Assembly (NCBI RefSeq): GCF_003382685.1
Contig: NZ_KZ859505.1
Location: 1-64,000, forward strand
Length of the DNA stretch: 64,000 nucleotides
Source of the DNA: Halorussus litoreus
Lineage (GTDB): Archaea; Halobacteriota; Halobacteria; Halobacteriales; Haladaptataceae
Direction of reading: 5' to 3'
A program made the translations under genes and the position numbers. The notes beneath the pieces are model-generated. The model made no database searches and was not told the DNA's origin. It worked only from the letters and a program-made list of their open reading frames with translations. The stretch's first letter is position 1, and each line of letters starts with the position of its first letter. This document shows, piece by piece, positions 1-64,000 of this stretch.

Positions 1-29
1 GGACGCCGCGCGGGATCCGCGCGGCGTCC
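1..29. repeat. Perfect GC-rich hairpin (13-bp arms, 3-nt loop)
   Basis: Arms 1-13 and 17-29 are exact reverse complements around the loop GAT. No T-tract follows. It lies just upstream of the CoxL-like gene and may be the terminator of a gene left of the window, or an intergenic palindrome whose arms continue outside. The palindrome is directly visible; the role is not. Confidence 0.6.
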
Positions 30-75
30 GCACACTCGCCAGAGCAGGGCAAACTGACGCCGTGGAGCAACAGAG

Positions 76-2475
76 ATGGAGGACAGATCCGTGACCGGTG
101 ACGAATCCGAACCCACCGGCATCGGAGCCGAGACGCCCCGCCGCGAGGACGAACCCCTACTCACCGGCGAAGCCGAGTACACCGACGACCTGTCCGCACC
201 GGGGATGGTCCACCTCGCGTTCGTCCGGAGCGAGCACGGCCACGCTCGCATCGAGTCGGTCGACACCGGATCGGCAGCCTCCTGCGAGGGCGTCCTCGGC
301 GTCTACACGTGGGACGACATCGCGGCCTCCGACGCGCCCGGCGTACTCCCCATCGCCACCTCGCGGCTCGACTGCGACCCACCGGGCCACCCGGTGCTGG
401 CCGGCGACAGGGTCCGGTATCACGGCCAGCCCGTCGCCGCAGTGGTCGCGGAAAGCCGGGCCGGTGCGCGCGACGCCGCCGAGGCAGTCGCGGTCGAGTA
501 CGCGCCACTCGACGCGGTGGTCGACCCGGAAGCAGCAACCGACCCCGACGCGCCGACCATCTTCGAGAGCGCGCCAGACAACGTCGCCGTCACGAGCGAG
601 CAGGGCGACCGCGAGGCGACCGACGAGGCGTTCGCCGACGCCGACCGCGCGGTCGAGGTCGAACTGGAGAACAACCGGCTCATCGCGTCCGCGCTCGAAC
701 CCCGGGCTGCGCTCGCGCGCTGGAAGGCCGGCGACGACCAGCTCGCGGTGGAGATGACCAGCCAGTCGCCCCACGGCCACCGCCGGAAGCTCTCGACCAC
801 GCTCGGACTCCCGGAGAACAAGATTCGAGTAATCTCGCCGTCGGTCGGCGGCGGCTTCGGGCACAAGGGCCACCACTATCCGGGCGAGGCGATGGCCGGG
901 TGGACGAGCAGAGAACTCGACCGCCCCGTCAAGTGGACCGCCACGCGCTCGGAGAACTACCTCGCGGGGGCACACGGCCGCGACCACCGGACGACCGCCG
1001 AGATCGCGGTGGACGACGACGGGACGATTCGGGGCCTCCGCGCCGAAACCCACGCGGGCGTCGGCGGCTACGGCCTCGGCGGCGGCCCCGCGATGCCGGG
1101 CTGGTACGGCCGACTGCTCTCCTCGCAGTACCGTATCCCGGCCATCCACTGCGAGACAAAGGCGTTGTTCACCAACACCGCCCCGGTCCACTCGTACCGC
1201 GGCGCGGGCCGCCCGGAGGCCATCTACGTCACCGAGCGCCTCGTGACCGCGGCCGCGCGGGAACTCGACCTCGACCCCGCGGAACTCCGCCGCCGGAATC
1301 TGCTCGGTCCAGACGACTTCCCCTACCAGACCCCGGTCGGCGCGGAGTACGACAGCGGCGACTACGAGCCGGCGCTCGACGCCGCGCTGGACGAACTCCG
1401 CACCGGGAACAGCGAACTCGACGCCGGGAGCGACGAACTCGACTACGAGTCTCTCCGCTCGACCGACCGCGACGACGAGGGCCGCTTCGTGGGCGTGGGC
1501 CTCGCCTGCTTCGTGGAGTCGACTGGCGGGGGCTTCGAGAGCGGCGTGGTCCGGGTCCACCCCGACGGCGGGGTGACGGCCTACGCGGGCACCCACTCGC
1601 ACGGCCAGGGTCACGGGACGACGTACGCCCAGATCGTCGGCGAGGCGCTCGGCGTGGCCGACGAGCGCATCGAGGTCGTGGAGGGCGACACCGAGCCAAT
1701 TCCGCAGGGGACCGGCACCTTCGGCAGCCGGAGCACCATCGTCGGCGGCAACGCGGTCGCCGAGGCCGCCGAGGCAGTGCGCGAGAAGGCCGAGTGCATC
1801 GCGGCGGGGCTGCTCTCGGACGAGAGCGACGGGGACGGCGACGGGGCGGTCAGTCGCGAGGACGTGACGGTCGACGCAGGCCAGTTCCGCGTCGCTGGCA
1901 ATCCTGGGCTGTCCTGCTCGTTCGAGGAAGTCGCCTCGGCGGCGTACGGCCGAGGACGGCCCGAGGGCGTCGAACCCGGACTGGAGGCGACCAGCTTCTA
2001 CGAGCCGGACGGGACCGCCTACGCCTTCGGCACGCACGCGGCGGCGGTCGCGGTCGACCCCGAGACGGGCGAACTCGACATCGAGCGCTACGTCGCGGTC
2101 GACGACTGCGGCGAGCGCGTCAACCCGACCATCGTGGAGGGACAGGTCCACGGCGGGGTCGCGCAGGGCATCGGACAGGCCCGCTCGGAGCACGCGGTGT
2201 ACGAGGCGGACGGGACGCTCGCGACCACGCACCTCACCGACTACGCCGTCCCGCGGGCCGCCCACCTCCCGGAGTTCGAGACCGAATCGACCGTGACCCC
2301 GAGTCCGCGCAACCCCCTCGGCGTGAAGGGCATCGGCGAGGCGGGCACCATCGCCGCACCGCCTGCGGTGGTGAACGCAGTCGTCGACGCGCTCGCCCCG
2401 CTGGCCGTCCGGCACCTCGACATGCCGCTGACCGACGAGACCATCTGGCGGGCCATCGAGGACGCGCGGGAGTGA
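76..2475 (+). CDS. CoxL-like molybdopterin-binding subunit (xanthine dehydrogenase family)
   Basis: Large Mo-cofactor subunit of a molybdenum hydroxylase, 799 aa, the usual family length. Visible family motifs are GGGFG at about residue 257, SYRGAGRPE near 371, GSRSTIVGGNA near 550 and KGIGEAGT near 750. The last carries the glutamate expected at the Mo site. The AYxCSFR loop of true (form I) CO dehydrogenase is absent: the equivalent position reads SYRGAGRPE, so the substrate is probably an aldehyde, purine or other heterocycle rather than CO. The FAD and 2Fe-2S subunits are not in the window and may lie to the left. An in-frame GTG at 91 is an alternative start. Confidence 0.9.
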   Translation: MEDRSVTGDESEPTGIGAETPRREDEPLLTGEAEYTDDLSAPGMVHLAFVRSEHGHARIESVDTGSAASCEGVLGVYTWDDIAASDAPGVLPIATSRLDCDPPGHPVLAGDRVRYHGQPVAAVVAESRAGARDAAEAVAVEYAPLDAVVDPEAATDPDAPTIFESAPDNVAVTSEQGDREATDEAFADADRAVEVELENNRLIASALEPRAALARWKAGDDQLAVEMTSQSPHGHRRKLSTTLGLPENKIRVISPSVGGGFGHKGHHYPGEAMAGWTSRELDRPVKWTATRSENYLAGAHGRDHRTTAEIAVDDDGTIRGLRAETHAGVGGYGLGGGPAMPGWYGRLLSSQYRIPAIHCETKALFTNTAPVHSYRGAGRPEAIYVTERLVTAAARELDLDPAELRRRNLLGPDDFPYQTPVGAEYDSGDYEPALDAALDELRTGNSELDAGSDELDYESLRSTDRDDEGRFVGVGLACFVESTGGGFESGVVRVHPDGGVTAYAGTHSHGQGHGTTYAQIVGEALGVADERIEVVEGDTEPIPQGTGTFGSRSTIVGGNAVAEAAEAVREKAECIAAGLLSDESDGDGDGAVSREDVTVDAGQFRVAGNPGLSCSFEEVASAAYGRGRPEGVEPGLEATSFYEPDGTAYAFGTHAAAVAVDPETGELDIERYVAVDDCGERVNPTIVEGQVHGGVAQGIGQARSEHAVYEADGTLATTHLTDYAVPRAAHLPEFETESTVTPSPRNPLGVKGIGEAGTIAAPPAVVNAVVDALAPLAVRHLDMPLTDETIWRAIEDARE

Positions 2476-2527
2476 GACGGCGGATTCGCGCTCGGTCCCA
2501 CAGCCACCGTGGGTGGGACTGAAACGG

Positions 2528-2570
2528 CCGCCCGCTCTCGTTCACATTCCATCGTAGCGCGAGCGGGCGG
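2528..2570. terminator. Inverted repeat between the convergent coxL-like and grpE genes
   Basis: CCGCCCGCTC at 2528-2537 pairs with GAGCGGGCGG at 2561-2570. A second short pair, GTCCCAC and GTGGGTGGGAC, lies just upstream. The location after coxL and in the convergent gap before grpE suits a terminator, but there is no strong T-run. The rest of the gap to 2721 is AT-richer and shows no gene. Confidence 0.3.
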
Positions 2571-2721
2571 GGGATTTCGAAACAATGCTAGCTAGTGATC
2601 AACTGATAGCAGACTGGCACGAATAGGCGTATAGTTTCCAGAAGTTCACTATCTCCCAGCCACCTCTATCGCGGAAAACTACTACAGCTGACTCCGAAAA
2701 ATCTACTCCCGACGACACAAC

Positions 2722-3381
2722 TTATTCGTCCGAGTCGCCGTCGCTGACGGTGACCTGCGCGGCGCGCAGGACCTTCTCGCCCATCTCGTAGCCGGGCTGG
2801 TACACGTCCGCGACGGTGCCTTCCGGCTGGTCGCTCTCGACCTGCATCATCACCTCGTGGCGCTGTGGGTCGGTCTCCGCGCCGGGCTCGGGCGCGATCT
2901 CGTCGACGTTCTCGTCGTCGAACACGCGGTCGAGTTCCTTCAGCGTGATCTCGACGCCCTCTCGGAGGCTGTCGAGGTCGTCGTGGTCGTCGTCGAGCGC
3001 GCGGACGAGATTGTCACGCACGTCGAGCAGGTTCTCCACGAGGTCCTCGGTCGCGGTCTCCTGCAGCTGTTCTTGGCGCTTCTTGGCGCGCTTCTTGTAG
3101 TTCTGGAAGTCCGCGCGCTCGCGCTTGAGCTTCCCTTCGAGGTCGTCGGCGCGCGCCTCGGCCTCCTCGGCGTCGGCCTCCAGCTCTGCGAAGTGGGCTT
3201 CGAGGTCGGTGGCGAGTTCGGCGTCCTCGACCGCGACCTCGGCGACGAGCTGCGTGCTGGTCGGGCCGAGCGCGTCCTCGGTTTCTCCCTCGTTAGCCTC
3301 GGCCTCCTCGGCGTCGGCCGCGGACTCGTCGGACGCCTCGGTGTCCTTGCGCACCTGCTCCGTGGCTTCCTCCTCGGTCAT
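2722..3381 (-). CDS. grpE: Nucleotide exchange factor GrpE
   Basis: Co-chaperone that releases ADP from DnaK. The protein is 219 aa, with an acidic N-terminus, a long charged coiled coil (about 75-115) containing KRERADFQNYKKR, and the family segment LLDVRDNLVRAL. The C-terminal beta domain ends in PGYEMGEKVLRAAQVTVS, the usual GrpE finish. The ATG at 3381 is chosen over an upstream in-frame ATG at 3414 because a TATA-like GCTTAAAC (centre 3408) sits 27 nt before it and would fall inside the longer version. dnaK, often the neighbour in archaea, is not in the window. Confidence 0.95.
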   Translation of the reverse strand: MTEEEATEQVRKDTEASDESAADAEEAEANEGETEDALGPTSTQLVAEVAVEDAELATDLEAHFAELEADAEEAEARADDLEGKLKRERADFQNYKKRAKKRQEQLQETATEDLVENLLDVRDNLVRALDDDHDDLDSLREGVEITLKELDRVFDDENVDEIAPEPGAETDPQRHEVMMQVESDQPEGTVADVYQPGYEMGEKVLRAAQVTVSDGDSDE

Positions 3382-3403
3382 GTGCGGTACAAGTAGGCGG
3401 GCG

Positions 3404-3412
3404 CGTTTAAGC
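3404..3412 (-). promoter_or_regulatory. TATA box of grpE
   Basis: GCTTAAAC on the minus strand is centred 27 nt before the ATG at 3381, the spacing expected for a leaderless haloarchaeal transcript. It decides the grpE start. Confidence 0.6.
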
Positions 3413-3466
3413 ATTCAGAAAGCGGCCGAGGCCCACCGTTCGACTCGCCCGTCGAACACCTATGTC

Positions 3467-3907
3467 TCACCCCTCGAACGCCGCCTTCACCTCGTCGCTC
3501 GCGCCCAACTCGGCTAACTCCGCGTCGACGTCCACCTCCGCGAACGTCTCGGCTCCCGCAGGCGTCTTCTTCAGCGTGGCGACGTGGTAGAGGTACGAGA
3601 GGCGCAACAGCCAGACGCACCGCTCGACATCCTCGTCGTCGCGGACGTAGCACGTCGTCCACCCCGACTCCGGGACGACCTGGTGCTCGCCGGTCATGCC
3701 CTCCGCGACCAACTGCTCGCGCAGGCGCTCGGTGAACGGCACGTCCACGATGCCCCAGCGGTGGACGTGTCCGACCTCCCGCGGGCCGAGCGTGAACTCC
3801 CGGCCCTCGAAGCGATGTTCCTCGGTGGTGACGTGGGGCCACGCGGCTACCTTCTCGATGACGCGGTCGACCAGTCTGGCCGCCTCGCGCTTGTCCAGAT
3901 TCCCCAT
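3467..3907 (-). CDS. DUF5519 (luciferase-domain-like) family protein
   Basis: A 146-aa soluble protein. The layout HRF-GREFTLGPREVGHVH, then VDVPFTERLREQL, then VPESGWTTCYVR and a closing WLLRLSYLYH matches the DUF5519 family by memory of its consensus. The biochemical function of DUF5519 is not established; the luciferase label is inherited and should not be read as light production. It is transcribed toward grpE, 85 bp from it, and is divergent from the cinA-like gene. Confidence 0.7.
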   Translation of the reverse strand: MGNLDKREAARLVDRVIEKVAAWPHVTTEEHRFEGREFTLGPREVGHVHRWGIVDVPFTERLREQLVAEGMTGEHQVVPESGWTTCYVRDDEDVERCVWLLRLSYLYHVATLKKTPAGAETFAEVDVDAELAELGASDEVKAAFEG

Positions 3908-4027
3908 GGTAGTCCCACATGACGAACGCCGTCCGGGAACTTAGTCTGCGTGCCCGCGACGGGTTCGCTCGCCCGGAGGCGATTCGCGTCCCCCACTTTC
4001 ATCCTCGCGCGCTGCGTTGGAACTCCC

Positions 4028-4555
4028 ATGAGCGAGGACGACACGGAGCCACCTATCGAGGAGGCCATCGGAGACGCCCTGCGCGAAGCGGACGCCACGG
4101 TCGCTGTCGCCGAGTCCTGCACGGGCGGGCTGGTCGGCTCGCTGCTGACCGACGTGCCGGGGTCGAGCGACTACTTCGACCGCGGGCTGGTGACCTACTC
4201 TTACGACGCCAAGCTCCAGCAGCTCGGGGTCGCCCGCGAGGCACTCGACGACCACGGCGCGGTCAGCGAACCGGTCGCCCGTGAGATGGCTCAGGGCGTC
4301 CGGGACGTAGCCAGGACGACGTGGGGCGTGGCGACCACCGGCATCGCCGGGCCGTCCGGCGGGAGCGACGAGAAGCCGGTCGGCACGGTGTTCGTCGCGG
4401 TAGCGTACGCGGGCGAGTGGGGCACGCAGGACTCCTACGCGACGGTTTCGCGCTACGAGTTCGACGGTTCTCGGACGGAGGTCAAGGCCCAGATCGCTCG
4501 ACAGGCGCTTCGGGATCTGCAAGCGGAGGTGGAGTCAAGGCGGGACGAGGGCTGA
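4028..4555 (+). CDS. CinA C-terminal domain protein (nicotinamide-nucleotide amidohydrolase family)
   Basis: Single-domain 175-aa protein equal to the C-terminal (PncC-like) half of CinA, which deamidates NMN to nicotinate mononucleotide in bacteria. Visible family motifs are VAESCTGG near residue 28 (with the catalytic serine region), TYSYDAK, HGAVSEPVA and TGIAGPSGG. The N-terminal MoaB-like half of bacterial CinA is absent, as is common for archaeal members. The ATG at 4028 gives a start consistent with family length; an upstream in-frame ATG at 3950 adds an unrelated basic extension. Confidence 0.88.
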   Translation: MSEDDTEPPIEEAIGDALREADATVAVAESCTGGLVGSLLTDVPGSSDYFDRGLVTYSYDAKLQQLGVAREALDDHGAVSEPVAREMAQGVRDVARTTWGVATTGIAGPSGGSDEKPVGTVFVAVAYAGEWGTQDSYATVSRYEFDGSRTEVKAQIARQALRDLQAEVESRRDEG

Positions 4556-4591
4556 GGGATTCTGGTGGATTTCGTGATTTTGATTTTGAAA

Positions 4592-4929
4592 CCCGGCGCG
4601 CGCTGCGCGGCGCACGGGAGCGCCGCGCAAAGCGTGCGAGGGACGAGCATCGCAGCGAAGCGAGAAGCGCAGGCGGCTGGGGAGGTCCGAGGATGCGGTG
4701 CTGTGCGGTGCGGTCACGCCTATGCTCAAGCAGTAGTTTGCTAATCTATTCGTACGACAGAAATGGACGAGACTGAGAAGCTAGCTATCGCTTGAGCCGA
4801 GGCGTGACCGCAACCGCACCGCACCTCGTCCTCCCCAACCGCCTGCGTTGCTCGGTCGCTTCGCTCCACTGCGCTACTCGGCCCTCGCGCGTTTTGGCGC
4901 GAGATGAACTCGCGCCAGCACGCGCCGGG
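4592..4929. repeat. Family A long inverted repeat, copy 1 (compact)
   Basis: Imperfect inverted repeat with arms of about 150 bp around a spacer of about 36 bp. The left arm runs to CTCAAGCAGTAG near 4736. The right arm starts AGCTAGCTATCGCTTGAGC near 4773 and ends CAGCACGCGCCGGG. The ends are complementary (CCCGGCGCGCGCTG against CCCGGCGCGTGCTG). Both arms carry a GTGACCGCA motif and a CTGGGGAGG/CCTCCCC block. There is no convincing gene inside. The same unit recurs at 23.2, 45.8, 61.8 and 62.8 kb. It fills most of the 546-bp gap before 5102. Confidence 0.75.
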
Positions 4930-5101
4930 ATGGAGGAACAACCAGCGCGAGCGGGATTGAAAGACGAGTAGCACGAAGCAAGCGAACTGACCCACAGAGC
5001 AGACACCACGACAAAACCCGAGATCGCATGACGTGCGTCAGACACAGGAGAGAAAGGCTTGAGTCCTCCCCGGAGAAGGAATCGAACGTGACCGAATTCG
5101 C

Positions 5102-5584
5102 ATGAACAAGGAGGGGCACGTCCTGAACGCGGTCCTGTTGAGCATCGGACTCGGGTACGTCCTCCACCCCGCGGGCGACGTGCCCACGTTCCGGGCCATC
5201 GCCGAGATGTCGGTCCCAATCGTCCTCGGCGCGCTGTTCCCGGACGTGGACACCGCCTTCGGCAAGCATCGCAAGACACTCCACAACCTGCCCGTGCTGG
5301 CGGTGTTCGCCGCCTACCCCGTCTACTTCGGCAATCTCCACTTCGTCTGGATCGGGGTGGTGACCCACTACGTGCTCGACCTGCTCGGGAGCAAGCGCGG
5401 CATCGCGCTGTTCTACCCCTACGCGAAGGAGTACAACCTCCCGTTCGGCGTCGCCGTGTCGAGCAAGTGGGCCACCGGCGTCACGGTCGCCGTGACGGCG
5501 GTCGAACTCGCGCTGGTCGCGGTGGTCGTCCACTTCGATCTACCCGTGCAGGACCTTACGCGGACGGCCGCGAGTCTGCTGTAG
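5102..5584 (+). CDS. Membrane-bound metal-dependent hydrolase, DUF457/YdjM-like
   Basis: A 160-aa integral membrane protein with about four hydrophobic segments. Family-type polar residues lie at the membrane edges: NKEGHVLNA at the N-terminus, LFPDVDTAFGKHRKTLHN around residues 40-60, and HYVLDLLGSKRG around 87-98. These His/Asp positions resemble the metal-binding pattern of YdjM/DUF457 proteins. Substrate unknown. It stands alone between the family A repeat and a convergent PHP-like gene. Confidence 0.75.
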   Translation: MNKEGHVLNAVLLSIGLGYVLHPAGDVPTFRAIAEMSVPIVLGALFPDVDTAFGKHRKTLHNLPVLAVFAAYPVYFGNLHFVWIGVVTHYVLDLLGSKRGIALFYPYAKEYNLPFGVAVSSKWATGVTVAVTAVELALVAVVVHFDLPVQDLTRTAASLL

Positions 5585-5647
5585 GGCAACGGAGCTACGT
5601 TGTCCACAGCGTCGAAAACGAGCCGTTCCAGTCTGCGACGTCGAGTT

Positions 5648-6406
5648 TCAGTCCGCGACCCCGAACCGGTCGTCGTACGCGACGTGGTCCGGGTGGGTCG
5701 GCTCCATCCCCGAGAGCAGCACGCGATCCAGTTTCTCGTAGGAGTTCTCCCAGCCGAGGTGCGCGAACTCGGCGGCACGGCGCAGTCGATGCGTCCAGCC
5801 CGAGCGGTGGGCCACCCGGCGCGGGACCGCGCGCTTCAGTCCGTCGATCAGTTCCTCGCGCGAGTCGAACGACGCGTCGAACTCGGTCCACGCCTCGCCG
5901 ACCGTCCCGCGCAGGTGGGCGTACGAGGAGGTGAAGCCCGGCAGGTCGAACTTCGCCGACAGCGCCTTCGCCCGCCGGTCGTGGTGGGGCCAGTGCTTGG
6001 GGTTGTACACCTCCACGGCATCGATTGTATCACGGTAATCGGCCACGTCGTCGGCGCTGAGGGACACGTTGAGGAACGTCGGGTGGGGCACCAGCACCGC
6101 GGCGTCCTGGCGGTCGAACGCCGCCATCGCGTCGTCGAGCGGGAGGAAGTCCGGCACCGGCTCGTCCAGTCCGAGCGCGAGGACGTGTTTGCGCTCGTGC
6201 CAGCGCCCGGTGAACACCTCGCGGGCGGGCACGACGAGCAACTCGTCGTCGGAGAATCGGTCGGCGCGCTCGCGGACGTCCGGCAGTCGGGTGAAGTGGG
6301 GCGCGTACGCGAGCGCGTCGAGCCCGCGGGCCTTCGCGCGCTCGACCACGGACTCGTCGAGCACCTTGACGTGGAAGTCGACGCGGAACGACTCGGCCCC
6401 TGTCAC
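5648..6406 (-). CDS. PHP-like domain protein (metallo-phosphoesterase fold) with altered ligands
   Basis: A 252-aa protein with the order of PHP motifs: VDFHVKV at the N-terminus, LAYAPHFT, VVPAREVF, VLVPHPTF, VYNPKHWPHHD and FTSSYAHL. Classical PHP proteins start with DxHxH and TDH; here the second His of the first motif is Lys and TDH reads APH, so metal binding may be reduced or different. The start is taken as GTG at 6406: GTTAAC at 6431-6436 is centred 27 nt upstream, typical of a leaderless transcript. No upstream ATG fits. Function cannot be named beyond the fold. Confidence 0.72.
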   Translation of the reverse strand: MTGAESFRVDFHVKVLDESVVERAKARGLDALAYAPHFTRLPDVRERADRFSDDELLVVPAREVFTGRWHERKHVLALGLDEPVPDFLPLDDAMAAFDRQDAAVLVPHPTFLNVSLSADDVADYRDTIDAVEVYNPKHWPHHDRRAKALSAKFDLPGFTSSYAHLRGTVGEAWTEFDASFDSREELIDGLKRAVPRRVAHRSGWTHRLRRAAEFAHLGWENSYEKLDRVLLSGMEPTHPDHVAYDDRFGVAD

Positions 6407-6493
6407 GTCCGAAGATTGAGAGACTGCGGTGTTAACGATTCTGATTCTCACAAGCACCCCGGAGCATAACTCCGTGGGGGCCGTTCTGCGAGT

Positions 6494-7657
6494 ATGGAAC
6501 TCCTCGCAGACGACATCGTTCCGGAGGACGCCCGCGACGTCAAACACGAAGCGCGCGAGTTCGCCGACGAGCACGTCGCGCCCAACGCCGAGGAGTACTT
6601 CCGAGCGGGCGAGTATCCCCACGACGTTCTCGAAGCCGGGCAGGAGGCCGGCCTCGTCGCCCAGGACATCGGCGAGGAGTGGGGCGGCCGCGGCTGGAGC
6701 CTCACCCAGATGCTCGCGGTGGCCGAGGAGTGGTTCCGCGCGGACGCCGGCATCGCGCTGACGCTCCAGCTCGCCAGCTTCGGCGCGGAGATCGTCGAGC
6801 AGTACGGCACCGACGAGCAGCGCGAGGCGTACCTCCGCCCGGTCGCCGAGGGCGAGCAGATCACTGGCCTCGCGGTGTCGGAACCCGACACCGGGAGCGA
6901 CCTGACTGGGATGGAGACCACCGCGGAGAAAGACGAAAGTTCCGACGAGTGGGTGCTGAACGGCGAGAAGTACTGGATCGGCAACGGCGTCGAGGGCGAC
7001 TGGCTCACGGTGTACGCCCGGAGCGGCGACCCGCCGGAGGAGGCCGACGACCGCTACAGCAACCACTCGCTGTTCATCGTCCCCACGGACGCCGAGGGGT
7101 ACGAGGCCGAGCACATCCCCGAGAAGATGGGGATGCGCGCGAGCAAGCAGGCCCACATCGTCTTCGACGACTGCCGGATTCCGGCCGAGAACCTCATCGG
7201 CTACGAGGGCGCGGGCTTCGCGATGCTCGCGGAGTTCTTCAACTTCGGCCGGGTCGTCGTCGCGGGCCACGGCCTCGGCCTCGCCGCGGCCGCCATCGAG
7301 GAGACGTGGGCGTTCGTCCACGACCGCGAGGAGTTCGGCCGCACCATCGCGGACTTCCAGGCGGTCCAGCACGGCCTCGCCGATATGCGCACCGAGTTCG
7401 AGGCGGCCCGCGCGCTCACCTACCGCGCCGCCGAGAAGGTCGAGAACGGGACGAAGCCCGGGCTGTGGGCCGCGATGGCGAAGACGAAGGCCACCGAAAC
7501 TGCGACCGACTGCGCCGAGCAGGGGATGCAGTTCCACGGCGGGCGCTCGATCCTCGCCGACCGGCGCATCGCGCGGGTCTACCGCGACGTTCGCATCCCG
7601 GTCATCTACGAGGGCGCGAACGAGATCCAGCGGAATCTGGTGTATCGGCAGTCCTAG
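6494..7657 (+). CDS. Acyl-CoA dehydrogenase
   Basis: FAD-dependent alpha,beta-dehydrogenation of acyl-CoA, 387 aa, the usual length. Visible are the N-terminal helical domain, LAVSEPDTGSDLTGM (substrate and FAD loop) near residue 130, KYWIGNG in the middle beta domain, and C-terminal FHGGRSI and IYEGANEIQRNLV. The Glu in YEGANEIQ (about residue 373) is in the catalytic-base position of short/medium-chain enzymes. A TATA-like GCATAACT is centred about 27 nt upstream of the ATG. Chain-length preference cannot be told; no electron-transfer flavoprotein genes are adjacent. Confidence 0.93.
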   Translation: MELLADDIVPEDARDVKHEAREFADEHVAPNAEEYFRAGEYPHDVLEAGQEAGLVAQDIGEEWGGRGWSLTQMLAVAEEWFRADAGIALTLQLASFGAEIVEQYGTDEQREAYLRPVAEGEQITGLAVSEPDTGSDLTGMETTAEKDESSDEWVLNGEKYWIGNGVEGDWLTVYARSGDPPEEADDRYSNHSLFIVPTDAEGYEAEHIPEKMGMRASKQAHIVFDDCRIPAENLIGYEGAGFAMLAEFFNFGRVVVAGHGLGLAAAAIEETWAFVHDREEFGRTIADFQAVQHGLADMRTEFEAARALTYRAAEKVENGTKPGLWAAMAKTKATETATDCAEQGMQFHGGRSILADRRIARVYRDVRIPVIYEGANEIQRNLVYRQS

Positions 7658-7787
7658 TGACCTAGATTGCTCCTAAAATACAGAATTATATAACCGAAAG
7701 TTTTGAAAGGAGGCCTACATGTAACTTATCACACAAGGGATAACGAACCGAAAGGAATTTATTTTAGATTTACATTAATACGGGTAA

Positions 7788-8228
7788 ATGAACCGGCGGA
7801 GCTTTGCACGCGCCCTCTGTGCTTCTGCAGGAACTTTTAGCGGGTGTACATTCTTACGGCAAACTGATACGGTGCGGATTGAACTTGCAGAAATCGTTAA
7901 CGCGGACGAATCAAGTGAACACCAAGTCCGTGTTCAGTTTCGTGAGGGTGGCAACGTCATTTATGACAAAAATCACTTAATTCCGAAACAGACTGGGTCA
8001 GTCCCACCAAGTGTGGTCCTAGACGATGAACTTCCGGACACACAGGGCCAGTACGAACTTCGAGTAACCGTAGATTCACAGCCAGAACCGGAGCAAATGG
8101 ACATCGTGTCGATGACAGATAATGATTGCACAAATGTAATTGTTCTAATCAGAAGTGCTTCTTGGGTTGGTCTGACGGCAACTGAGCGATGCTATGAGCA
8201 GACTACTAAAGAACAGACTAATCTCTGA
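7788..8228 (+). CDS. Exported haloarchaeal orphan, predicted Tat lipoprotein
   Basis: A 146-aa protein starting NRRSFARAL, a twin-arginine motif, followed by a short hydrophobic stretch and SGC at about residue 20, a likely lipobox. The mature part is soluble and beta-rich in appearance, with RVQFREGGNVIYDK and YELRVTV. Family not recognised. Codon choice is much AT-richer than in neighbouring genes. A TATA-like ATTTATTTTA centred 26 nt before the ATG supports a leaderless start. It converges on the next gene with a 3-bp gap. Confidence 0.65.
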   Translation: MNRRSFARALCASAGTFSGCTFLRQTDTVRIELAEIVNADESSEHQVRVQFREGGNVIYDKNHLIPKQTGSVPPSVVLDDELPDTQGQYELRVTVDSQPEPEQMDIVSMTDNDCTNVIVLIRSASWVGLTATERCYEQTTKEQTNL

Positions 8229-8231
8229 GTC

Positions 8232-9203
8232 CTACTCGCGGAGAGGTCGAACCTTAACTCCGGGGTTCTCTGCGACGTAGATCGACTGGTTGGGGTCAAC
8301 ATCCCCTTGAATCGCTAAGGAATGAATGTCGCCTGCACGCTTCTTTTTGATTCCGTACTCCTTCATCTGAGTCGTGTTTGCAGACGATGGGCTTGGGAGG
8401 ACGGGGTGTGAGAGACTCCAACTCATCGAATAGTCTTTATTCGGAATGTTATCTCCATCGTTCTCGAAAAGCGTATTGCGCAATTTGTTTTCCACTGTCA
8501 TGTCGACATAGTCGACATCTAGGACTTGTTCAGATGGGAACACAATATTGAACCGCATGAAATGTCCGGTCGTCTGTCTTGTTTTGTAACGTTTCCATTC
8601 GTGTTCTATCCCGTTATCGACAGCTCCATTCTGACTCGCCTTTTTCCAGTAAGTATGTATTTGATCCGCAGTTGTAACACCTGAGACTGAATCCGCAAAA
8701 TGGTTAATGACTGCAATGATGGATTGCACAGTTGCCGTACTCCAAGAGTACCCGTGATCTTGGCCAGTTGTCACACCGAGGCCCCAATCGGCGTTCCCGA
8801 AGTAGTTCGTGCTGACCTGACTAGGGGCGTCATGTTCAGTTATATTGACCATCTGGTCTCCTTCAAACATCGCGTATTTAGATCCGTCTCCACTTGAGCC
8901 AACCTGCTTTCTGCAATTTGAGGCGTCAGCCGACGTGAGATACACATACTGCCACTTCTCCGAACCGGGGAGCCAGACAGCGTTGTCGACCAAGTCGAGA
9001 GTCGATCCAGCCGAGGTAGTGTACTGGATTTCATGTCCAAGCTCGTTAATCTGAATTTGACTACTTTCTGCGTGATTCTTGGGCCAGTCTCCATCTCCGA
9101 CATTATCAGCTAAAGCGAACCCACTTAACCCGGTCACTCCGACCGTGGCCGCAACACCTGTCAAACTTGACTGCTTCAGGAACGCTCGTCTATCGTATGA
9201 CAT
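8232..9203 (-). CDS. Tat-exported orphan protein of unknown function
   Basis: A 323-aa protein with a clear Tat signal: DRRAFLKQS, a hydrophobic core and a likely cleavage after ALA near residue 32. The mature part is polar with many Ser/Thr/Asn and aromatic residues (WQYVYLTSADASN, YFGNADWGLGVTTG), no membrane anchor and only one obvious Cys. Family not recognised. The gene is AT-rich like its convergent partner. TATA-like TATAAGTTA (plus 9227-9235) is about 28 nt before the ATG. The 249 bp up to katG are very AT-rich and hold no ORF. Confidence 0.65.
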   Translation of the reverse strand: MSYDRRAFLKQSSLTGVAATVGVTGLSGFALADNVGDGDWPKNHAESSQIQINELGHEIQYTTSAGSTLDLVDNAVWLPGSEKWQYVYLTSADASNCRKQVGSSGDGSKYAMFEGDQMVNITEHDAPSQVSTNYFGNADWGLGVTTGQDHGYSWSTATVQSIIAVINHFADSVSGVTTADQIHTYWKKASQNGAVDNGIEHEWKRYKTRQTTGHFMRFNIVFPSEQVLDVDYVDMTVENKLRNTLFENDGDNIPNKDYSMSWSLSHPVLPSPSSANTTQMKEYGIKKKRAGDIHSLAIQGDVDPNQSIYVAENPGVKVRPLRE

Positions 9204-9452
9204 CAGTTAATAAGATAGACATAAATAACTTATAATTTTCTAAGTATAGTTTATATATTAATAACTTATGGATAATATGAAGATAAACCTGTAGACTATA
9301 GAAGTAGAGTTCTATACAGAAAAATATTTTAAATATTTAACAATCAGGACCTTCATAATGGCATGAATTCTATGCTTGTGCCTGTGCTATCAACGAATAG
9401 TGGCGCAGGCTAAGACGCGAGGTAAACCACCAAAATATACTTTTAACCGAAA

Positions 9453-11701
<2,249 letters not shown>

Positions 11702-11740
11702 TAGGGAAATCTCCTACGGGCGAATGATACGAGTAGTAGC

Positions 11741-11749
11741 GTATAAATT
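11741..11749 (-). promoter_or_regulatory. TATA box of the leader ORF-katG transcript
   Basis: AATTTATAC on the minus strand, centred at 11745. Transcription would start near 11718 and give a 17-nt 5' UTR containing AGGAG ahead of the ATG at 11701. Confidence 0.55.
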
Positions 11750-11942
11750 CACCGATGATATTTTCGCCTTCCGACGCATATGTTCCGCAACTGGCGCAGA
11801 TAGTCTCCTGATCCCGTATAATTTGTTCGTATTTCGTAACAGAATATTCGGTTATTCGAGGATTGAGGGACGAGGGCGTACCCTCACCGTCGACTCCGCG
11901 CTCACACTGACGTTTTTCGGGGTGGAGTGTGAATCTCACGAT

Positions 11943-12638
11943 ATGCGCGCCGTCTTCTTCGACCTCGACGGAACGCTGGTCGAACTCCCCGAGGACTTCG
12001 CCGGGCTGTTCGAAGCGACACTCCGCGAGCACGGCGTCGGTTCGGACGCAGACTCCCACGACCTCCACGATTACCACGAGCAGTACATGGAGGCGTTCTT
12101 CGACCATCTCGCGGACTGTCACCCCGAGCCGTATCGCGCGGCGATGGCAGACCTTCGCGAGAGCGCCGACCTCCCATCGAACCCGGACGCGCTCGCCGAA
12201 ACGTACACCGAGCGCGAGGCCCGCGCAACGGCCATCCGGCCGAGTGCGCGGGAGATGTTAGAAGTACTCGACTCCGGCGGTCCTGACGCTCCCGACACGC
12301 CCGATCTCGCACTCGGCGTGCTGACAAACGGCGGCGCAAGAGCCCAGCGCCGCAAACTGGCCCACCACGGAATCGCCGGCCAGTTCAGGGCAGTCGTTGT
12401 CTCGGGAGAGGTGGGCGCGAGCAAGCCGGATTCCGAGATTTTCGCCGCCGCCGAGGACGCCATCCCGGCCGACGAGCACGTCTTCGTCGCCGACGATTTG
12501 GAGCGCGACGTGGTTCCCGCACAGGAGGCCGGCTTCACCGGCGTCTATCTCGCGGACGAAGACCCCCCCGAGGATGCCGAAGAGCGCGCGAACCACGTCG
12601 TGGAATCGCTCGGCGAAGTTCCGGATGTCGTCCGCTGA
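11943..12638 (+). CDS. HAD-superfamily hydrolase
   Basis: A 231-aa haloacid-dehalogenase-like phosphohydrolase. Motif I is FFDLDGTLVE with two catalytic aspartates near residues 6 and 8. An alpha-helical cap follows, then motif II GVLTNGG, motif III around GASKPDSEIF (Lys) and motif IV FVADDLERDV. Substrate unknown; phosphoglycolate- or pyrimidine-nucleotidase-like by size. The start at 11943 puts motif I at the N-terminus; the longer reading to 11679 crosses the katG promoter and is rejected. Divergent from katG. A second HAD of similar type lies at 46259-46927. Confidence 0.88.
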   Translation: MRAVFFDLDGTLVELPEDFAGLFEATLREHGVGSDADSHDLHDYHEQYMEAFFDHLADCHPEPYRAAMADLRESADLPSNPDALAETYTEREARATAIRPSAREMLEVLDSGGPDAPDTPDLALGVLTNGGARAQRRKLAHHGIAGQFRAVVVSGEVGASKPDSEIFAAAEDAIPADEHVFVADDLERDVVPAQEAGFTGVYLADEDPPEDAEERANHVVESLGEVPDVVR

Positions 12639-12694
12639 GTAGTCTCACCACCGGCGGGCGAAGACCGATTTTCCGCCAGCGCCCAGCAGTCGTC

Positions 12695-12849
12695 CCGCGA
12701 GCGACGACCGCAGGGAGGAGCGAGCGGCCCAAGTGACGACCGGAGCGAGCGTCGCGAGCGAAGGGAGGAACGCGGTGGTTTTGGTCGAGCTTTTGCCAGC
12801 GAGGGAGGCGGACGCCGCAGGCGTCCGCCGACCGAGCGCAGCAAAAGGT
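12695..12849 (+). repeat. Family B dispersed intergenic repeat, copy 1
   Basis: Shares with 21537-21755 a 5' block CCGCGAGCGACGA, a middle GGAGCGAGCGG and a strongly conserved 3' block running from TTTTGCCAGCGAGGGAGGC to CGACCGAGCGCAGCAAAAGGT. It contains a 10-bp hairpin (GGCGGACGCC, GGCGTCCGCC). Both copies have the same orientation and end about 40-60 bp before a gene. No coding signature of its own. Confidence 0.65.
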
Positions 12850-12906
12850 CGTGTTAAAAGGTCGTGGGGCGAAAGCTTGTTACCCCGGGACTTCGACCAC
12901 CCGCTC

Positions 12907-13212
12907 ATGAGCGACTGGGAGTGCGGCATCGACAGTTGCGGCGAGACGTTCGACGACGTGGAGGCTGCCATCGTCCACCAGACGACAGATCACAAGCGCC
13001 GCGAGTGCAAGGTCTGTGGGTCGGTCGTCCCCGACGGCTACTTCGCCATCAGACACGCGTTCGACGAGCACTCGCGCGCGGAGTACGTCCGGGCGTACGG
13101 CGCGAGCGCGGCCGAGGTCCGCCAGCGCGAGCGCGTGCGCGAGGCCATCGAGGACGACGCGGACCTCCAGCAGGTGGTCGACAAACTGGACGAAGTGACC
13201 GGCGGGCTCTGA
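12907..13212 (+). CDS. Small zinc-finger protein, DUF7565-like
   Basis: A 101-aa protein. CGIDSCGETF followed by HQTTDH and then CKVCGSVV followed by RHAFDEH gives two Cys2His2-like metal sites within the first 58 residues. The C-terminal 40 residues are charged and helical (AEVRQRERVREAIEDD). It resembles a widespread haloarchaeal family that I recall as DUF7565; function unknown, perhaps nucleic-acid binding. The ATG at 12907 removes a repeat-derived extension seen in the longer reading from 12733. Confidence 0.7.
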   Translation: MSDWECGIDSCGETFDDVEAAIVHQTTDHKRRECKVCGSVVPDGYFAIRHAFDEHSRAEYVRAYGASAAEVRQRERVREAIEDDADLQQVVDKLDEVTGGL

Positions 13213-13284
13213 ACGGCGTCGCTGACCGAGAGTTCGTTCGTGCAGCAGCGCTGCGAATTCGTTCGTGAGTGCTGGGAGTTCGTT

Positions 13285-13644
13285 CTATCTGACCCCGCGC
13301 CAGCAGCCGACCAACAGTAGCGCGGCGTTCGTCGAACTGAAGGGGTCTTCCATCACGTAGGAGTAGACGAACAGGAACGCGAAGTACACAACGACCAGCA
13401 ACGCGAGCATCTTGAGCCGGAACGTCCGGAGGTCGTCGCCCTCGCCGACGTACGCTTCCTGGAACGCCTCGCGGCGGTCGTCGTCGAGGCGCTCCCAGTG
13501 GTCGAGCCCTTCGTGGAGCACCAGCAGTCGCTCGCTCTCCAGCGGCCGCCCGCAGTACGGACACTCGGCGGGCGACTCCTCGGGCGGCACGCTGGTCTCG
13601 TAGCCCGTCTCGTCGGGGGAATCGGTGAGGTTGGAGTCGGTCAT
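13285..13644 (-). CDS. Zinc-ribbon or C2H2 membrane protein, DUF7410-like
   Basis: A 119-aa protein. After an acidic N-terminus, CPYCGRPLES plus HEGLDHW (about residues 28-49) makes a Cys2His2-type metal site. Near residue 80 is one strong transmembrane helix (LALLVVVYFAFLFVYSYV). It is probably membrane-tethered with the zinc site in the cytosol. It lies 19 bp after the end of the 460-aa membrane protein gene on the same strand, so the two are likely co-transcribed. Function unknown. Confidence 0.68.
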   Translation of the reverse strand: MTDSNLTDSPDETGYETSVPPEESPAECPYCGRPLESERLLVLHEGLDHWERLDDDRREAFQEAYVGEGDDLRTFRLKMLALLVVVYFAFLFVYSYVMEDPFSSTNAALLLVGCWRGVR

Positions 13645-13663
13645 GGTCTACGAATATCGCTCA

Positions 13664-15046
13664 TCAGACGAACGGCGGTTCCGCGCTCGGCGCGGAGACG
13701 ATCCAGAGGCTGGTCATCGTGTACAGCACCATCACGATCACGAACGGGTACTGGCTCCGGACCGCCTGTAGCCGTCCGGGGAACACCTCGTACGCGCTCG
13801 CGTGGGCCACCCACACGGCGAGCAGGTGGCCGAGCAGGACGAACGCCACTGCGAGGCCGCCGAACCAGTCCGGCAGGACGATGACGGAGGGGTTGATCGG
13901 CGGGTTCCACGGGTTGGTCAGCGCAGACGCCAGCGCGGGCGACAGTGACAGGAAGTAGCCGAGGAAGTGCGCGAGGTGGTAGCCTGCCGCGATGGGCAAC
14001 AGCGAGGGTGCGAACCGCCGCGCGATGGCTCCGACCGTGAGGTAGGTGTCGGCTGTCTGCCGGGAATACCGCGCTGCGGTCCAGTACGCCCAGAGGAACA
14101 GGCCGAAGCCGGCGACCAGCGCGGACGGATAGACGACCACTGCGGGCACGCCCGCGCCCACGACCGCCTCCGCGAACTCGGCCCACTGTGGCGTTCCGAC
14201 GAGCCCGTCGAACGTCGTGACCCAGAGGATGGCGACCACGAACGCGACCTCGTCGGCGTCGTCGACCAACTTCGGCTCGGCCAGCGCCGCGCCCGGCGGC
14301 CGGAGTTCGAGCCCGTCGTCGCCGTACCGGAGCGGCGCGACCCGGCCGTAGTAGCGGAACACCCGCGCGACGGGGTCGACGTGACCGAACCACCGGTCGG
14401 GGCCGAACGCGAGTGCGCCGGCCAGCGTGACGGCCGAATAGCCCGCGATGACGGTGGCCAGAAGCCGCGGGTCGTCGGCCAGCGGGCTGACCACTTCGAG
14501 CCAGATCAGCGCCAGCAGGCCGACGACGCTCGGCCACGCGCCGAGCTTATCCGGATAGTTCCTGTCGAGCGTCGGGAGCCACTGGGTCACCGCGCGCCAC
14601 GGGTTGAGCGCGGGCCAGGTGTTGCCCACGAGGTACACCGTGGCGACGTAGCCCGCCCACCAGCCGACCCACACCACTAGCACCGCGGCGTTGCGCAGCG
14701 GGTCGGTCGGGCCGTCGAACCCGACGGCGACGACGCCGACCAGCGCGAGGACGGACAGTGCCTGCGTCACGGTCGTCAGTCCCGCCAGCGGCGCGCTCGC
14801 GACGCGTCGCCAGTCGTGGATCGCCCGGATCAACGCCCGGTCGGTGACGAAGCTTGCGAGCAGGAACGACGCGCCGACGACGCCGCCGCCGGTCAGCAGG
14901 AACAGCCACGTCGGGACGGACATGCTTCCGGCTTCCGTGCGCAGGCTTCCCCCGTGGGCGAGCGCGGTGCCGGCGAACGCAATCGCGGCGACCAGCGCGG
15001 TCCCGGCCAGCGCGAGCAGACGTTTCCGAGCGGTCGACCGTCTCAT
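13664..15046 (-). CDS. Polytopic membrane protein of unknown function
   Basis: A 460-aa protein with a signal-like first segment and about 11-12 hydrophobic segments. Between them are conserved-looking polar stretches: NPWRAVTQWLP, GPDRWFGHVDPVARVFRYYGR, GYHLAHFLGYFL and NPWNPPIN. Histidines at helix edges (YHLAH, HLLAVWVAH) could bind haem or metal, but I cannot assign a family. It precedes the zinc-finger membrane gene in the same operon. Divergent from the small acidic gene at 15234. Confidence 0.75.
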   Translation of the reverse strand: MRRSTARKRLLALAGTALVAAIAFAGTALAHGGSLRTEAGSMSVPTWLFLLTGGGVVGASFLLASFVTDRALIRAIHDWRRVASAPLAGLTTVTQALSVLALVGVVAVGFDGPTDPLRNAAVLVVWVGWWAGYVATVYLVGNTWPALNPWRAVTQWLPTLDRNYPDKLGAWPSVVGLLALIWLEVVSPLADDPRLLATVIAGYSAVTLAGALAFGPDRWFGHVDPVARVFRYYGRVAPLRYGDDGLELRPPGAALAEPKLVDDADEVAFVVAILWVTTFDGLVGTPQWAEFAEAVVGAGVPAVVVYPSALVAGFGLFLWAYWTAARYSRQTADTYLTVGAIARRFAPSLLPIAAGYHLAHFLGYFLSLSPALASALTNPWNPPINPSVIVLPDWFGGLAVAFVLLGHLLAVWVAHASAYEVFPGRLQAVRSQYPFVIVMVLYTMTSLWIVSAPSAEPPFV

Positions 15047-15233
15047 CGTCGGCTTTTGGCGCGGTCGTGACTTGTCGCTTCCGGACGTTCGTTAGCTCCG
15101 AAGCCTCGCCGTTTCGGAAATCCCGTGCGCCGGTAGCGTTTTGTGAACCCGGGTGGTACGGAGCGCCGGGAGGTTCACCGTGGAACGTCAAGATACACCG
15201 ACAGGACCGGGAGAGCAGGGCGTGGGCGACGGG

Positions 15234-15446
15234 ATGGAACCGGGCCAGCAGCCCGACGACATCGCGGAGATGGACATCACGGAGCCGACCGTGACGTGGC
15301 TCGAAGTGTCCCATCCTCAACAGCCGATTCCCATCGGCGAGAACGACCGCGTGCTGAACAGCCACTTCAACGAGCAGTACGACGTGTGGGAGGTCCTGCT
15401 CGTCGCGCTCCCGGAAGACGACGAGGAAGAGGACAGCGAGGACTGA
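15234..15446 (+). CDS. Small acidic conserved-type protein
   Basis: A 70-aa protein with a predicted beta-rich core (TVTWLEVSHP, IPIGENDRVLN, VWEVLLVALP) and an acidic tail (PEDDEEEDSED) typical of haloarchaeal proteins. The ATG at 15234 is preferred over an upstream in-frame start at 15153, which adds a basic extension unlike the rest. Family and function not recognised. Followed by 141 bp with no gene before the convergent MTH865-like gene. Confidence 0.6.
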   Translation: MEPGQQPDDIAEMDITEPTVTWLEVSHPQQPIPIGENDRVLNSHFNEQYDVWEVLLVALPEDDEEEDSED

Positions 15447-15587
15447 TCGAGGAAGAGAGCGAAGAGAATTGACCGAGTAGAGTTCGACGGAGACGCTTTT
15501 TATCGTCTGTTTGGTCGTCTCGCGCCGATTGCAAGAAGTAGTCCGAGTCGGTGACTCGGATCGGTTGATCTGTGCGGAGTCCCGCTC

Positions 15588-15851
15588 TCAGAGCATGTCG
15601 TTCGCCTTCAGCCCCTCCAGCAGGTCGTCGACCAGCGTCTCGACGTCGTCGTAGGGGAAGTCCTGATCGCCCGAGAGCTTCGTCGACAGCTCCATCGCGG
15701 TGAAGCTCACGTCGCCCGCCTCGAAGCGCGTACCCGGGCCGTCCGGGAGCCCGGGGACGAGATCCATCGGGTTGTTGACCGGGTAGTCGGCACCCTCGAA
15801 CGCCTCGGTGAACTGCTCGCGGAGTTCGGCCTCTGTTTCGTCGTCTGCCAT
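15588..15851 (-). CDS. MTH865-like family protein
   Basis: An 87-aa acidic protein with the family core NPMDLVPGLPDGPGTRFEAG, then VSFTAMELSTKLSGDQDFPY and a closing helix VDDLLEGLK. This matches the MTH865 family (PF07747), small helical archaeal proteins with an EF-hand-like fold and no known function. Length is normal for the family. Monocistronic by position. Confidence 0.85.
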   Translation of the reverse strand: MADDETEAELREQFTEAFEGADYPVNNPMDLVPGLPDGPGTRFEAGDVSFTAMELSTKLSGDQDFPYDDVETLVDDLLEGLKANDML

Positions 15852-16192
15852 ACCCGGACATGAGTGTCGGTTTCGGCAAAAACGTTCCGGAACAACTGAG
15901 AACTGGTTGAGGGTTGTTCGCGTTCGGAAAGACGCCCGGCCGAAACGGTCGCTCTTCGGAGACGATAACGTCGAATTACGGCCGGAAATGGCTTCGTACC
16001 GGACCGTTCAATACTCCACATCTGCTGTTTTCAGGGCCCAGAAACCGATTTTCCCCGGTTGCTCTCTCGGGCTTCTCTGACGAGAAATCTGCTTCGAAAT
16101 CGGTCCCAAGTAAGCTCTACTGATAAATCGATACGCGGCCCTTGAAGAGAAACCACAAGGTTTGTAAACCAGTAATCGAGCATTGAAGCCGC
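15852..16192. other. Divergent intergenic region, no gene seen
   Basis: 341 bp between two divergent genes. It is somewhat AT-richer than coding DNA, has a short palindrome GGTTTGTAAACC at about 16158-16169, and contains possible TATA-like stretches (TAAATCGATA near 16123). I see no ORF, RNA motif or repeat-family sequence. Confidence 0.5.
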
Positions 16193-17671
16193 ATGGCACG
16201 CGACAAGGCACGCGAACGCGACGACGAACTGACGGTCGACAGGCGCTCCTTCCTCGGAGCGGCGGGTGCGGGCATCGCTTCCGCGGTGGGAGTGGGCACG
16301 CTCGCGAGCAGTGGGGCCGCAGCGGACTACCGGACAGTTACGGTCCCGGCCGGCGAGACCCAGTCGTTCAGCGTCGGCGACGGCGAGACGCTGGAGAACC
16401 TCCTGATCGACATGACCGCCGACGGCGCGTCGGCGAAGATCACCGCCTCGGGCGACGACTGGACCATCCGGAACGTCGGCTTCGAGGGCGAACACCCCGG
16501 CGGCCACTACCTGCTCGTTCCCGCCGTGTCCAGTCCGGACGCGACCGGAACCATCGAGAACGTCTACATGGGCGACGGGCAGGCCCCCCGAAGCGCGAAG
16601 GGCGGCGTCTGGGTGAACGCGAACGTCCCCCACCGTGGGACGATCGAGTTCCGGAACGTCCACATCGCGCACATGATCGACAACGGCCTGTACGGGAGCG
16701 GGCCGGGAGCGCAGGGCGCCGGCGGCGTCACGAACGTGTACGACTCGTACTTCCACTCGAACATGATCTCGAACGTTCGGCTCAACTCGCGCGACGAGAC
16801 CAGCTACGTCGAGAACACGACTATCGACGTGGACGACTCGGTCCGACCGTGCGGCGCGGGCTGTAGCGCCCCGGGCAGTACGAGCACCCGAGCGGTCTGG
16901 TCGTGGTACGGCAAAACCGTCGTCGAGAACTGCGACGTTCGCGGCGATATGCTCGGTCACGACGGTGGTTCTGTCGAGACCAGAAACACTCGGACCGGGA
17001 GCGACGCCGACCTGAAACCCCCGAGCGGCGTCCCGATGTCGGCCGAGGAAGCGGCGGGCGGTAGCTCCAGCGCCGACGGTGGCGACTCCGGATCGTCGAC
17101 GACCACGGAGTCCGACGGGGGCGCCGATGGGAACGCCGAGGGCGCGGTGCTGGAACTGGTCGCGGGGTCGAACACGTCGGACGCCTCCTACGAGTTCACG
17201 GTCGAGGGCAGCGCCAGCAAGCGCACCTCGGCGGGTGACGTTGCAGCCGAGTCCAACGACACCGTCACCGACAACGGCGACGGCACGGTGACCGTCTCCG
17301 GCGTCGCTGGCAACGGCTACGGCGACTCGTTCCTCGTGGACGGCGAGGTGGTCTCGATGGATCTCGACGAGAGCCAGTGGACGCTCCGCTACGAGGGCGA
17401 CGAGGTGGCAGTCAGCGATCTCGTGCTCCCGAACAAGCTGGTGATCGACGGGAGCGACCACCCACGACTCGCCAGCACCTACTCGTTCACGGTCAGCGGC
17501 GAGGCGCGCAAGAGCGCTGCGCTCGGGTCGGTCAACGACCGTGACACCATCTCCGAGGGCGAGATCTCGGGCCGCGTCATCGGTGGCAAAGACGGGTTCC
17601 GGTTCTCCGGGGAGATCACCGGCTTCTCGCTCGAGGGCCCCGCGAGGGTCCGCGTCGAGAACGGTTCCTAA
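16193..17671 (+). CDS. Tat-exported right-handed beta-helix protein (pectate-lyase-like fold)
   Basis: A 492-aa secreted protein. The Tat signal VDRRSFLGAAGAG (about residues 15-27) ends near SSGAAA. Residues 45-290 show repeated short strands with N/G turns (TIRNVGFEG, TIENVYMGD, TIEFRNVHIAH, VTNVYDSYFHSN, SYVENTTID, VVENCDVRG), the signature of a parallel beta-helix. A Gly/Ser/Asp-rich linker near 295-320 leads to a C-terminal part of two similar beta modules (YEFTVEGSASK and YSFTVSGEARK). Enzyme activity, if any, is unknown; surface polysaccharide is a plausible ligand given the DUF354 gene downstream. Confidence 0.8.
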   Translation: MARDKARERDDELTVDRRSFLGAAGAGIASAVGVGTLASSGAAADYRTVTVPAGETQSFSVGDGETLENLLIDMTADGASAKITASGDDWTIRNVGFEGEHPGGHYLLVPAVSSPDATGTIENVYMGDGQAPRSAKGGVWVNANVPHRGTIEFRNVHIAHMIDNGLYGSGPGAQGAGGVTNVYDSYFHSNMISNVRLNSRDETSYVENTTIDVDDSVRPCGAGCSAPGSTSTRAVWSWYGKTVVENCDVRGDMLGHDGGSVETRNTRTGSDADLKPPSGVPMSAEEAAGGSSSADGGDSGSSTTTESDGGADGNAEGAVLELVAGSNTSDASYEFTVEGSASKRTSAGDVAAESNDTVTDNGDGTVTVSGVAGNGYGDSFLVDGEVVSMDLDESQWTLRYEGDEVAVSDLVLPNKLVIDGSDHPRLASTYSFTVSGEARKSAALGSVNDRDTISEGEISGRVIGGKDGFRFSGEITGFSLEGPARVRVENGS

Positions 17672-17885
17672 CTCGAACGTCAAGACGGTTTTTGAGACGG
17701 AGTACTACGACGGTTTCTCCGAGCGGCGCATCGCGCCACCGCGCGTTCATGCGTCACCCGACGATAAGCCAGCCTTACCGTGGGCGACAGAACTCGCGTA
17801 CCGGAGCTGTACGGGCGGTTGTCCGACGCTAACCGGGCGAACGTACCGTAGAACAATGGCTCGGCCCGTCCGACGTGAGGCTGAC

Positions 17886-18986
17886 ATGAGGTACCTGTTC
17901 TTCACGAACACCCCCGCACACGTCCACCTCTATCGGAACGCCGTGGCCGAACTGCGCGACCGCGGCCACGAAGTACTGTTGCTGGCCCGCGACTACGGCT
18001 GTACCCGCGACCTGCTCGACTACTACGACCTGCCGCACGTCATCTACGGCGAACTGGCGACCAGCAAGCTCTCGCTCGCCCGCCAGCTCCCCACCCACTA
18101 CGTCAACATCGTCCGGGAGGCTCGCGAGTACGACCCGGACCGCATCTTCGGGGTCGGCGCGTACGCGGCTCACGCCGGGGCCGTCACCGGAGCCTCGGTG
18201 GTGCTCATCACCGACTCGGCGAACACGCACCTCGACCACGCCATCTCCCGGCCCTTCGCGGACGCCTACCTCACGCCCCACACCTTCGGGAAGGACCTCG
18301 GCGAGAAGCACCACGCGTTCAACGGCTTCAAGGAGTGCGCCTACCTCCACCCCGAGGTGTACGACCCGGACGCCGATATCCGGGACGAACTCGGCGTGGG
18401 ACCGGACGAGACGTACGCCATCGTCCGGCTGAACGCTTTCGGCTCCCACCACGACGTAGGCGAGGACGGCTTCACGCCGGAGAAGCGCGAGCACCTCGTC
18501 GAGGAGCTCAGCGAGCGCGCCACAGTGTTCGTCTCGGACGAGGGCGGCGACATGGACTTCGCGTCGGTGCCCGCCGAGCCGTTCGATCTCCACCCCGCGC
18601 GCATCCACGACGCGCTCGCGGAGGCGTCGCTGCTGGTCGCCGACACCCAGACGATGGTCACCGAGGCCGCGCTCCTCGGCACGCCAGCGGTTCGCTCGAA
18701 CTCCTTCGTCGGCGAGGACGACATGGGCAACTTCCACGAGCTCGAACGCGAGGGACTGGTGTACAACCTCGAAGCGTTCGGTGCGGTGCTCGACACCGCA
18801 ACCACCCTGCTCGAACGCGAGGGAGTCGCCCGCGAGTGGGAGCGCAGGCGCGAGGCGTTCCTCGCGGACAAGGTGAACCTCACCGATCTCGTCGTAGACG
18901 TGGCGACCGACCCGACGATGATCCAGTCGTTGCCGACCGAGCGGACCCACAGCCAGCTTCCGCGGGAAGCGTCGGCCCTGAAGTAG
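17886..18986 (+). CDS. DUF354 family protein (GT-B glycosyltransferase-like)
   Basis: A 366-aa cytosolic protein. The N-terminal MRYLFFTNTPAHVHLYRNAV and HEVLLLARDYGCT form a Rossmann start, followed by DRIFGVGAYAAHAG and an acceptor-side loop ITDSANTH. The C-terminal half has the nucleotide-sugar-like FVSDEGGD and VADTQTMVTEAALLGTPAVRSNSF, as in UDP-GlcNAc epimerases and MurG-type enzymes. DUF354 members sit in archaeal polysaccharide or glycoprotein loci. An upstream ATG at 17856 adds ten residues; 17886 is preferred because it starts the first beta strand. Confidence 0.8.
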   Translation: MRYLFFTNTPAHVHLYRNAVAELRDRGHEVLLLARDYGCTRDLLDYYDLPHVIYGELATSKLSLARQLPTHYVNIVREAREYDPDRIFGVGAYAAHAGAVTGASVVLITDSANTHLDHAISRPFADAYLTPHTFGKDLGEKHHAFNGFKECAYLHPEVYDPDADIRDELGVGPDETYAIVRLNAFGSHHDVGEDGFTPEKREHLVEELSERATVFVSDEGGDMDFASVPAEPFDLHPARIHDALAEASLLVADTQTMVTEAALLGTPAVRSNSFVGEDDMGNFHELEREGLVYNLEAFGAVLDTATTLLEREGVAREWERRREAFLADKVNLTDLVVDVATDPTMIQSLPTERTHSQLPREASALK

Positions 18987-19130
18987 TCGGCGCGACTCCG
19001 ACCGTCGGCCGAACGGCTGAAGATCCGAGAACCGTCGAAACCCGCGAGGAGAGCGAAGCCGTCCGTCCCTGTCGTGAGCGTTCGTTTTCGTCCCGAAAGC
19101 CAGTCACCGTCCGGCGTGTCTGTCTCCGTC

Positions 19131-20150
19131 CTACGCGTCTGCTTCCGCCTCGCCGAACACCTGTATCTCCAGGTCCTCGTTGCGCTCCACGTCGAGGAGC
19201 ACGGCGAGCGCGAGCGACGTGGCGCTCACCAGTCCGGCCACGCCGACGTGGTCGAGGTCGATGGCCACGCCGCCGAGTACCCCGAGACCGGCGAGGAGCG
19301 TGGCGAGGAGTCCGAGGACGCCCAGCACGTAGCAGAGGACGGTCGAGCGGTCGCCATCCTCGGTGGACTGGGTCCGGAGCCGGCGACAGAAGTTCACGAG
19401 CAGGAGCGTCGACAGTCGGGGCACGAAGGTCCGGTACCGAATGGTGCTCTGCTCGTCGCCGTAGAGCGCGGGGACCGCCACGTCGGCGACCTGCATACCG
19501 CACTCGTTCAGGCGCACGAGGAGCTCGTTGGCGAAGCCGTACTCCTCGTAGAGGTTCTCGACGTCGAGTTCGTCCAGCGCACGGTAGGAGATAGCGGTGT
19601 AGCCGTTCTGCGGATCGCCGATGCGCCAGTAGCCGCTGGCGATCTTCGTGAGCAGCGAGAGCACGGCGTTGCCGAACAGCCGGAATCGGGGCATCCCGTC
19701 CCGGAACTCGGGGTGGAGGAGCCGGTTGCCCTTCGCGTAGTCGGCTCCGTGGTCCACGACGGGATCGAGGAGGCCGTCGAGCAGGTCGGGGTCCATCTGG
19801 CCGTCGCCCGCCATCACGGCCGTCACGTCCATCTCGTCCCGATAGGCGCGTCGATAGCCGGTCTTGATGGCTCCGCCGACGCCGCGGTTGGTCTCGTGAC
19901 GGATGGGGACGACGCGCTGCGAGGAGGCGAGGCCGCCGTCAGCGATGGTGGCGTCGGCTCGGCGCTGGCTCGCGACCCGATTCGCCTCGTCGGCGTGGTT
20001 GCGGATCTCCTGCCACGTCCCGTCGGTCGACTGGTCGTCGACCACGTAGACGCGGTCCACGAAGTCGGGCATCGTGTCGATGACCTCCCCGACGAACCCC
20101 TCCTCGTTGTACGCCGGGACCACGACGCCGACGGTGTGACCCTTATACAT
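19131..20150 (-). CDS. GT2 family glycosyltransferase, dolichyl-phosphate hexose synthase-like
   Basis: A 339-aa membrane-anchored enzyme. Residues 1-220 are a GT-A domain: GVVVPAYNEEGFVGEVI, VYVVDDQSTDGTW, the DGQMDPD metal-binding motif, and GNAVLSLLTKIASGYWRIGDPQNGY, which is characteristic of DPM1/DPG synthase relatives. Two C-terminal transmembrane helices follow (VLGVLGLLATLLAGLGV and the next). It probably makes a lipid-linked hexose for glycan assembly. The ATG at 20150 is chosen because the sequence before it is not GT-like; a 23-codon upstream ORF overlaps it. Confidence 0.88.
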   Translation of the reverse strand: MYKGHTVGVVVPAYNEEGFVGEVIDTMPDFVDRVYVVDDQSTDGTWQEIRNHADEANRVASQRRADATIADGGLASSQRVVPIRHETNRGVGGAIKTGYRRAYRDEMDVTAVMAGDGQMDPDLLDGLLDPVVDHGADYAKGNRLLHPEFRDGMPRFRLFGNAVLSLLTKIASGYWRIGDPQNGYTAISYRALDELDVENLYEEYGFANELLVRLNECGMQVADVAVPALYGDEQSTIRYRTFVPRLSTLLLVNFCRRLRTQSTEDGDRSTVLCYVLGVLGLLATLLAGLGVLGGVAIDLDHVGVAGLVSATSLALAVLLDVERNEDLEIQVFGEAEADA

Positions 20151-20214
20151 CGTTCGACGCCGCTGCGGTGTCGGTCGTCCGATAGCAGTCACAGGCAGAA
20201 CGGGTCTCAGTCAT
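20143..20214 (-). CDS. 23-codon upstream ORF overlapping the GT2 start
   Basis: ATG at 20214, 23 codons with the pair CDC in the middle, TAA at 20145-20143 just inside the GT2 gene. A TATA-like GTATAAC (plus 20252-20257) lies about 40 nt upstream. It may be a coupled leader peptide. Open frames this short arise often by chance in GC-rich DNA. Confidence 0.25.
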   Translation of the reverse strand: MTETRSACDCYRTTDTAAASNDV

Positions 20215-20402
20215 GGCGCTCGCGTCTATTATTCCGACAGATACGACTTTGTTATACGCGCGCTTCGCGACGATTGGCGGAGGATATAACCGGATAGGGG
20301 CCGCCATCCGGCGAACAGGCCCCAACAACCGACCGGCTGACGCGAGCCTCGGGTTGGTCCGGTCCGATCAGGGCCGCTCGACTCCTCCCGCGTACGACGG
20401 GT

Positions 20403-20410
20403 CTTTATAC
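20403..20410 (+). promoter_or_regulatory. TATA box of the M42 peptidase gene
   Basis: CTTTATAC is centred 28 nt before the ATG at 20434, indicating a leaderless transcript. Confidence 0.65.
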
Positions 20411-20433
20411 CGGCGGAGCCGCCACGGTTCCGC

Positions 20434-21471
20434 ATGGATTTCGACCTGCTGTGCGAACTGACCGAGACGAGCGGCGTTCCGGGCTACGAGGACCGCGTGC
20501 GCGACCTCGTCCGCCGGGAACTCGACGGCGTCGTGGACTCGCTGCGGACCGACGCGATGGGCAACGTCGTCGGGACGGTCGAGGGGTCGACCGACTACGA
20601 GGTCGCGATCGCGGCCCACATGGACGAGATCGGCTTCATGGTCAAGCACGTCACCGACGAGGGGTTCCTCGAAATCGACGCGCTCGGCGGCTGGGACCCG
20701 GACGTGCTCCGGGCCCAGCGCGTGACGGTCCACACCGAGTCGGAGGACCTGACGGGCGTCATCGGCTCGATTCCGACCCACGTCCGGAGCGACGACGACG
20801 AGGAGTACTCCGTCGAGGACGTGACAATCGACCTCGGGCTCCCGGCCGAGGAGGTCGAGCAGCGCGTCTCTGTCGGCGACCTCGTGAGCACGGACCAGAC
20901 CACGGTCAGGATGGGCGACCAGATCACCGGCAAGGCGCTCGACGACCGGGTGTGTCTGCTCGCCATGCTGGCGGCCGCCGAGCGCGTCGAGGACCCCGAG
21001 GTAACTGTCCACTTCTGCGCGACGGTGCAGGAGGAACTCGGCGTGCGCGGCGCGCCAGCGGTCGGCGCGGACCTGGACCCCGACCTCGCGGTCGCGCTCG
21101 ACGTGACGGTCGCCAACGACATCCCCGCGGTCGATGACGAGGGCAAGTACGTCACGCGACTCGGCGACGGCGCGGCGATCAAGGTCAAAGACTCCAGCGT
21201 GGTCACGACGCCGAAGGTGTACCGCCGGATGGCCGCGCTCGCCGACGAGCGTGACATCGACCACCAGATGGAGGTGCTGCCCTCCGGGGCCACGGACACC
21301 TCGGGCTTCCAGAACACCCGGCGCGCGCGACCCGTCGGCGCGATTTCGATCCCGACGCGGTACCTCCACACCACGACCGAGACGGCCCACTGCGACGACG
21401 TGGAGGCCGCCACCGACCTGCTCACGGCGTTCCTCGAAACCGAGGACGGTCAGCACGACTACAGTCTGTAG
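20434..21471 (+). CDS. M42 family metallopeptidase (TET-type aminopeptidase)
   Basis: A 345-aa cytosolic dodecamer-forming aminopeptidase family member. Dinuclear-metal ligands are in place: His62 in AHMDEIG, Asp in GKALDDR near 167, the catalytic and ligand Glu pair in QEELGVRG near 199, Asp in ALDVT near 221 and His in RYLHTTTE near 311. The SGATDTSGFQ loop is typical of M42. Cleaves N-terminal residues from peptides downstream of the proteasome; residue preference cannot be read by eye. Confidence 0.93.
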   Translation: MDFDLLCELTETSGVPGYEDRVRDLVRRELDGVVDSLRTDAMGNVVGTVEGSTDYEVAIAAHMDEIGFMVKHVTDEGFLEIDALGGWDPDVLRAQRVTVHTESEDLTGVIGSIPTHVRSDDDEEYSVEDVTIDLGLPAEEVEQRVSVGDLVSTDQTTVRMGDQITGKALDDRVCLLAMLAAAERVEDPEVTVHFCATVQEELGVRGAPAVGADLDPDLAVALDVTVANDIPAVDDEGKYVTRLGDGAAIKVKDSSVVTTPKVYRRMAALADERDIDHQMEVLPSGATDTSGFQNTRRARPVGAISIPTRYLHTTTETAHCDDVEAATDLLTAFLETEDGQHDYSL

Positions 21472-21536
21472 AGCCCAGTTTTCGTTCCACCTTCTCACGC
21501 TCGCCCATTCTTCCCCTAACAAACTAGCTGTTCTAC

Positions 21537-21755
21537 CGCGAGCGACGAGCGATAGCGCGGCGCGAAGCGCCGCGGACACGCGAGCGGTGAAACCGCGAGC
21601 GAAGCGAGGAGCGAGCGGACCAAGGAACCCTCGAAGGAGCGAGGGCGAGGCGGCCTCGCCGCCTCGCTCCAAGCGACTGAGGGGGTGACGCCGTGTTTTT
21701 CATCAACGTTTTGCCAGCGAGGGAGGCGTCCCGCCGACCGAGCGCAGCAAAAGGT
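21537..21755 (+). repeat. Family B dispersed intergenic repeat, copy 2
   Basis: Same orientation and same 5' (CCGCGAGCGACGA) and 3' (GTTTTGCCAGCGAGGGAGGC to GCGCAGCAAAAGGT) blocks as the copy at 12695. The middle is longer, with internal hairpins such as CGCGGCGC-GAA-GCGCCGCG and GGCGAGGCGG-CC-TCGCCGCC. It ends ten bases before the cupredoxin gene's TATA box, so it may have delivered or displaced promoter sequence. It accounts for most of the 326-bp gap. Confidence 0.65.
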
Positions 21756-21764
21756 TGGACCGAA

Positions 21765-21773
21765 AGTATAGAG
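21765..21773 (+). promoter_or_regulatory. TATA box of the cupredoxin gene
   Basis: AGTATAGAG is centred 29 nt before the ATG at 21798 and directly follows the end of the family B repeat. Confidence 0.55.
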
Positions 21774-21797
21774 TACCCGCCACCGCTACCCTCGGGC

Positions 21798-22382
21798 ATG
21801 AGCACGGACGGAAGCGAGTCGGTCACGCGGCGCGGGTTCATGCGGACCGCCACGGGCGCGGCGGCGGCCGCGGGCGCGGCCGGAACTGCATCGGCGCAGG
21901 ACGAAACCACCGAAGGCGAGGACGGCGGCGGGGGCGGTGGCGGCACCGAGGAAGTGGCCGTCGGCCCCGGTGGGAGTCTGGTGTTCGAGCCCGCAGAACT
22001 GGAGATCCAGCCCGGCACGACGGTCCACTGGGTCTGGGACTCGGACAATCACAACGTCCAGCCCTCGGCTCAGCCCGAGGACGCCGACTGGAGTGGCACC
22101 GAGGGCGGCGACGACCAGACGTACAACACCGGCCACGAGTACTCCTACACCTTCGAGGTCGAGGGTGACTACGAGTACTACTGTACGCCTCACCGGCAGG
22201 CGGGCATGACCGGCACCATCACGGTGTCGGCGGACGCTGGCGGCGATGGGAGCGCCGGTCCCGCCATCCCGTCGAGCGCGAAGACCCTCGGCATCGCCAC
22301 CACCGCCGCGATGGTGTTCACGCTCGGGCTGGCGTACTTCTTCCTGAAGTACGGCGGCGACTACGCCGGCGTCGAGGAGTAG
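21798..22382 (+). CDS. Membrane-anchored halocyanin-like blue copper protein
   Basis: A 194-aa protein. The Tat signal TRRGFMRTATG and hydrophobic run end at about residue 34 (ASA). A Gly/Glu-rich linker precedes the cupredoxin domain (about 50-145) with type-1 copper ligands His in DNHNVQP, Cys and His in YYCTPH and Met in QAGMTG. A C-terminal transmembrane helix (ATTAAMVFTLGLAYFFL) leaves a short cytosolic tail. Likely a small electron carrier on the outer membrane face. No lipobox, so the C-terminal helix is the anchor. The ATG at 21798 is set by the TATA box. Confidence 0.9.
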   Translation: MSTDGSESVTRRGFMRTATGAAAAAGAAGTASAQDETTEGEDGGGGGGGTEEVAVGPGGSLVFEPAELEIQPGTTVHWVWDSDNHNVQPSAQPEDADWSGTEGGDDQTYNTGHEYSYTFEVEGDYEYYCTPHRQAGMTGTITVSADAGGDGSAGPAIPSSAKTLGIATTAAMVFTLGLAYFFLKYGGDYAGVEE

Positions 22383-22459
22383 CGCGGCTCGGAAGGGGAC
22401 TTTCGAGAGTTTTCACCGGTGTATCCGAACGCGAGCCTCGACTTCACCTCGTCGAGTGG

Positions 22460-23032
22460 CTAAATCTCGTCGGGCGACTCGTGGAGTGTCAAATTCACCT
22501 CGCGGCGCTCGCCTTCGAGGTCCTCGACGATCCGGGCGACCACCTTCTCGGCCTCCTTCAGGACCAGCGGTCGCACCTTGTCGACGACCCAACCGAGCGA
22601 GACCAGCGCCGGGAGGTCGAGCATGTCGGAACTCGCCGAGTTGGGGTCGAACTGGATGACCAGCCGGACGCGCGAGGCCGCCTCGGCGTCGTCGGGCGTT
22701 TCCGCGTCGTCGTTTGCGGCGTTGGGGGCTTCGTCGACGGACGCCTCGGGCGCGTCCTCGACCACCCACGCACCGTGCGCGTGGAGGTCCTCGACGATGC
22801 GCCAGTCGATGCGCTCGGGCGGGTCGGTGTCGGTCACGGCCGACCGGACGGTGTAGTTCAGCTTCCACCACTGAAGGTGGATGTCGTACTCGGTGCCGAC
22901 CTCGCCCTCGCCGTGGCGCTCGACCCGGTCGAGGTACTCCGAGTAGCGGGCGTACCCCTCGAAGTCGAGCAGGAACTCGTAGGCCTCCTCGGGCGGCACG
23001 TAGACGACGGTACTGAGTTCGACGCTGTCCAC
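22460..23032 (-). CDS. SRPBCC (START-like) family protein
   Basis: A 190-aa protein with the SRPBCC pattern: SVELSTVVYVPPEEAYEFLLDFEGYARYSEYL at the N-terminus, strand pairs around EYDIHLQWW and VRLVIQFDP, and a long C-terminal helix WVVDKVRPLVLKEAEKVVARIVEDLEGERREV that would pack over a hydrophobic cavity. An Ala/Asp-rich low-complexity insert (about residues 100-120) interrupts the domain. The start codon is GTG. Ligand unknown; coenzyme-Q-binding-like proteins share this fold. Confidence 0.78.
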   Translation of the reverse strand: MDSVELSTVVYVPPEEAYEFLLDFEGYARYSEYLDRVERHGEGEVGTEYDIHLQWWKLNYTVRSAVTDTDPPERIDWRIVEDLHAHGAWVVEDAPEASVDEAPNAANDDAETPDDAEAASRVRLVIQFDPNSASSDMLDLPALVSLGWVVDKVRPLVLKEAEKVVARIVEDLEGERREVNLTLHESPDEI

Positions 23033-23149
23033 GCGCCGGGATTCGGGTGAGTCCGGCGTAAAGGTTCCGGCGAGGAAAATCCGCTTTTAAGATCGGATAG
23101 TGTCGAGAATCGCCTCCACTGATGGTAGCTCGATGTTAAAATTGGATGT

Positions 23150-23381
23150 CGGCGCGCGCGAGCAACGCGAGCGAGGTCTGCGCGAGTGGAATGAGCGCAG
23201 GCTCGTGGGAGCAAGCTCGGACGGTGGACAAGTGAGCGACCAGCGGGAGCGAACGAGGAGGCTGGGGAGGTGTGAGGTTGCGGCGACTCATATGCCTCGG
23301 CAGTAGCTAGCTTCGTGATTCTTTGATTGATTGCTGAGTCCGAGCGAGCTACTGCTTGCGCCTCGGCGTGACCGCACAGCA
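23150..23381. repeat. Family A inverted repeat, copy 2 (right arm truncated)
   Basis: The left arm starts GGCGCGCGCG at 23151 and ends at CAGTAGCTAGC near 23311. The spacer is about 28 bp. The right arm begins GCGAGCTACTGCTTGCGCC and GCGTGACCGCA, then stops near 23381, where reading frame homologous to an ABC ATPase begins. The missing outer part of the right arm implies a deletion or recombination at this junction. Confidence 0.65.
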
Positions 23382-23675
23382 CCGGCGATCACCGACGCGC
23401 CGGACGCCGAGGAACTCGGCGCAGTCCGCGGGCAGGTCGAGGACGATTCGGTCGACTTCGTCTACGAGGACGAACGCGTACTCGATGACATCGACTTCGA
23501 GGCCGAACCGGGCGAGACGGTCGGGCTGGTCGGCCCCACCGGCGCGGGCAAGACTACGGTCCTGAAGCTCCTCGTACGGCTGTACGACGTGTCGGACGGC
23601 GCGACCCGGGTCGACGGCCTGAACGTCCGTGACGTGACCCTCGACAGCCTCCGGAACGCGGTTCGGCTTGTCTCC
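23382..23675 (+). pseudogene. Remnant of an ABC exporter-type ATPase (TMD-NBD family)
   Basis: About 98 codons read as the start of an ABC nucleotide-binding domain: ITDAPDAEEL linker, VDFVYEDERVLDDIDF, a complete Walker A (GPTGAGKTT), then LYDVSDGATRVDG and LDSLRNAVRLVS, the stretch that precedes the Q-loop. The transmembrane half, Q-loop, LSGGQ signature and Walker B are all missing. Upstream sequence is family A repeat; downstream sequence runs into the end of the convergent wHTH gene. It cannot encode a working transporter. Confidence 0.85.
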
Positions 23676-23699
23676 AGTTTGCCTGCCCGCGACTCGCCC

Positions 23700-24095
23700 T
23701 CAGTCCGCGGGCTCGGTTCGACGGGTGAGGTGGGACGGCGGCGACTCGGACTCGCCCGCGGCGCGGAGGTACGGATCGAGGTCGTGGGCTTCCGCAAGCT
23801 CCACGGTGCCGTCGTGCGCGTCGTAGTCGACGACCTTCGCATCAGCCAGCTTGGGCAGGTGGACGTGGAGCAGCGACGTCCGCACGTCCGCCGGCGAGGG
23901 TGACGCGTCACCCTCGCCCTGCTGCGCGCCCGCGCCGGCCTGCCACGCCGCGATGCGCTCGGCGAGTTCCTCGACCGTCGCCGCGCCGTCGCGCTTGACA
24001 GCGTACAGCACGCCGCGGCGGCGGGCGTTCGCCAGCAGGTCGAACGTGACGCTCACTTCGGCGCTGTTCTCTTCGGCGGGGGTGCCTTCGGTCAT
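23700..24095 (-). CDS. Winged-helix DNA-binding protein, DUF7344-like
   Basis: A 131-aa protein. Residues 15-80 match a haloarchaeal wHTH: VTFDLLANARRRGVLYAVKR, ATVEELAERIAAW, then DVRTSLLHVHLPKLADAKVVDYD and GTVELAEAHDLDPYL. A 20-residue Ala/Gly-rich insertion (AGAGAQQGEGDASPSP) separates the two halves. Probably a transcription regulator; target unknown. The ATG at 24095 is supported by a TATA-like GATATGC (plus 24119-24127) 28 nt upstream. Divergent from coaBC. Confidence 0.75.
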   Translation of the reverse strand: MTEGTPAEENSAEVSVTFDLLANARRRGVLYAVKRDGAATVEELAERIAAWQAGAGAQQGEGDASPSPADVRTSLLHVHLPKLADAKVVDYDAHDGTVELAEAHDLDPYLRAAGESESPPSHLTRRTEPAD

Positions 24096-24296
24096 ACGAT
24101 TCGTGGCTTGGACCGAGGGCATATCAACCGGCGTTTCGCTCCCGGTGCGTTCGGCGGAACCGTTCCGGCCGTTGCGACTGTTTCAATGCAATCTTTCCAT
24201 TTTTATTCGTTTCTTCGGATTCGGCGCTGTTTCCGAGACCGCGGTATTCAGCGGTTCTCCGCGACCGATGACGACGGCCCGGCGTGACTTCCACGG

Positions 24297-24303
24297 GTTT
24301 AAC
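24297..24303 (+). promoter_or_regulatory. TATA box of coaBC
   Basis: GTTTAAC is centred 28 nt before the ATG at 24328. This supports a leaderless start and rejects the longer upstream reading. Confidence 0.6.
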
Positions 24304-24327
24304 GGCTCACGCTCCGAACCCCCGGTA

Positions 24328-25530
24328 ATGCTCGCGGGAGTCAACGTCGCGCTGGGCGTGACCGGCAGCATCGCCGCGGTGAAGGTCGTCGAATTGGCCC
24401 ACGAACTCCGCCGGCGGGGCGCGTCGGTCCGGGCCGTGATGACGAATAGCGCCCAGAATATCGTCCATCCATGGGCGGTCGAGTTCGCCACCGAGAATCC
24501 GGTGGTGACCGAGATCACCGGCGCGGTCGAGCACGTCGAGCTCTGCGGTCGCGACGGCTGGGCCGACGCGTTCCTGATCGCTCCCGCGACCGCGAACACG
24601 GTCGGGAAGATGGCCGCGGCGGTCGACGACTCGCCGGTCACCACCTGCGCGACCACGGCGCTCGGCGCGGACGTACCGGTCGTGGTCGCGCCCGCGATGC
24701 ACGAACCGATGTACGACCACCCGGGCGTGCTCGACGCCATCGAGCGCGCCGAGTCGTGGGGCGTCGAGTTCGTGCCGCCCCGGATCGAGGAGGGGAAGGC
24801 GAAGATCGCGACCGAAGACGCCATCGCGCAGGCGGTCGCGCGCGAGAGTTCACCGGACCTCCTCGCGGGCGCACGGATCGTCGTCACCAGCGGTGCGACC
24901 GCCGAACCCGTCGACCCGGTGCGCGTGCTGACCAACCGGTCGTCGGGGAAGACCGGCCGGGCAGTCGCGCGCGCCTGCGACGCGCTCGGCGCGGACGTGA
25001 CCCTCGTCCACGGCGCGGTCGGCCCGCACGCGCTCGGCCGCGGGCCGGGCGTCGACGGCGTCCCGTACGTCGACCTCGTGAGCGTCGAGACGACGGCGCA
25101 GATGATCGACGCGGTGGTGGAAAGAGCGGACGGCGAAGCCGGAGACCACGAGGCCGACGCGCTCGTCTCGGTGGCCGCCATCGGTGACTACACCGTCGAG
25201 GCCGCCGACGAGAAGATCCGGTCGGGGCAGAACCTCTCGCTCGACCTCTCGCCGACGTCGAAGCTCCTCGACGAGGTGCGGGCGGCCAGCGACGTTCCCA
25301 TCGTCGGCTTCAAGGCCGAAACGTCGGGCGACGACGAGTCGATGGTCGAGCGCGCTCGCGAGACGCTCCGACGCGCGGACCTCTCGTTCGTCGTCGCCAA
25401 CGACGCGAGCGTGATGGGCGAGGCCGACACGCGCGCGCTGTTCGTCCGCGAACGCAGCGTCCGCGAGTACGTCGGGTCGAAGGAGAAGCTGGGCCGGCGG
25501 GTGGCCGAGCAGTTAGCTGGAGCGGTATAA
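24328..25530 (+). CDS. coaBC: Bifunctional phosphopantothenoylcysteine decarboxylase / phosphopantothenate-cysteine ligase
   Basis: Makes 4'-phosphopantetheine for coenzyme A. It is 400 aa, normal for the fusion. The FMN-dependent CoaC half has LGVTGSIAAVKVVELAHELRR, APATANTVGKMA and APAMHEPMYDHP. The CoaB half starts near 190 with VTSGATAEPVDPVRVLTNRSSGKTG and continues with DLVSVETTAQM, VSVAAIGDY and the lysine-bearing EKIRS. The family's usual APAMN is APAMH here. Monocistronic by spacing. Confidence 0.95.
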   Translation: MLAGVNVALGVTGSIAAVKVVELAHELRRRGASVRAVMTNSAQNIVHPWAVEFATENPVVTEITGAVEHVELCGRDGWADAFLIAPATANTVGKMAAAVDDSPVTTCATTALGADVPVVVAPAMHEPMYDHPGVLDAIERAESWGVEFVPPRIEEGKAKIATEDAIAQAVARESSPDLLAGARIVVTSGATAEPVDPVRVLTNRSSGKTGRAVARACDALGADVTLVHGAVGPHALGRGPGVDGVPYVDLVSVETTAQMIDAVVERADGEAGDHEADALVSVAAIGDYTVEAADEKIRSGQNLSLDLSPTSKLLDEVRAASDVPIVGFKAETSGDDESMVERARETLRRADLSFVVANDASVMGEADTRALFVRERSVREYVGSKEKLGRRVAEQLAGAV

Positions 25531-25644
25531 ATCGTAGATTCGCACGCGCGAGCGCGACGCGGACGACTTGGGAACGCGAGCCGACCGCGGGAAACCGAAG
25601 CAGTCTTTGGACGCGGGGCCCGCGTTTCGGGTAAGAGACTCACG

Positions 25645-25707
25645 ATGGTCGGCCACGGACAGGTGAACAGCCGCTTCGAACGAGATTACGACGACACAGT
25701 ACAATGA
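25645..25707 (+). CDS. 20-codon upstream ORF overlapping the mrpE start
   Basis: ATG at 25645, 20 mostly hydrophilic codons, and a TGA that overlaps the mrpE ATG as ATGA. A candidate coupled leader peptide for the antiporter operon. No convincing TATA box sits at leaderless distance, and an open frame of this size is easily produced by chance. Confidence 0.25.
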   Translation: MVGHGQVNSRFERDYDDTVQ

Positions 25708-26819
25708 CGGGAGCGAACGTCCTGGTTCCGGTTCGGGAGTCGGTCACGCTCAGGAACACGGTCGCCTACGCGGTCGACAGCGCGATCGAGTCCGAATCGG
25801 AGTCGCCACCGACCGTCCACTTCGTCTTTCCACTCGTCCGGCGCGCCGTCCTCGGACCGCCACCGGACGACGCCGAGGAGTTGCTCGGCCGGGTCGAGGC
25901 GTGGGCCGAGGAGGACCTCGAAGAGCGCGAGACGGACGTCCGGGTCGAGACGGCGTTCGTCGGCCGCGAGGAGTACCTGTTCAACCCCGGCGACTACGCC
26001 GACGTGCTCGCACGGTACGCGACCGAGCACGGCGTCGAGACGGTCGTGCTCGACCCGGAGTTCAACCCCGCGGGGATGACGCCGTTGCTGCCGCCGCTGG
26101 AGACCGAGCTCGAACGTCTGGGTATCGACGCGGAGATCGCGCCCGTCGAGCGACCCACGCGCCGGTTCCCCATCATGCGGCGCGCCAGCCTCGGCCAGTT
26201 CGTCGTGCTGTTCGGCTGGGCTTTCGGCTTCTACCTCCTCATCGCGGGGTCGCTCGCGCCCTTCGAACTCGCGACCGGCGCGATAAGCGGCCTCGTGGTC
26301 GCCGCGCTGCTGTGGCGCATCTCGCTGAGCGGCTTCGCCAACGTCCGCCGACTGGCGGGGCGGCTCGCCCGGATGGGGCTGTACGCCCCCTACCTGCTGT
26401 GGGAGATCGCGGTGGCGAACGTCCAGATCGCCTACGTGGTCCTCCACCCGAAGCTGCCCATCGACCCCGAAATCGTCGAGTTCGACGCCGCGGTGTGGTC
26501 CGAACTCCCAGTGACGACGCTCGCGAATAGCATCACGCTCACGCCGGGCACGCTCACCGTCGACGTGAACCGCCGGCAGTTCACGGTCCACGCGCTCACG
26601 ACCGAGACGCGCAAGGACCTGCTCGACGGCGGACTGGAGCGGGCGGTCCGGTTCGTCTTCTACGGGCGCTCGGCCGCCCGCATCCCGAGCCCCGCCGAGC
26701 GGAACGCGGAACGGACCTGGGAATCGGACGCGGACGCGGAGTCGGACGTGGCGGAAAATTCGGACTCGGACGCCGAATCGGGAGCCGACGACGACTCGAC
26801 GGGAGGTGAGAACGCGTGA
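25704..26819 (+). CDS. mrpE: Mrp antiporter subunit E with N-terminal UspA-like domain
   Basis: A 371-aa fusion. Residues 1-145 read as a universal-stress-type domain (VLVPVRESVTLRNTVAYAVD; HGVETVVLDPEF). Residues 165-320 are MrpE/MnhE: hydrophobic helices (FGWAFGFYLLIAGSLAPF, VAALLWRISL) then YAPYLLWEIAVANVQIAYVVLHP, LANSITLTPGTLTVDV and FTVHALT. The tail is very acidic (DADAESDVAENSDSDAES). First gene of the operon; its TGA overlaps the GTG of mrpF. The UspA part may gate or sense energy state (inference). Confidence 0.9.
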   Translation: MTGANVLVPVRESVTLRNTVAYAVDSAIESESESPPTVHFVFPLVRRAVLGPPPDDAEELLGRVEAWAEEDLEERETDVRVETAFVGREEYLFNPGDYADVLARYATEHGVETVVLDPEFNPAGMTPLLPPLETELERLGIDAEIAPVERPTRRFPIMRRASLGQFVVLFGWAFGFYLLIAGSLAPFELATGAISGLVVAALLWRISLSGFANVRRLAGRLARMGLYAPYLLWEIAVANVQIAYVVLHPKLPIDPEIVEFDAAVWSELPVTTLANSITLTPGTLTVDVNRRQFTVHALTTETRKDLLDGGLERAVRFVFYGRSAARIPSPAERNAERTWESDADAESDVAENSDSDAESGADDDSTGGENA

Positions 26820-27091
26820 GCTTCGTCAGTAGCGTCCTGCTGGGCGCGGCCGGAGCGCTCGTCCTCATCTCACTGGCCATCGCCTACCGGCTCGTCCGCG
26901 GGCCGACGATGCAGGACCGGGTCATCGCGGTCAACGTCATCGGCTCGAACATCGTCGTCATCATCGCGCTCGTAGCGGCCGCGACCGGCGAGGCGTCCGC
27001 GCTGGACATCGCCATCGTCTACGCGCTGTTGAACTTCCTGATGAGCATCGCCATCTCGAAGTTCACCGTCGAGCGGGGTGGTGTGCTGTGA
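26816..27091 (+). CDS. mrpF: Mrp antiporter subunit F
   Basis: A 91-aa protein with three transmembrane helices. The family hallmark YRLVRGPTMQDRVIAVNVIG sits after the first helix, and DIAIVYALLNFLMSIAISKF closes the protein. GTG start at 26816 overlapping the mrpE stop (GTGA) indicates translational coupling. Small membrane subunit of the hetero-oligomeric Na+/H+ antiporter. Confidence 0.93.
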   Translation: MSFVSSVLLGAAGALVLISLAIAYRLVRGPTMQDRVIAVNVIGSNIVVIIALVAAATGEASALDIAIVYALLNFLMSIAISKFTVERGGVL

Positions 27092-27426
27092 CGCCCCGCG
27101 AGATCGCCATCGCGGTGCTGGCGGCCGGCGGCGTGTTCTTCGCGTTCGTCGCCGCGGTCGGGGTGCTCCGGCTCCCCGACCTGTACACCCGCTCGCACAG
27201 CGCCTCGAAGAGCGATACCCTCGGGGCCGGACTCGCGCTGGGTGCCGTCGTGGTTACGTTCGGCGCCAACCTGTCAGCTGTCAAGGCACTCCTGCTGATG
27301 CTGTTCATGCTCATCACGAACCCGACCGCCGCCCACGCCATCGCGCGGGCGGCCGCGGAGGAAGGCATCGAACCGTGGACCAGAGACGACGGAACGCAGA
27401 CGAGCGACGAGGAGGTCGAACGATGA
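27088..27426 (+). CDS. mrpG: Mrp antiporter subunit G
   Basis: A 112-aa protein with three transmembrane helices. The family pattern is GVLRLPDLYTRSHSASKSDTLGAGLALG followed by KALLLMLFMLITNPTAAHAIARAA. GTG start overlapping the mrpF stop. The acidic tail (DDGTQTSDEEVER) overlaps the next start as ATGA. Confidence 0.93.
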   Translation: MTPREIAIAVLAAGGVFFAFVAAVGVLRLPDLYTRSHSASKSDTLGAGLALGAVVVTFGANLSAVKALLLMLFMLITNPTAAHAIARAAAEEGIEPWTRDDGTQTSDEEVER

Positions 27427-27956
27427 GCACCCTCGAGTTCGCGCTGGTGGCGTTCGTGCTCGCGACCGGGCTCGCGACCGCGGTGCTGCGCGACGTGCTC
27501 GGGTCGATCATCGCGTTCGCCGCCTACAGCCTCGGTATCGCGGTCGTCTGGGTCGTGCTGCAGGCCCCCGACGTGGGGCTGACCGAGGCCGCGGTCGGTG
27601 CCGGGGTGACCACGGTGCTGTTCTTGCTGACCATCGCCAAGACGGTCCGGCCGTCGGGCGAGCGCACCCTCGAACGTCTCGATCTCCCGGCGCTCGGGGT
27701 CGCGGTCGCGCTGGTCGCCGTGCTGGCGACCACGCTCGGCGCGCTCCCGCCCGTCGGCGGCGCGGAAACGCCGGTGGCGACCTCCGAGGTGACCAGCTAC
27801 TACCTCGAAAACGCGTATCACGAGGCGGGCGTGGAGAACGTCGTCACCGCGGTGCTGGCGGCGTACCGCGGCTTCGACACCCTCGGCGAGGCCGTGGTGG
27901 TGTACGCCGCTGGCGTCGGGGTCCTCGTCGTGTTCCAGAGGGAGGTGTTCGCGTGA
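27423..27956 (+). CDS. DUF4040 (MbhD-like) subunit, equivalent to the C-terminal part of MrpA
   Basis: A 177-aa protein with about five transmembrane helices. The segment AVLRDVLGSIIAFAAYSLGIAVVWVVLQAPDVGLTEAAVGAGVTTVLFL contains the APDVxxTEAAVGAG motif of DUF4040/MbhD, which in bacteria is fused to the end of MrpA. A second hydrophobic part ends with GFDTLGEAVVVYAAGVGVLVVF, an MbhE-like segment. MrpA is therefore split in this organism. ATG at 27423 overlaps the mrpG stop. Confidence 0.88.
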   Translation: MSTLEFALVAFVLATGLATAVLRDVLGSIIAFAAYSLGIAVVWVVLQAPDVGLTEAAVGAGVTTVLFLLTIAKTVRPSGERTLERLDLPALGVAVALVAVLATTLGALPPVGGAETPVATSEVTSYYLENAYHEAGVENVVTAVLAAYRGFDTLGEAVVVYAAGVGVLVVFQREVFA

Positions 27957-28528
27957 GCGACGACGCCACCTCGGAGCCGGGCAGCGAGCCCGTCGCTCCC
28001 GAGGGATCTGAAGTCGACGAACCGGCCGAAGAGTCCGCGACCGAAGAGCCCGCAGAGGAGTCGCCCATCGCGGAGACCGCGTCCCGGCCGTACGTCGAGA
28101 GCCCGATCATCATGGCGACAGTGCGGGTCGTCGCGCCGTTCGTGTTCACGTTCGGGCTGTTCATCATGTTCCACGGCGCGGACTCCTCCGGCGGCGGGTT
28201 CCAGGGCGGGGTCATCGTCGGGACCGTCGTGTTGATGCTCGGCATCGCGTTCGGCATCGGGCCGACCCGCGAGTGGGTCGACCCCTCGACCATCGTCGTG
28301 CTGGTCGGACTCGGCACGCTCGGGTTCGTGTCGGTCGGGCTCGGGACGGTCGCGCTCGGCGGCGCGTTCCTCGACTACCCCGTGTTCGGCACGGCGCTCG
28401 GCGTCCCGCACCCCAGCAAGTACGGCATCGAGCTGGTCGAACTGCTCATCGGCGTCATCGTCGCGGGCATCATCACCGGCCTGTTCTTCGCCATCGCGGC
28501 CGGGACACGGGGAGGTGAGTCGGCGTGA
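27953..28528 (+). CDS. mrpB: Mrp antiporter subunit B
   Basis: A 191-aa protein. The first 45 residues are an acidic Glu/Pro/Ala extension. Then comes MnhB: VRVVAPFVFTFGLFIMFHGADSSGGGFQGGVIVGT with the invariant HG-pSPGGGFQGG-type loop, and KYGIELVELLIGVIVAGIITGLFF near the end. Four transmembrane helices. GTG start overlaps the preceding stop. Confidence 0.92.
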   Translation: MSDDATSEPGSEPVAPEGSEVDEPAEESATEEPAEESPIAETASRPYVESPIIMATVRVVAPFVFTFGLFIMFHGADSSGGGFQGGVIVGTVVLMLGIAFGIGPTREWVDPSTIVVLVGLGTLGFVSVGLGTVALGGAFLDYPVFGTALGVPHPSKYGIELVELLIGVIVAGIITGLFFAIAAGTRGGESA

Positions 28529-28881
28529 TCGACGCGTTCGCTCCCCGGTATCTCTACCTCGTGACGTTCCTGCTGCTCGGCATCGGCACGTACATGATGA
28601 TCGGCAATCGCAACCTCGTCAAGAAAGTCATCGGGATGAACCTGTTCCAGACCGGCATCTTCCTGTTCTTCATCGCGGCCGCATACGTCGAGGGCGCGAG
28701 TCCGGCGGTGTTGACGAGGGAAGCCCCGCACGTCAGCCCGCTGCCACACGTGCTCATCCTGACCGCCATCGTCGTCGGGGTGAGCCTCACCGCGGTCGCG
28801 CTGGGTTTGATCGTGCGCATCTACGCCGACTACGGCACCCTCGACGCAGACGTGCTCTGGGAGGTGCGTCACGATGACTGA
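28525..28881 (+). CDS. mrpC: Mrp antiporter subunit C (NuoK-like)
   Basis: A 118-aa protein with three transmembrane helices, homologous in layout to NuoK. Visible are GTYMMIGNRNLVKKVIGMNLFQTGIFLF and SPLPHVLILTAIVVGVSLTAVALGLIVRIY, the conserved MrpC/NuoK blocks including PLPxALxLTAIVVG. GTG start overlapping mrpB; its stop lies 8 bases inside the next gene. Confidence 0.93.
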   Translation: MIDAFAPRYLYLVTFLLLGIGTYMMIGNRNLVKKVIGMNLFQTGIFLFFIAAAYVEGASPAVLTREAPHVSPLPHVLILTAIVVGVSLTAVALGLIVRIYADYGTLDADVLWEVRHDD

Positions 28882-30451
28882 TCTGGTCCCCATCGCGGTC
28901 GCGCTCCCCATCGTCGCGTCGGTGGTCGCGCTGCTGGCCGGGCTGGTCCGCTCGCGGAGCGGCTGGTACGTCGCGCTCGTCGGCTCGGTCGCACAGGTCG
29001 CGCTGACCGCCGAACTCGCCCGCCGCGTGGTCGCGGACGGGGCCATCCGGTACGTGGTCGGGAACTTCTCGGTCCCGTACGGCATCGAACTCGTGATCGA
29101 CGGGCTGTCGGCCACGATGATCGTCCTCGTCGCGGTCACCGCGCTCGGCGTGCTCGCGTACGCGCGGCGCGCTGGCCCGCGCTCGAACCCCTTCTACGGA
29201 GCATACCTCCTGCTGGTCGGCGGGCTGACCGGCATGAGCATCACGGGCGACCTGTTCAACCTGTACGTGTTCCTCGAAATCACCGGACTGGCGACCTACG
29301 TGCTGGTCGGAAGCGAGGAGGGCGGCCGGTCGGCCGTCGCGGCGCTGCGCTACCTGCTTGTCGGGACGGTCGGCGCGTCGCTGTTCCTCCTCGGTATCGG
29401 CTACGCCTACGTCGCGACCGGGACGCTCAACATGGCCGACCTCGCCGCGGTCATCGGCGAGGACGTGGGCTACACGGCGACCCTGATCCGGGCGTCGTTC
29501 GCGTTCGTCGTCGTCGGCCTGTTCGTCAAGGTCGCGGTGTTCCCGCTCCACACGTGGCAGCCCGAGGCGTACGCGAGCGCGCCCGACTCGGTCAGCGCGC
29601 TCATCTCGGCGCTGGTGTCGACCGTCTCGGCGTACGCGCTGATTCGCGTGATCTACACCGTGTTCACGGTCGACTTCCTCGAAGCGAATCCGCTCGCGGC
29701 CGACCTGTTGGCCGCGGCGGCCGCGGTGAGCGTCGTGGCCGGGAGCGTGCTGGCGGTCGCCCAGTCGGAGGTAAAGCGGATGCTCGCGTACTCGTCGGTG
29801 GCCCAGTTCGGCCTCGTCGTGGCGGCGGCCTCCCTCGCCAACGAGACCGCGATGATCGGCGCGTTCGTCCACCTCGTCGGCCACGCGATGATGAAGGGGA
29901 GCCTGTTCCTCGCGGCCGGCGTGGTCGCGACCGCGACCGGCGCCCGCACCGTCGACGAGTACGACGGCCTGGGCGAGCGCTTGCCGGTCGGCGCGGGCGC
30001 GTTGGCCGTGCTCGCGCTGGCGATGGTCGGGGTCCCGCCGACGCTCGGCTTCGTCGGCAAGTGGTACATCGCGCTCGGGGCGGTCGAGACCGGGTCGTGG
30101 GCGCTGCTCGCAGTCATCGTATCCTCCACCCTGCTGACCCTCGCGTACTTCGCCCGGCTGATCGAGCGGATATTCTTCCGGGAGTACGCGGCCCCTGCCG
30201 GCGAAACCGGTGTCGCCCCGGACGACGCCGACGTTCCGGGCGACGCCGACGTGGTCGCGGACGGGAACGGCCTACCCGCGGACGGGAACGGCGTGTCCAC
30301 GGACGACGGGGACGCGCCGCTCCGCGAGGACGTGTCGTTCGGCATGTACGCGGTGGTTGTCGTGGCCGCGCTGCTGGCGGTCACGCTCGGCGCGGCCGTC
30401 TTCGAGTACGCACAGTTCGTCCAACCGACCGTAACACGGCTCCTCTCCTGA
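28874..30451 (+). CDS. Proton-conducting antiporter subunit 1 (MrpD-like)
   Basis: A 525-aa protein with about 14 transmembrane helices. The TM5 Glu is in FNLYVFLEITGLATY, the TM7 Lys in GLFVKVAVFPLHTW, and the TM12 Lys in GFVGKWYIALG. In TM8, where MrpD and NuoM carry Lys, it reads LVSTVSAYAL, so that lysine appears to be Thr. Residues about 437-487 form an acidic loop with a DGNG repeat before the last helix. First of three related subunits; likely a channel of the antiporter. Confidence 0.9.
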   Translation: MTDLVPIAVALPIVASVVALLAGLVRSRSGWYVALVGSVAQVALTAELARRVVADGAIRYVVGNFSVPYGIELVIDGLSATMIVLVAVTALGVLAYARRAGPRSNPFYGAYLLLVGGLTGMSITGDLFNLYVFLEITGLATYVLVGSEEGGRSAVAALRYLLVGTVGASLFLLGIGYAYVATGTLNMADLAAVIGEDVGYTATLIRASFAFVVVGLFVKVAVFPLHTWQPEAYASAPDSVSALISALVSTVSAYALIRVIYTVFTVDFLEANPLAADLLAAAAAVSVVAGSVLAVAQSEVKRMLAYSSVAQFGLVVAAASLANETAMIGAFVHLVGHAMMKGSLFLAAGVVATATGARTVDEYDGLGERLPVGAGALAVLALAMVGVPPTLGFVGKWYIALGAVETGSWALLAVIVSSTLLTLAYFARLIERIFFREYAAPAGETGVAPDDADVPGDADVVADGNGLPADGNGVSTDDGDAPLREDVSFGMYAVVVVAALLAVTLGAAVFEYAQFVQPTVTRLLS

Positions 30452-30455
30452 CACC

Positions 30456-32318
30456 ATGACAGACGTCTCCTCGCTCCGACCGCTCGCAACGGTGCTGGTC
30501 TCGGCCGTCGCAATCGCTCCCATTCTCGCCTCCCGCGGGCGACCGAACCTCCGGGAGTCGTGGACGATGCTGGCCGCGCTCGCCACATTCGGTCTCTCGG
30601 CGAGCATGGTGCCCGGCGTACTCGCCGGTGACACGTACGTCACCGACTTCGGCACGTTCCTCCCCGGCGTGGAATCGGGTTCCGTGGCGTTCGCGCTGCA
30701 GGCCGACGCGCTCGGACTACTGTTCGCGCTGCTGGCGAGCGCGTTGTGGGTCATCACGAGCCTCTACAGCATCGGCTACATGCGCGGGCTCGACGAGGAC
30801 AGTCAGACGCGGTACTTCGCGGCGTTCGCGGGGAGCGTCTCGGCGGCCGTCGGCGTCGCGCTCGCGGACAACCTCGTCGTACTGTTCGTCTTCTACGAAC
30901 TGCTGACGGTCGCGACGTACCCGCTGGTCACCCACGACCAGACCGACGAGGCCAGGGCCGCCGGCCGGAAGTACCTCGCGTACACGTTCGGTGGCGGCGT
31001 CGCGGTGCTGGCCGGGACGCTCATCGTGGTGTGGCTCACCGGCACGGCCGACTTCACCGCTGGCGGTATCGCGGCGCTCGCCGAATCCGACCCCGCGATG
31101 GCCCGGTTGGCGTTCACCCTGCTCGTCACCGGCTTCGGCGTGAAGGCCGCGCTGATGCCGATGCACTCGTGGCTCCCGGACGCGATGGTCGCGCCGACGC
31201 CCGTCTCGGGGCTGCTCCACGCTGTCGCGGTCGTGAAGTCGGGCGTGTTCGGTATCGCGCGGGTGGTCCTCGACGTGTTCGGGCCCGAGACGGTCTCGGA
31301 CCTCGGGATGGGCCTCCCGCTGGCGGTCGTCGCGGCGTTCACCATCGTCGTGGCGAGCATCATCGCGCTCCGGCAGGACAACCTCAAGCGCAGGCTGGCG
31401 TTCTCGACGGTGAGCCAGCTGTCGTACATCGTGCTCGGGCTGGCCCTCCTCGAGCCGAGGGCGCTGGCCGGCGGGCTGCTCCACATCCCCGCCCACGCGT
31501 TCATGAAGCTCACCCTGTTCTTCTGCGCGGGTGCGATCCACGTCGAGACCCACACCGACGACATCAGCGAGATGGCCGGCATCGGGAAACGGATGCCGGG
31601 GACGATGATCGCGTTCGGAATCGCCTCGCTCGGGATGGCCGGCATCCCGCTGGTCGCCGGGTTCGTCAGCAAGTGGTACCTGCTCATCGGCAGCGTCCAG
31701 GCCGGCGGCGTCGTGTTCGCGGGCGCGCTACTGGTGTCGGGCGTGCTCAACGTCGCGTACTTCTGGCCAATCGTCTACCAGGCGTTCTTCGAGAGCGAGG
31801 ACGCGGTCGGCTCGAAGCCGTTGATCGAGAACCCCTTCGGCGGCCGGGACGCGCCGGTCCCGGACGGCGGCCGCAACGCCGACGACGAGCCAGCAGGTGC
31901 GACGGACGGGGTCGCCGACCCCGACGAGGGCGAGTACGCGGTCGACCGCAATCCGAGCGACCACGTCGTCGAGCACTCCGCGTCCAAGCGCGCCGAATCT
32001 CCCGACGCGGCGCACGCTGACGAAGACGCCGAGTCGGACCGCGCAGTTCCCGACGACGCCGATCACAACGGCCCCTACGAGCCCGAACACTACGATCACG
32101 TGGCCGACGACGAGGACGCCCCGGAACACCACCACGCCGGGCCGCCCGCGGGCGGTTGGGAGCGCCGGGCGCTATCGTCCGAGACGACGTGGTTCATGCT
32201 CGGGCCGATACTGACCGCCGCGACCGGCGCGGTCGTGCTCGGGATCGTCCCCGACAGGGTGGCGTTCCTCCGACTGGTCGAGATCGTCGTCGCGGGCGCG
32301 ACGGGGGTGACCCTCTGA
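30456..32318 (+). CDS. Proton-conducting antiporter subunit 2 (MrpA/MrpD-like) with long acidic insert
   Basis: A 620-aa protein that retains every key residue: Glu in LFVFYELLTVATY, Lys in FGVKAALMPMHSWLPDAM, His and Lys in LLHAVAVVKSGVFG, and Lys in GFVSKWYLLIG. The MAPTPVSxLLHA stretch resembles MrpA. Residues about 445-573 are a hydrophilic acidic, His-containing insert (EDAPEHHHAGPP near its end) before the last helix, unusual for the family. Starts 4 bp after the previous stop; ends TGATG with the next. Confidence 0.9.
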   Translation: MTDVSSLRPLATVLVSAVAIAPILASRGRPNLRESWTMLAALATFGLSASMVPGVLAGDTYVTDFGTFLPGVESGSVAFALQADALGLLFALLASALWVITSLYSIGYMRGLDEDSQTRYFAAFAGSVSAAVGVALADNLVVLFVFYELLTVATYPLVTHDQTDEARAAGRKYLAYTFGGGVAVLAGTLIVVWLTGTADFTAGGIAALAESDPAMARLAFTLLVTGFGVKAALMPMHSWLPDAMVAPTPVSGLLHAVAVVKSGVFGIARVVLDVFGPETVSDLGMGLPLAVVAAFTIVVASIIALRQDNLKRRLAFSTVSQLSYIVLGLALLEPRALAGGLLHIPAHAFMKLTLFFCAGAIHVETHTDDISEMAGIGKRMPGTMIAFGIASLGMAGIPLVAGFVSKWYLLIGSVQAGGVVFAGALLVSGVLNVAYFWPIVYQAFFESEDAVGSKPLIENPFGGRDAPVPDGGRNADDEPAGATDGVADPDEGEYAVDRNPSDHVVEHSASKRAESPDAAHADEDAESDRAVPDDADHNGPYEPEHYDHVADDEDAPEHHHAGPPAGGWERRALSSETTWFMLGPILTAATGAVVLGIVPDRVAFLRLVEIVVAGATGVTL

Positions 32319-34075
32319 TGGTCGACTTCGCCGCGTTCCCGCCGGCGTTTCTCGTCCTCGCCGCGGCGCTGGTCGTTCCGCTGCTGTCGCGGCGCGGCGG
32401 CCACGCGGTCGGCGCGGTCGCCACGGCTATCGTGGCGGCCTGGTCGGTCGTCGTCCCGGCCGAGACGTACCTCCGAACCTCGTTCCTCGGGTTCGAGGTC
32501 GCGCTGTTCAACGTCGACGAGTTCTCCCGACTGATGGGCATCATCTTCGGACTCGTCGGCACCGTCGCGGTGGTGTACTCGTACGCCAGCGACGCCGAGA
32601 ATGCCCAGACCGCCTACGCGCTGTCGTACGTGGGCACCAGCCTCGGCGCGGTGTTCGCCGGCGACTGGCTCACCCTGCTGTTCTTCTGGGAGCTGATGGC
32701 GATCACCTCGACGCTGCTTGTCTGGGACTACGGCGGCGCGGCGATCCGGGCCGGCTTCCGGTACGCCATCCTGCACGCCATCGGCGGCAGCCTGTTGATG
32801 GCCGCCATCATCTGGCACTACGTCGAGGTCGGGTCGTTCCTGTTCACCGCCGCGGACGGCATCGCTCCCGGGCTCCCGCAACTGCTCGCCGCGCTCGGCA
32901 TCGGCGTCAACGTCGGCTTCGTGGGCCTGCACGCGTGGCTGCCCGACACCTACCCGCGACCCCACGTCGCCGCGAGCGTGTTCCTCTGCGTGTACACCAC
33001 GAAGACCGGCGTGTACGGCATGCTCCGGGCGTTCCCGGACGGCAACGTCGCCATCGCCTACATGGGCGGCGTGATGGCCGTGTTCGGTGCCACGTACGCA
33101 TTGTTCCAGAACGACATGCGCCGCCTGCTCTCGTACCACATCCAGTCGCAGGTCGGCTACATGATCGCCGGCGTCGGTATCGGAACGGCGCTGGGCCAGG
33201 CCGGCGCGATGGCCCACGTGTTCAACCACATCCTCTACAAGGGCCTGCTGTTCATGACGGCGGGCGTGGTCATCTACCGGACCGGTACGGAGAGCCTGAA
33301 GAAACTCGGCGGTCTCGGCCGCGAGATGCCGGTCACGGCCGTCGCGTTCACGGTCGCGGCCCTCTCTATCGCCGGGTTCCCGCTGTTCAACGGCTTCGTC
33401 AGCAAGGGCATCGTCATCTCCGCCAGCCACTACGACTTCCCGGCCGGACCCGTCGCCGTCGGCGACTTCCACACCCTCGAACTTCTGCTCCTCGTCGGGG
33501 GCGTCGGCACCTTCCTCTCGTTTATCAAGTTCGGCTACTACGCGTTCCTCAACGGCGAGTACGCGGGCAGCGTCGAGGATGCCAACCGCGGCCAGACCGT
33601 CGCGATGCTCACCGTCGCGGCGCTCTGTGTCTTCTACGGCGTCTTCGACGGCGCGCTGTTCGCCATCCTGCCCTTCGACGTGACGAACGGCGACGTCGTC
33701 TCGCACGTCTACCACACATACACAACCGACCACGTGGTCGAGGGGCTGGCGCTGGCGGCCATCGGTCTCGTCGGGTTCGCGCTCATCAAGAAACCACTGG
33801 AGAAGATCGGCGGCAACGTCCCGGACGTGGACGCGCTCTACAACCCCACGGCGTTCTACGGCACCCGCGGCGTGGTGGTCGGCGTGACGGAACTCTACGC
33901 CGCGGTCGACCGGCTCGCGGTCGGATTGGCGAGAACCTCGGGCGAAGCGGTCCGGTCGCTGGGCACCGGCGTCGTGTCGATCGCCGGACGACCGACGGAG
34001 CTTCGGACCGACATCCGCAACGGCGTCCTCCTGGTCGTGTTCGGGCTCGTTATCGCGCTCGCCGTGGTGCTGTAG
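32318..34075 (+). CDS. Proton-conducting antiporter subunit 3, TM7 lysine replaced
   Basis: A 585-aa protein with about 14 transmembrane helices. The TM5 Glu is in LFFWELMAITST, the TM8 Lys in YTTKTGVYGM, and the TM12 Lys in GFVSKGIVIS. In TM7 the residue nine before the conserved Trp, Lys in most homologues, is Asn (GIGVNVGFVGLHAW). The C-terminal extension beyond residue 480 has an extra amphipathic region and a last helix NGVLLVVFGLVIALAVVL. Last gene of the operon; ATG overlaps the preceding stop (TGATG). Confidence 0.88.
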   Translation: MVDFAAFPPAFLVLAAALVVPLLSRRGGHAVGAVATAIVAAWSVVVPAETYLRTSFLGFEVALFNVDEFSRLMGIIFGLVGTVAVVYSYASDAENAQTAYALSYVGTSLGAVFAGDWLTLLFFWELMAITSTLLVWDYGGAAIRAGFRYAILHAIGGSLLMAAIIWHYVEVGSFLFTAADGIAPGLPQLLAALGIGVNVGFVGLHAWLPDTYPRPHVAASVFLCVYTTKTGVYGMLRAFPDGNVAIAYMGGVMAVFGATYALFQNDMRRLLSYHIQSQVGYMIAGVGIGTALGQAGAMAHVFNHILYKGLLFMTAGVVIYRTGTESLKKLGGLGREMPVTAVAFTVAALSIAGFPLFNGFVSKGIVISASHYDFPAGPVAVGDFHTLELLLLVGGVGTFLSFIKFGYYAFLNGEYAGSVEDANRGQTVAMLTVAALCVFYGVFDGALFAILPFDVTNGDVVSHVYHTYTTDHVVEGLALAAIGLVGFALIKKPLEKIGGNVPDVDALYNPTAFYGTRGVVVGVTELYAAVDRLAVGLARTSGEAVRSLGTGVVSIAGRPTELRTDIRNGVLLVVFGLVIALAVVL

Positions 34076-34132
34076 GGCGTTCCATCGAGATCCCGCGGTA
34101 AACCAACCCACGGACGACCGAGACCGTCACCT

Positions 34133-34138
34133 TTTATT
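34133..34138 (+). promoter_or_regulatory. TATA box of the Hpt-like gene
   Basis: TTTATT is centred about 25 nt before the ATG at 34160. This makes 34160 the start rather than the in-frame GTG at 34142. Confidence 0.55.
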
Positions 34139-34159
34139 GGCGTGTCGAGTACTCCCAAC

Positions 34160-34726
34160 ATGGAGAAGCTGAAGCAGTCCCTGCTCGACGCGCCGATCAT
34201 CGAGAAAGACGGCTACCACTACTTCGTCCATCCCATCAGCGACGGCATCCCCGTCCTCGAACCGAGCCTGCTCCGCGAGATCGTCATCCAGATCATCCGG
34301 AAGGCCGAGTTGGAGGACGTCGACAAGATCGTCACGCCCGCGGCGATGGGCATCCACATCTCGACCGCGGTGTCGCTGATGACCGACATCCCGCTGGTCG
34401 TCATCCGCAAGCGCGAGTACGGACTGGAGGGCGAGGTCTCGCTGTCCCAGCAGACGGGCTACTCCGAGAACGAGATGTACATCAACAACGTCGTCGAGGG
34501 CGACCGCGTGCTCCTGCTCGACGACGTGCTCAGCACCGGCGGCACGATGAACGCCATCACGGAGGCGCTCGAACACATCGGCGCGGACGTGGCCGACGTG
34601 CTCGCGGTCATCAAGAAGGTCGGCCCGAACGAACTCGACGACAGCGGGTACGACGTGAAGACGCTCATCAACGTGGACGTGCAGGACGGCGAAGTCGTCA
34701 TCGTAGACGAGCACGGCGACGGATAA
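34160..34726 (+). CDS. hpt: Hypoxanthine/guanine phosphoribosyltransferase-like protein
   Basis: Type I PRTase, 188 aa: purine base plus PRPP to nucleotide. The PRPP loop [17 protein letters not shown] (about residues 119-135) is intact. The N-terminal hood [23 protein letters not shown] and [18 protein letters not shown] are typical of the archaeal APRT/HPRT-like group, some of which are annotated only as HGPRTase-like. Base preference cannot be told. Next to a nucleoside phosphorylase gene, consistent with purine salvage. Confidence 0.85.
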
Positions 34727-34835
34727 GGGACTGCGCGTCTCCCGCGGAAATCGGGTTTTCGCTGAGCTTGCGAACTGATATCAGTGTCCGCGCCTGCGGA
34801 ACGCATTTCACCGCGGCCTCGCTACGCCCGTAGCG

Positions 34836-35612
34836 ATGCCCGTTCCGAACCTCCCGGAGAAGCTCGACGCCGAGCCGCTCGTCACGCCCGAGAAGAACGC
34901 CGAGTACAAGGCCGAGCGGGTGGACGACGACCTCGGAACCCCTCCGGAGGCGGTCGTCCTCTGCTACAGCCGGAGCCTGATGGACTACGTCACCGAGAAC
35001 TACGACGGGCAGGAGGTCGACCACTACTACGGCAGCCTGTTCGTCTTGGACGCGACCGACGGCGCGGTCGGCGTTCTCGGCAACTTCGGCATCGGCGCGC
35101 CCACGACCGCGATGGTGATGGAGGAACTCATCGTGGACGGCGTCGAGGCGTTTCTCTCCATCGGCTTCGCGGGCTGCTTCGACGACTCCATCGAGATGGG
35201 CGAGTTCATCGTCCCCGACCGGGCCATCCGCGACGAGGGCACCTCGCATCACTACGCCGAGCCTGCGAAGTGGGCGACGGCGAGCGAGTCGTTGGTCGTC
35301 GAGACGACGCACCTACTGGCCGACCGCGGCGAGTCGTTCCACGAGGGCCCCACGTGGACGACCGACGGCCTCTACCGGGAGACGAAACTGGAGGTCGAGC
35401 AGTACGCCAGCGAGGGCGTCCTGACCGTGGAGATGGAGGCGGCCGCGGTGTTCGCGGTGGCGGCCCACCGCGGCGTCGACGCGGCCGCGATGTTCGTCGT
35501 CAGCGACTACCTCGGGCTCTCGGACTGGGAGCCGAAGTTCCACCTGACCGCCGAGGACATGCAACGACTCGCCGACACAGCCGTCGACGTTCTCGACGGC
35601 TACGTGGGTTGA
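34836..35612 (+). CDS. Nucleoside phosphorylase (PNP/UDP family 1)
   Basis: A 258-aa protein with the family order: GNFGIGAPTTAMVMEELI (phosphate loop), FLSIGFAGCFDDSIEMGEFIVPDRAIRDEG, and VEMEAAAVFAVAAHRG, the ribose-contacting Glu motif. SDYLG supplies a base-side Asp near residue 224. It splits nucleosides into base and ribose-1-phosphate. Follows the Hpt-like gene by 109 bp. A different, more Udp-like paralogue begins at 63632. Confidence 0.87.
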   Translation: MPVPNLPEKLDAEPLVTPEKNAEYKAERVDDDLGTPPEAVVLCYSRSLMDYVTENYDGQEVDHYYGSLFVLDATDGAVGVLGNFGIGAPTTAMVMEELIVDGVEAFLSIGFAGCFDDSIEMGEFIVPDRAIRDEGTSHHYAEPAKWATASESLVVETTHLLADRGESFHEGPTWTTDGLYRETKLEVEQYASEGVLTVEMEAAAVFAVAAHRGVDAAAMFVVSDYLGLSDWEPKFHLTAEDMQRLADTAVDVLDGYVG

Positions 35613-35635
35613 ACCTCGGCGACGAAACGGAATCT

Positions 35636-35923
35636 TCAGTCGGAGGCGGTCTCGCTTCGATGGCGGAAATCGGGGAGCAGCGCCGCCAGTTCTGGCGAGC
35701 GAAGGGCGGCGATGGCCGCCCACAGCGCGCCGGTCACCACCGACCCCGTCGCGGAGAACGTCATCCCCATCGTGTAGAAGCTCGCGCCGTAGACGAAGCC
35801 GAGTCCCGCGGATGGGAGGCTCGTTCCGAGCGGGACGCGCGCAGTCTGGTCTTTCAGCGTCGGCGCGAGGAAGACGATGGAGAAGACGCTGCCGACGAGG
35901 AAGACGACGTCTTGCCAGATCAC
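35636..35923 (-). CDS. Small membrane protein of unknown function
   Basis: A 95-aa protein with three hydrophobic segments (VVFLVGSVFSIVFLAPTL, GLGFVYGASFYTMGMTFSA, VTGALWAAIAAL) and a charged tail. The start is GTG at 35923, preceded by GAGGTGG at Shine-Dalgarno distance; the longer open frame upstream is not hydrophobic and crosses a TATA-like AGTAAATGA. Family not recognised. Convergent with the phosphorylase gene. Confidence 0.65.
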   Translation of the reverse strand: MIWQDVVFLVGSVFSIVFLAPTLKDQTARVPLGTSLPSAGLGFVYGASFYTMGMTFSATGSVVTGALWAAIAALRSPELAALLPDFRHRSETASD

Positions 35924-36114
35924 GATACCACCTCGACCGGGGAGAGTGTTGGAATCATTTACTCGACTTCGAGTACTCTTTTCGGGTAGGTAACGCTGGC
36001 CCGTATGGATATTCGGCTCAGACCGACGAGGGGGTTCGATAGCTAGCGTTGCGAACGAGTGTCGTAGAACGGACTGACCGTAGACCGCCGGAGCGGAGGT
36101 TTGACGATACTTTC

Positions 36115-36168
36115 GTGACCGGTCTCGCCGAGCGGCGCTCACGAGCGCCGCTCGGCGAGACCGGTCAC
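36115..36168. repeat. Perfect 54-bp palindrome abutting tRNA-Arg
   Basis: Arms 36115-36140 and 36143-36168 are exact 26-bp reverse complements around the 2-nt loop AC. The arm starts GTGACCGGTCTCGCCG. The right arm ends on the discriminator base of the tRNA, so in the precursor RNA the trailer would fold immediately after the acceptor stem. There is no U-tract after the hairpin. Confidence 0.9.
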
Positions 36169-36240
36169 GGGCGTGGCGGGGGTCGAACCCGCGATCTGAA
36201 GGTTAGGAACCTTCCGCCCTGTCCACTAGGCCACACGCCC
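36168..36240 (-). tRNA. tRNA-Arg (anticodon CCU)
   Basis: 73 nt with no encoded CCA. Acceptor stem GGGCGTG/CACGCCC, D stem GCCT/GGGC, anticodon stem GAAGG/CCTTC with loop TTCCTAA, T arm GCGGG-TTCGACC-CCCGC, discriminator G. Anticodon CCU reads AGG. It starts 18 bp after the end of tatA on the same strand and may be processed from a shared transcript. Confidence 0.96.
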
Positions 36241-36258
36241 CGAAGTGAGAAAAGTCGA

Positions 36259-36579
36259 CTACTCGGCCTTGTTGGTTTCGGTCGCCGCGTCCGTGCTGGT
36301 CGAGGACTCGCCCACGGGTTCGGTCGAGGACTCGCCCACGGGTTCGGTCGTGGACTCGCCGACCGGTTCGCTACCGGTGTCGACGCCGCCCTCCTGCATC
36401 TCCTGAAGCTCATCCTCGACTTCCTGGCGCCCCTTCTTGAACTCGCCCATCGCCTCGCCGGTCGACCGCGCCAGTTTCGGGATCTTGTTCGCGCCGAACA
36501 GCAGGACGGCGATGAGGAGAATCACCATCATCTCCATCCCGCCCGGCACGGGTCCGAACAGTGGAATCATCTGTGCCAT
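36259..36579 (-). CDS. tatA: Twin-arginine translocase subunit TatA
   Basis: A 106-aa protein. A short N-terminus, one transmembrane helix (MEMMVILLIAVLLFGANKIPKL) with the family FGxxKxP hinge, then the amphipathic helix ARSTGEAMGEFKKGRQE. It forms the pore for folded Tat substrates, the main export route in haloarchaea; several Tat substrates are in this window. The C-terminal tail holds three tandem copies of EPVGES(S/T)T, a low-complexity repeat likely to vary in length. A TATA-like CTATAG lies about 31 nt upstream. Confidence 0.93.
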   Translation of the reverse strand: MAQMIPLFGPVPGGMEMMVILLIAVLLFGANKIPKLARSTGEAMGEFKKGRQEVEDELQEMQEGGVDTGSEPVGESTTEPVGESSTEPVGESSTSTDAATETNKAE

Positions 36580-36792
36580 CTCTATCTGATGATAGCTGAT
36601 TCTCGACTATAGGCTTTTTGCTCGTTGTTCGACGCGAATAGTTGGTGGGGTTCGCTCGCGCGGCTTCGCTCGGCCCCAGTCGACGGGGCGTACCGTCGCG
36701 CGGCCGGGGCCGATGGGGCAGCCGTCGCTCTTCCGGAGGAATCGGCCTGATTCACAACTGTCTTCCCCCGGACCTGTGTAGCTTGGAATACA

Positions 36793-37272
36793 ATGGTCGA
36801 CGTAGGCGACGACGCACCCGACTTCACTGCACCGCTCGCGAACGGCGACGTCGAGGAGTTCACCCTCTCGGATCATCTCGACGAGGCACCGGTCGTCCTC
36901 GCCTTCTTCCCCGGCGCGTTCACCGGCGTCTGCACCTCGGAGATGAACGCCTTCGAGGACGAACTCGCCGCGTTCGAGGAGGCCGGCGCGACGGTGTACG
37001 GCATCAGCGTGGACTCGCCGTTCGCCCTGAACGAGTTCCGCGAACAGGAGGGTCTGAGCTTCGGGCTCGTCAGCGACTCGAACAAGGAGATCATCGAGGA
37101 CTACGGCGTGGAGATGGACTTCGCGGACATGGGCTACTACGGCGTGGCCGAGCGCGCGGTGTTCGTCGTCGACGAGGAGGGCGAGATCACCTACGCGTGG
37201 GTCGGCGACGACCCCGGCGTCGAACCCGACTACGAGACGGTTCGCGGGGCCGCGGCCGAAGCGGCCGATTAA
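36793..37272 (+). CDS. Peroxiredoxin (AhpC/TSA superfamily, one-Cys)
   Basis: A 159-aa thiol peroxidase. The active-site block is FFPGAFTGVCTSEMNAFED with the peroxidatic Cys near residue 48, an Arg near 118 (GVAERAVFVV), and the thioredoxin-fold closing strand EITYAWVGDDPG. This is the only Cys in the protein, so a resolving partner must come from another protein or thiol. BCP/PrxQ-like by sequence. Confidence 0.92.
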   Translation: MVDVGDDAPDFTAPLANGDVEEFTLSDHLDEAPVVLAFFPGAFTGVCTSEMNAFEDELAAFEEAGATVYGISVDSPFALNEFREQEGLSFGLVSDSNKEIIEDYGVEMDFADMGYYGVAERAVFVVDEEGEITYAWVGDDPGVEPDYETVRGAAAEAAD

Positions 37273-37367
37273 ATGGAGTCGGGGCAACGAGTCCCGACCG
37301 AAGAATTCCGGCCGTCGAACCCGGCCGGACCGAGCCCTTTTTTCGCTGGACCGACTACGTACCGAGC

Positions 37368-38198
37368 ATGAGCGACGCCGACGAGACGGCGGTGACCGAC
37401 GACGCGGGCCGGGAGTACGACCCGGACGCCGACCACGCGTTCCCCGACGAGCGCGTCAACGAGGTGCTGGAGTTCGTGAACGGCGATCCCGAGATACAGA
37501 CGTACCTCCGGGCCCAGAACGTCAACCCCGTGCTCCGGAAGGGGTACAACGACCACGGGAGCAAGCACATCGAGATCGTGCGCAACCGGGCGCTGAGTCT
37601 TTACGACCTTCTCAAGCGCGGTGGCGTCGAGTTCAACGGCGCGTCTCAGCAGGGACTGGACGAGGCCGACGAGAGCGTCATCGTCGCGCTGGCGGCGACC
37701 ATCCACGACATCGGCCACGTGGTCCACCGCGACGACCACGCCTACTGGTCGATTCCTCTCGCTGCGGACCTGCTCGACCGCGTCCTCCCGGAGTTCGACT
37801 TCTACGGCACCGAGGAGGTCGTCCGGATGAAGGGCGAAGTCCTGCACGCCATCCTCTGTCATCACACCGAGGAGGACCCGCTCACGACCGAGGCGGGCAT
37901 CGTCCGCATCGCGGACGCCCTCGACATGGAGGAGGGTCGCTCGCGGATGCCCTACGAGAAGGGTGGCCGCGGCATCGACACCGTCTCTAGTCAGGCCATC
38001 CGGCGCGTCACGCTGATGGAGGGCGACGCGGTCCCCGTCCTCGTCGAGATCGAGATGCTGAACGCGGCCGGCGTGTATCAGGTCGACAACCTCCTGAAGG
38101 CAAAGCTCCGGGACTCGGGACTGGAGGACGACGTGCGCATCGTCGCAGTCAACATCCGGGATGGCGAGAACAATCTGGTCGAGCGCGTGGAACTGTAG
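37368..38198 (+). CDS. HD-domain metal-dependent phosphohydrolase family protein
   Basis: A 276-aa protein. HD ligands: His in NDHGSKHIEIVRNRALSL near residue 64, the HD pair in ATIHDIGHVVHRDDH near 117, and a later ILCHHTEED and RIADALDMEEG. The C-terminal domain (VTLMEGDAVPVLVEIEMLNAAGVYQVDNLL) is beta-rich. Substrate unknown; nucleotide or cyclic nucleotide is usual for the superfamily. The ATG at 37368 follows a T-run centred 27 nt upstream. Confidence 0.85.
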   Translation: MSDADETAVTDDAGREYDPDADHAFPDERVNEVLEFVNGDPEIQTYLRAQNVNPVLRKGYNDHGSKHIEIVRNRALSLYDLLKRGGVEFNGASQQGLDEADESVIVALAATIHDIGHVVHRDDHAYWSIPLAADLLDRVLPEFDFYGTEEVVRMKGEVLHAILCHHTEEDPLTTEAGIVRIADALDMEEGRSRMPYEKGGRGIDTVSSQAIRRVTLMEGDAVPVLVEIEMLNAAGVYQVDNLLKAKLRDSGLEDDVRIVAVNIRDGENNLVERVEL

Positions 38199-38207
38199 GC
38201 GACAGGG

Positions 38208-39314
38208 TCACGACCTGAGCGATTCGTACACGCTTCGGAGCTTCTCGACGGCGTGGTCGACGCTGACGGCGTCGCGACGGACAAGACACGTCTCCCGGAG
38301 CTGCTCGCGCTCGTCGAGCGTCCGATCGATGGCGTCCTGGAAGTCGGTGATGTTCCCGCTCTCGTAGTGATAGCCGGTCTCACCGTCCTCGATGGTGTCC
38401 GCGAGCGCGCCCGCGTTCGCGCCGACCACGGGCGTCCCGCACGCGTTGGCCTCCAGCGCGACGAGACCCTGCGTCTCGACCGGACTGGGGAACGCGAATG
38501 CGTCGAGCGCCGAGTAGAACGCCGGTAACTCCTCTCGGTCGAGGAAGCCGAGGAAGCGCGCGTCCGCCCCGAGCGACTCGGCCTGTTCGCGGAGGTCCTC
38601 GCGGGCGGGGCCGTCGCCGCCGAACACGACGGTCACGTCCATCTCCGACGCGGCCGCAACGAGCTCCGGGAGGCGCTTCTCGTAGCCGTGCCGGCCGGTG
38701 TAGCCGATCAGCGGGCGGTCCCCGTCGAGGTCGTAGCGGGCGAGGAACTTCTCGGTCTCGACCGGCCGGAACCGCTCGGTGTCCACGCCGTTGGGCACCA
38801 CTTCGACCCGCGTCTCGACGCCGACCGCGTCGCGGAGGTGGTCGCGGGTCGCCGTGCTCGGGACGAGGACTGCGTCGGCGCGACCGAAGAACCATCGCTC
38901 GTAGGCCTCGGAGACTCGCTCGACCAGCGAGGCCACCGCGTCGGTGGGCGAGACGTACTCGGCGTACTCGGCCGTCGGCGTGTGGTACGAGGCTACCAGC
39001 GGGAGGTCGCGGTCGCGCGCGAGGCGAAGGCCGCCGAGCCCGATGGCGAACGGCGTGTGAGCGTGGACCACCTCGGCGCTTCGGACAGCCTTCGGGATCT
39101 TTGGCGTGCCGAGTCGGAACCCGTCGTAGAACGGGAATGGGAGGCTCCCGACCGGGTGCTCGCCGTCGTTGGGGCGATGGCCGTCGGCGTTGGGGTACAC
39201 CACGTCCATCCGGCCGCCGGCCCGCTCCCAGCGGTCGCGCCACGACGCGATGGTGTAGGTCACGCCGTTGACCGTGGGCAGGTAGGTGTCGGTGAACGCG
39301 GCGACCCGATGCAT
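38208..39314 (-). CDS. GT4 family glycosyltransferase
   Basis: A 368-aa GT-B enzyme. The N-terminal acceptor domain begins VAAFTDTYLPTVNGVTYTIASW and has VVHAHTPFAIGLGG and ASYHTPTAEYAEYV. The C-terminal donor domain has PNGVDTERFRP, IGYTGRHGYEKRLPELVAA, VVFGGDGPAREDL and the E(x7)E motif in SPVETQGLVALEANACGTPVVG. Resembles transferases acting on diacylglycerol or phosphatidylinositol lipids. TATA GATTTAAC (plus 39339-39346) is 28 nt before the ATG. Same strand as the next GT4. Confidence 0.88.
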   Translation of the reverse strand: MHRVAAFTDTYLPTVNGVTYTIASWRDRWERAGGRMDVVYPNADGHRPNDGEHPVGSLPFPFYDGFRLGTPKIPKAVRSAEVVHAHTPFAIGLGGLRLARDRDLPLVASYHTPTAEYAEYVSPTDAVASLVERVSEAYERWFFGRADAVLVPSTATRDHLRDAVGVETRVEVVPNGVDTERFRPVETEKFLARYDLDGDRPLIGYTGRHGYEKRLPELVAAASEMDVTVVFGGDGPAREDLREQAESLGADARFLGFLDREELPAFYSALDAFAFPSPVETQGLVALEANACGTPVVGANAGALADTIEDGETGYHYESGNITDFQDAIDRTLDEREQLRETCLVRRDAVSVDHAVEKLRSVYESLRS

Positions 39315-39437
39315 TTGTTCGGTCTTTGCGAACCGATAGTTAAATCCTTGTGAAGTTAGCTCGACGGGCCGACTCGCGGGCGAATCGCGACGCTGGGCCT
39401 GTCGTTCGGCGAGTCCGCCGCGAAAAACGTCGTCGAG

Positions 39438-40445
39438 TCAGACCAGCTCTCGGTACAGCGACACGAGGCGTTCCCCGATCGCGTCGAGCCGGAACGCCTC
39501 GCTCTTCTCGGCGGCGTTGGCTCCGAGTCGCTCGCGCAGGTCGGGATTGCGGAGCCGGTCGAGCCGTTTCCGGAAGTCGGCGATCGAGCCGCTCGACTTG
39601 AGGCAGTGGGTCCCGTCGTCGAGCCAGTCGTAGGTCGGAATGTCGCGGATGACCAGCGGTTTCCCACAGCCCATCGCTTCGAGCAGCGCGATGCCTTCGT
39701 TCTCGTTCTTGCTCGGCCAGAAGAAGATATCGCCCGCGGCGTACGCCCCGCGGATGTCCTCGACGTACCCCGTGAACTGGCAGTTTTCGGGCGCGTTCTC
39801 GACCAACCTCTTGGTGTCCCTGCTCTTGAGCAGCCGGTCGAGGTCGCCGCCTGCGGGGTTGAGGTAGCCGAACCAGACGAAGTCCAGATCGGGCATCGCG
39901 CGGGCCGTCTCGACGAACGCTTCGAGCCCCTTGCGCTTGATGACGTGGCCGACGTTGAACACGACCGGCGGGTCGAGGTCGTAGCGGTCGAGGTACTCCG
40001 CGCGCAGCCCTTCGGCGTCGAATCCTTCGACCTTCGCGGGGTCGAAGCCGTTGCTGATGACGGTCTTGGGCGCGTCGGCGTATTCCTCGATCACGCGCCG
40101 GTTGTGCTCGGAGGGACAGACGAGGTGGTCGGCCAGCGAGTAGGCGTACCGGAGGTACGGCTTCATCGGCTTGGCCAGCGCGTTCGAGAACGCGAAGCTC
40201 TCCCGGAAGTCCTCGGCGGTCTGATGGGTGTGGACCAGCACCGGCACGTCGGTCCGCCGGGCCTTGTGCGCCCAGTACAGCGACCGGGGCCCCATGTTGT
40301 TGAGGTGGAGCAGGTCGGCGTCGAGCGTAGGGTCGGTAGTGTACTCGATGCCGTGGAGGTCCAGTATCTCGCGCTGGTTGTCCACCGACTGGACGTGGCC
40401 GCCGGTGATGTACTCCTCCCACTCGAAGTAGTGGCTCACCTTCAT
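39438..40445 (-). CDS. GT4 family glycosyltransferase
   Basis: A 335-aa GT-B enzyme. KVSHYFEWEEYITGGHVQSVDNQREIL starts the acceptor domain; DADLLHLNN and VLVHTHQTAEDF follow. The donor domain has VISNGFDP, VVFNVGHVIKRKGLEAFVE, FWPSKNENEGIALLEAMGCGKPLVIRDIP (the E(x7)E region) and a final helix. It lies 123 bp upstream of the previous GT4 and is less similar to it than a tandem duplicate would be. Donor and acceptor are unknown. Confidence 0.87.
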   Translation of the reverse strand: MKVSHYFEWEEYITGGHVQSVDNQREILDLHGIEYTTDPTLDADLLHLNNMGPRSLYWAHKARRTDVPVLVHTHQTAEDFRESFAFSNALAKPMKPYLRYAYSLADHLVCPSEHNRRVIEEYADAPKTVISNGFDPAKVEGFDAEGLRAEYLDRYDLDPPVVFNVGHVIKRKGLEAFVETARAMPDLDFVWFGYLNPAGGDLDRLLKSRDTKRLVENAPENCQFTGYVEDIRGAYAAGDIFFWPSKNENEGIALLEAMGCGKPLVIRDIPTYDWLDDGTHCLKSSGSIADFRKRLDRLRNPDLRERLGANAAEKSEAFRLDAIGERLVSLYRELV

Positions 40446-40662
40446 GGATCGGTCACGGGTCGGCGTTCGGCCGGAATCGTCGGCGTTCGAAAGGTGCGTC
40501 TTCGGAGGGTTCGAGCGCTCTCACTGCCTGAGCGAAAACGCGGCCCGGACAAAATCCTACCGGAACGTCGTGGGAAGGCGACGAAGCGGGCGTGAGAGAA
40601 ACAGAGCGGTCGCGAGTAGAGAACAGTCTCGACGGTGAGTTCCACCTGAGAGAAACCAAAAC

Positions 40663-40670
40663 TTATTTTA
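40663..40670 (+). promoter_or_regulatory. TATA box upstream of the rnp4 leader ORF
   Basis: TTATTTTA is centred 26 nt before the ATG at 40692 but more than 100 nt before the rnp4 ATG. It points to a transcript beginning at the leader ORF. Confidence 0.6.
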
Positions 40671-40691
40671 CCCGTTCGGAGAATCTCCCCC

Positions 40692-40772
40692 ATGGGGCAA
40701 CACAGGCCAGTTTCTATCCTTGTCCTGTCTCGCCCCGGAAACCCCCACCCCCCATTCCCCCTTACTGCATGA
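40692..40772 (+). CDS. 26-codon leader ORF, probably leaderless, overlapping the rnp4 start
   Basis: ATG at 40692, 26 codons, Pro-rich in the second half (SRPGNPHPPFP), TGA overlapping the rnp4 ATG as ATGA. A strong TATA box at leaderless distance places the transcript start at this ATG. It would feed ribosomes to rnp4 by coupling. No domain recognised. Confidence 0.45.
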   Translation: MGQHRPVSILVLSRPGNPHPPFPLTA

Positions 40773-41047
40773 CGATAGCCGAAGAACGCATCGAGCGACT
40801 CGCGTCGCTCGCCCGCGACGCCGCGGCCGACTGCCACGACGAGCGCGCCCGAGAGTACGTCCGCCTCGCGCGCAGGCTCGCCGAGCGAAATCGCCTCTCG
40901 CTTCCCACCCGGTTCGAGCGGTTCACCTGCGACGCCTGCGACCGCTACCTCCGACCGGGGAAGAACGCCCGCGTCAGGCTGCAGGACGGCCACGTCGTGA
41001 TAACCTGCGACTGCGGCGCGCAGGCCCGGTACCCGTACGACTCCTGA
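40769..41047 (+). CDS. rnp4: Ribonuclease P protein component 4 (Rpp21/Rpr2 family)
   Basis: A 92-aa archaeal RNase P subunit that helps remove tRNA 5' leaders. The N-terminal helices ERIERLASLARDAAADCHDERAREYVRLARRLAERN are typical. The zinc ribbon uses FTCDACDRYLRPG and VITCDCGAQARYP. Start ATG at 40769, overlapping a short leader ORF. Followed by yhbY and an mscS gene, an arrangement seen in other haloarchaea. RNase P RNA itself is not in the window. Confidence 0.93.
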   Translation: MTIAEERIERLASLARDAAADCHDERAREYVRLARRLAERNRLSLPTRFERFTCDACDRYLRPGKNARVRLQDGHVVITCDCGAQARYPYDS

Positions 41048-41088
41048 ATCACTTCCTTCGTGGCGCGCCCCGAGGGTTCGTTCACGCC

Positions 41089-41095
41089 CTTTAAG
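41089..41095 (+). promoter_or_regulatory. TATA box of yhbY
   Basis: CTTTAAG is centred 28 nt before the ATG at 41120, so yhbY likely has its own leaderless transcript in addition to any read-through from rnp4. Confidence 0.6.
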
Positions 41096-41119
41096 GTCGT
41101 CCCGGCCTGAGAGGCGAGT

Positions 41120-41365
41120 ATGACCGACGAAGAACTCCGGAAGCAGGCCCACGACCTCGACGTGACCGTCTGGGTGGGCAAGTCCGGGCTCGAATCCGTA
41201 ACGAACGAACTCGACGACCAACTCGACGACCGCGACATCGTGAAGGTGAAGTTCCTCCGAGCGGCCCGCGGGGGCACCTCGACCGAGGAACTGGCCGACG
41301 ACCTCGCCGACCGCGTGGACGCCCACCTCGTGGAGACGCGGGGCAACACCGCCGTGTACCACTGA
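41120..41365 (+). CDS. YhbY/CRM-domain RNA-binding protein
   Basis: An 81-aa single CRM domain. LRKQAHDLDVTVWVGKSGL corresponds to the family start (L-x-HxLxPVVxVGKxGL), followed by VTNELDDQLDDRDIVKVKF and AHLVETRGNTAVYH. Bacterial YhbY associates with pre-50S ribosomes. Here it lies between RNase P subunit 4 and an mscS gene, suggesting an RNA-processing role. Confidence 0.92.
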   Translation: MTDEELRKQAHDLDVTVWVGKSGLESVTNELDDQLDDRDIVKVKFLRAARGGTSTEELADDLADRVDAHLVETRGNTAVYH

Positions 41366-41462
41366 ATCGAGCGCGCCCACCTCGGTGGGTCCTGCACCGC
41401 CCTGTACCGCCGCGTATCACCGAGCCGGTAACTTTTCCTTTCGGCGGTCCCCGACACGGCGT

Positions 41463-42344
41463 ATGGTCGAACCACTCCCGGTGACCGAGGACCTCCTCGG
41501 CGATTACGCTGTCGCGCTCACGCAGTTGGTGTACTTCGTCGTCTCGTTCGTCGCGATATACCTCGTCGGGCGCGCGACCCTCGTCCCGCTGGCCGGCCGG
41601 TTCCTCGATCGGCGCGACCTCGACGCGCACGCCAAGCGTCCGCTTCTCAAACTCGTCCAGTTCGGGATCGTGTTCGTCGCCATCTCGGTCGCGTTCGGAT
41701 TCGCGGAGTACGGCAACTTCCTGACCGCACTGGCGACCATCGCCGCCGCGGCCACCCTCGCCATCGGGTTCGCGATGCAGGACGTCATCGGCAACTTCGT
41801 GGCGGGCGTGTTCATCTACGCGGACAAGCCGTTCAAGATCGGCGACTGGATCGAGTGGGACGGCGGGAGCTACTCCGGCGTGGTCGAGGACATCAGCCTA
41901 CGGGTGACCCGCGTCCGGACGTTCGACAACGAACTGCTGACGGTGCCAAACTCCCAGCTCACCGACGGCGTCATCAAGAACCCGGTCGAGGCCGAGAAAC
42001 TCCGGCTCAAGTTCGTGTTCGGCATCGGGTACGACGACGACATCGAGCGCGCGACCGACATCATCGTCGAGGAAGCAGACCGCCATCCGGAGATTCTCGA
42101 CGACCCCGCTCCGTCGGTCCGGCTGACGGAACTCGGCGACTCCTCGGTCGGACTGCAGTCCCGCATCTGGATCGAGGACCCGAGTCGCGGCGACTACGTC
42201 AAGACCCGCGGCGAGTACGTGACCAGCGTCAAGGAACGGTTCGACGACGAGGGTATCGACATCCCGTATCCGAACCGAACCCTCGGTGGCGGGCTGGAGC
42301 TCACGAACCCCGAGGAACTGGAGCGGGCGACCGGCGACGACTAA
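41463..42344 (+). CDS. Small-conductance mechanosensitive channel (MscS family)
   Basis: A 293-aa protein. Three transmembrane helices, the third (AALATIAAAATLAIGFAMQDVIGNFVAGVFIY) with the Ala/Gly-rich pore helix of MscS. The beta domain follows with DKPFKIGDWIEW, GVVEDISLRVTRVRTFDNELLTVPNS and a C-terminal alpha/beta domain ending in a short acidic tail. It opens under membrane tension and would protect from hypo-osmotic shock, relevant to halophiles. Start ATG at 41463. Confidence 0.94.
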   Translation: MVEPLPVTEDLLGDYAVALTQLVYFVVSFVAIYLVGRATLVPLAGRFLDRRDLDAHAKRPLLKLVQFGIVFVAISVAFGFAEYGNFLTALATIAAAATLAIGFAMQDVIGNFVAGVFIYADKPFKIGDWIEWDGGSYSGVVEDISLRVTRVRTFDNELLTVPNSQLTDGVIKNPVEAEKLRLKFVFGIGYDDDIERATDIIVEEADRHPEILDDPAPSVRLTELGDSSVGLQSRIWIEDPSRGDYVKTRGEYVTSVKERFDDEGIDIPYPNRTLGGGLELTNPEELERATGDD

Positions 42345-42519
42345 ACCTCGCGCGACGCTTTCAGAACTCGCTTCTCGGTCAATCGATGCGATAGACGAAG
42401 GTACTGACGGCAGATAACGGCCGTTTTCCGGAAATTCTCCCCTAGATGTTTTGGACCAATGGTCGGGGGTTCACGAGCCAGTGGCCGGTGAACTCGCGAG
42501 TTAAATTAAAGTATGAATG

Positions 42520-42826
42520 TGGACGCCCGGATTTGCCCGGCGTTCCGTGCCGGGGAATCTCGGTCGCGTCCTCCACCCCGCGACCCTGCGAGCGACAGGT
42601 GTCCAGTGGCCCGCTGCTCGCTTCCGCGCCTGACGGATTGCCACCGGTAAACCCCGACTGCGACACTCCTGCGAGTGTCCGCCGAGGACCGCTGTCCCCG
42701 CAGGACGAGGCTTCGAAGTCGGCTTCCGGGGCCCGGCCCGGTCTGACCGGACGCCTCCGGGGTTCGGTCCCCGCTGAAGACCGTAGTGCGGGTGAAGAGC
42801 AGGGCCTAACTGCCCGACCTAGTCCA
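42520..42826 (-). ncRNA. ffs: Signal recognition particle RNA (7S RNA)
   Basis: About 307 nt. Helix 8 is unmistakable at plus 42613-42634: GTCAGG-CGCGGAAGCG-AGCAGC with a GGAA tetraloop and the symmetric-loop bases that bind SRP54. Helix 6 is at plus 42662-42679: GACACTC-GCAG-GAGTGTC with the GNAR tetraloop bound by SRP19. The ends pair as helix 1 (TGGAC with GTCCA), typical of archaea. A TATA box centred 26 nt before the 5' end agrees with that boundary. The 3' side is T-rich (CTTTAATTTAACT). Confidence 0.95.
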
Positions 42827-42847
42827 TCTCGACGTAAGGCACGTCGG

Positions 42848-42855
42848 GCTTAAGG
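42848..42855 (-). promoter_or_regulatory. TATA box of the SRP RNA gene
   Basis: CCTTAAGC on the minus strand, centred at about 42851.5, 26 nt before the 5' end deduced from helix 1 pairing. Confidence 0.65.
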
Positions 42856-42968
42856 ACCTTTCGTCTCTCCATCTTTCTCTCCCGACCGTTCGCCCCGACC
42901 TTCCACCTCCCGACCTCGCGCTGTCGGAGAGTCCGTCGGCGCTTTGGCTCGACTGTCGCGAACCGAAT

Positions 42969-43553
42969 TCATCCTGCGACCGCGAGGATGGCCCACGAGT
43001 TCGAGAGCACCACCACCACGCCGATGAGGAGGTACGCAGCGCTCCCCGCGCGGAACGTCTGGCGGGCGTTCCCGGTCACGCCCGGCAGGACCAGCAGGAC
43101 AACCGCCGCCATCGCCTTCAGCACGACGAGCCCGCCGAGTCCCGCCTCCCGCATCACCGCCGCCGCGACCGGGTTGGCCTCTTCCAGCCCCATCGCCAAC
43201 CCGACGCCGGTCGTTATCACGTCGCCGACCATGACCGCAATTACCGCGCCGAACAGGAGCGGCGAGACGTAGTCCGTCCACGACCGGCGGTCCCGGACCA
43301 CGTACTCGCGGTCCTCCTCCAGCAAAAACTCGTCGTCGCGGAGCATCCACCGCGCGGCGGGGTCCGAGGAGTCCACGACTTCGGACGACTCTCGGAGTTC
43401 CGCCGGTAGTTCGGCATCTCGGCCAGCGATTCCGGCGGAGCCGGGATTTTCCCCAGCGGTGGCGTCTCCGTCCGTGCCGATCTCCGCCGGTGTGGTTCCG
43501 AAGCTGGCGGTTCCCTTTGCGTCTCTTTCGGACACGAAGCAACGATAGGACAT
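42969..43553 (-). CDS. DUF5658 family membrane protein
   Basis: A 194-aa protein. The first 95 residues are hydrophilic with an acidic region (LRDDEFLLEEDREYVVRDRRSW). Then come four transmembrane helices with the family signature GDVITTGVGLAMGLEEANPVAAAVM. Function unknown. Its 3' end is 142 bp upstream of the SRP RNA 5' end on the same strand; that gap carries the SRP promoter. Confidence 0.8.
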   Translation of the reverse strand: MSYRCFVSERDAKGTASFGTTPAEIGTDGDATAGENPGSAGIAGRDAELPAELRESSEVVDSSDPAARWMLRDDEFLLEEDREYVVRDRRSWTDYVSPLLFGAVIAVMVGDVITTGVGLAMGLEEANPVAAAVMREAGLGGLVVLKAMAAVVLLVLPGVTGNARQTFRAGSAAYLLIGVVVVLSNSWAILAVAG

Positions 43554-43708
43554 CCGACACCTTCGTTACGCGCCGACTGACCGTGGAGTACGCTCCATCT
43601 GTCGGTGGAACACGCGTCGGCTGATTTCGGAGAGGGCGAGACTGTCCAGACCGTAAGCACGGTCTGAGCGCGCGAAAACCATCGAGAGTCGTTCGACTCG
43701 ACGAATCC

Positions 43709-44128
43709 TCACAGCACGTCGCGGGCGTACCAGCCCGCGCTCGCCGCCACCGCGAGCGTGGTGGCCAACAGCAGCCAGCGGTGGTAGTCGAACGCCGCCT
43801 GCTCGGTGAGGCTCCCGACGAGTCCGCCGACCGCGACGGCCCACCAGAGCACGACGGCGGCCATGAACCCGCCGAGGACGACCGTCGCGCCCGCCGCAGT
43901 CGGCGGGTCGGTCCGGCCGTTTCGCCCCGCCGCGAAGACGATGATCGCGACGAGGGCGAACAGGCCGACCAGCAGGTGGACCGGCACGAACGTCGGCGCG
44001 CCGTAGTACACCCCGGCCTCGGTGGCGTCGATGATCGCGTACGGGACCGCGATAGCGAGGAGGACCGCGAGGGCGGCGATCACGCCGACCGTGGGTGCCG
44101 GCGTCTCGGGGAACTGTTCGTGCGACAT
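43709..44128 (-). CDS. Four-helix membrane protein, DUF7548-like
   Basis: A 139-aa protein with four hydrophobic segments (VGVIAALAVLLAIAVPYAII, FVPVHLLVGLFALVAIIVFA, VVLGGFMAAVVLWWAVAVGG, WLLLATTLAVAASAGWY). No signal or cysteine motif. I recall a haloarchaeal DUF7548 of this form but cannot verify it. The ATG at 44128 is used; the longer open frame above it is antisense to the DUF5798 gene. Confidence 0.65.
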   Translation of the reverse strand: MSHEQFPETPAPTVGVIAALAVLLAIAVPYAIIDATEAGVYYGAPTFVPVHLLVGLFALVAIIVFAAGRNGRTDPPTAAGATVVLGGFMAAVVLWWAVAVGGLVGSLTEQAAFDYHRWLLLATTLAVAASAGWYARDVL

Positions 44129-44266
44129 GCGCGATACTTTTGGTGGGCGTGGCAAAAGCCCAGCGGTCGAACGGAGCGCTGTCGCACGGCGCGTCCTCGT
44201 CGGATGTGGTCGAATTGGATGCGGTCGAGTCGGAAAAGTCACGTAACGGGGGACACAACACCAGGT

Positions 44267-44587
44267 ATGGGATTCGGAAGCACGGCAAAGAAGGTCCAGA
44301 AGCTGGCCGACACCGCCGAGAAGCTGTACAGCAAGCTCAACGACCTCCGCGAGCAGGTCGCCGAAATACGCGAGCAGCTCGATTCGACTAGCGAGCGCGT
44401 CGAGACGCTCGAACGCCAGACCGCCGAGCAGAGCGCGCTCCTCGAAGCCATCGCCGAGGAGCAGGGCATCGACCCCGCTGCGGTGGAGGTCGACTACCCC
44501 CAGGACGCGGGTACGGAGTCCGACGCCACGGACGGGGAGGCTAGCGACGGGACCGAGGGCGGAGACGCCGAAGACGCGACCGCCTGA
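44267..44587 (+). CDS. DUF5798 family coiled-coil protein
   Basis: A 106-aa protein beginning MGFGSTAKKVQKLADTAEKLY, then a continuous heptad-type helix (LNDLREQVAEIREQLDSTSERVETLERQTAEQSALLEAIAEE) and an acidic disordered tail. Matches the haloarchaeal DUF5798 pattern. Probably a small oligomerising scaffold; function unknown. Precedes the cysteine-synthase-like gene by 102 bp. Confidence 0.75.
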   Translation: MGFGSTAKKVQKLADTAEKLYSKLNDLREQVAEIREQLDSTSERVETLERQTAEQSALLEAIAEEQGIDPAAVEVDYPQDAGTESDATDGEASDGTEGGDAEDATA

Positions 44588-44689
44588 TCCGGAACCAGGG
44601 CAAGCGACCCCGACGCAGTGACTGACTCCGATGCGGTCGCCGACTCCACACAAAAAAGGTTATCCGCGTTCCCAACTTTTGCCTACGCG

Positions 44690-45670
44690 ATGACCGACCA
44701 CCGGACGCCGCTCGACTCCGTGCTCGGCACGGTCGGGGAGACGCCCCTCGTCGGCGTGCAGGCGGCACCCGAGGAGGTGCCGGTGTACGCCAAGCTGGAG
44801 ACGTTCAACCCCGGCGCGAGTGTCAAGGACCGCATCGGGAAGTACATGGTCGAGGCGATGCTCGACCGCGGGGAACTCGCACCCGGCGGCACCGTCATCG
44901 AACCGACCGCCGGGAACACCGGCATCGGGTTCGCCATCGCGGCGGGCCAGTTGGGCGTCGACGCCGTCTTCGTCGTGCCCGAGCGATTCAGCGTCGAGAA
45001 ACAGCAGTTGATGGACGCGCTCGGCGCGGAGGTGATCAACACGCCCACGGAGGACGGGATGGGCGGTGCCATCGAGCGCGCCCACCAGCTCGCCGACGAA
45101 CTCGACGATGCAGTGGTCCCCCAGCAGTTCGGCAACCCGCTCAACGTCGAGGCCCACTACGAGACGACTGCCCCCGAGATTTACGACGCACTCGACGGCG
45201 AGGTGGGCGCGGTCGTCGCGGGCTGTGGAACCGCGGGGACGCTCATGGGCATCGCCGAGTACGCGCTCGAACAGAACGAGGACACCTACGTCGCGGCGGT
45301 CGAGCCCGAGGGCTCGCTGTACGCCGAGACCAAGGGCGGGGACGCCGCGGAGGCCGAGTACAAGATCGAGGGCATCGGCACCCACGATCCGAGCACGAAC
45401 GAGCTGTTCGACCCGGATCTCGTCGACGAGATCTATCAGGTGCCCGACCGCCGGGCGCACGAGGAACTGAAGCGACTCGCCAGCGAGGAGGGCCAGCTGG
45501 TCGCCTCCAGCGCGGGTGCGGCCAGCGCGGTCGCCCGCCACGTCGCCGAGGGCATCCGGGACGGCGAGATCGACGCGCCGTACGACAGCGTGGTGACGGT
45601 GTTCCCGGACTCCAGCGAGCGCTACCTCTCGAAGGGCATCTACCGGTCGTTCGAGGAGTGGGAGGGGTAA
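44690..45670 (+). CDS. Cysteine synthase family PLP-dependent enzyme
   Basis: A 326-aa fold-type II PLP enzyme. The Schiff-base Lys lies in NPGASVKDRIGKYMV (about residue 45), the substrate loop is EPTAGNTGIG and the phosphate-binding loop is GCGTAGTLMG. C-terminal SSAGAASAVAR and VTVFPDSSERYLSKGIY are also typical. Likely forms cysteine from O-acetylserine or O-phosphoserine, or acts as a cystathionine beta-synthase-like enzyme; the substrate is not decided by sequence. TATA-like GGTTATCC is centred 28 nt before the ATG. Confidence 0.92.
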   Translation: MTDHRTPLDSVLGTVGETPLVGVQAAPEEVPVYAKLETFNPGASVKDRIGKYMVEAMLDRGELAPGGTVIEPTAGNTGIGFAIAAGQLGVDAVFVVPERFSVEKQQLMDALGAEVINTPTEDGMGGAIERAHQLADELDDAVVPQQFGNPLNVEAHYETTAPEIYDALDGEVGAVVAGCGTAGTLMGIAEYALEQNEDTYVAAVEPEGSLYAETKGGDAAEAEYKIEGIGTHDPSTNELFDPDLVDEIYQVPDRRAHEELKRLASEEGQLVASSAGAASAVARHVAEGIRDGEIDAPYDSVVTVFPDSSERYLSKGIYRSFEEWEG

Positions 45671-45773
45671 TCTCGGGGATTTGGTTATTCTGCGTTTTTC
45701 TTGTTGGGTCGAACTTGTTTTGATTCTCGCGTGGTTCGGTGTCTATCGGCGAATGCCTGATTCTCCTTCTACT

Positions 45774-46169
45774 CGGCGCGTGCTGGCGCGAGTTCATCTC
45801 GCGCCAAAGCGCGCGAGGGCTGAGGACCGCAGCGAAGCGAGGACCGCAAGCGGTTGGGGAGGACGAGGCTGTCGCGGTCGCGGTGCTGTTGCGGTTCTCA
45901 TATGCCTCGGTAGTAGCTAGCTTTATTTCTCCATTGACCGTTGTTTCAGGGCAGTCTACGCTAGCTACTGCTTGAGCCTAGGCGTCACCGCAACCGCACA
46001 GCACCGCACCTCGGCCTCCCCAGCCTCCTGCGTTGTCTGCGAACTGCGTTCGCAGAGCAGCGAGACGCCGCAGGCGTCTCGCAAGCCTCGGTCTTCGTTT
46101 CACTCCGACCTGCGCTACTCGTCCCTCGCGCGGTTGGGCGCGACACGAGGTCGCGCCCAGACGCGCGCC
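45774..46169. repeat. Family A long inverted repeat, copy 3 (compact, best preserved)
   Basis: The left arm (GGCGCGTGCTGGCGCGAG to CGGTAGTAGCTAGC, 45774 to about 45919) and right arm (GCTAGCTACTGCTTGAGCC to AGACGCGCGCC, about 45961 to 46169) are imperfect reverse complements around a spacer of about 40 bp. The right arm contains extra short hairpins (GCGAGACGCC-GCA-GGCGTCTCGC). It fills most of the 588-bp gap between the cysteine-synthase-like and HAD genes; no gene is seen in it. Confidence 0.75.
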
Positions 46170-46258
46170 GGAGCGGTTAGCAGAGTTCCGCGGCGGAGCA
46201 AAAAGGTACGATTCCGCGCTACAGAAGTTGACGCGATTCGTTTTACCGATTCTGCAGA

Positions 46259-46927
46259 TCACATCCACGGCGGCTCGTGAAGGTCGTGCATCGACGCGAT
46301 GGTGTGGTGCGGGTCGTGTGCGCCCGCCATCTCGCGTTCTTCGAGCCACACCGACTGGAGCCCCGCGGCGTGCGCGCCCGCAACGTCCGCGCGGAGCGAG
46401 TTCCCGACGTGGACCGTCTCGTCGGCCGAGACGCCCATCGCCGAGAGCGTGTACTCGAACGGCTGCGGGTCGGGCTTGACCGCGTGGTCCGAGCCGGCGA
46501 AGGTCAGCGCGCCGAAGTGGTCGGCGATGTCCAGCGCTTCCAGCTTCGCGGTCTGGGTCTCGCGCCCGCCGTTGGTCACCAGCGCGAGGTCGTGGGTGGC
46601 TCCGAGGCGGTCGAGCGCCGACTCGGCGCCGGGCAGGAACTCGACGCTGGTCGGGTCCGGGTCCTCGTAGGTGCGGGCGACCGCGAGCGCGTCGGCAGGG
46701 TCCCGGCCCTGCTCGTCGGCGATGCGCGCGAAGCACTTCTCGCGGAGTTCGAGCCGGGTGTCGGCCGACACCTGGGCCAGCCAGCGCCGGAAGTCGGTCA
46801 CGTCGAAGAACGGGTTTACCCCCGCCGCGTTGAAGGCGTCGGCGAGCCGGTCGGCCGTGGAGCGAGGGTGGCGACAGATGGTGTCGTCCAGATCGAGGAA
46901 GACGGTGGAGATGTCCGCAGTCGTCAT
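46259..46927 (-). CDS. HAD-superfamily hydrolase
   Basis: A 222-aa protein. Motif I FLDLDDTICRHP, with Thr and Ile after the second Asp. A helical cap follows with FFDVTDFRRWLAQV. Motif II is ALVTNGGRETQ, motif III around DHAVKPDPQPFEY, and motif IV is VHVGNSLRADVAGA. Same architecture as the HAD at 11943, but only moderately similar. Start ATG at 46927; the longer reading is antisense to the CoA-binding protein gene. Confidence 0.88.
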   Translation of the reverse strand: MTTADISTVFLDLDDTICRHPRSTADRLADAFNAAGVNPFFDVTDFRRWLAQVSADTRLELREKCFARIADEQGRDPADALAVARTYEDPDPTSVEFLPGAESALDRLGATHDLALVTNGGRETQTAKLEALDIADHFGALTFAGSDHAVKPDPQPFEYTLSAMGVSADETVHVGNSLRADVAGAHAAGLQSVWLEEREMAGAHDPHHTIASMHDLHEPPWM

Positions 46928-46997
46928 GGGAGATTGTACGCGCTCCGTGGTCAAAAGTGGCTCGTCAGAAGACGTCTTGGTGAGTGCCGATACTCTC

Positions 46998-47408
46998 TCA
47001 GGCCACCAGCCGCTCGTGCTCGACCTTGATGCAGCGGTCCTGTACGACCCGCTTGCCTGCGGCCTCGGCGCGCTCGGCCGCCTCGTCGTCGGCGATGCCG
47101 AGCTGGGTCCACACCACGGCCGCGTCGTCGCGCTCGATGGCCTGCTCGACGATGCCGGCGACCTCCGCGCTCGGCCGGAACACGTCCACCACGTCGACGG
47201 TCTCCTCGACCTCAACCAGCGAGTCGTACGCCTCCCGGCCGAAGATCTCGTCGGCGAAGGGGTTGACCGGGATGACCTCGTAGCCGTGCTCGCGCAGGTA
47301 CTGGGGCACGTCGTGGGCGTCCTTGCCGGGCGTGGTCGAACAACCGACGACCGCGACGCGGTCCATACCCAGAATCTCGCGGAGTTCGGCGTCGCTCTCT
47401 ACGGGCAT
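46998..47408 (-). CDS. CoA-binding domain protein (YccU-like)
   Basis: A 136-aa Rossmann-fold protein: ILGMDRVAVVGCSTTPGKDAHDVPQYLREHGYEVIPVNPFADEIFGREAY, then VDVVDVFRPSAEVAGIVEQA and VWTQLGIADDEAAERAEAAGKRVVQDRCIKVEHERL. This is the stand-alone CoA_binding_2 family, whose ligand is CoA or a nucleotide; no enzymatic function is known. The ATG at 47408 is chosen over one nine codons upstream because it starts just before the fold. Confidence 0.9.
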   Translation of the reverse strand: MPVESDAELREILGMDRVAVVGCSTTPGKDAHDVPQYLREHGYEVIPVNPFADEIFGREAYDSLVEVEETVDVVDVFRPSAEVAGIVEQAIERDDAAVVWTQLGIADDEAAERAEAAGKRVVQDRCIKVEHERLVA

Positions 47409-47462
47409 GTTCGAGTCGTGGCGGTCGTCGTGCAAAAGCGTTCAGGTCGCGGCGGAAGGCGG

Positions 47463-49670
47463 TCACGGCAACAGCAGGAACACCACGTACGCGATGGCGA
47501 GCAGGGCAGTCGCGTGCTTCGCGCCGTTCTTCACGCTCCCCTCGCCCATCTGCCCCGCGACGAGCCCCGAGAAGACCGCCTGTATCAGCGCGGTGTGGAA
47601 GAACAGCAAGGTGTAGGCGTCCACGTCCACATCCGAGATCCCGCCGAGCGGTCCGCTGCTGATCGGACTCCCGCTGGTCGGTGCGCTCGCGCCGGTGGGT
47701 AGGTTCGGGATGAGGATGCTGTTGAGCGACCCCACGATGACGAGGAACACGAAAAAGGAGAGGTAGATGATGACGATGTAGGTCAGCATCTCCTGACGGC
47801 GCTTGCGCTGGAGCCGCCGGGTGTCCTGGGCGTCGTCGGCCGCGATGCGGAGCACGCGCGCGAGGTCGCCGCTGGCGTGCATCGCGTTCGCCAGCAAGGT
47901 CACGACCCGCGTGATGGTCGGCGTGTCGAGCCGGTCCTCGAACCGGTAGAGCGCGGTCTCGACGTCGACGCCCCACTCGACGTCGGCCCAGAGCCGCCCG
48001 ACCTCGACGTCGAGCGCGTCGAGGTCCCCCTTGTTGACCCGTTCGAGGCTCTCGATGACCGACATCCCGGCCTCGTTCGTGCTGGCGAGCCGGTCGAGGA
48101 AGTCCGGCACCGCGGCCTCGATGGCGGAGATGCGCCGGCTGTGGAGCCACTGGACCGCGGCGAACGCGACGAGGACGATCAGCGCCGCCTGCACCACGAA
48201 GTCGTCGAGCACCGGGAGCGTGAGCGACTCCGCTGTCAGGTGGGGCCACGCTCGGAGGAGTATCGAGAGGAGACCCAGCGGGACTGCGGCGTACAGCACA
48301 ACGACGGGGTCGTTCCTGAGCGTCCGCATCGGGTCGGCTACCGCCTCGCGCAGCCAGCGCACCCGCTCGAATGCGGCGAGGCGTTCGAAGTTGACCGCGC
48401 CTGCGCTCGCTCCCGCGTTCGCGGTGTCGGCTGTACCGGCGGACGTCCGGTCGACATCAGCGTGGCCGCCCCCGTCCGAGCGAGCCGAATTCCTGCTCCC
48501 CGCACCGGCGTCGAACGCGCCGCCAGCGGCGCGTTCGACGCCAATGCGGTCGGACGAGGGGTCGTCGGTCCGGCGGACGTCCGCCAGCGAGGCCGCCGCG
48601 AGGTCGACGTCGCGGTCGGTCCGCGTGCCGCCCAGCGACTCCGTGATGCTGTCGAGATAGATCACGAACGCCACGTTCATCGCGGGGATGGCGAGGTACG
48701 CGAGCACCCTGAGCAGCGGGAGGGTCTCGCCCAGCGCCATCAGGCCCATGATGACGAGGATGGTGATGAACAGGAGCGGCGCGACGACGAACACCGACAC
48801 GTACGCCTCCGCGAGGGTCGAAAGCAGTTCGAGGAACGCCTCCTGCTGGTCCTCGGCGTCCTCCTGATAGCGCTCGTACTGGTCGTCGAGGTACGCCGAG
48901 ACGTTCTGGCCGCTCTGGAGCACGCTGGCGAGGTTGTCGGCGAACTCGCCGAACTTCTCGCTGGGCGTGCGCTCGGCGATGCGCTCGATGGCCGACAGCA
49001 TGTCGAGCCCGCCGTAGTCCATCGCCTTGACCACGACCGCGATCTCGGCCGCGGCCTCGCCGTACACCTCGCGGTTGTCCGCCAGCGTCCGCATGATATC
49101 GGGGAACGCCATCCCGCTCCGCGAGAGCGCGTAGATGAACGCCACGGTCCGGGCGAGGCTCTCGTCGATTTGGCGCTCGCGGGCGTTCGCCCGGTAGGAG
49201 AGCGTCTCCCAGCGCAGCCAGTAGGTCACCCCGCCGGCGGCCACGCCGAGGGTCGAACTGCTCGCGAGCAGGATGGCGAACAGTTGCCCGGCCGAGACGT
49301 CCGGGAGCACGAGCAGTCCCGCCAGAAAGTCGAATCGCGTCGGGAGCATCGCCCGCATCGCCTCGGGCGAGATGCGGAGGATCTCCAGTCCGCCCGCCAC
49401 GGCGTACACCCCGAGGACGCTCCCCACCAGCGCCGCCAGCCCGGTGTACAGCAGGGTCTTGGCCGCGTACATCCGGTAGGTCTCGCCGACGTGGACCGAC
49501 TGGAGGAGCATCCGGCGGCCCTCGCGCCGCCTGCCTCGGTCGGTGACCCAGTCGCCGAACGTCACCAGCGCCACGCGGGTGACCAGCAGGTGTGCGCGCC
49601 GGGAGACGGGCGCGAGCGCCACCGGCCCGAGGACGAGCACGACCAGCAGGAGGGGCAGGAGCCAGAGCAT
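47463..49670 (-). CDS. Type IV pilus / type II secretion membrane core protein (PilC/TadC-like), two T2SSF domains
   Basis: A 735-aa polytopic protein with two T2SSF domains. The first is around SLARTVAFIYALSRSGMAFPDIMRTLADN (about 160-310), the second around AAVPDFLDRLASTNEAGMSVIESL (about 530-640). Each is followed by hydrophobic helices. An Ala/Gly/Ser-rich linker of about 50 residues near 395-450 separates them and contains a perfect DNA palindrome. The ATG overlaps the stop of the pilB-like gene (TGATG). Assembles pilin-like fibres; no pilin or prepilin peptidase gene is adjacent. Confidence 0.9.
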   Translation of the reverse strand: MLWLLPLLLVVLVLGPVALAPVSRRAHLLVTRVALVTFGDWVTDRGRRREGRRMLLQSVHVGETYRMYAAKTLLYTGLAALVGSVLGVYAVAGGLEILRISPEAMRAMLPTRFDFLAGLLVLPDVSAGQLFAILLASSSTLGVAAGGVTYWLRWETLSYRANARERQIDESLARTVAFIYALSRSGMAFPDIMRTLADNREVYGEAAAEIAVVVKAMDYGGLDMLSAIERIAERTPSEKFGEFADNLASVLQSGQNVSAYLDDQYERYQEDAEDQQEAFLELLSTLAEAYVSVFVVAPLLFITILVIMGLMALGETLPLLRVLAYLAIPAMNVAFVIYLDSITESLGGTRTDRDVDLAAASLADVRRTDDPSSDRIGVERAAGGAFDAGAGSRNSARSDGGGHADVDRTSAGTADTANAGASAGAVNFERLAAFERVRWLREAVADPMRTLRNDPVVVLYAAVPLGLLSILLRAWPHLTAESLTLPVLDDFVVQAALIVLVAFAAVQWLHSRRISAIEAAVPDFLDRLASTNEAGMSVIESLERVNKGDLDALDVEVGRLWADVEWGVDVETALYRFEDRLDTPTITRVVTLLANAMHASGDLARVLRIAADDAQDTRRLQRKRRQEMLTYIVIIYLSFFVFLVIVGSLNSILIPNLPTGASAPTSGSPISSGPLGGISDVDVDAYTLLFFHTALIQAVFSGLVAGQMGEGSVKNGAKHATALLAIAYVVFLLLP
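48507..48542. repeat. Perfect 36-bp palindrome inside the pilC-like gene
   Basis: Arms 48507-48523 and 48526-48542 (GGCGTCGAACGCGCCGC and its exact reverse complement) around the loop CA. It lies in the low-complexity linker between the two T2SSF domains, so the protein tolerates it. Confidence 0.85.
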
Positions 49671-51346
49671 CAGTCGAAGCCGGTCACGACCTCGTTCTCG
49701 AGGTCGATGGTGTCCAGCACGCGCTCGGGATGCGAGTAGTACTCGTTGATCATCGCGGTGAACCGCCGGTAGTCGGTCACCCCGCGCTCGCGGAGGTACT
49801 GGAGCACGCGCTTGCGATCCCTGATCTCTTCGAGGAGTTCGCTTCTCGACCAGCCCTTCTCGTCCTGTATCTCGTCGACGATGCTGCTGTCGTTCTGCCG
49901 GAACGAGTCGTCGTCGGCTCGCCACGAGAACGTGGTCGAGTAGTCGAGATCGCCGGTCCGCTGGTCGATGCCCTCGATCTCCGCGATGACGTTGTTCCGG
50001 CGCACCCGCTCCTCGCCGACGTAGGTGAGCCGCTGGACCGAGAGGATGTCGAGGCTCTGGATCATCGCCCGCGGGACGTTGATGGGCTCGTTCTCCAGCC
50101 GGTTGATCACCGTCTGGACCGAGTCGGCGTGCATCGTCGAGTAGGTGGTGTGGCCCGTGTTCATCGCCTGAAACAGGGTCATCGCTTCTTCACCACGAAC
50201 TTCCCCCACGACGATGTACTCGGGGCGGTGGCGGAGCGCGGAGCGCAGCAGATCGTACATCGTGATGTCTGCGCTCTCTCCGCGGCGCTCGCGCGTGACC
50301 GACGACAGCCAGTTGTCGTGGTAGAGGGCCAGCTCGCGGGTGTCCTCGATGGTCAGCACCTTCGAGCGCGGCGGGACGAACATCGAGATGGCGTTCATCG
50401 AGGTGGTCTTCCCGGAGGCCGTCCCACCGGCGAAGATGAGCGACTTGTTGTTCTCGATGGCGAGCCAGAGGTACGCCATCTGGTCGAGGCTGAAGGTGCC
50501 GTAGTTCACGAGATCGACCGGGGTGAACGGCTCGTCGGCGTACTTCCGGATGGTGAACGCCGATCCGCGCGGGGTGACCTCCTCGCCGAGCGCGAGTTCC
50601 GCGCGCGAGCCGTCCGGGAGCGTGGTCTCGACCACCGGTTCGCCGATGCTGACGTGACGGCCCGACTGCTGGGCGAGCCTGACCACGAGGTTGTCCAGTT
50701 CCTCCTCGGCGTACGCCACGTTCGTCTCGATGTCGGTGTACTCGTCGTGGTAGACGAACAGCGGTAGGTCGTAGCCGTCACACGAGATGTCCTCGATGTG
50801 GGGGTCGTGCATGAGCGGGTCGAGCTTGCCGAACCCCCGGAAGGATCGGTCGAGATAGTAGAACAGCCGGAAGAAGCTGGCGGGGTCGAGGTCGACGCCG
50901 TACATCGTCAGGAGTTCGCGGAGTTCGGCCTTCAGCACGGCCTCGGGGTCGTCGCTCTGGACCCCGTCACCGCTGCCGCCGTCTCCGTCCCCGGCCCCTC
51001 TCCGGTGGATGAGCGAGTCGCGCACGTCGGCGAACAGCCGTTCGAGCAGGTCGGCTTCGAGGTCGTCGAGTTCGGGCTCGACGACGTGGTAGCGGTACTC
51101 GTTCTCGACGTCGTCGTAGTTGACGGAGACGAACGCGAACGGGGCGTTGACCCAGTAGCGCTCGACCTCCTCGTACCCCACGTGGCCCGAGAAGCTGACC
51201 AGCGGGCCGTGTTCGGCGGGGTCGTACTCCTCGACGTCGATGGACGAGCCCCGGAGCACCTCCGCGGTCCGGCGGAGCGTGCGCTGGACGTCCCGGATTC
51301 GCACCCGTACGTCGTCGGTCCACTCGGACAGGGGAGACTGTGACAT
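49670..51346 (-). CDS. Type II/IV secretion system ATPase (PilB/TadA/GspE superfamily)
   Basis: A 558-aa ATPase driving pilus assembly or secretion. Walker A is FAGGTASGKTTSMNA (near residue 310), the Asp box is VLTIEDTRELAL, Walker B is YIVVGEVRGEEAMTLFQAMNTGH, and the His box THADSVQTVINRLE reads STMHADS. An acidic Gly/Asp insert (GAGDGDGGSGDG) lies near residue 125. The ATG at 51346 is chosen over one five codons upstream. It overlaps the pilC-like gene. The TATA-like TTTAAGTACC lies about 70 nt upstream, so the leader is longer than usual. Confidence 0.92.
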   Translation of the reverse strand: MSQSPLSEWTDDVRVRIRDVQRTLRRTAEVLRGSSIDVEEYDPAEHGPLVSFSGHVGYEEVERYWVNAPFAFVSVNYDDVENEYRYHVVEPELDDLEADLLERLFADVRDSLIHRRGAGDGDGGSGDGVQSDDPEAVLKAELRELLTMYGVDLDPASFFRLFYYLDRSFRGFGKLDPLMHDPHIEDISCDGYDLPLFVYHDEYTDIETNVAYAEEELDNLVVRLAQQSGRHVSIGEPVVETTLPDGSRAELALGEEVTPRGSAFTIRKYADEPFTPVDLVNYGTFSLDQMAYLWLAIENNKSLIFAGGTASGKTTSMNAISMFVPPRSKVLTIEDTRELALYHDNWLSSVTRERRGESADITMYDLLRSALRHRPEYIVVGEVRGEEAMTLFQAMNTGHTTYSTMHADSVQTVINRLENEPINVPRAMIQSLDILSVQRLTYVGEERVRRNNVIAEIEGIDQRTGDLDYSTTFSWRADDDSFRQNDSSIVDEIQDEKGWSRSELLEEIRDRKRVLQYLRERGVTDYRRFTAMINEYYSHPERVLDTIDLENEVVTGFD

Positions 51347-51943
51347 GGGGAGTCCACGCACGCGGCGTCGCCCGCGTGCGAGAGTTCACGCCGCACATCA
51401 CGTCGGTGGTACTTAAATCACCGGTCAGACGCTCGAAAGCCAACAAGTCGAGGGCGGCGGGGCTGGCGGGCGACTGTTCCGCGGTCGCGTCGGCTGTCTG
51501 ATCCCCTCGCGCACTTGCTGATCTGACTCTCGGACTGTGGCTATTCGATCACTCCATCCAGCGCGCTCCATCTGGTCCTTCCGGCTCGGCGCGCGCTGCG
51601 CGGCGTCTCGGCGGGATATCTGGCCGCTCCGCAACGCCCGGCCAGATAGTCGCCTCCAGAGACGACTAACGTGAACGCCGGAAGACAACCCGCGTCTTCC
51701 GAGCTCACACTCGCTACGCTCGTGTGACCGCGACCGCGCCTCGCCCTTTCAGTTCACCGGGGTCGTGGATCGGCTCGTCGGGCGACCTCGGTTGTCAATC
51801 GCCCTTCTCTGGACGCGACGCTTCGAACGCGGAACCCCACGACCGTCGAACTTCGACCACCGAAAACACCCGTCGGAACTCCGAATCGTGAGTTCCGATG
51901 GCGTTACGTTCATGACGGGGCGTCCCGTAGTGGGACGTACGGA
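51347..51943. other. Long intergenic region with a hairpin, no gene seen
   Basis: 597 bp between the divergent pilB-like and DUF5793 genes. It holds the inverted repeat TATCTGGCCG (51617-51626) and CGGCCAGATA (51639-51648), extended by outer GGCG and CGCC. It also has a GC-rich block GGCGCGCGCTGCGCGGCG resembling the edge of family A, and a CACACTCG/CGTGTG hairpin near 51707. Short open frames here look random. Possibly a decayed repeat. Confidence 0.4.
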
Positions 51944-52417
51944 ATGAGGCGCGACTACTTCACGCTGGATGCTCGGAACGTCGATTGGGTCGAGGAGGAC
52001 GGCGAAGTCAGCAAGCCAACAGTACACATCGACTTCGAGGGTCCGGCCTCGACACTCCGAGAGCGCCTCACGGGGACGGAAGACGACCTGCTCGACGCCG
52101 GGGAGACCGACGTGGCCTTCCGACTCCAAGGTGCGGTCGACGACCCGGAGACGACCGGCGTGGTCAGCGTCACCAACCGCATCACGGGCGACTTCGTGCT
52201 GGAACTCAACCAGGACGCCGAAGACGTGCTCCGGTTCATCGCCGCCGCCCGCGAGTACGGCAAGGAGACCGGTGACATGGACGGTCGCTACCACGTCGAG
52301 ATCACCCTCGACGGCGAGGACCTCGTCGAGTACGACAAGAGCACCTTCCTCGTGTACAACGACGAGGGGAACCTGCTCCGTAAGCACAGCCTCATCCCCA
52401 GCGGCGTCGAACTCTGA
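51944..52417 (+). CDS. DUF5793 family protein
   Basis: A 157-aa acidic soluble protein: MRRDYFTLDARNVDWVEEDG at the N-terminus, then VHIDFEGPASTLRERL, VAFRLQ and VSVTNRITGDFVLELNQDAEDVLRFIAAAREYG, ending YHVEITLDGEDLVEYDKSTFLVYNDEGNLLRKHSLIPSGVEL. Matches the haloarchaeal DUF5793 pattern, which has no assigned function. Beta-rich. Monocistronic by spacing. Confidence 0.78.
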   Translation: MRRDYFTLDARNVDWVEEDGEVSKPTVHIDFEGPASTLRERLTGTEDDLLDAGETDVAFRLQGAVDDPETTGVVSVTNRITGDFVLELNQDAEDVLRFIAAAREYGKETGDMDGRYHVEITLDGEDLVEYDKSTFLVYNDEGNLLRKHSLIPSGVEL

Positions 52418-52554
52418 GGCGCGGGCGGATTGCGCTCGTGATCGGACCCGGCCCGAAGTCGAATCCCGCCCTAAACGGCTCTCTCCAACCGCTCACCGCC
52501 CGCCGAGCTACTGGCGGCCTCCAGTCTTCCATTCACCCGTGGTGATCCGGACAC

Positions 52555-52677
52555 TCAGAACGACCCGAACACCAGCAGGACCGCGAGCAGGATGGCGGCC
52601 AACAGGAGGATGCCCCCGATGACGACGTCGAACAGTCCTTGTGGGTCCGTGAGCATACCGGCGATGCTCAGTTTCAT
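52555..52677 (-). CDS. 40-aa single-helix membrane microprotein
   Basis: ATG at 52677, 40 codons, TGA at 52555. The peptide begins MKLSIAGMLTDPQG, continues with FDVVIGG and then a strong membrane helix ILLLAAILLAVLLVFG, ending with two residues. Codon third positions are GC-rich as in real genes here, and the gene sits alone in the gap between DUF5793 and the phosphohexomutase. The protein looks designed (short N-terminal part, one helix), but no family was recognised and no clear TATA box was found. Confidence 0.55.
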   Translation of the reverse strand: MKLSIAGMLTDPQGLFDVVIGGILLLAAILLAVLLVFGSF

Positions 52678-52750
52678 ATCTGTTCCACGACGCTGGGTGG
52701 CTTCAGTGTCACGGGCGTCACGGACCGCTCTCGCGCCGAACCGCGGAAAG

Positions 52751-52760
52751 CTAAGTATCC
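52751..52760 (+). promoter_or_regulatory. TATA box of the phosphohexomutase gene
   Basis: CTAAGTATCC is centred 25 nt before the ATG at 52780, supporting a leaderless start and rejecting the longer frame from 52639. Confidence 0.5.
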
Positions 52761-52779
52761 GGCTCTCCGAAGTCGGAGC

Positions 52780-54141
52780 ATGGACCTCTTCGGAACCGCG
52801 GGCATCCGCGGCGACGCAGTCGAGACGGTGACGCCCGAGCTGGCCCTCGCGGTCGGGCGGGCCGCGGGCCGCGATGGGGACGAGTTCGTGGTCGCGCGCG
52901 ACGGCAGGGAGACCGGCCCGGCGTTGGCTGCCGCCATGGAGGCCGGGCTGGAGAGCGCCGGGGCGAACGTCCGCCGGGCGGGCCAGCTACCGACTCCCGC
53001 GCTCGCCTTCGCCTCGCAGGGTCGCCGCGGCGCGATGCTGACGGCGAGCCACAACCCGCCGACCGACAACGGCATCAAGCTGTTCGTCGACGGCGAGGAG
53101 TACGACCGCGACGCCGAGCGGACGGTCGACCGGCGCGTCGAGGCCGACGAATCGCCCGTCGCGTGGGACGAGTGGGGCGACGGCGAGCGCGCCGACGTGC
53201 TCGACGACTACCGGGCGGCCGTGGCGGAGTACGCCCGTCACCACGGCGCGCCGCTCGACGGCCTGCGCGTCGTTGTCGACTGCGGCAACGGGATGGCTGC
53301 GCTCGCCACGCCGCAGGTGCTCCGGGAACTCGGCGCGCACGTCGTCACGCTCAACGCGAACGTGGACGGTCATTTCCCCGGCCGGGAAAGCAAGCCCACA
53401 CCGGAGACGCTCGCAGACCTCCGGAACTTCGTGGCAGACGACCCCGACGCCGATCTCGGCATCGGCCACGACGGCGACGCGGACCGAATCGTGATCGTGG
53501 ACAGCGACGGCGAGGTCGTCCACGAGGACACCGTGGTCGCGCTGCTGGCGGCCCATTACACCGAGCACGTCGACGCGGGCGACCCCGTGGTCGTGACGAC
53601 GCCGAACGCCTCGGGACGCATCGACGAGCGGGTCGAGGCGGCCGGGGGTCGCGTCGAGCGCGTCCGACTCGGCGCGCTCCACGAGGGCATCGCGGCCGCC
53701 CGCGACGCCGGTGGCGACGACACCGAAGTCGCGTTCGCGGCCGAGCCGTGGAAGCACGTCCACACCCAGTTCGGGGGCTGGATCGACGGCGTGACCAGCG
53801 CGGCAGTGATCGCCCGCCTCGTCGCCGAGACCGGCGGGCTCGCGCCCCTCCGCGAGCCGGTGACAGAGCGCCCGTACCGGAAGATCAGCGTCTCCTGCGC
53901 GGACGACGCCAAGGCCGGAACGATGGAGCGGCTGGCGTCGACCGTCCCGGAGCAGTTCCCCGACGCGAGCGTCTCGACGGAGTACGGCGTCCGGGCGACC
54001 ATGCCGGACGGCTCGTGGGTGCTGGTCCGGCCGAGCGGCACCGAGCCGTACGTCCGCATCTACGCCGAGAGCGACGAGGTCGACGCGCTCGTTACGCAGA
54101 TGGACCGATTAGTCTCAAAAATTGTCTCCGAAGAAGAGTAA
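52780..54141 (+). CDS. Phosphohexomutase (phosphoglucosamine / phosphomannomutase family)
   Basis: A 453-aa four-domain mutase. DLFGTAGIRG starts the protein. The phosphoserine loop TASHNPPTDNGIK has its Ser near residue 89. The Mg2+ loop is GIGHDGDADRIVIVD, the sugar loop WKHVHTQFGGWIDG, and the C-terminal phosphate site RPSGTEPYVRIYAE. Likely glucosamine-6P to glucosamine-1P or mannose-6P to mannose-1P, feeding sugar nucleotides for surface glycans; sequence alone does not decide between GlmM and ManB. Length is normal. Confidence 0.93.
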   Translation: MDLFGTAGIRGDAVETVTPELALAVGRAAGRDGDEFVVARDGRETGPALAAAMEAGLESAGANVRRAGQLPTPALAFASQGRRGAMLTASHNPPTDNGIKLFVDGEEYDRDAERTVDRRVEADESPVAWDEWGDGERADVLDDYRAAVAEYARHHGAPLDGLRVVVDCGNGMAALATPQVLRELGAHVVTLNANVDGHFPGRESKPTPETLADLRNFVADDPDADLGIGHDGDADRIVIVDSDGEVVHEDTVVALLAAHYTEHVDAGDPVVVTTPNASGRIDERVEAAGGRVERVRLGALHEGIAAARDAGGDDTEVAFAAEPWKHVHTQFGGWIDGVTSAAVIARLVAETGGLAPLREPVTERPYRKISVSCADDAKAGTMERLASTVPEQFPDASVSTEYGVRATMPDGSWVLVRPSGTEPYVRIYAESDEVDALVTQMDRLVSKIVSEEE

Positions 54142-54188
54142 CTGAGTAGGTTACATCGGCGCGAACGGGCGTCCTACCGCTCAAACGA

Positions 54189-54935
54189 TTACGGCGGACA
54201 GTTCTCGTTGCAGCAACTACACCCGTCGAGACACGAGGTCTCACCGATGTATCCACATCCCATATCCGGACAGCACTGGTACTTCTCCTCCCGGTAGTAC
54301 AGTGTGACGCAGATTACGCCCTCGTCGTAGTGGCAGTAGCTGTCGGCACAGACGTAGTTGATGTAGCAGTCGCTCTCCATCGTCCCGACTTCCACTGAAC
54401 CACCACTAGCGTTTAGGTACGTCGCGTCTCCGCCGTTCTTCGGTGTCACATACGAGTACGCTTCACCTGCTTCCGGTTGGACGTAAATCGCGACGTGGTG
54501 AGTCTCGGTGTGCTTCGAGACGAGGATGACGCCGGTATCTACGTCACTACCCAGTCGGGCGGTGACGCCGACTCCCTCGAAAGAGTCTCCGGGTTCCAGT
54601 TCGATCTTCCCCAAGTCCATGTTCCCGGTCGGCAGAGCGTCGAGACCTGCGTCGTTGAGGAACCCCTGTTCGACCAATTCCGTTATCAGGTCACTCGCGT
54701 TCTGTCTCAGGGCGGTTCGAACCTTCGCGGGCGTGTCGTAGTTCTTCCGCAACGACCGCCGCCGCTCTTTCGTCTCCTCGGCCTGCTTTGCAATCTCGTC
54801 CACATCGACATCACTTTTCTTCGCGGTAACGCCACCAAACATTGACAGTCCCGACGTCGTCCCGCCAACAGCGCCGATACTGCGAAGCATTGTTCGTCGC
54901 TCGATTCGCCGGTCGCCTGATTTTCCATCAGACAT
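54189..54935 (-). CDS. Tat-exported precursor with 12-cysteine C-terminal tail (candidate halocin-like peptide precursor)
   Basis: A 248-aa protein. The Tat-type signal ERRTMLRSIGAVGG gives a likely cleavage after GGVTA near residue 38. A charged middle domain (about 40-185) follows. Residues 190-246 carry 12 Cys (190, 196, 201, 209, 221, 222, 227, 235, 239, 241, 242, 246), none elsewhere. The closing segment is CLDGCSCCNENC. This layout, Tat signal plus soluble domain plus Cys-rich tail, parallels the halocin C8 precursor (283 aa, 76-aa mature peptide with 10 Cys, N-terminal part immunity), but I see no sequence match. TATA TTTAATAACC lies 28 nt upstream. Confidence 0.7.
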   Translation of the reverse strand: MSDGKSGDRRIERRTMLRSIGAVGGTTSGLSMFGGVTAKKSDVDVDEIAKQAEETKERRRSLRKNYDTPAKVRTALRQNASDLITELVEQGFLNDAGLDALPTGNMDLGKIELEPGDSFEGVGVTARLGSDVDTGVILVSKHTETHHVAIYVQPEAGEAYSYVTPKNGGDATYLNASGGSVEVGTMESDCYINYVCADSYCHYDEGVICVTLYYREEKYQCCPDMGCGYIGETSCLDGCSCCNENCPP

Positions 54936-55065
54936 GTATTATAATAGTACCATACAGGTTATTAAATTATCTAACCCATATTAAAATTATTAGATTGTAC
55001 ACATATAATAAATCTACTTATAAATGTTATTAGTGAGTTTAGTTACTTTAAGTGGAAAGCGACGG

Positions 55066-55072
55066 TTTTATA
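55066..55072 (+). promoter_or_regulatory. TATA box of the first BMP gene
   Basis: TTTTATA is centred about 31 nt before the ATG at 55100. The transcript is leaderless or has a very short leader. The stretch 54936-55060 upstream is AT-rich and without a gene. Confidence 0.55.
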
Positions 55073-55099
55073 CTACCTTGTCGGACTTCTTCGGGTAAG

Positions 55100-56254
55100 A
55101 TGTCCGAGATGGACCCACAGCGGCGGCGGCTTCTCAAGATTGGTGGCGCAGGCATCGTCGGAACCGGACTGGCCGGCTGCATGGGCGGTGGCGGCGACGA
55201 CGAGAGTACGACCGAGTCCGACGAGACGACCGAGGAGTCGGACGGCGGCGACGAGACCACCGCGTCCGACGACGGCGAGGAGACCACAATGTCCGACCCC
55301 CTGAACGTCGGGATGGTGTACGCGACCGGCGGGCTCGGCGACAACTCGTTCAACGACATGGCTCACCAGGGCGTCCAGGACGCCGAGTCCGAGTACGGCG
55401 TCACGTTCCAGAACTCCGAGCCGACCAGCCCGAGCGAGGTCGAGTCGCTCCAGCGCCGGTTCGCCCAATCGGGCGACTACGATCTGGTCTGTTGCATCGG
55501 CTACGTCCAGACAGACGCGCTGACGACCAACGCCGAGCGCTACACCGACCAGAAGTTCATGCTCGTCGACTCGGTCGTCGAGATGGACAACGTGTCGAAC
55601 TACAAGTTCAAGGAGCACCTCGGCTCGTTCCAGGTCGGCCACCTCGCGGGCCTGCTGACCTCCGAGGACTTCAGCGCGGGCGCTGGCGAGACCACCGACG
55701 ACCTCGTTGTCGGCTTCGTCGGCGGCGAGGAGGTGCCGCTCATCAAGCGCTTCGAGGCGGGCTTCAGCGCCGGCGCGAAGCACGCAAACAGTGACGTGGA
55801 GGTCCGCTCGGCGTACGCCGGCGCGTACAACGACCCCGGCACGGGCCAGTCCATCGCGAACTCGATGTACGACGACGGCGCGGACGTCATCTACCACGCG
55901 GCGGGCGGCACCGGCAACGGCGTGTTCCAGGCCGCACAGGAGCAGGGTCGCTTCGCCATCGGCGTGGACGCCGACCAGTCCAAGAGCCTGTCCGAGTACA
56001 GCGACGTCATCCTCGCCAGCATGGTCAAGCGCGTCGACGAGGCAGTCTACCGCTCCATCGAGAACGTCGTGAACGGGGAGTTCGCGAGCGGCGGCATCCA
56101 GAGCCTCGGGCTGGGCGAGGGCGGCGTCGAGGCCGTGTACGGCCAGCAGCTCGGTTCTGAGATCCCCGACGAGGTCAAGTCCGCGCTCGACACCTCCCGG
56201 GAGTCCATCATCGCGGGCGACATCGAGGTGCCGACCGACCCGAGCAACGCCTGA
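55100..56254 (+). CDS. BMP-family substrate-binding lipoprotein (nucleoside ABC transporter), copy 1
   Basis: A 384-aa protein. The Tat lipoprotein signal QRRRLLKIGGAG ends in the lipobox LAGC (Cys27). An acidic Thr/Asp/Glu-rich spacer precedes the BMP domain: NVGMVYATGGLGDNSFNDMA, LVCCIGYVQTDAL, GSFQVGHLAGLLT, HAAGGTGNGVFQAA, IGVDADQS and DVILASMVKRVD. It captures purine or pyrimidine nucleosides outside the membrane. The ATPase and permeases follow after a second copy. Alternative start ATG at 55109. Confidence 0.92.
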   Translation: MSEMDPQRRRLLKIGGAGIVGTGLAGCMGGGGDDESTTESDETTEESDGGDETTASDDGEETTMSDPLNVGMVYATGGLGDNSFNDMAHQGVQDAESEYGVTFQNSEPTSPSEVESLQRRFAQSGDYDLVCCIGYVQTDALTTNAERYTDQKFMLVDSVVEMDNVSNYKFKEHLGSFQVGHLAGLLTSEDFSAGAGETTDDLVVGFVGGEEVPLIKRFEAGFSAGAKHANSDVEVRSAYAGAYNDPGTGQSIANSMYDDGADVIYHAAGGTGNGVFQAAQEQGRFAIGVDADQSKSLSEYSDVILASMVKRVDEAVYRSIENVVNGEFASGGIQSLGLGEGGVEAVYGQQLGSEIPDEVKSALDTSRESIIAGDIEVPTDPSNA

Positions 56255-56465
56255 GGCGGCCGTTCGCGGTTCGACGGCCGGGGTAGCCACTCCGCTTCCG
56301 ACTCCGCGGCCGATTTTTCTACCGAAGCTACCATCCCGGAGTGCTACTACCGTCCGTTCCGCGGTCGTGAGCGCTCGGTTCCACGAACCGCATTCCTCGG
56401 TTCTACGGCCCCCGTTCCGGAAGCAAGGGTCGGATTCATCACGGTCGATGGTGATGTAGGGGTGT

Positions 56466-57545
56466 ATGTGGGGGAGAAACACGCGACGCGAGTTTCTGGG
56501 AGCGATGGGGACGGCCGCCGCCTTTGGCACGACCGGGTTCGTCCAGCAGGGGACCGTCAACGTCGGGATGGTGTACGCGACCGGCGGGCTCGGCGACAAC
56601 TCGTTCAACGACATGGCCCACGAAGGGGTCCAGCAGGCAGCAGAGGAGTACGACGTGGAGTTCCAGAATTCGGAGCCGAGCAGTCCGAGCGACGTGGGTT
56701 CGCTCCAGCGCCGATTCGCTCAGTCGGGGAACTACGACCTGATCTGCTGCATCGGCTTCGTCCAGCAGGACGCGCTGAGCGAGAACGCCCAGCGGTTCGG
56801 CGACCAGCGATTCATGGTCGTGGACACGGTGGTCGAGCAGCCGAACGTGGCGAGTTACCGGTTCCGCGAGCATCAGGGCTCGTTTCAGGTCGGCCACCTC
56901 GCGGGCCTGCTGACCACGATGGAGTTCAGCGCGGGCGCGGGCGAGACCAACGAGGCCCCCACGGTGGGGTTCGTCGGCGGACAGGAGGTGCCCCTCATCG
57001 CGCGATTCGAGGCGGGCTACGTGGCGGGCGTCCGGCACGCGAACCCGGACGTGGAAGTCCTGTCGGCGTACGCCGGGTCGTTCAGCGACCCCGCGCAGGG
57101 CCAGTCCATCGCAAACTCGATGTACGACAACGGTGCCGACATCATCTACCACGCGGCGGGCGGCACCGGAAACGGCGTGTTCAGGGCGGCCCAGAGCACC
57201 GGCCGGTTCGCTATCGGCGTGGACGCCGACCAGTCCCAGAGCATCCCCGAGTACAGCGACGTCATCCTCGCCAGCATGGTCAAGCGCGTCGATCAGGCGG
57301 TGTTCGAGTCCGTCGAGAGCGTGGTGAACGGGGAGTTCGCAGGCGGGTCGGTCAACGAACTCGGGCTCGAACAGAACGGGGTCGAGGCGGTGTACGGGCA
57401 GGACCTCGGTCCGGAGATCCCCGAGGATGTCAAGTCGGCGCTGGAGCAGTCCCACGAAGCCATCGTCGCCGGGGACATCGAAGTCCCGACCGACCCCGCG
57501 AACGTAGGCGAAGGCGAGGGCGCGACGACCACCACGAATCAGTAG
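56466..57545 (+). CDS. BMP-family substrate-binding protein, copy 2 (no lipobox)
   Basis: A 359-aa paralogue of the preceding gene; large blocks are identical (MVYATGGLGDNSFNDMAH, GSFQVGHLAGLLT, HAAGGTGNGVF). The signal region NTRREFLGAMGTAAAFGTTGF has a twin-arginine motif but no Cys, and the acidic spacer is missing, so this copy would be released or held another way. Recent tandem duplication with diverged signal. Ligand may be a different nucleoside. The tail GEGEGATTTTNQ is low complexity. Confidence 0.88.
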   Translation: MWGRNTRREFLGAMGTAAAFGTTGFVQQGTVNVGMVYATGGLGDNSFNDMAHEGVQQAAEEYDVEFQNSEPSSPSDVGSLQRRFAQSGNYDLICCIGFVQQDALSENAQRFGDQRFMVVDTVVEQPNVASYRFREHQGSFQVGHLAGLLTTMEFSAGAGETNEAPTVGFVGGQEVPLIARFEAGYVAGVRHANPDVEVLSAYAGSFSDPAQGQSIANSMYDNGADIIYHAAGGTGNGVFRAAQSTGRFAIGVDADQSQSIPEYSDVILASMVKRVDQAVFESVESVVNGEFAGGSVNELGLEQNGVEAVYGQDLGPEIPEDVKSALEQSHEAIVAGDIEVPTDPANVGEGEGATTTTNQ

Positions 57546-57665
57546 CGAACCAGGGGCCAAGCCGCGGCGAACGCCGGATTCCAACGCCTCGAACGATCAG
57601 GGCGTCGAACGCGTCTACGGCGTCCGACAGGTATCTCGGTTGAGAAACGTTCACCCAATCCGGGT

Positions 57666-57675
57666 CGCTTAAGCG
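57666..57675 (+). promoter_or_regulatory. TATA box of the ABC ATPase gene
   Basis: Palindromic CGCTTAAGCG is centred 30 nt before the ATG at 57701, so the ATPase-permease genes can be transcribed separately from the binding proteins. Confidence 0.5.
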
Positions 57676-57700
57676 GGCCCATCGAGAACTGCGACCAAAG

Positions 57701-59257
57701 ATGAGCGTAGCCGTCCACCTCGCGGGAATAACCAAGCGGTTCCCCGGCGTCGTCGCCAACGACGAGGTCGACCTCGAAGTCGAGGAAGGGAGCGTCCACG
57801 CCCTCCTCGGCGAGAACGGGGCGGGGAAGACGACGCTGATGAACGTGCTCTACGGACTCTACCAGCCGGACGGAGGTACCGTCCACGTCCACGGGGACTC
57901 ACGGGAGTTCTACACGCCGCGGGACGCTATCGACGCGGGGGTCGGGATGATCCACCAGCACTTCATGCTGGTGGACACGCTGACCACCGCCGAGAACATC
58001 GTCCTCGGCCACGAGCCCCGCAAGTGGGGCGGGCTGGCGATGGACCGCGCGCAGGCCGAACGCGACGTCCGTGAACTCGGCGAACGCTACGGGTTCGACG
58101 TCGACCCCGAGGCGAAGATCGAGGACGTGAGCGTCGGCGTCCAACAGCGCGTCGAGATCCTGAAGGCGCTGTACGGCGGCGCGGACGTGCTCATCCTCGA
58201 CGAGCCGACCGCGGTGCTCACACCGCAGGAGGTCGAGGACCTGTTCGGCGTGTTCGAGGAACTCGCGGCCGAGGACAAGACCATCATCTTCATCACGCAC
58301 AAGCTCGGCGAGGCGATGGACGCCGCCGACGAGATTACGGTGCTGCGCGACGGCCGGAACGTCGGCACGGTGGACGCCGCCGACACGACCCGCGAGGAGC
58401 TGGCCGAACTCATGGTCGGCCGGGAAGTGCTGCTCGAAGCCGACAAGGAACCGGCCGAGCCGGGCGACGTCGGGCTGTCGGTTTCGGACCTCCGCGTCAC
58501 CGACGACCGGGGCGTCGAGCAGGTGAGCGGCGTGAATATCGACGTCCGCGAGGGCGAGGTGTTCGGCATCGCCGGGGTAGACGGCAACGGCCAGTCCGAA
58601 CTCGTCGGAGCCATAACGGGACTCCGAGCGCCCGAGTCGGGCACGGTCAGGGTCGACGGCCGCGACGTGACCGACCTTTCGCGGCGCGAGCGCATCGAGA
58701 ACGGGATGGCCTACGTTCCGGAGGACCGCCAGAAGCGCGGGCTCGTGATGGACTTCGACCTCGTGGAGAACGGCCTGCTGGGGAGCCAACACACCGCTCC
58801 GTTCTCGGACGGCGGCCGGATCGACTGGGCGGAGAGCCGCGAGCACGCCCGGGGAGTCATCGAGGAGTACGACGTGCGCCCGAACGACCCCGACGCGGAA
58901 GCCGAGTCGCTGTCGGGGGGCAACCAACAGAAGTTCGTCGTCGGCCGGGAGTTCGCCCGCGACCCGGAGGTCGTGGTCGCATCCCATCCGACCCGCGGGG
59001 TCGACGTGGGGAGCATCGAGTTCATCCACGAGCGCATCCTCGACCTCCGTCGGGCGGGCAAGACCGTCCTGCTGGTCTCCTCGAAGCTTGACGAGGTCCA
59101 GCAGCTCTCGGACCGACTCGGGGTGATGTACGAGGGCGAGGTCGTGGACGTGGTCGACCCCGACCGCGTGACCGAGGAGGAACTCGGCCTGTTGATGGCG
59201 GGCCAGATTCCCGAGGACGCGCCCAGCATCGCCGACGCAGTGGGAGGTGAGCCGTGA
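57701..59257 (+). CDS. Nucleoside ABC transporter ATPase (two NBDs)
   Basis: A 518-aa protein with duplicated nucleotide-binding domains as in sugar and nucleoside importers. NBD1: Walker A GENGAGKTTLMN, Q-loop MIHQHFML, signature VGVQQRVEILKAL, Walker B VLILDEPTAVLTP. NBD2: degenerate Walker A GVDGNGQSEL, signature LSGGNQQKFVVGREFA, and a B region reading VVVASHPTRGVDVGS, so NBD2 is likely a weak hydrolase. Overlaps the permease gene by 4 bp. Confidence 0.94.
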   Translation: MSVAVHLAGITKRFPGVVANDEVDLEVEEGSVHALLGENGAGKTTLMNVLYGLYQPDGGTVHVHGDSREFYTPRDAIDAGVGMIHQHFMLVDTLTTAENIVLGHEPRKWGGLAMDRAQAERDVRELGERYGFDVDPEAKIEDVSVGVQQRVEILKALYGGADVLILDEPTAVLTPQEVEDLFGVFEELAAEDKTIIFITHKLGEAMDAADEITVLRDGRNVGTVDAADTTREELAELMVGREVLLEADKEPAEPGDVGLSVSDLRVTDDRGVEQVSGVNIDVREGEVFGIAGVDGNGQSELVGAITGLRAPESGTVRVDGRDVTDLSRRERIENGMAYVPEDRQKRGLVMDFDLVENGLLGSQHTAPFSDGGRIDWAESREHARGVIEEYDVRPNDPDAEAESLSGGNQQKFVVGREFARDPEVVVASHPTRGVDVGSIEFIHERILDLRRAGKTVLLVSSKLDEVQQLSDRLGVMYEGEVVDVVDPDRVTEEELGLLMAGQIPEDAPSIADAVGGEP

Positions 59258-60624
59258 GCGACCCCGACGACGCCCCGGGGTCGGACGACGGCGGGAATCC
59301 TGCCCCCGACACCGAGGGGGACGATTCGGACCCAGACTCGAATCCCGATCCGGACGACTCGTGGCAGGGTCGGGCCGACCGCGCGCTCGGGCGGCTCGTG
59401 GACGCCTCGGCGGTCGAGCGCATCCTCATCAGCGTCGCGGCGCTCGTGCTATCGGTGGTCGTCGGTGCCGTGGTCATCCTCGTCTCGGGGTGGGCGGCGA
59501 CCTGCCAGTCGGCGTTCTTCTCCGCGCCGGGGCTGGGGTCGTTCTGCTACGACCCCGTGTCTGTCTACCGGACGATGGCAGCCGGGGCGGTCTGGCCGCC
59601 GTACAACCTCGCCATCTCGCTCAAGGAGACGACGCTGTTGCTGTTCACCGGCCTGTCGGTCGCGGTCGCGTTCCGCGCCGGGATGTTCAACATCGGGACG
59701 CAGGGCCAGCTGGTCCTGGGCGCGCTCGGCACCGCGCTGGCGGTCGTCTGGGCCGCCCCGTTCGTCCCCGCCGGGATCGTGGGCGCGCTCGTCCTCGTCC
59801 CGCTCGGCCTGCTCGCAGGCGCGGTCGTCGGCGGCGCGTGGGGTGCGATTCCGGGCGCGCTCAAGGCGTACGCCGACGCGAACGAGGTCATCACGACCAT
59901 CATGCTCAACTTCGTGGCGACGGGGATCGCGTTCACGCTCGTCGCCGAGGTGTTCAAGGACCCCGAGAGCCAGACGGTCCAGACTCGCTCGATTCCGGAG
60001 TTCGCCCAGCTGAACCCGGTGTACTTCGACAGCACGGTGTTCTCGCTGTACGCGCTGTTCGGCGGGCTCGCGATGGCCGGGATCATCTACTGGCTGCTCA
60101 ACGGCACCGCGTTCGGCTACGACCTCCGGACCAGCGGGCTCCAGCCCGAGGCCGCCGAGTACGGCGGCGTCGACTCGAAGCGAACGATGGTGTCGAGCAT
60201 GGGGCTGTCGGGCGCGCTCGGCGGCATCGGCGGCGCGGTGTACGTGCTGATGGTCGCGAGTCGCTGGCGAACCGGCATCCCGTCGCTTGGCTTCGACGGC
60301 ATCACCGTCTCCATTCTCGCGGGCAACAATCCGCTGGGCGTGATTCCGGCCGCGCTGCTGTTCGGCGCGCTCAAGACGGGAAGCCTCGCCATCGAGTTCC
60401 AGCTGTCGGTCCCGAACCAGCTGGTCGGGGTCCTCCGCGGGCTCATCATCCTGTTCGTCGCCATGCCGGAGTTCTTCCGGATGGTCGGCAGACGGTTCCG
60501 CTTCCGCGAGGACCGGCCGGTCGCCACCGACGGCGGGGGTGGGTCTTCCGCCGATGGCGTGAGCGGGTCCGCCACCGATGGCCCGAGTGGGACGATCGAC
60601 AACGAAGGGGGTGACCGCCAGTGA
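59254..60624 (+). CDS. Nucleoside ABC transporter permease 1
   Basis: A 456-aa member of the BPD_transp_2 family. The first 50 residues are an acidic cytosolic extension, then about nine helices. The family-specific MFNIGTQGQLVLGALG and GAIPGALKAYADANEVITTIMLNFVA are present, along with the coupling loop GFDGITVSILAGNNPLGVIPAALLFG. The acidic tail is rich in Asp/Gly/Ser. GTG start overlaps the ATPase stop; its end overlaps the second permease. Confidence 0.93.
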   Translation: MSDPDDAPGSDDGGNPAPDTEGDDSDPDSNPDPDDSWQGRADRALGRLVDASAVERILISVAALVLSVVVGAVVILVSGWAATCQSAFFSAPGLGSFCYDPVSVYRTMAAGAVWPPYNLAISLKETTLLLFTGLSVAVAFRAGMFNIGTQGQLVLGALGTALAVVWAAPFVPAGIVGALVLVPLGLLAGAVVGGAWGAIPGALKAYADANEVITTIMLNFVATGIAFTLVAEVFKDPESQTVQTRSIPEFAQLNPVYFDSTVFSLYALFGGLAMAGIIYWLLNGTAFGYDLRTSGLQPEAAEYGGVDSKRTMVSSMGLSGALGGIGGAVYVLMVASRWRTGIPSLGFDGITVSILAGNNPLGVIPAALLFGALKTGSLAIEFQLSVPNQLVGVLRGLIILFVAMPEFFRMVGRRFRFREDRPVATDGGGGSSADGVSGSATDGPSGTIDNEGGDRQ

Positions 60625-61664
60625 GCATCGCCGACTCCCGCCGAGGGCGGTGGATAGCGGCGCTCCTCGTGCTCCTCGGAATCGTGGTCGCGCTCGAGCT
60701 GTTCGCCGGGGTCCTCGGCGTCCTTGTCGACATCGTCGACGCCAACTACCTCCGGGCGGTGCTGCGGCTCACGGTGCCCATCGCGTTCGCGGCGCTCGGC
60801 GGCATCTTCGCCGAGAAGAGCGGCGTCATCAACATCGGCCTCGAAGGGCTGCTCATCATCTCGGCGTTCACGTCCATCGCGGTGGCGGGCCTCCTCGGCG
60901 GCGGCGACGCCACGCAGGCCGAACTCTGGATCGGCTTCGGCTCGGCGGTGCTGGCGAGCGTGCTGTTCGCGCTGCTGTTCGCGGTGGTCTGCATCGAGTT
61001 CAAGGCCGACCAGATCATCGCCGGCCTCGCGGTGTGGCTCATCGCGCTCGGGCTCGCGCCGTTCGCCAGCAAGGTCATCTGGGGACAGGTCAACAGCCCG
61101 CCAATCGCCACGCTGAACAACTGGACGCTCCGGATTCCGACGACGGACGTGGTGCTGTTCGACGCGAGCCCGCCGGTGTTCATGATGTTGATTTCGGTGC
61201 CGGTTGCGTGGTACGCGCTCAACCGCACCGCGTTCGGCCGGTGGATCGAAGCCAGCGGGGAGAACCCGAAGGCGCTCGACACCGTGGGCGTCGACGTGCG
61301 GAAGGTCCGCTACACGGGCGTCCTGCTGTCGGGCTTCTTCTCGGGGCTCGGCGGTGCCGGCCTCGCGCTCGGCCGCGTCGGCCAGTTCATCGGCGGCGGA
61401 ACGACGATGGTGAACGGACGCGGCTGGATCGGCATCACCGCGTACCTGTTCGGCAACTACAACCCGCTCGGCGCGTTCGGCGCGTCGTTCCTGTTCGCGA
61501 GCCTCGACGCGCTTCAGATCCGGCTCCAGCAGCTGGGCTACAACGTCCCGAGCGAACTCATCGGCATCATCCCCTACGTGACCGTGGTCGTGGTGCTGGC
61601 GTTCGTCGGCCGGACCCGGCTTCCCTCCGCGGCAGGAGACCACTACGAGTCCGGCGAGGAGTAA
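60621..61664 (+). CDS. Nucleoside ABC transporter permease 2
   Basis: A 347-aa BPD_transp_2 protein with about nine helices. LGGIFAEKSGVINIGLEGLLIISAF and VCIEFKADQIIAGLAVWLIALGLAPF are the paired motifs of this half. The ENPKALDTVGVDVRKVRYTGVLLSGFFSGLGGAGLALG coupling region follows. GTG start overlapping permease 1. Last gene of the transporter block; the family A left arm begins 86 bp after its stop. Confidence 0.93.
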   Translation: MSIADSRRGRWIAALLVLLGIVVALELFAGVLGVLVDIVDANYLRAVLRLTVPIAFAALGGIFAEKSGVINIGLEGLLIISAFTSIAVAGLLGGGDATQAELWIGFGSAVLASVLFALLFAVVCIEFKADQIIAGLAVWLIALGLAPFASKVIWGQVNSPPIATLNNWTLRIPTTDVVLFDASPPVFMMLISVPVAWYALNRTAFGRWIEASGENPKALDTVGVDVRKVRYTGVLLSGFFSGLGGAGLALGRVGQFIGGGTTMVNGRGWIGITAYLFGNYNPLGAFGASFLFASLDALQIRLQQLGYNVPSELIGIIPYVTVVVVLAFVGRTRLPSAAGDHYESGEE

Positions 61665-61749
61665 GACCAACCGTTCTACGACGACTGTTTGCTGGTCCTC
61701 GCGGGAACGCTCGGGTCGACTGTTCACCCGGCGCGCGCTGACCTCGACG

Positions 61750-61936
61750 TTCCACCCGGCGCGTGGGGCGCGGCGGCTCGTTCGCCGCGCCCGACCGCGC
61801 GAGGGACGAGTAGCGCAGGTCGGAGCGACGCGGAGACCGAGCAACGCAGGAGGGTGGGGAGGCGTGAGGCCCGCGGTCGCGGTTGCGGTGCAGTCGCGGT
61901 GCGGTTACGCCGGGGCTCAAGCAGTAGCTAGCGTCA
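61750..61936 (+). repeat. Family A left arm flanking cdd
   Basis: Starts CCACCCGGCGCG and contains the GCGCGGCGGCTCGTTCGCCGCGCC hairpin, GTGGGGAGGCGTGAGG, and ends CTCAAGCAGTAGCTAGC. Its reverse complement partner is at 62822-62971 instead of about 40 bp away. A further CACCCGGCGCG sits just upstream at 61725. The following 300 bp to cdd contain only partial repeats of GTGCTGTGCGGTCGCG and no convincing gene. Confidence 0.7.
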
Positions 61937-62364
61937 CCTGACATACTCCACCGTTTGCAGTCGTGGTGCTGTGCGGTCGCGACGCGGTGGTGTGCGGTCG
62001 CGGTTCCAAACTCTGATTCAGTTGCAACCTCCGCAACGAATACCCAATCCACGGTAGCAAACTGATGGAGATCGCTCTGTTCAGCCTTCGACGGACAGTT
62101 TGGCTCGGCCCTCTCGGGGTAGTCGGACTGGCAGTTACAGGGTACCTCGGAATCGCCGTTGCCGCCGAGACGGCATATCCGGAATCGCCTGCGCTGACTG
62201 ACTCGCCAGCGAGCTGCCTGCAACTGCACGAGGCGTCCAATTCTGTTTCGTCCCGCCCTCGTATTTAAAAATTCACCCGCGGAGGGCAGTCGCAGTAGCC
62301 GTCCTCGGTTCTCGACAGTCTCAGACGGGAGATATTTGACGACCGGCCCCCAAGCACCGCCACC

Positions 62365-62769
62365 ATGGACGAACTCGTCGAGATGGCCCGCGAGGTGCAG
62401 GCCGAGGCTCACGTGCCGTACTCGGACTACCCGGTCGGCGCGGCGCTCCGGACGGCCGACGGTACGGTGTACGTCGGCTGCAACATCGAGAACGCGAACT
62501 ACAGCAACTCGCTCCACGCCGAGGAGGTCGCCATCGCCGAGGCGGTGAAGGAGGGCCACCGGGAGTTCGACGCGCTGGCCGTGAGCTCCGCCGCGCGGGA
62601 CGGGGTAACTCCCTGCGGAATGTGCAGACAGACGCTCTCGGAGTTCTGCGACGAAGATCTGCCGGTCGTGTGTGACGAGGGTGACGGCCCCGACGGCGGT
62701 GTCGAGACGAGCGAGTACACGCTGGGCGAACTGCTCCCTGACACAATCACAGAGGAGATGCTGGACTGA
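62365..62769 (+). CDS. cdd: Cytidine deaminase
   Basis: A 134-aa zinc enzyme: cytidine to uridine plus ammonia. The N-terminal VPYSDYPVGAALRTADG binds substrate. The catalytic motif is NSLHAEEVAI (His51, Glu53), with HAE in place of the CAE usual in short tetrameric enzymes. The other zinc ligands are Cys84 and Cys87 in TPCGMCRQTLSEF. TATA-like GATATTTG is centred 30 nt upstream of the ATG. It lies between the nucleoside transporter and uridine phosphorylase, as expected for pyrimidine nucleoside use, and is flanked by two inverted family A arms. Confidence 0.93.
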   Translation: MDELVEMAREVQAEAHVPYSDYPVGAALRTADGTVYVGCNIENANYSNSLHAEEVAIAEAVKEGHREFDALAVSSAARDGVTPCGMCRQTLSEFCDEDLPVVCDEGDGPDGGVETSEYTLGELLPDTITEEMLD

Positions 62770-62821
62770 CGGATTCGCTTTGCTGTTCTGTAGCTGCAGT
62801 ACGGAGGGGATAGTGTAAATT

Positions 62822-62971
62822 GGAGAAGCTAGCTACTGCTTGAGCCTCGGCGTGACCGCACCGCGACCGCGGACCTCACGCCTCCCCAGCCTCCTCCCTC
62901 GCTCCGCTCGGTCGTCCCTCGCACGCTGGGGCGCGGCGCAAGCGCCGCGCCCAAACGCGCGCCGGGTGGAA
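62822..62971 (-). repeat. Family A right arm flanking cdd
   Basis: Starts AGCTAGCTACTGCTTGAGCC and GCGTGACCGCACC, contains CCTCCCCAGCCTCC and the hairpin GGCGCGGCGC-AA-GCGCCGCGCC, and ends GCGCGCCGGGTGG. It is the reverse complement of 61750-61936 with scattered differences. The remaining bases to 63044 hold nothing else recognisable. Confidence 0.7.
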
Positions 62972-63044
62972 AAGATAGGTCAGCGCACGCCAATATGAAG
63001 TCGAAAGCGACACGCCCTGAACGTCGACTCAGCGTAGCCTCGAC

Positions 63045-63521
63045 TCAGCCGTCGTCCGAAACCTCCGGGAAGCAGTTGAACTCGATGGTGATGGAGTCCA
63101 CCGTCTCGTCAGCGTCGTCGACCGCGACGACGTGGTACTGGCCGTGGAGCGGTCGCTCGCCGAGGTACTGCTCGTAGTAGAGCTGTCCCTCCCCGGTTCG
63201 GGACTTGTTCGCCATCACGTCCGCGTCGCCGGGCGAAACCGGAATCACGTGGGCGAGGTCTCCGGCGGCGTCGTACAGTTCGAGGGCCGCGACGTTCTGG
63301 TCGCGCACCTCCTCGACCGCGAGGGGGACGGCAAATCGCACGTCGTCGTCCTCGACTCTCGCCATCGCGCCGCGGTCGAGCAGGTCGCCGTCGCCGTGTG
63401 CGAGCGCGCCGGACTGGCAGTCTCGCGTCTCAGACCCGCCCGAGCCGGAGCCGCTGCAGCCGGCGAGCCCGGCGATCGCTGTGCAGCCGAGACCTGCGAG
63501 AACCTGTCGTCTGGAGGGCAT
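63045..63521 (-). CDS. Predicted Tat lipoprotein of unknown function
   Basis: A 158-aa protein. The signal SRRQVLAGLGCTAIAGLAGC ends in a lipobox with the lipidated Cys at about residue 22 and a Gly/Ser spacer. The soluble part starts with a Cys-containing segment TRDCQSG and has two-strand motifs (ALELYDAAGDLAHVIPVSP; YHVVAVDDADETVDSITIEFNCF), so Cys residues near both ends of the domain may form a disulfide. Start ATG at 63521, with TATA-like GTTATCAC 27 nt upstream. Family not recognised. Divergent from uridine phosphorylase. Confidence 0.7.
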   Translation of the reverse strand: MPSRRQVLAGLGCTAIAGLAGCSGSGSGGSETRDCQSGALAHGDGDLLDRGAMARVEDDDVRFAVPLAVEEVRDQNVAALELYDAAGDLAHVIPVSPGDADVMANKSRTGEGQLYYEQYLGERPLHGQYHVVAVDDADETVDSITIEFNCFPEVSDDG

Positions 63522-63598
63522 GCCACGCGGTTCTCCCACAGGCGTGATAACTGTTACTCACGTGGACGGAATCCCGTCCTCGCGACGCCTCGACGAAC

Positions 63599-63606
63599 CC
63601 TTTATG
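63599..63606 (+). promoter_or_regulatory. TATA box of the uridine phosphorylase gene
   Basis: CCTTTATG is centred 30 nt before the ATG at 63632. Confidence 0.55.
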
Positions 63607-63631
63607 TCCGGCCACCGAGTAGTCGCGGGGC

Positions 63632-64000
63632 ATGACCGGCGACAGCGAAGATCCGAACGACGACGTGCAGTACCACGTCGAACTCGCGGAAGGCGACGTG
63701 GCCGACGCCGTGCTCCTCCCGGGCAACCCCGAGCGCATCGAGAAGATAACCCAGTTCTGGGACGACAGCGAGGAGACGGCCCACCACCGCGAGTACCGAA
63801 CCGTCACGGGCGAGTACGACGGGACGCCCATCAGCGTGACCTCGACCGGCATCGGCAGTCCCTCCGCAGCCATCGCGGTCGAGGAACTCGCGCGCGTGGG
63901 CGCGAAGACGTTCATACGAGTGGGCTCCTGCGGCGCGATCCAGGCCGACATGGCGGTCGGCGACCTCGTCATCACCACCGGCGGCGTCCGACAGGAGGGC
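63632..64000 (+). CDS. udp: Uridine phosphorylase (5' part, runs off the window)
   Basis: The first 123 codons are visible; the gene continues beyond 64000. YHVELAEGDVADAVLLPGNPERIEKI is the PNP/UDP opening, TGIGSPSAAIAVEELARVGAKTFIRVGSCGAIQ includes the phosphate-binding Arg and the GSCGA loop, and VGDLVITTGGVRQEG follows, as in uridine phosphorylases. Uridine plus phosphate gives uracil and ribose-1-phosphate. It completes the cytidine-uridine catabolic path with cdd and the transporter. The Udp rather than Pnp label is an inference from these motifs and context. Confidence 0.88.
   Translation, partial: MTGDSEDPNDDVQYHVELAEGDVADAVLLPGNPERIEKITQFWDDSEETAHHREYRTVTGEYDGTPISVTSTGIGSPSAAIAVEELARVGAKTFIRVGSCGAIQADMAVGDLVITTGGVRQEG

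Follow-up and report, generated by a model that had tools for sequence, protein, structure and literature searches.

The gene at 54189-54935 of the window (the whole stretch of Halorussus litoreus DNA that was analysed, 64,000 nucleotides in length) is a member of an apparently undescribed haloarchaeal family. Judged from their sequences, the proteins of this family combine a Tat signal with a conserved helix/beta domain and end in a hypervariable tail rich in Cys, and the family is fast-diversifying. Family membership, the Tat motif and the pairing of the tail cysteines are well supported for the window gene. The small exported protein, with its disulfide-knotted tail, is most likely a weapon or a signal between cells, and from the sequence features we put the chance that the window gene encodes the precursor of a secreted antagonistic peptide at about even. 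The family, its even-Cys rule, the accessory insertion and a prenyltransferase-linked subgroup all go beyond an earlier reading of this DNA from its letters (the sequence-only reading), which had singled the gene out as a candidate halocin-like precursor.

A Tat-type precursor with twelve cysteines in its tail

The window gene and the features assigned to it are listed below.

54189-54935, minus strand: gene for a 248-aa precursor (ORF and translation; ATG start; member of the haloarchaeal profile family)
54822-54935, minus strand: Tat-type signal, residues 1-38, with the motif ERRTMLR (sequence; RR motif and low-charge stretch in 74/81 members)
54387-54821, minus strand: Cys-free middle domain, residues 39-183, with a conserved VQPExxxxY motif (AlphaFold2; family alignments)
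54189-54368, minus strand: Cys-rich tail, residues 190-248, with 12 Cys (sequence; even Cys count of the family; low-confidence predicted strands)
54959-54966, minus strand: TATA-like TTTAATAA, at -31 to -24 from the ATG of the predicted leaderless start (sequence and family-wide upstream profile)
54142-55050, no strand: region found in this genome only, between a phosphoglucomutase-type gene and a BMP-type lipoprotein gene (gap comparison)

The translation of 248 aa bears out the layout described in the sequence-only reading. The middle domain is free of Cys, and all 12 Cys (residues 190, 196, 201, 209, 221, 222, 227, 235, 239, 241, 242 and 246, a 57-residue span) fall within the last 59 residues, for which p is ~3e-8 if Cys are uniformly placed. 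Both CC pairs (221-222, 241-242) lie where that reading had put them, and the CSCC it had noted is at 239-242. The Tat-type signal it had called is also present, with ERRTMLR preceding a weakly hydrophobic stretch, and an RR motif of like kind recurs in most relatives. The tail ends in NCPP, without an acceptor Trp. Pfam and NCBIfam searches with the window protein returned no significant match, and neither a PDB family nor a metal-binding family was matched.

Structure prediction, which had been proposed as a check, was informative for one part and not for the other. AlphaFold2 gave a middle domain of three helices followed by four to five strands, mostly at pLDDT 92-97, and a tail of three strands with low confidence (pLDDT 42-69). 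A fold search of PDB and viral libraries yielded nothing significant (best E 0.3 and 0.09). A laterosporulin fold match at E 2.8 was discarded as noise, as were weak scorpion-toxin matches in a PDB sequence search, which mirror Cys spacing only.

An accessory gene, missing from the congeners examined

In the window genome, the phosphoglucomutase-type and BMP lipoprotein genes are separated by 962 bp. The same gene pair is adjacent in 13 congeneric genomes, with a gap of ~90-160 bp and no gene inside (three of the 13 gaps were taken from gene coordinates; the short-query match there was a paralogue). This comparison of sequences marks the window gene as an accessory insertion of Halorussus litoreus that the 13 congeners lack. 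Beyond it, at window positions 55052-61664, lie a tandem pair of BMP-type lipoprotein genes and, after them, genes for an ABC ATPase and two permeases.

The GC content is 57.6% in the gene, 28% in the 165 bp upstream and 66.7% (rounded, 67%) in the window. Upstream of 68 family members, AT content reaches its maximum at -35 to -26 from the start, and TATA-like hexamers were found in 33/68 at -38 to -24 compared with 9/68 at -20 to -6. The AT peak and the placement of the TATA-like hexamers fit a leaderless haloarchaeal promoter. The suggestion that the gene has its own leaderless promoter in an AT-rich context agrees with the low upstream GC, the spacing of TTTAATAA and the 68-member profile. 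The lowest-GC stretch of the window is at ~8600-9550 (~44% GC over 747 bp).

Extent of the family

Searched with the single sequence, 391 Halobacteria-class genomes gave relatives at ~23-36% identity. The profile search over haloarchaea called for by the sequence-only reading delimited the family: a profile of 57 rows with the Tat region removed matched 45/391 Halobacteria-class genomes and 21/86 genera at a threshold of E<=1e-6. A count of 271 genomes from a first profile that included the Tat signal was rejected as inflated, unrelated Tat proteins having been drawn in. Common to members are the RR Tat motif (74/81), a VxPExxxxYAxV-like motif in the middle domain and the Cys-rich tail. The window genome carries at least four copies (contigs C5, C22, C23 and C32), and several other genomes carry at least 3-6. 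A scan of named genomes found relatives in Halorussus aquaticus, Natrinema gari, Halovivax asiaticus and a Halobacteriales MAG; none were found in plasmid records or viral contigs. In the papers searched we found no earlier description of the family; a 2019 mBio survey of archaeal antimicrobial peptides (Makarova et al.), which lay outside them, may mention it. In one genus, L187-L190 form a divergent branch in which the middle domain is present, the Tat motif is absent and tail Cys are few.

Tail cysteines occur in even numbers

The number of tail Cys was even in 76/77 core members, over a range of 4-22 Cys (p ~1e-21, a value calculated on related sequences that are not independent). In the control of 89 neighbouring proteins that have five or more Cys, 39 had an even number. 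Four counts were odd at first. Three were due to Cys outside the tail, and in the sole odd member kept, L211, the delimited tail includes one Cys ahead of the usual first tail Cys. The tails are mostly very unlike one another, and even parity therefore goes beyond what common descent alone would give. Since Cys have been gained and lost in pairs, as disulfides require, the sequences indicate that the tail Cys are almost certainly joined as disulfides. This even-Cys parity is the strongest single result of the analysis.

A constant middle domain carries a changing tail

In 23 pairs with >40% middle-domain identity, mean identity was 55% in the middle domain compared with 37% at the non-Cys positions of the tail (Wilcoxon p=6e-4, for pairs that are not fully independent). 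Tandem or paired family copies were observed at L084 (three copies), L085, L086 and L087, and tandem paralogues had kept the middle domain and replaced the tail (61% vs 11% identity at L085, 62% vs 21% at L087). Both parts were kept in the likely orthologues L213 and L202 (middle 78%, tail 84%). No cleavage motif was conserved in the family alignment, and conservation was weak just ahead of the first tail Cys.

Neighbours of family members

Most members have no recurring partner, and five partner types recur beside members in unrelated genomes. An ABC ATPase and ABC-2 permease pair was found at six loci; the nearest named models of these pairs, both below cut-off, are the daunorubicin resistance protein DrrA and a lantibiotic protection ABC. 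The protein ZRP (EYTGxNRCxxCT... / ESCC...) contains a CxxC and has two probable membrane helices as well as a Cys motif at its C-terminus. Its gene follows family genes by 4-15 bp at L193 and L186 and a halocin C8-type gene by 4 bp at L229, and it is near further genes of the latter type at L251 and L248. ZRP is present in one or more copies in 267/292 genomes and is so common that its adjacency is an enrichment rather than a proof; its use as a halocin-specific marker was ruled out. In G073:C6, a stretch of ~7 kb at ~101800-109200 (L183/L243) brings together a halocin C8-type gene, ZRP, an ABC-2 pair and a member of the family.

HExxH metalloprotease-like genes related to Hvo_1808 adjoin members at four loci, and their products are possible candidates for processing proteases. 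PQQ-propeller/protein-kinase genes stand beside members at four loci, including that of the window genome's own paralogue. PQQ beta-propeller and kinase-domain proteins are encoded at L103 (6859-8976) and at L092 (2860-7865), where two copies flank one member. None of these partners (ABC-2, ZRP, HExxH protease, PQQ/kinase or prenyltransferase) adjoins the window gene itself.

A subgroup with a terminal Trp and a prenyltransferase-like enzyme

An isoprenoid-synthase-like gene adjoins family members at seven loci (L104, L105, L115, L117, L084, L201 and L203). In the seven encoded proteins the first of two Asp-rich motifs reads DDxxD, and the second, [DE]QxxxDxxQ, is degenerate in 7/7; the protein gives a nonaprenyl diphosphate synthase match at E=5e-7. 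The gene is rare (8/292 genomes). All six high-scoring copies from the search of 292 genomes, together with a seventh in a genome outside that search, adjoin a family gene. Three remoter homologues have no family gene beside them. A Trp that follows the last Cys was found in 11/13 members in enzyme-bearing genomes and in 0/64 elsewhere (Fisher p=1e-11, with the Trp criterion noticed in the same data before it was tested on them). The 11 comprise 9/9 members with the enzyme adjacent and two more in the same genomes.

Trp is the target of every trans-IDS-like peptide prenyltransferase characterised so far, and for PalQ it must be terminal (PMC13290415). As with ComX/ComQ and PalQ (PMC13290415), the subgroup has an isoprenoid-synthase-fold protein encoded next to the gene for a Trp-ending secreted peptide, and its tails end in Trp, the C-terminal residue on which PalQ acts. 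Unlike in ComX/ComQ, the substrate would be a Tat-exported disulfide-rich precursor, and no ComP/ComA was seen. The link between Trp and enzyme, together with the use of Trp by the known trans-IDS-like enzymes (PMC13290415), gives strong grounds, by analogy, to predict that a ComQ-like enzyme dedicated to the task prenylates the C-terminal Trp of this subgroup. If true, this would mean prenylated ribosomal peptides in Archaea; the terminal Trp and the prenyltransferase-like gene make a specific chemical prediction for this domain. Only tentatively, and at less than even chances, do we propose that Archaea have a large, hitherto undescribed superfamily of Tat-exported disulfide-knot peptides in which the prodomain is constant and the tails are hypervariable, one branch being Trp-prenylated at the C-terminus in the manner of ComQ/PalQ. 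The window gene lies outside the subgroup: no ComQ-like enzyme was found in its genome, and its tail lacks the terminal Trp. The data on the Trp branch say nothing direct about it, except that family products are probably handled as peptides.

Comparison with halocin C8

Halocin C8 is exported by the Tat pathway, and HalI and the 76-aa peptide both derive from one precursor (PMC11509114). The sequence-only reading had proposed a halocin-like plan for the window gene, and this plan proved to be family-wide: a Tat signal, a folded N-terminal domain and a Cys-rich C-terminal module, which in the halocin C8 precursor (ProC8) likewise has an even number of Cys. Both families are accessory and multi-copy in haloarchaea, and ZRP adjoins some members of each. 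In both precursors, predicted helices and then a beta-sheet lie ahead of the tail; from its own family alignment, the halocin C8 precursor was predicted to have two helices, five strands and then a mainly helical Cys-rich tail. This like order in the predicted structures is only suggestive.

The tails themselves differ. That of halocin C8 has 10 invariant Cys and is mainly helical and hydrophobic, whereas those of this family have 4-22 Cys and are hydrophilic and strand-forming. Mature halocin C8 has ten Cys in ~76 aa; the window tail has 12 over 57 residues, in another spacing, and is acidic rather than hydrophobic. Homology is undetectable outside the Tat signal. In hhalign comparisons with C8 precursors, a probability of 96.5% was reached only if the Tat region was included; without the Tat signal it was 3.6-5.2%, so that homology of the middle domain to HalI is unsupported. 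TIGR04449 (halocin_C8_dom) found no match in the window protein, the window genome or 57 relatives, and the earlier remark that the protein has no sequence identity with halocin C8 stands. Membership in the halocin C8 family was rejected, as the TIGR04449 match, the HalI homology and the ten-Cys pattern were all absent. The reading that the window gene works like halocin C8 is supported, and its family is an independent one.

Proposed function and alternatives

To our knowledge, sequences are available for very few archaeal peptide antibiotics. In the proposed mechanism, the Tat pathway would export the precursor, and outside the cell the tail would fold into a compact disulfide-knotted module. 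The middle domain (~145 residues) would be a prodomain that aids folding and perhaps gives self-protection, as HalI does for halocin C8. A protease would cut the poorly ordered linker at ~residues 183-189 to release a ~6.7 kDa peptide, which would act on competing haloarchaea, different tails having different specificities. We infer tail cleavage, immunity by the middle domain and killing by the peptide. A secreted peptide is the best fit because of the halocin-like plan, the variable tails, the accessory distribution and the exporter neighbours. Such a family would give a model for one prodomain carrying many toxins or signals, and its presence in ~1/9 of haloarchaeal genomes (by profile), with dozens of different knotted tails, would provide many testable candidates.

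Many of these observations are also compatible with an uncleaved recognition module or with a pheromone. The gene could encode an uncleaved cell-surface or secreted binding protein whose tail is a variable module for adhesion, mating or self/non-self recognition. Tat-exported surface proteins are frequent in haloarchaea, a constant domain with a variable tail suits recognition, no processing motif is conserved, and Hvo_1808-type surface-protein genes are among the neighbours. However, the protein has neither an anchoring segment nor a lipobox, its knotted tail is short with a flexible linker ahead, and in the subgroup the tail-end Trp and prenyltransferase-like gene suggest a peptide-like product. 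We consider this function unlikely. A secreted pheromone analogous to ComX, with the tails as signal types and the membrane or kinase neighbours as receptors, is a more doubtful proposal. The ComQ-like enzyme and terminal Trp of the subgroup would suit it, as would the PQQ-propeller/protein-kinase genes, but kinase neighbours are few, tails with 6-22 Cys are unlike ComX, and the window gene is without the Trp and its genome without the enzyme.

The sequence-only reading had offered a disulfide-rich or an extracellular metal domain; family-level evidence favours a disulfide-rich secreted peptide over metal binding. A metal-binding or redox-active thiol domain would account for the dense Cys and the CxC and CC motifs. 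Yet the even counts step by two (6, 8, 10, 12, 14, 16, 20, 22) rather than by fours, and 6, 10 or 14 Cys are not expected from metal sites of 3 or 4 Cys or from free thiols. The extracellular site is also oxidising and no metal-binding family was matched, and we regard such a domain as very improbable.

Returning to a secreted, disulfide-knotted peptide, the family shares with haloarchaeal lanthipeptides (PMC10105419) the character of secreted archaeal peptides containing Cys, and differs from them in lacking both a linked LanM and the LanA leader motif. We give next to no weight to a LanM-modified lanthipeptide precursor: the window genome does encode two LANC-domain, LanM-sized proteins, but both are on other contigs with no family gene near them, no homologue was found in any family neighbourhood, the LanA leader motif reported for haloarchaea is missing from all family members, and lanthionine would not predict even Cys parity. 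These two proteins (G000:C15:44154-45203 and G000:C16:74882-75964) are, by their LANC domain and LanM size, probable lanthipeptide synthetases.
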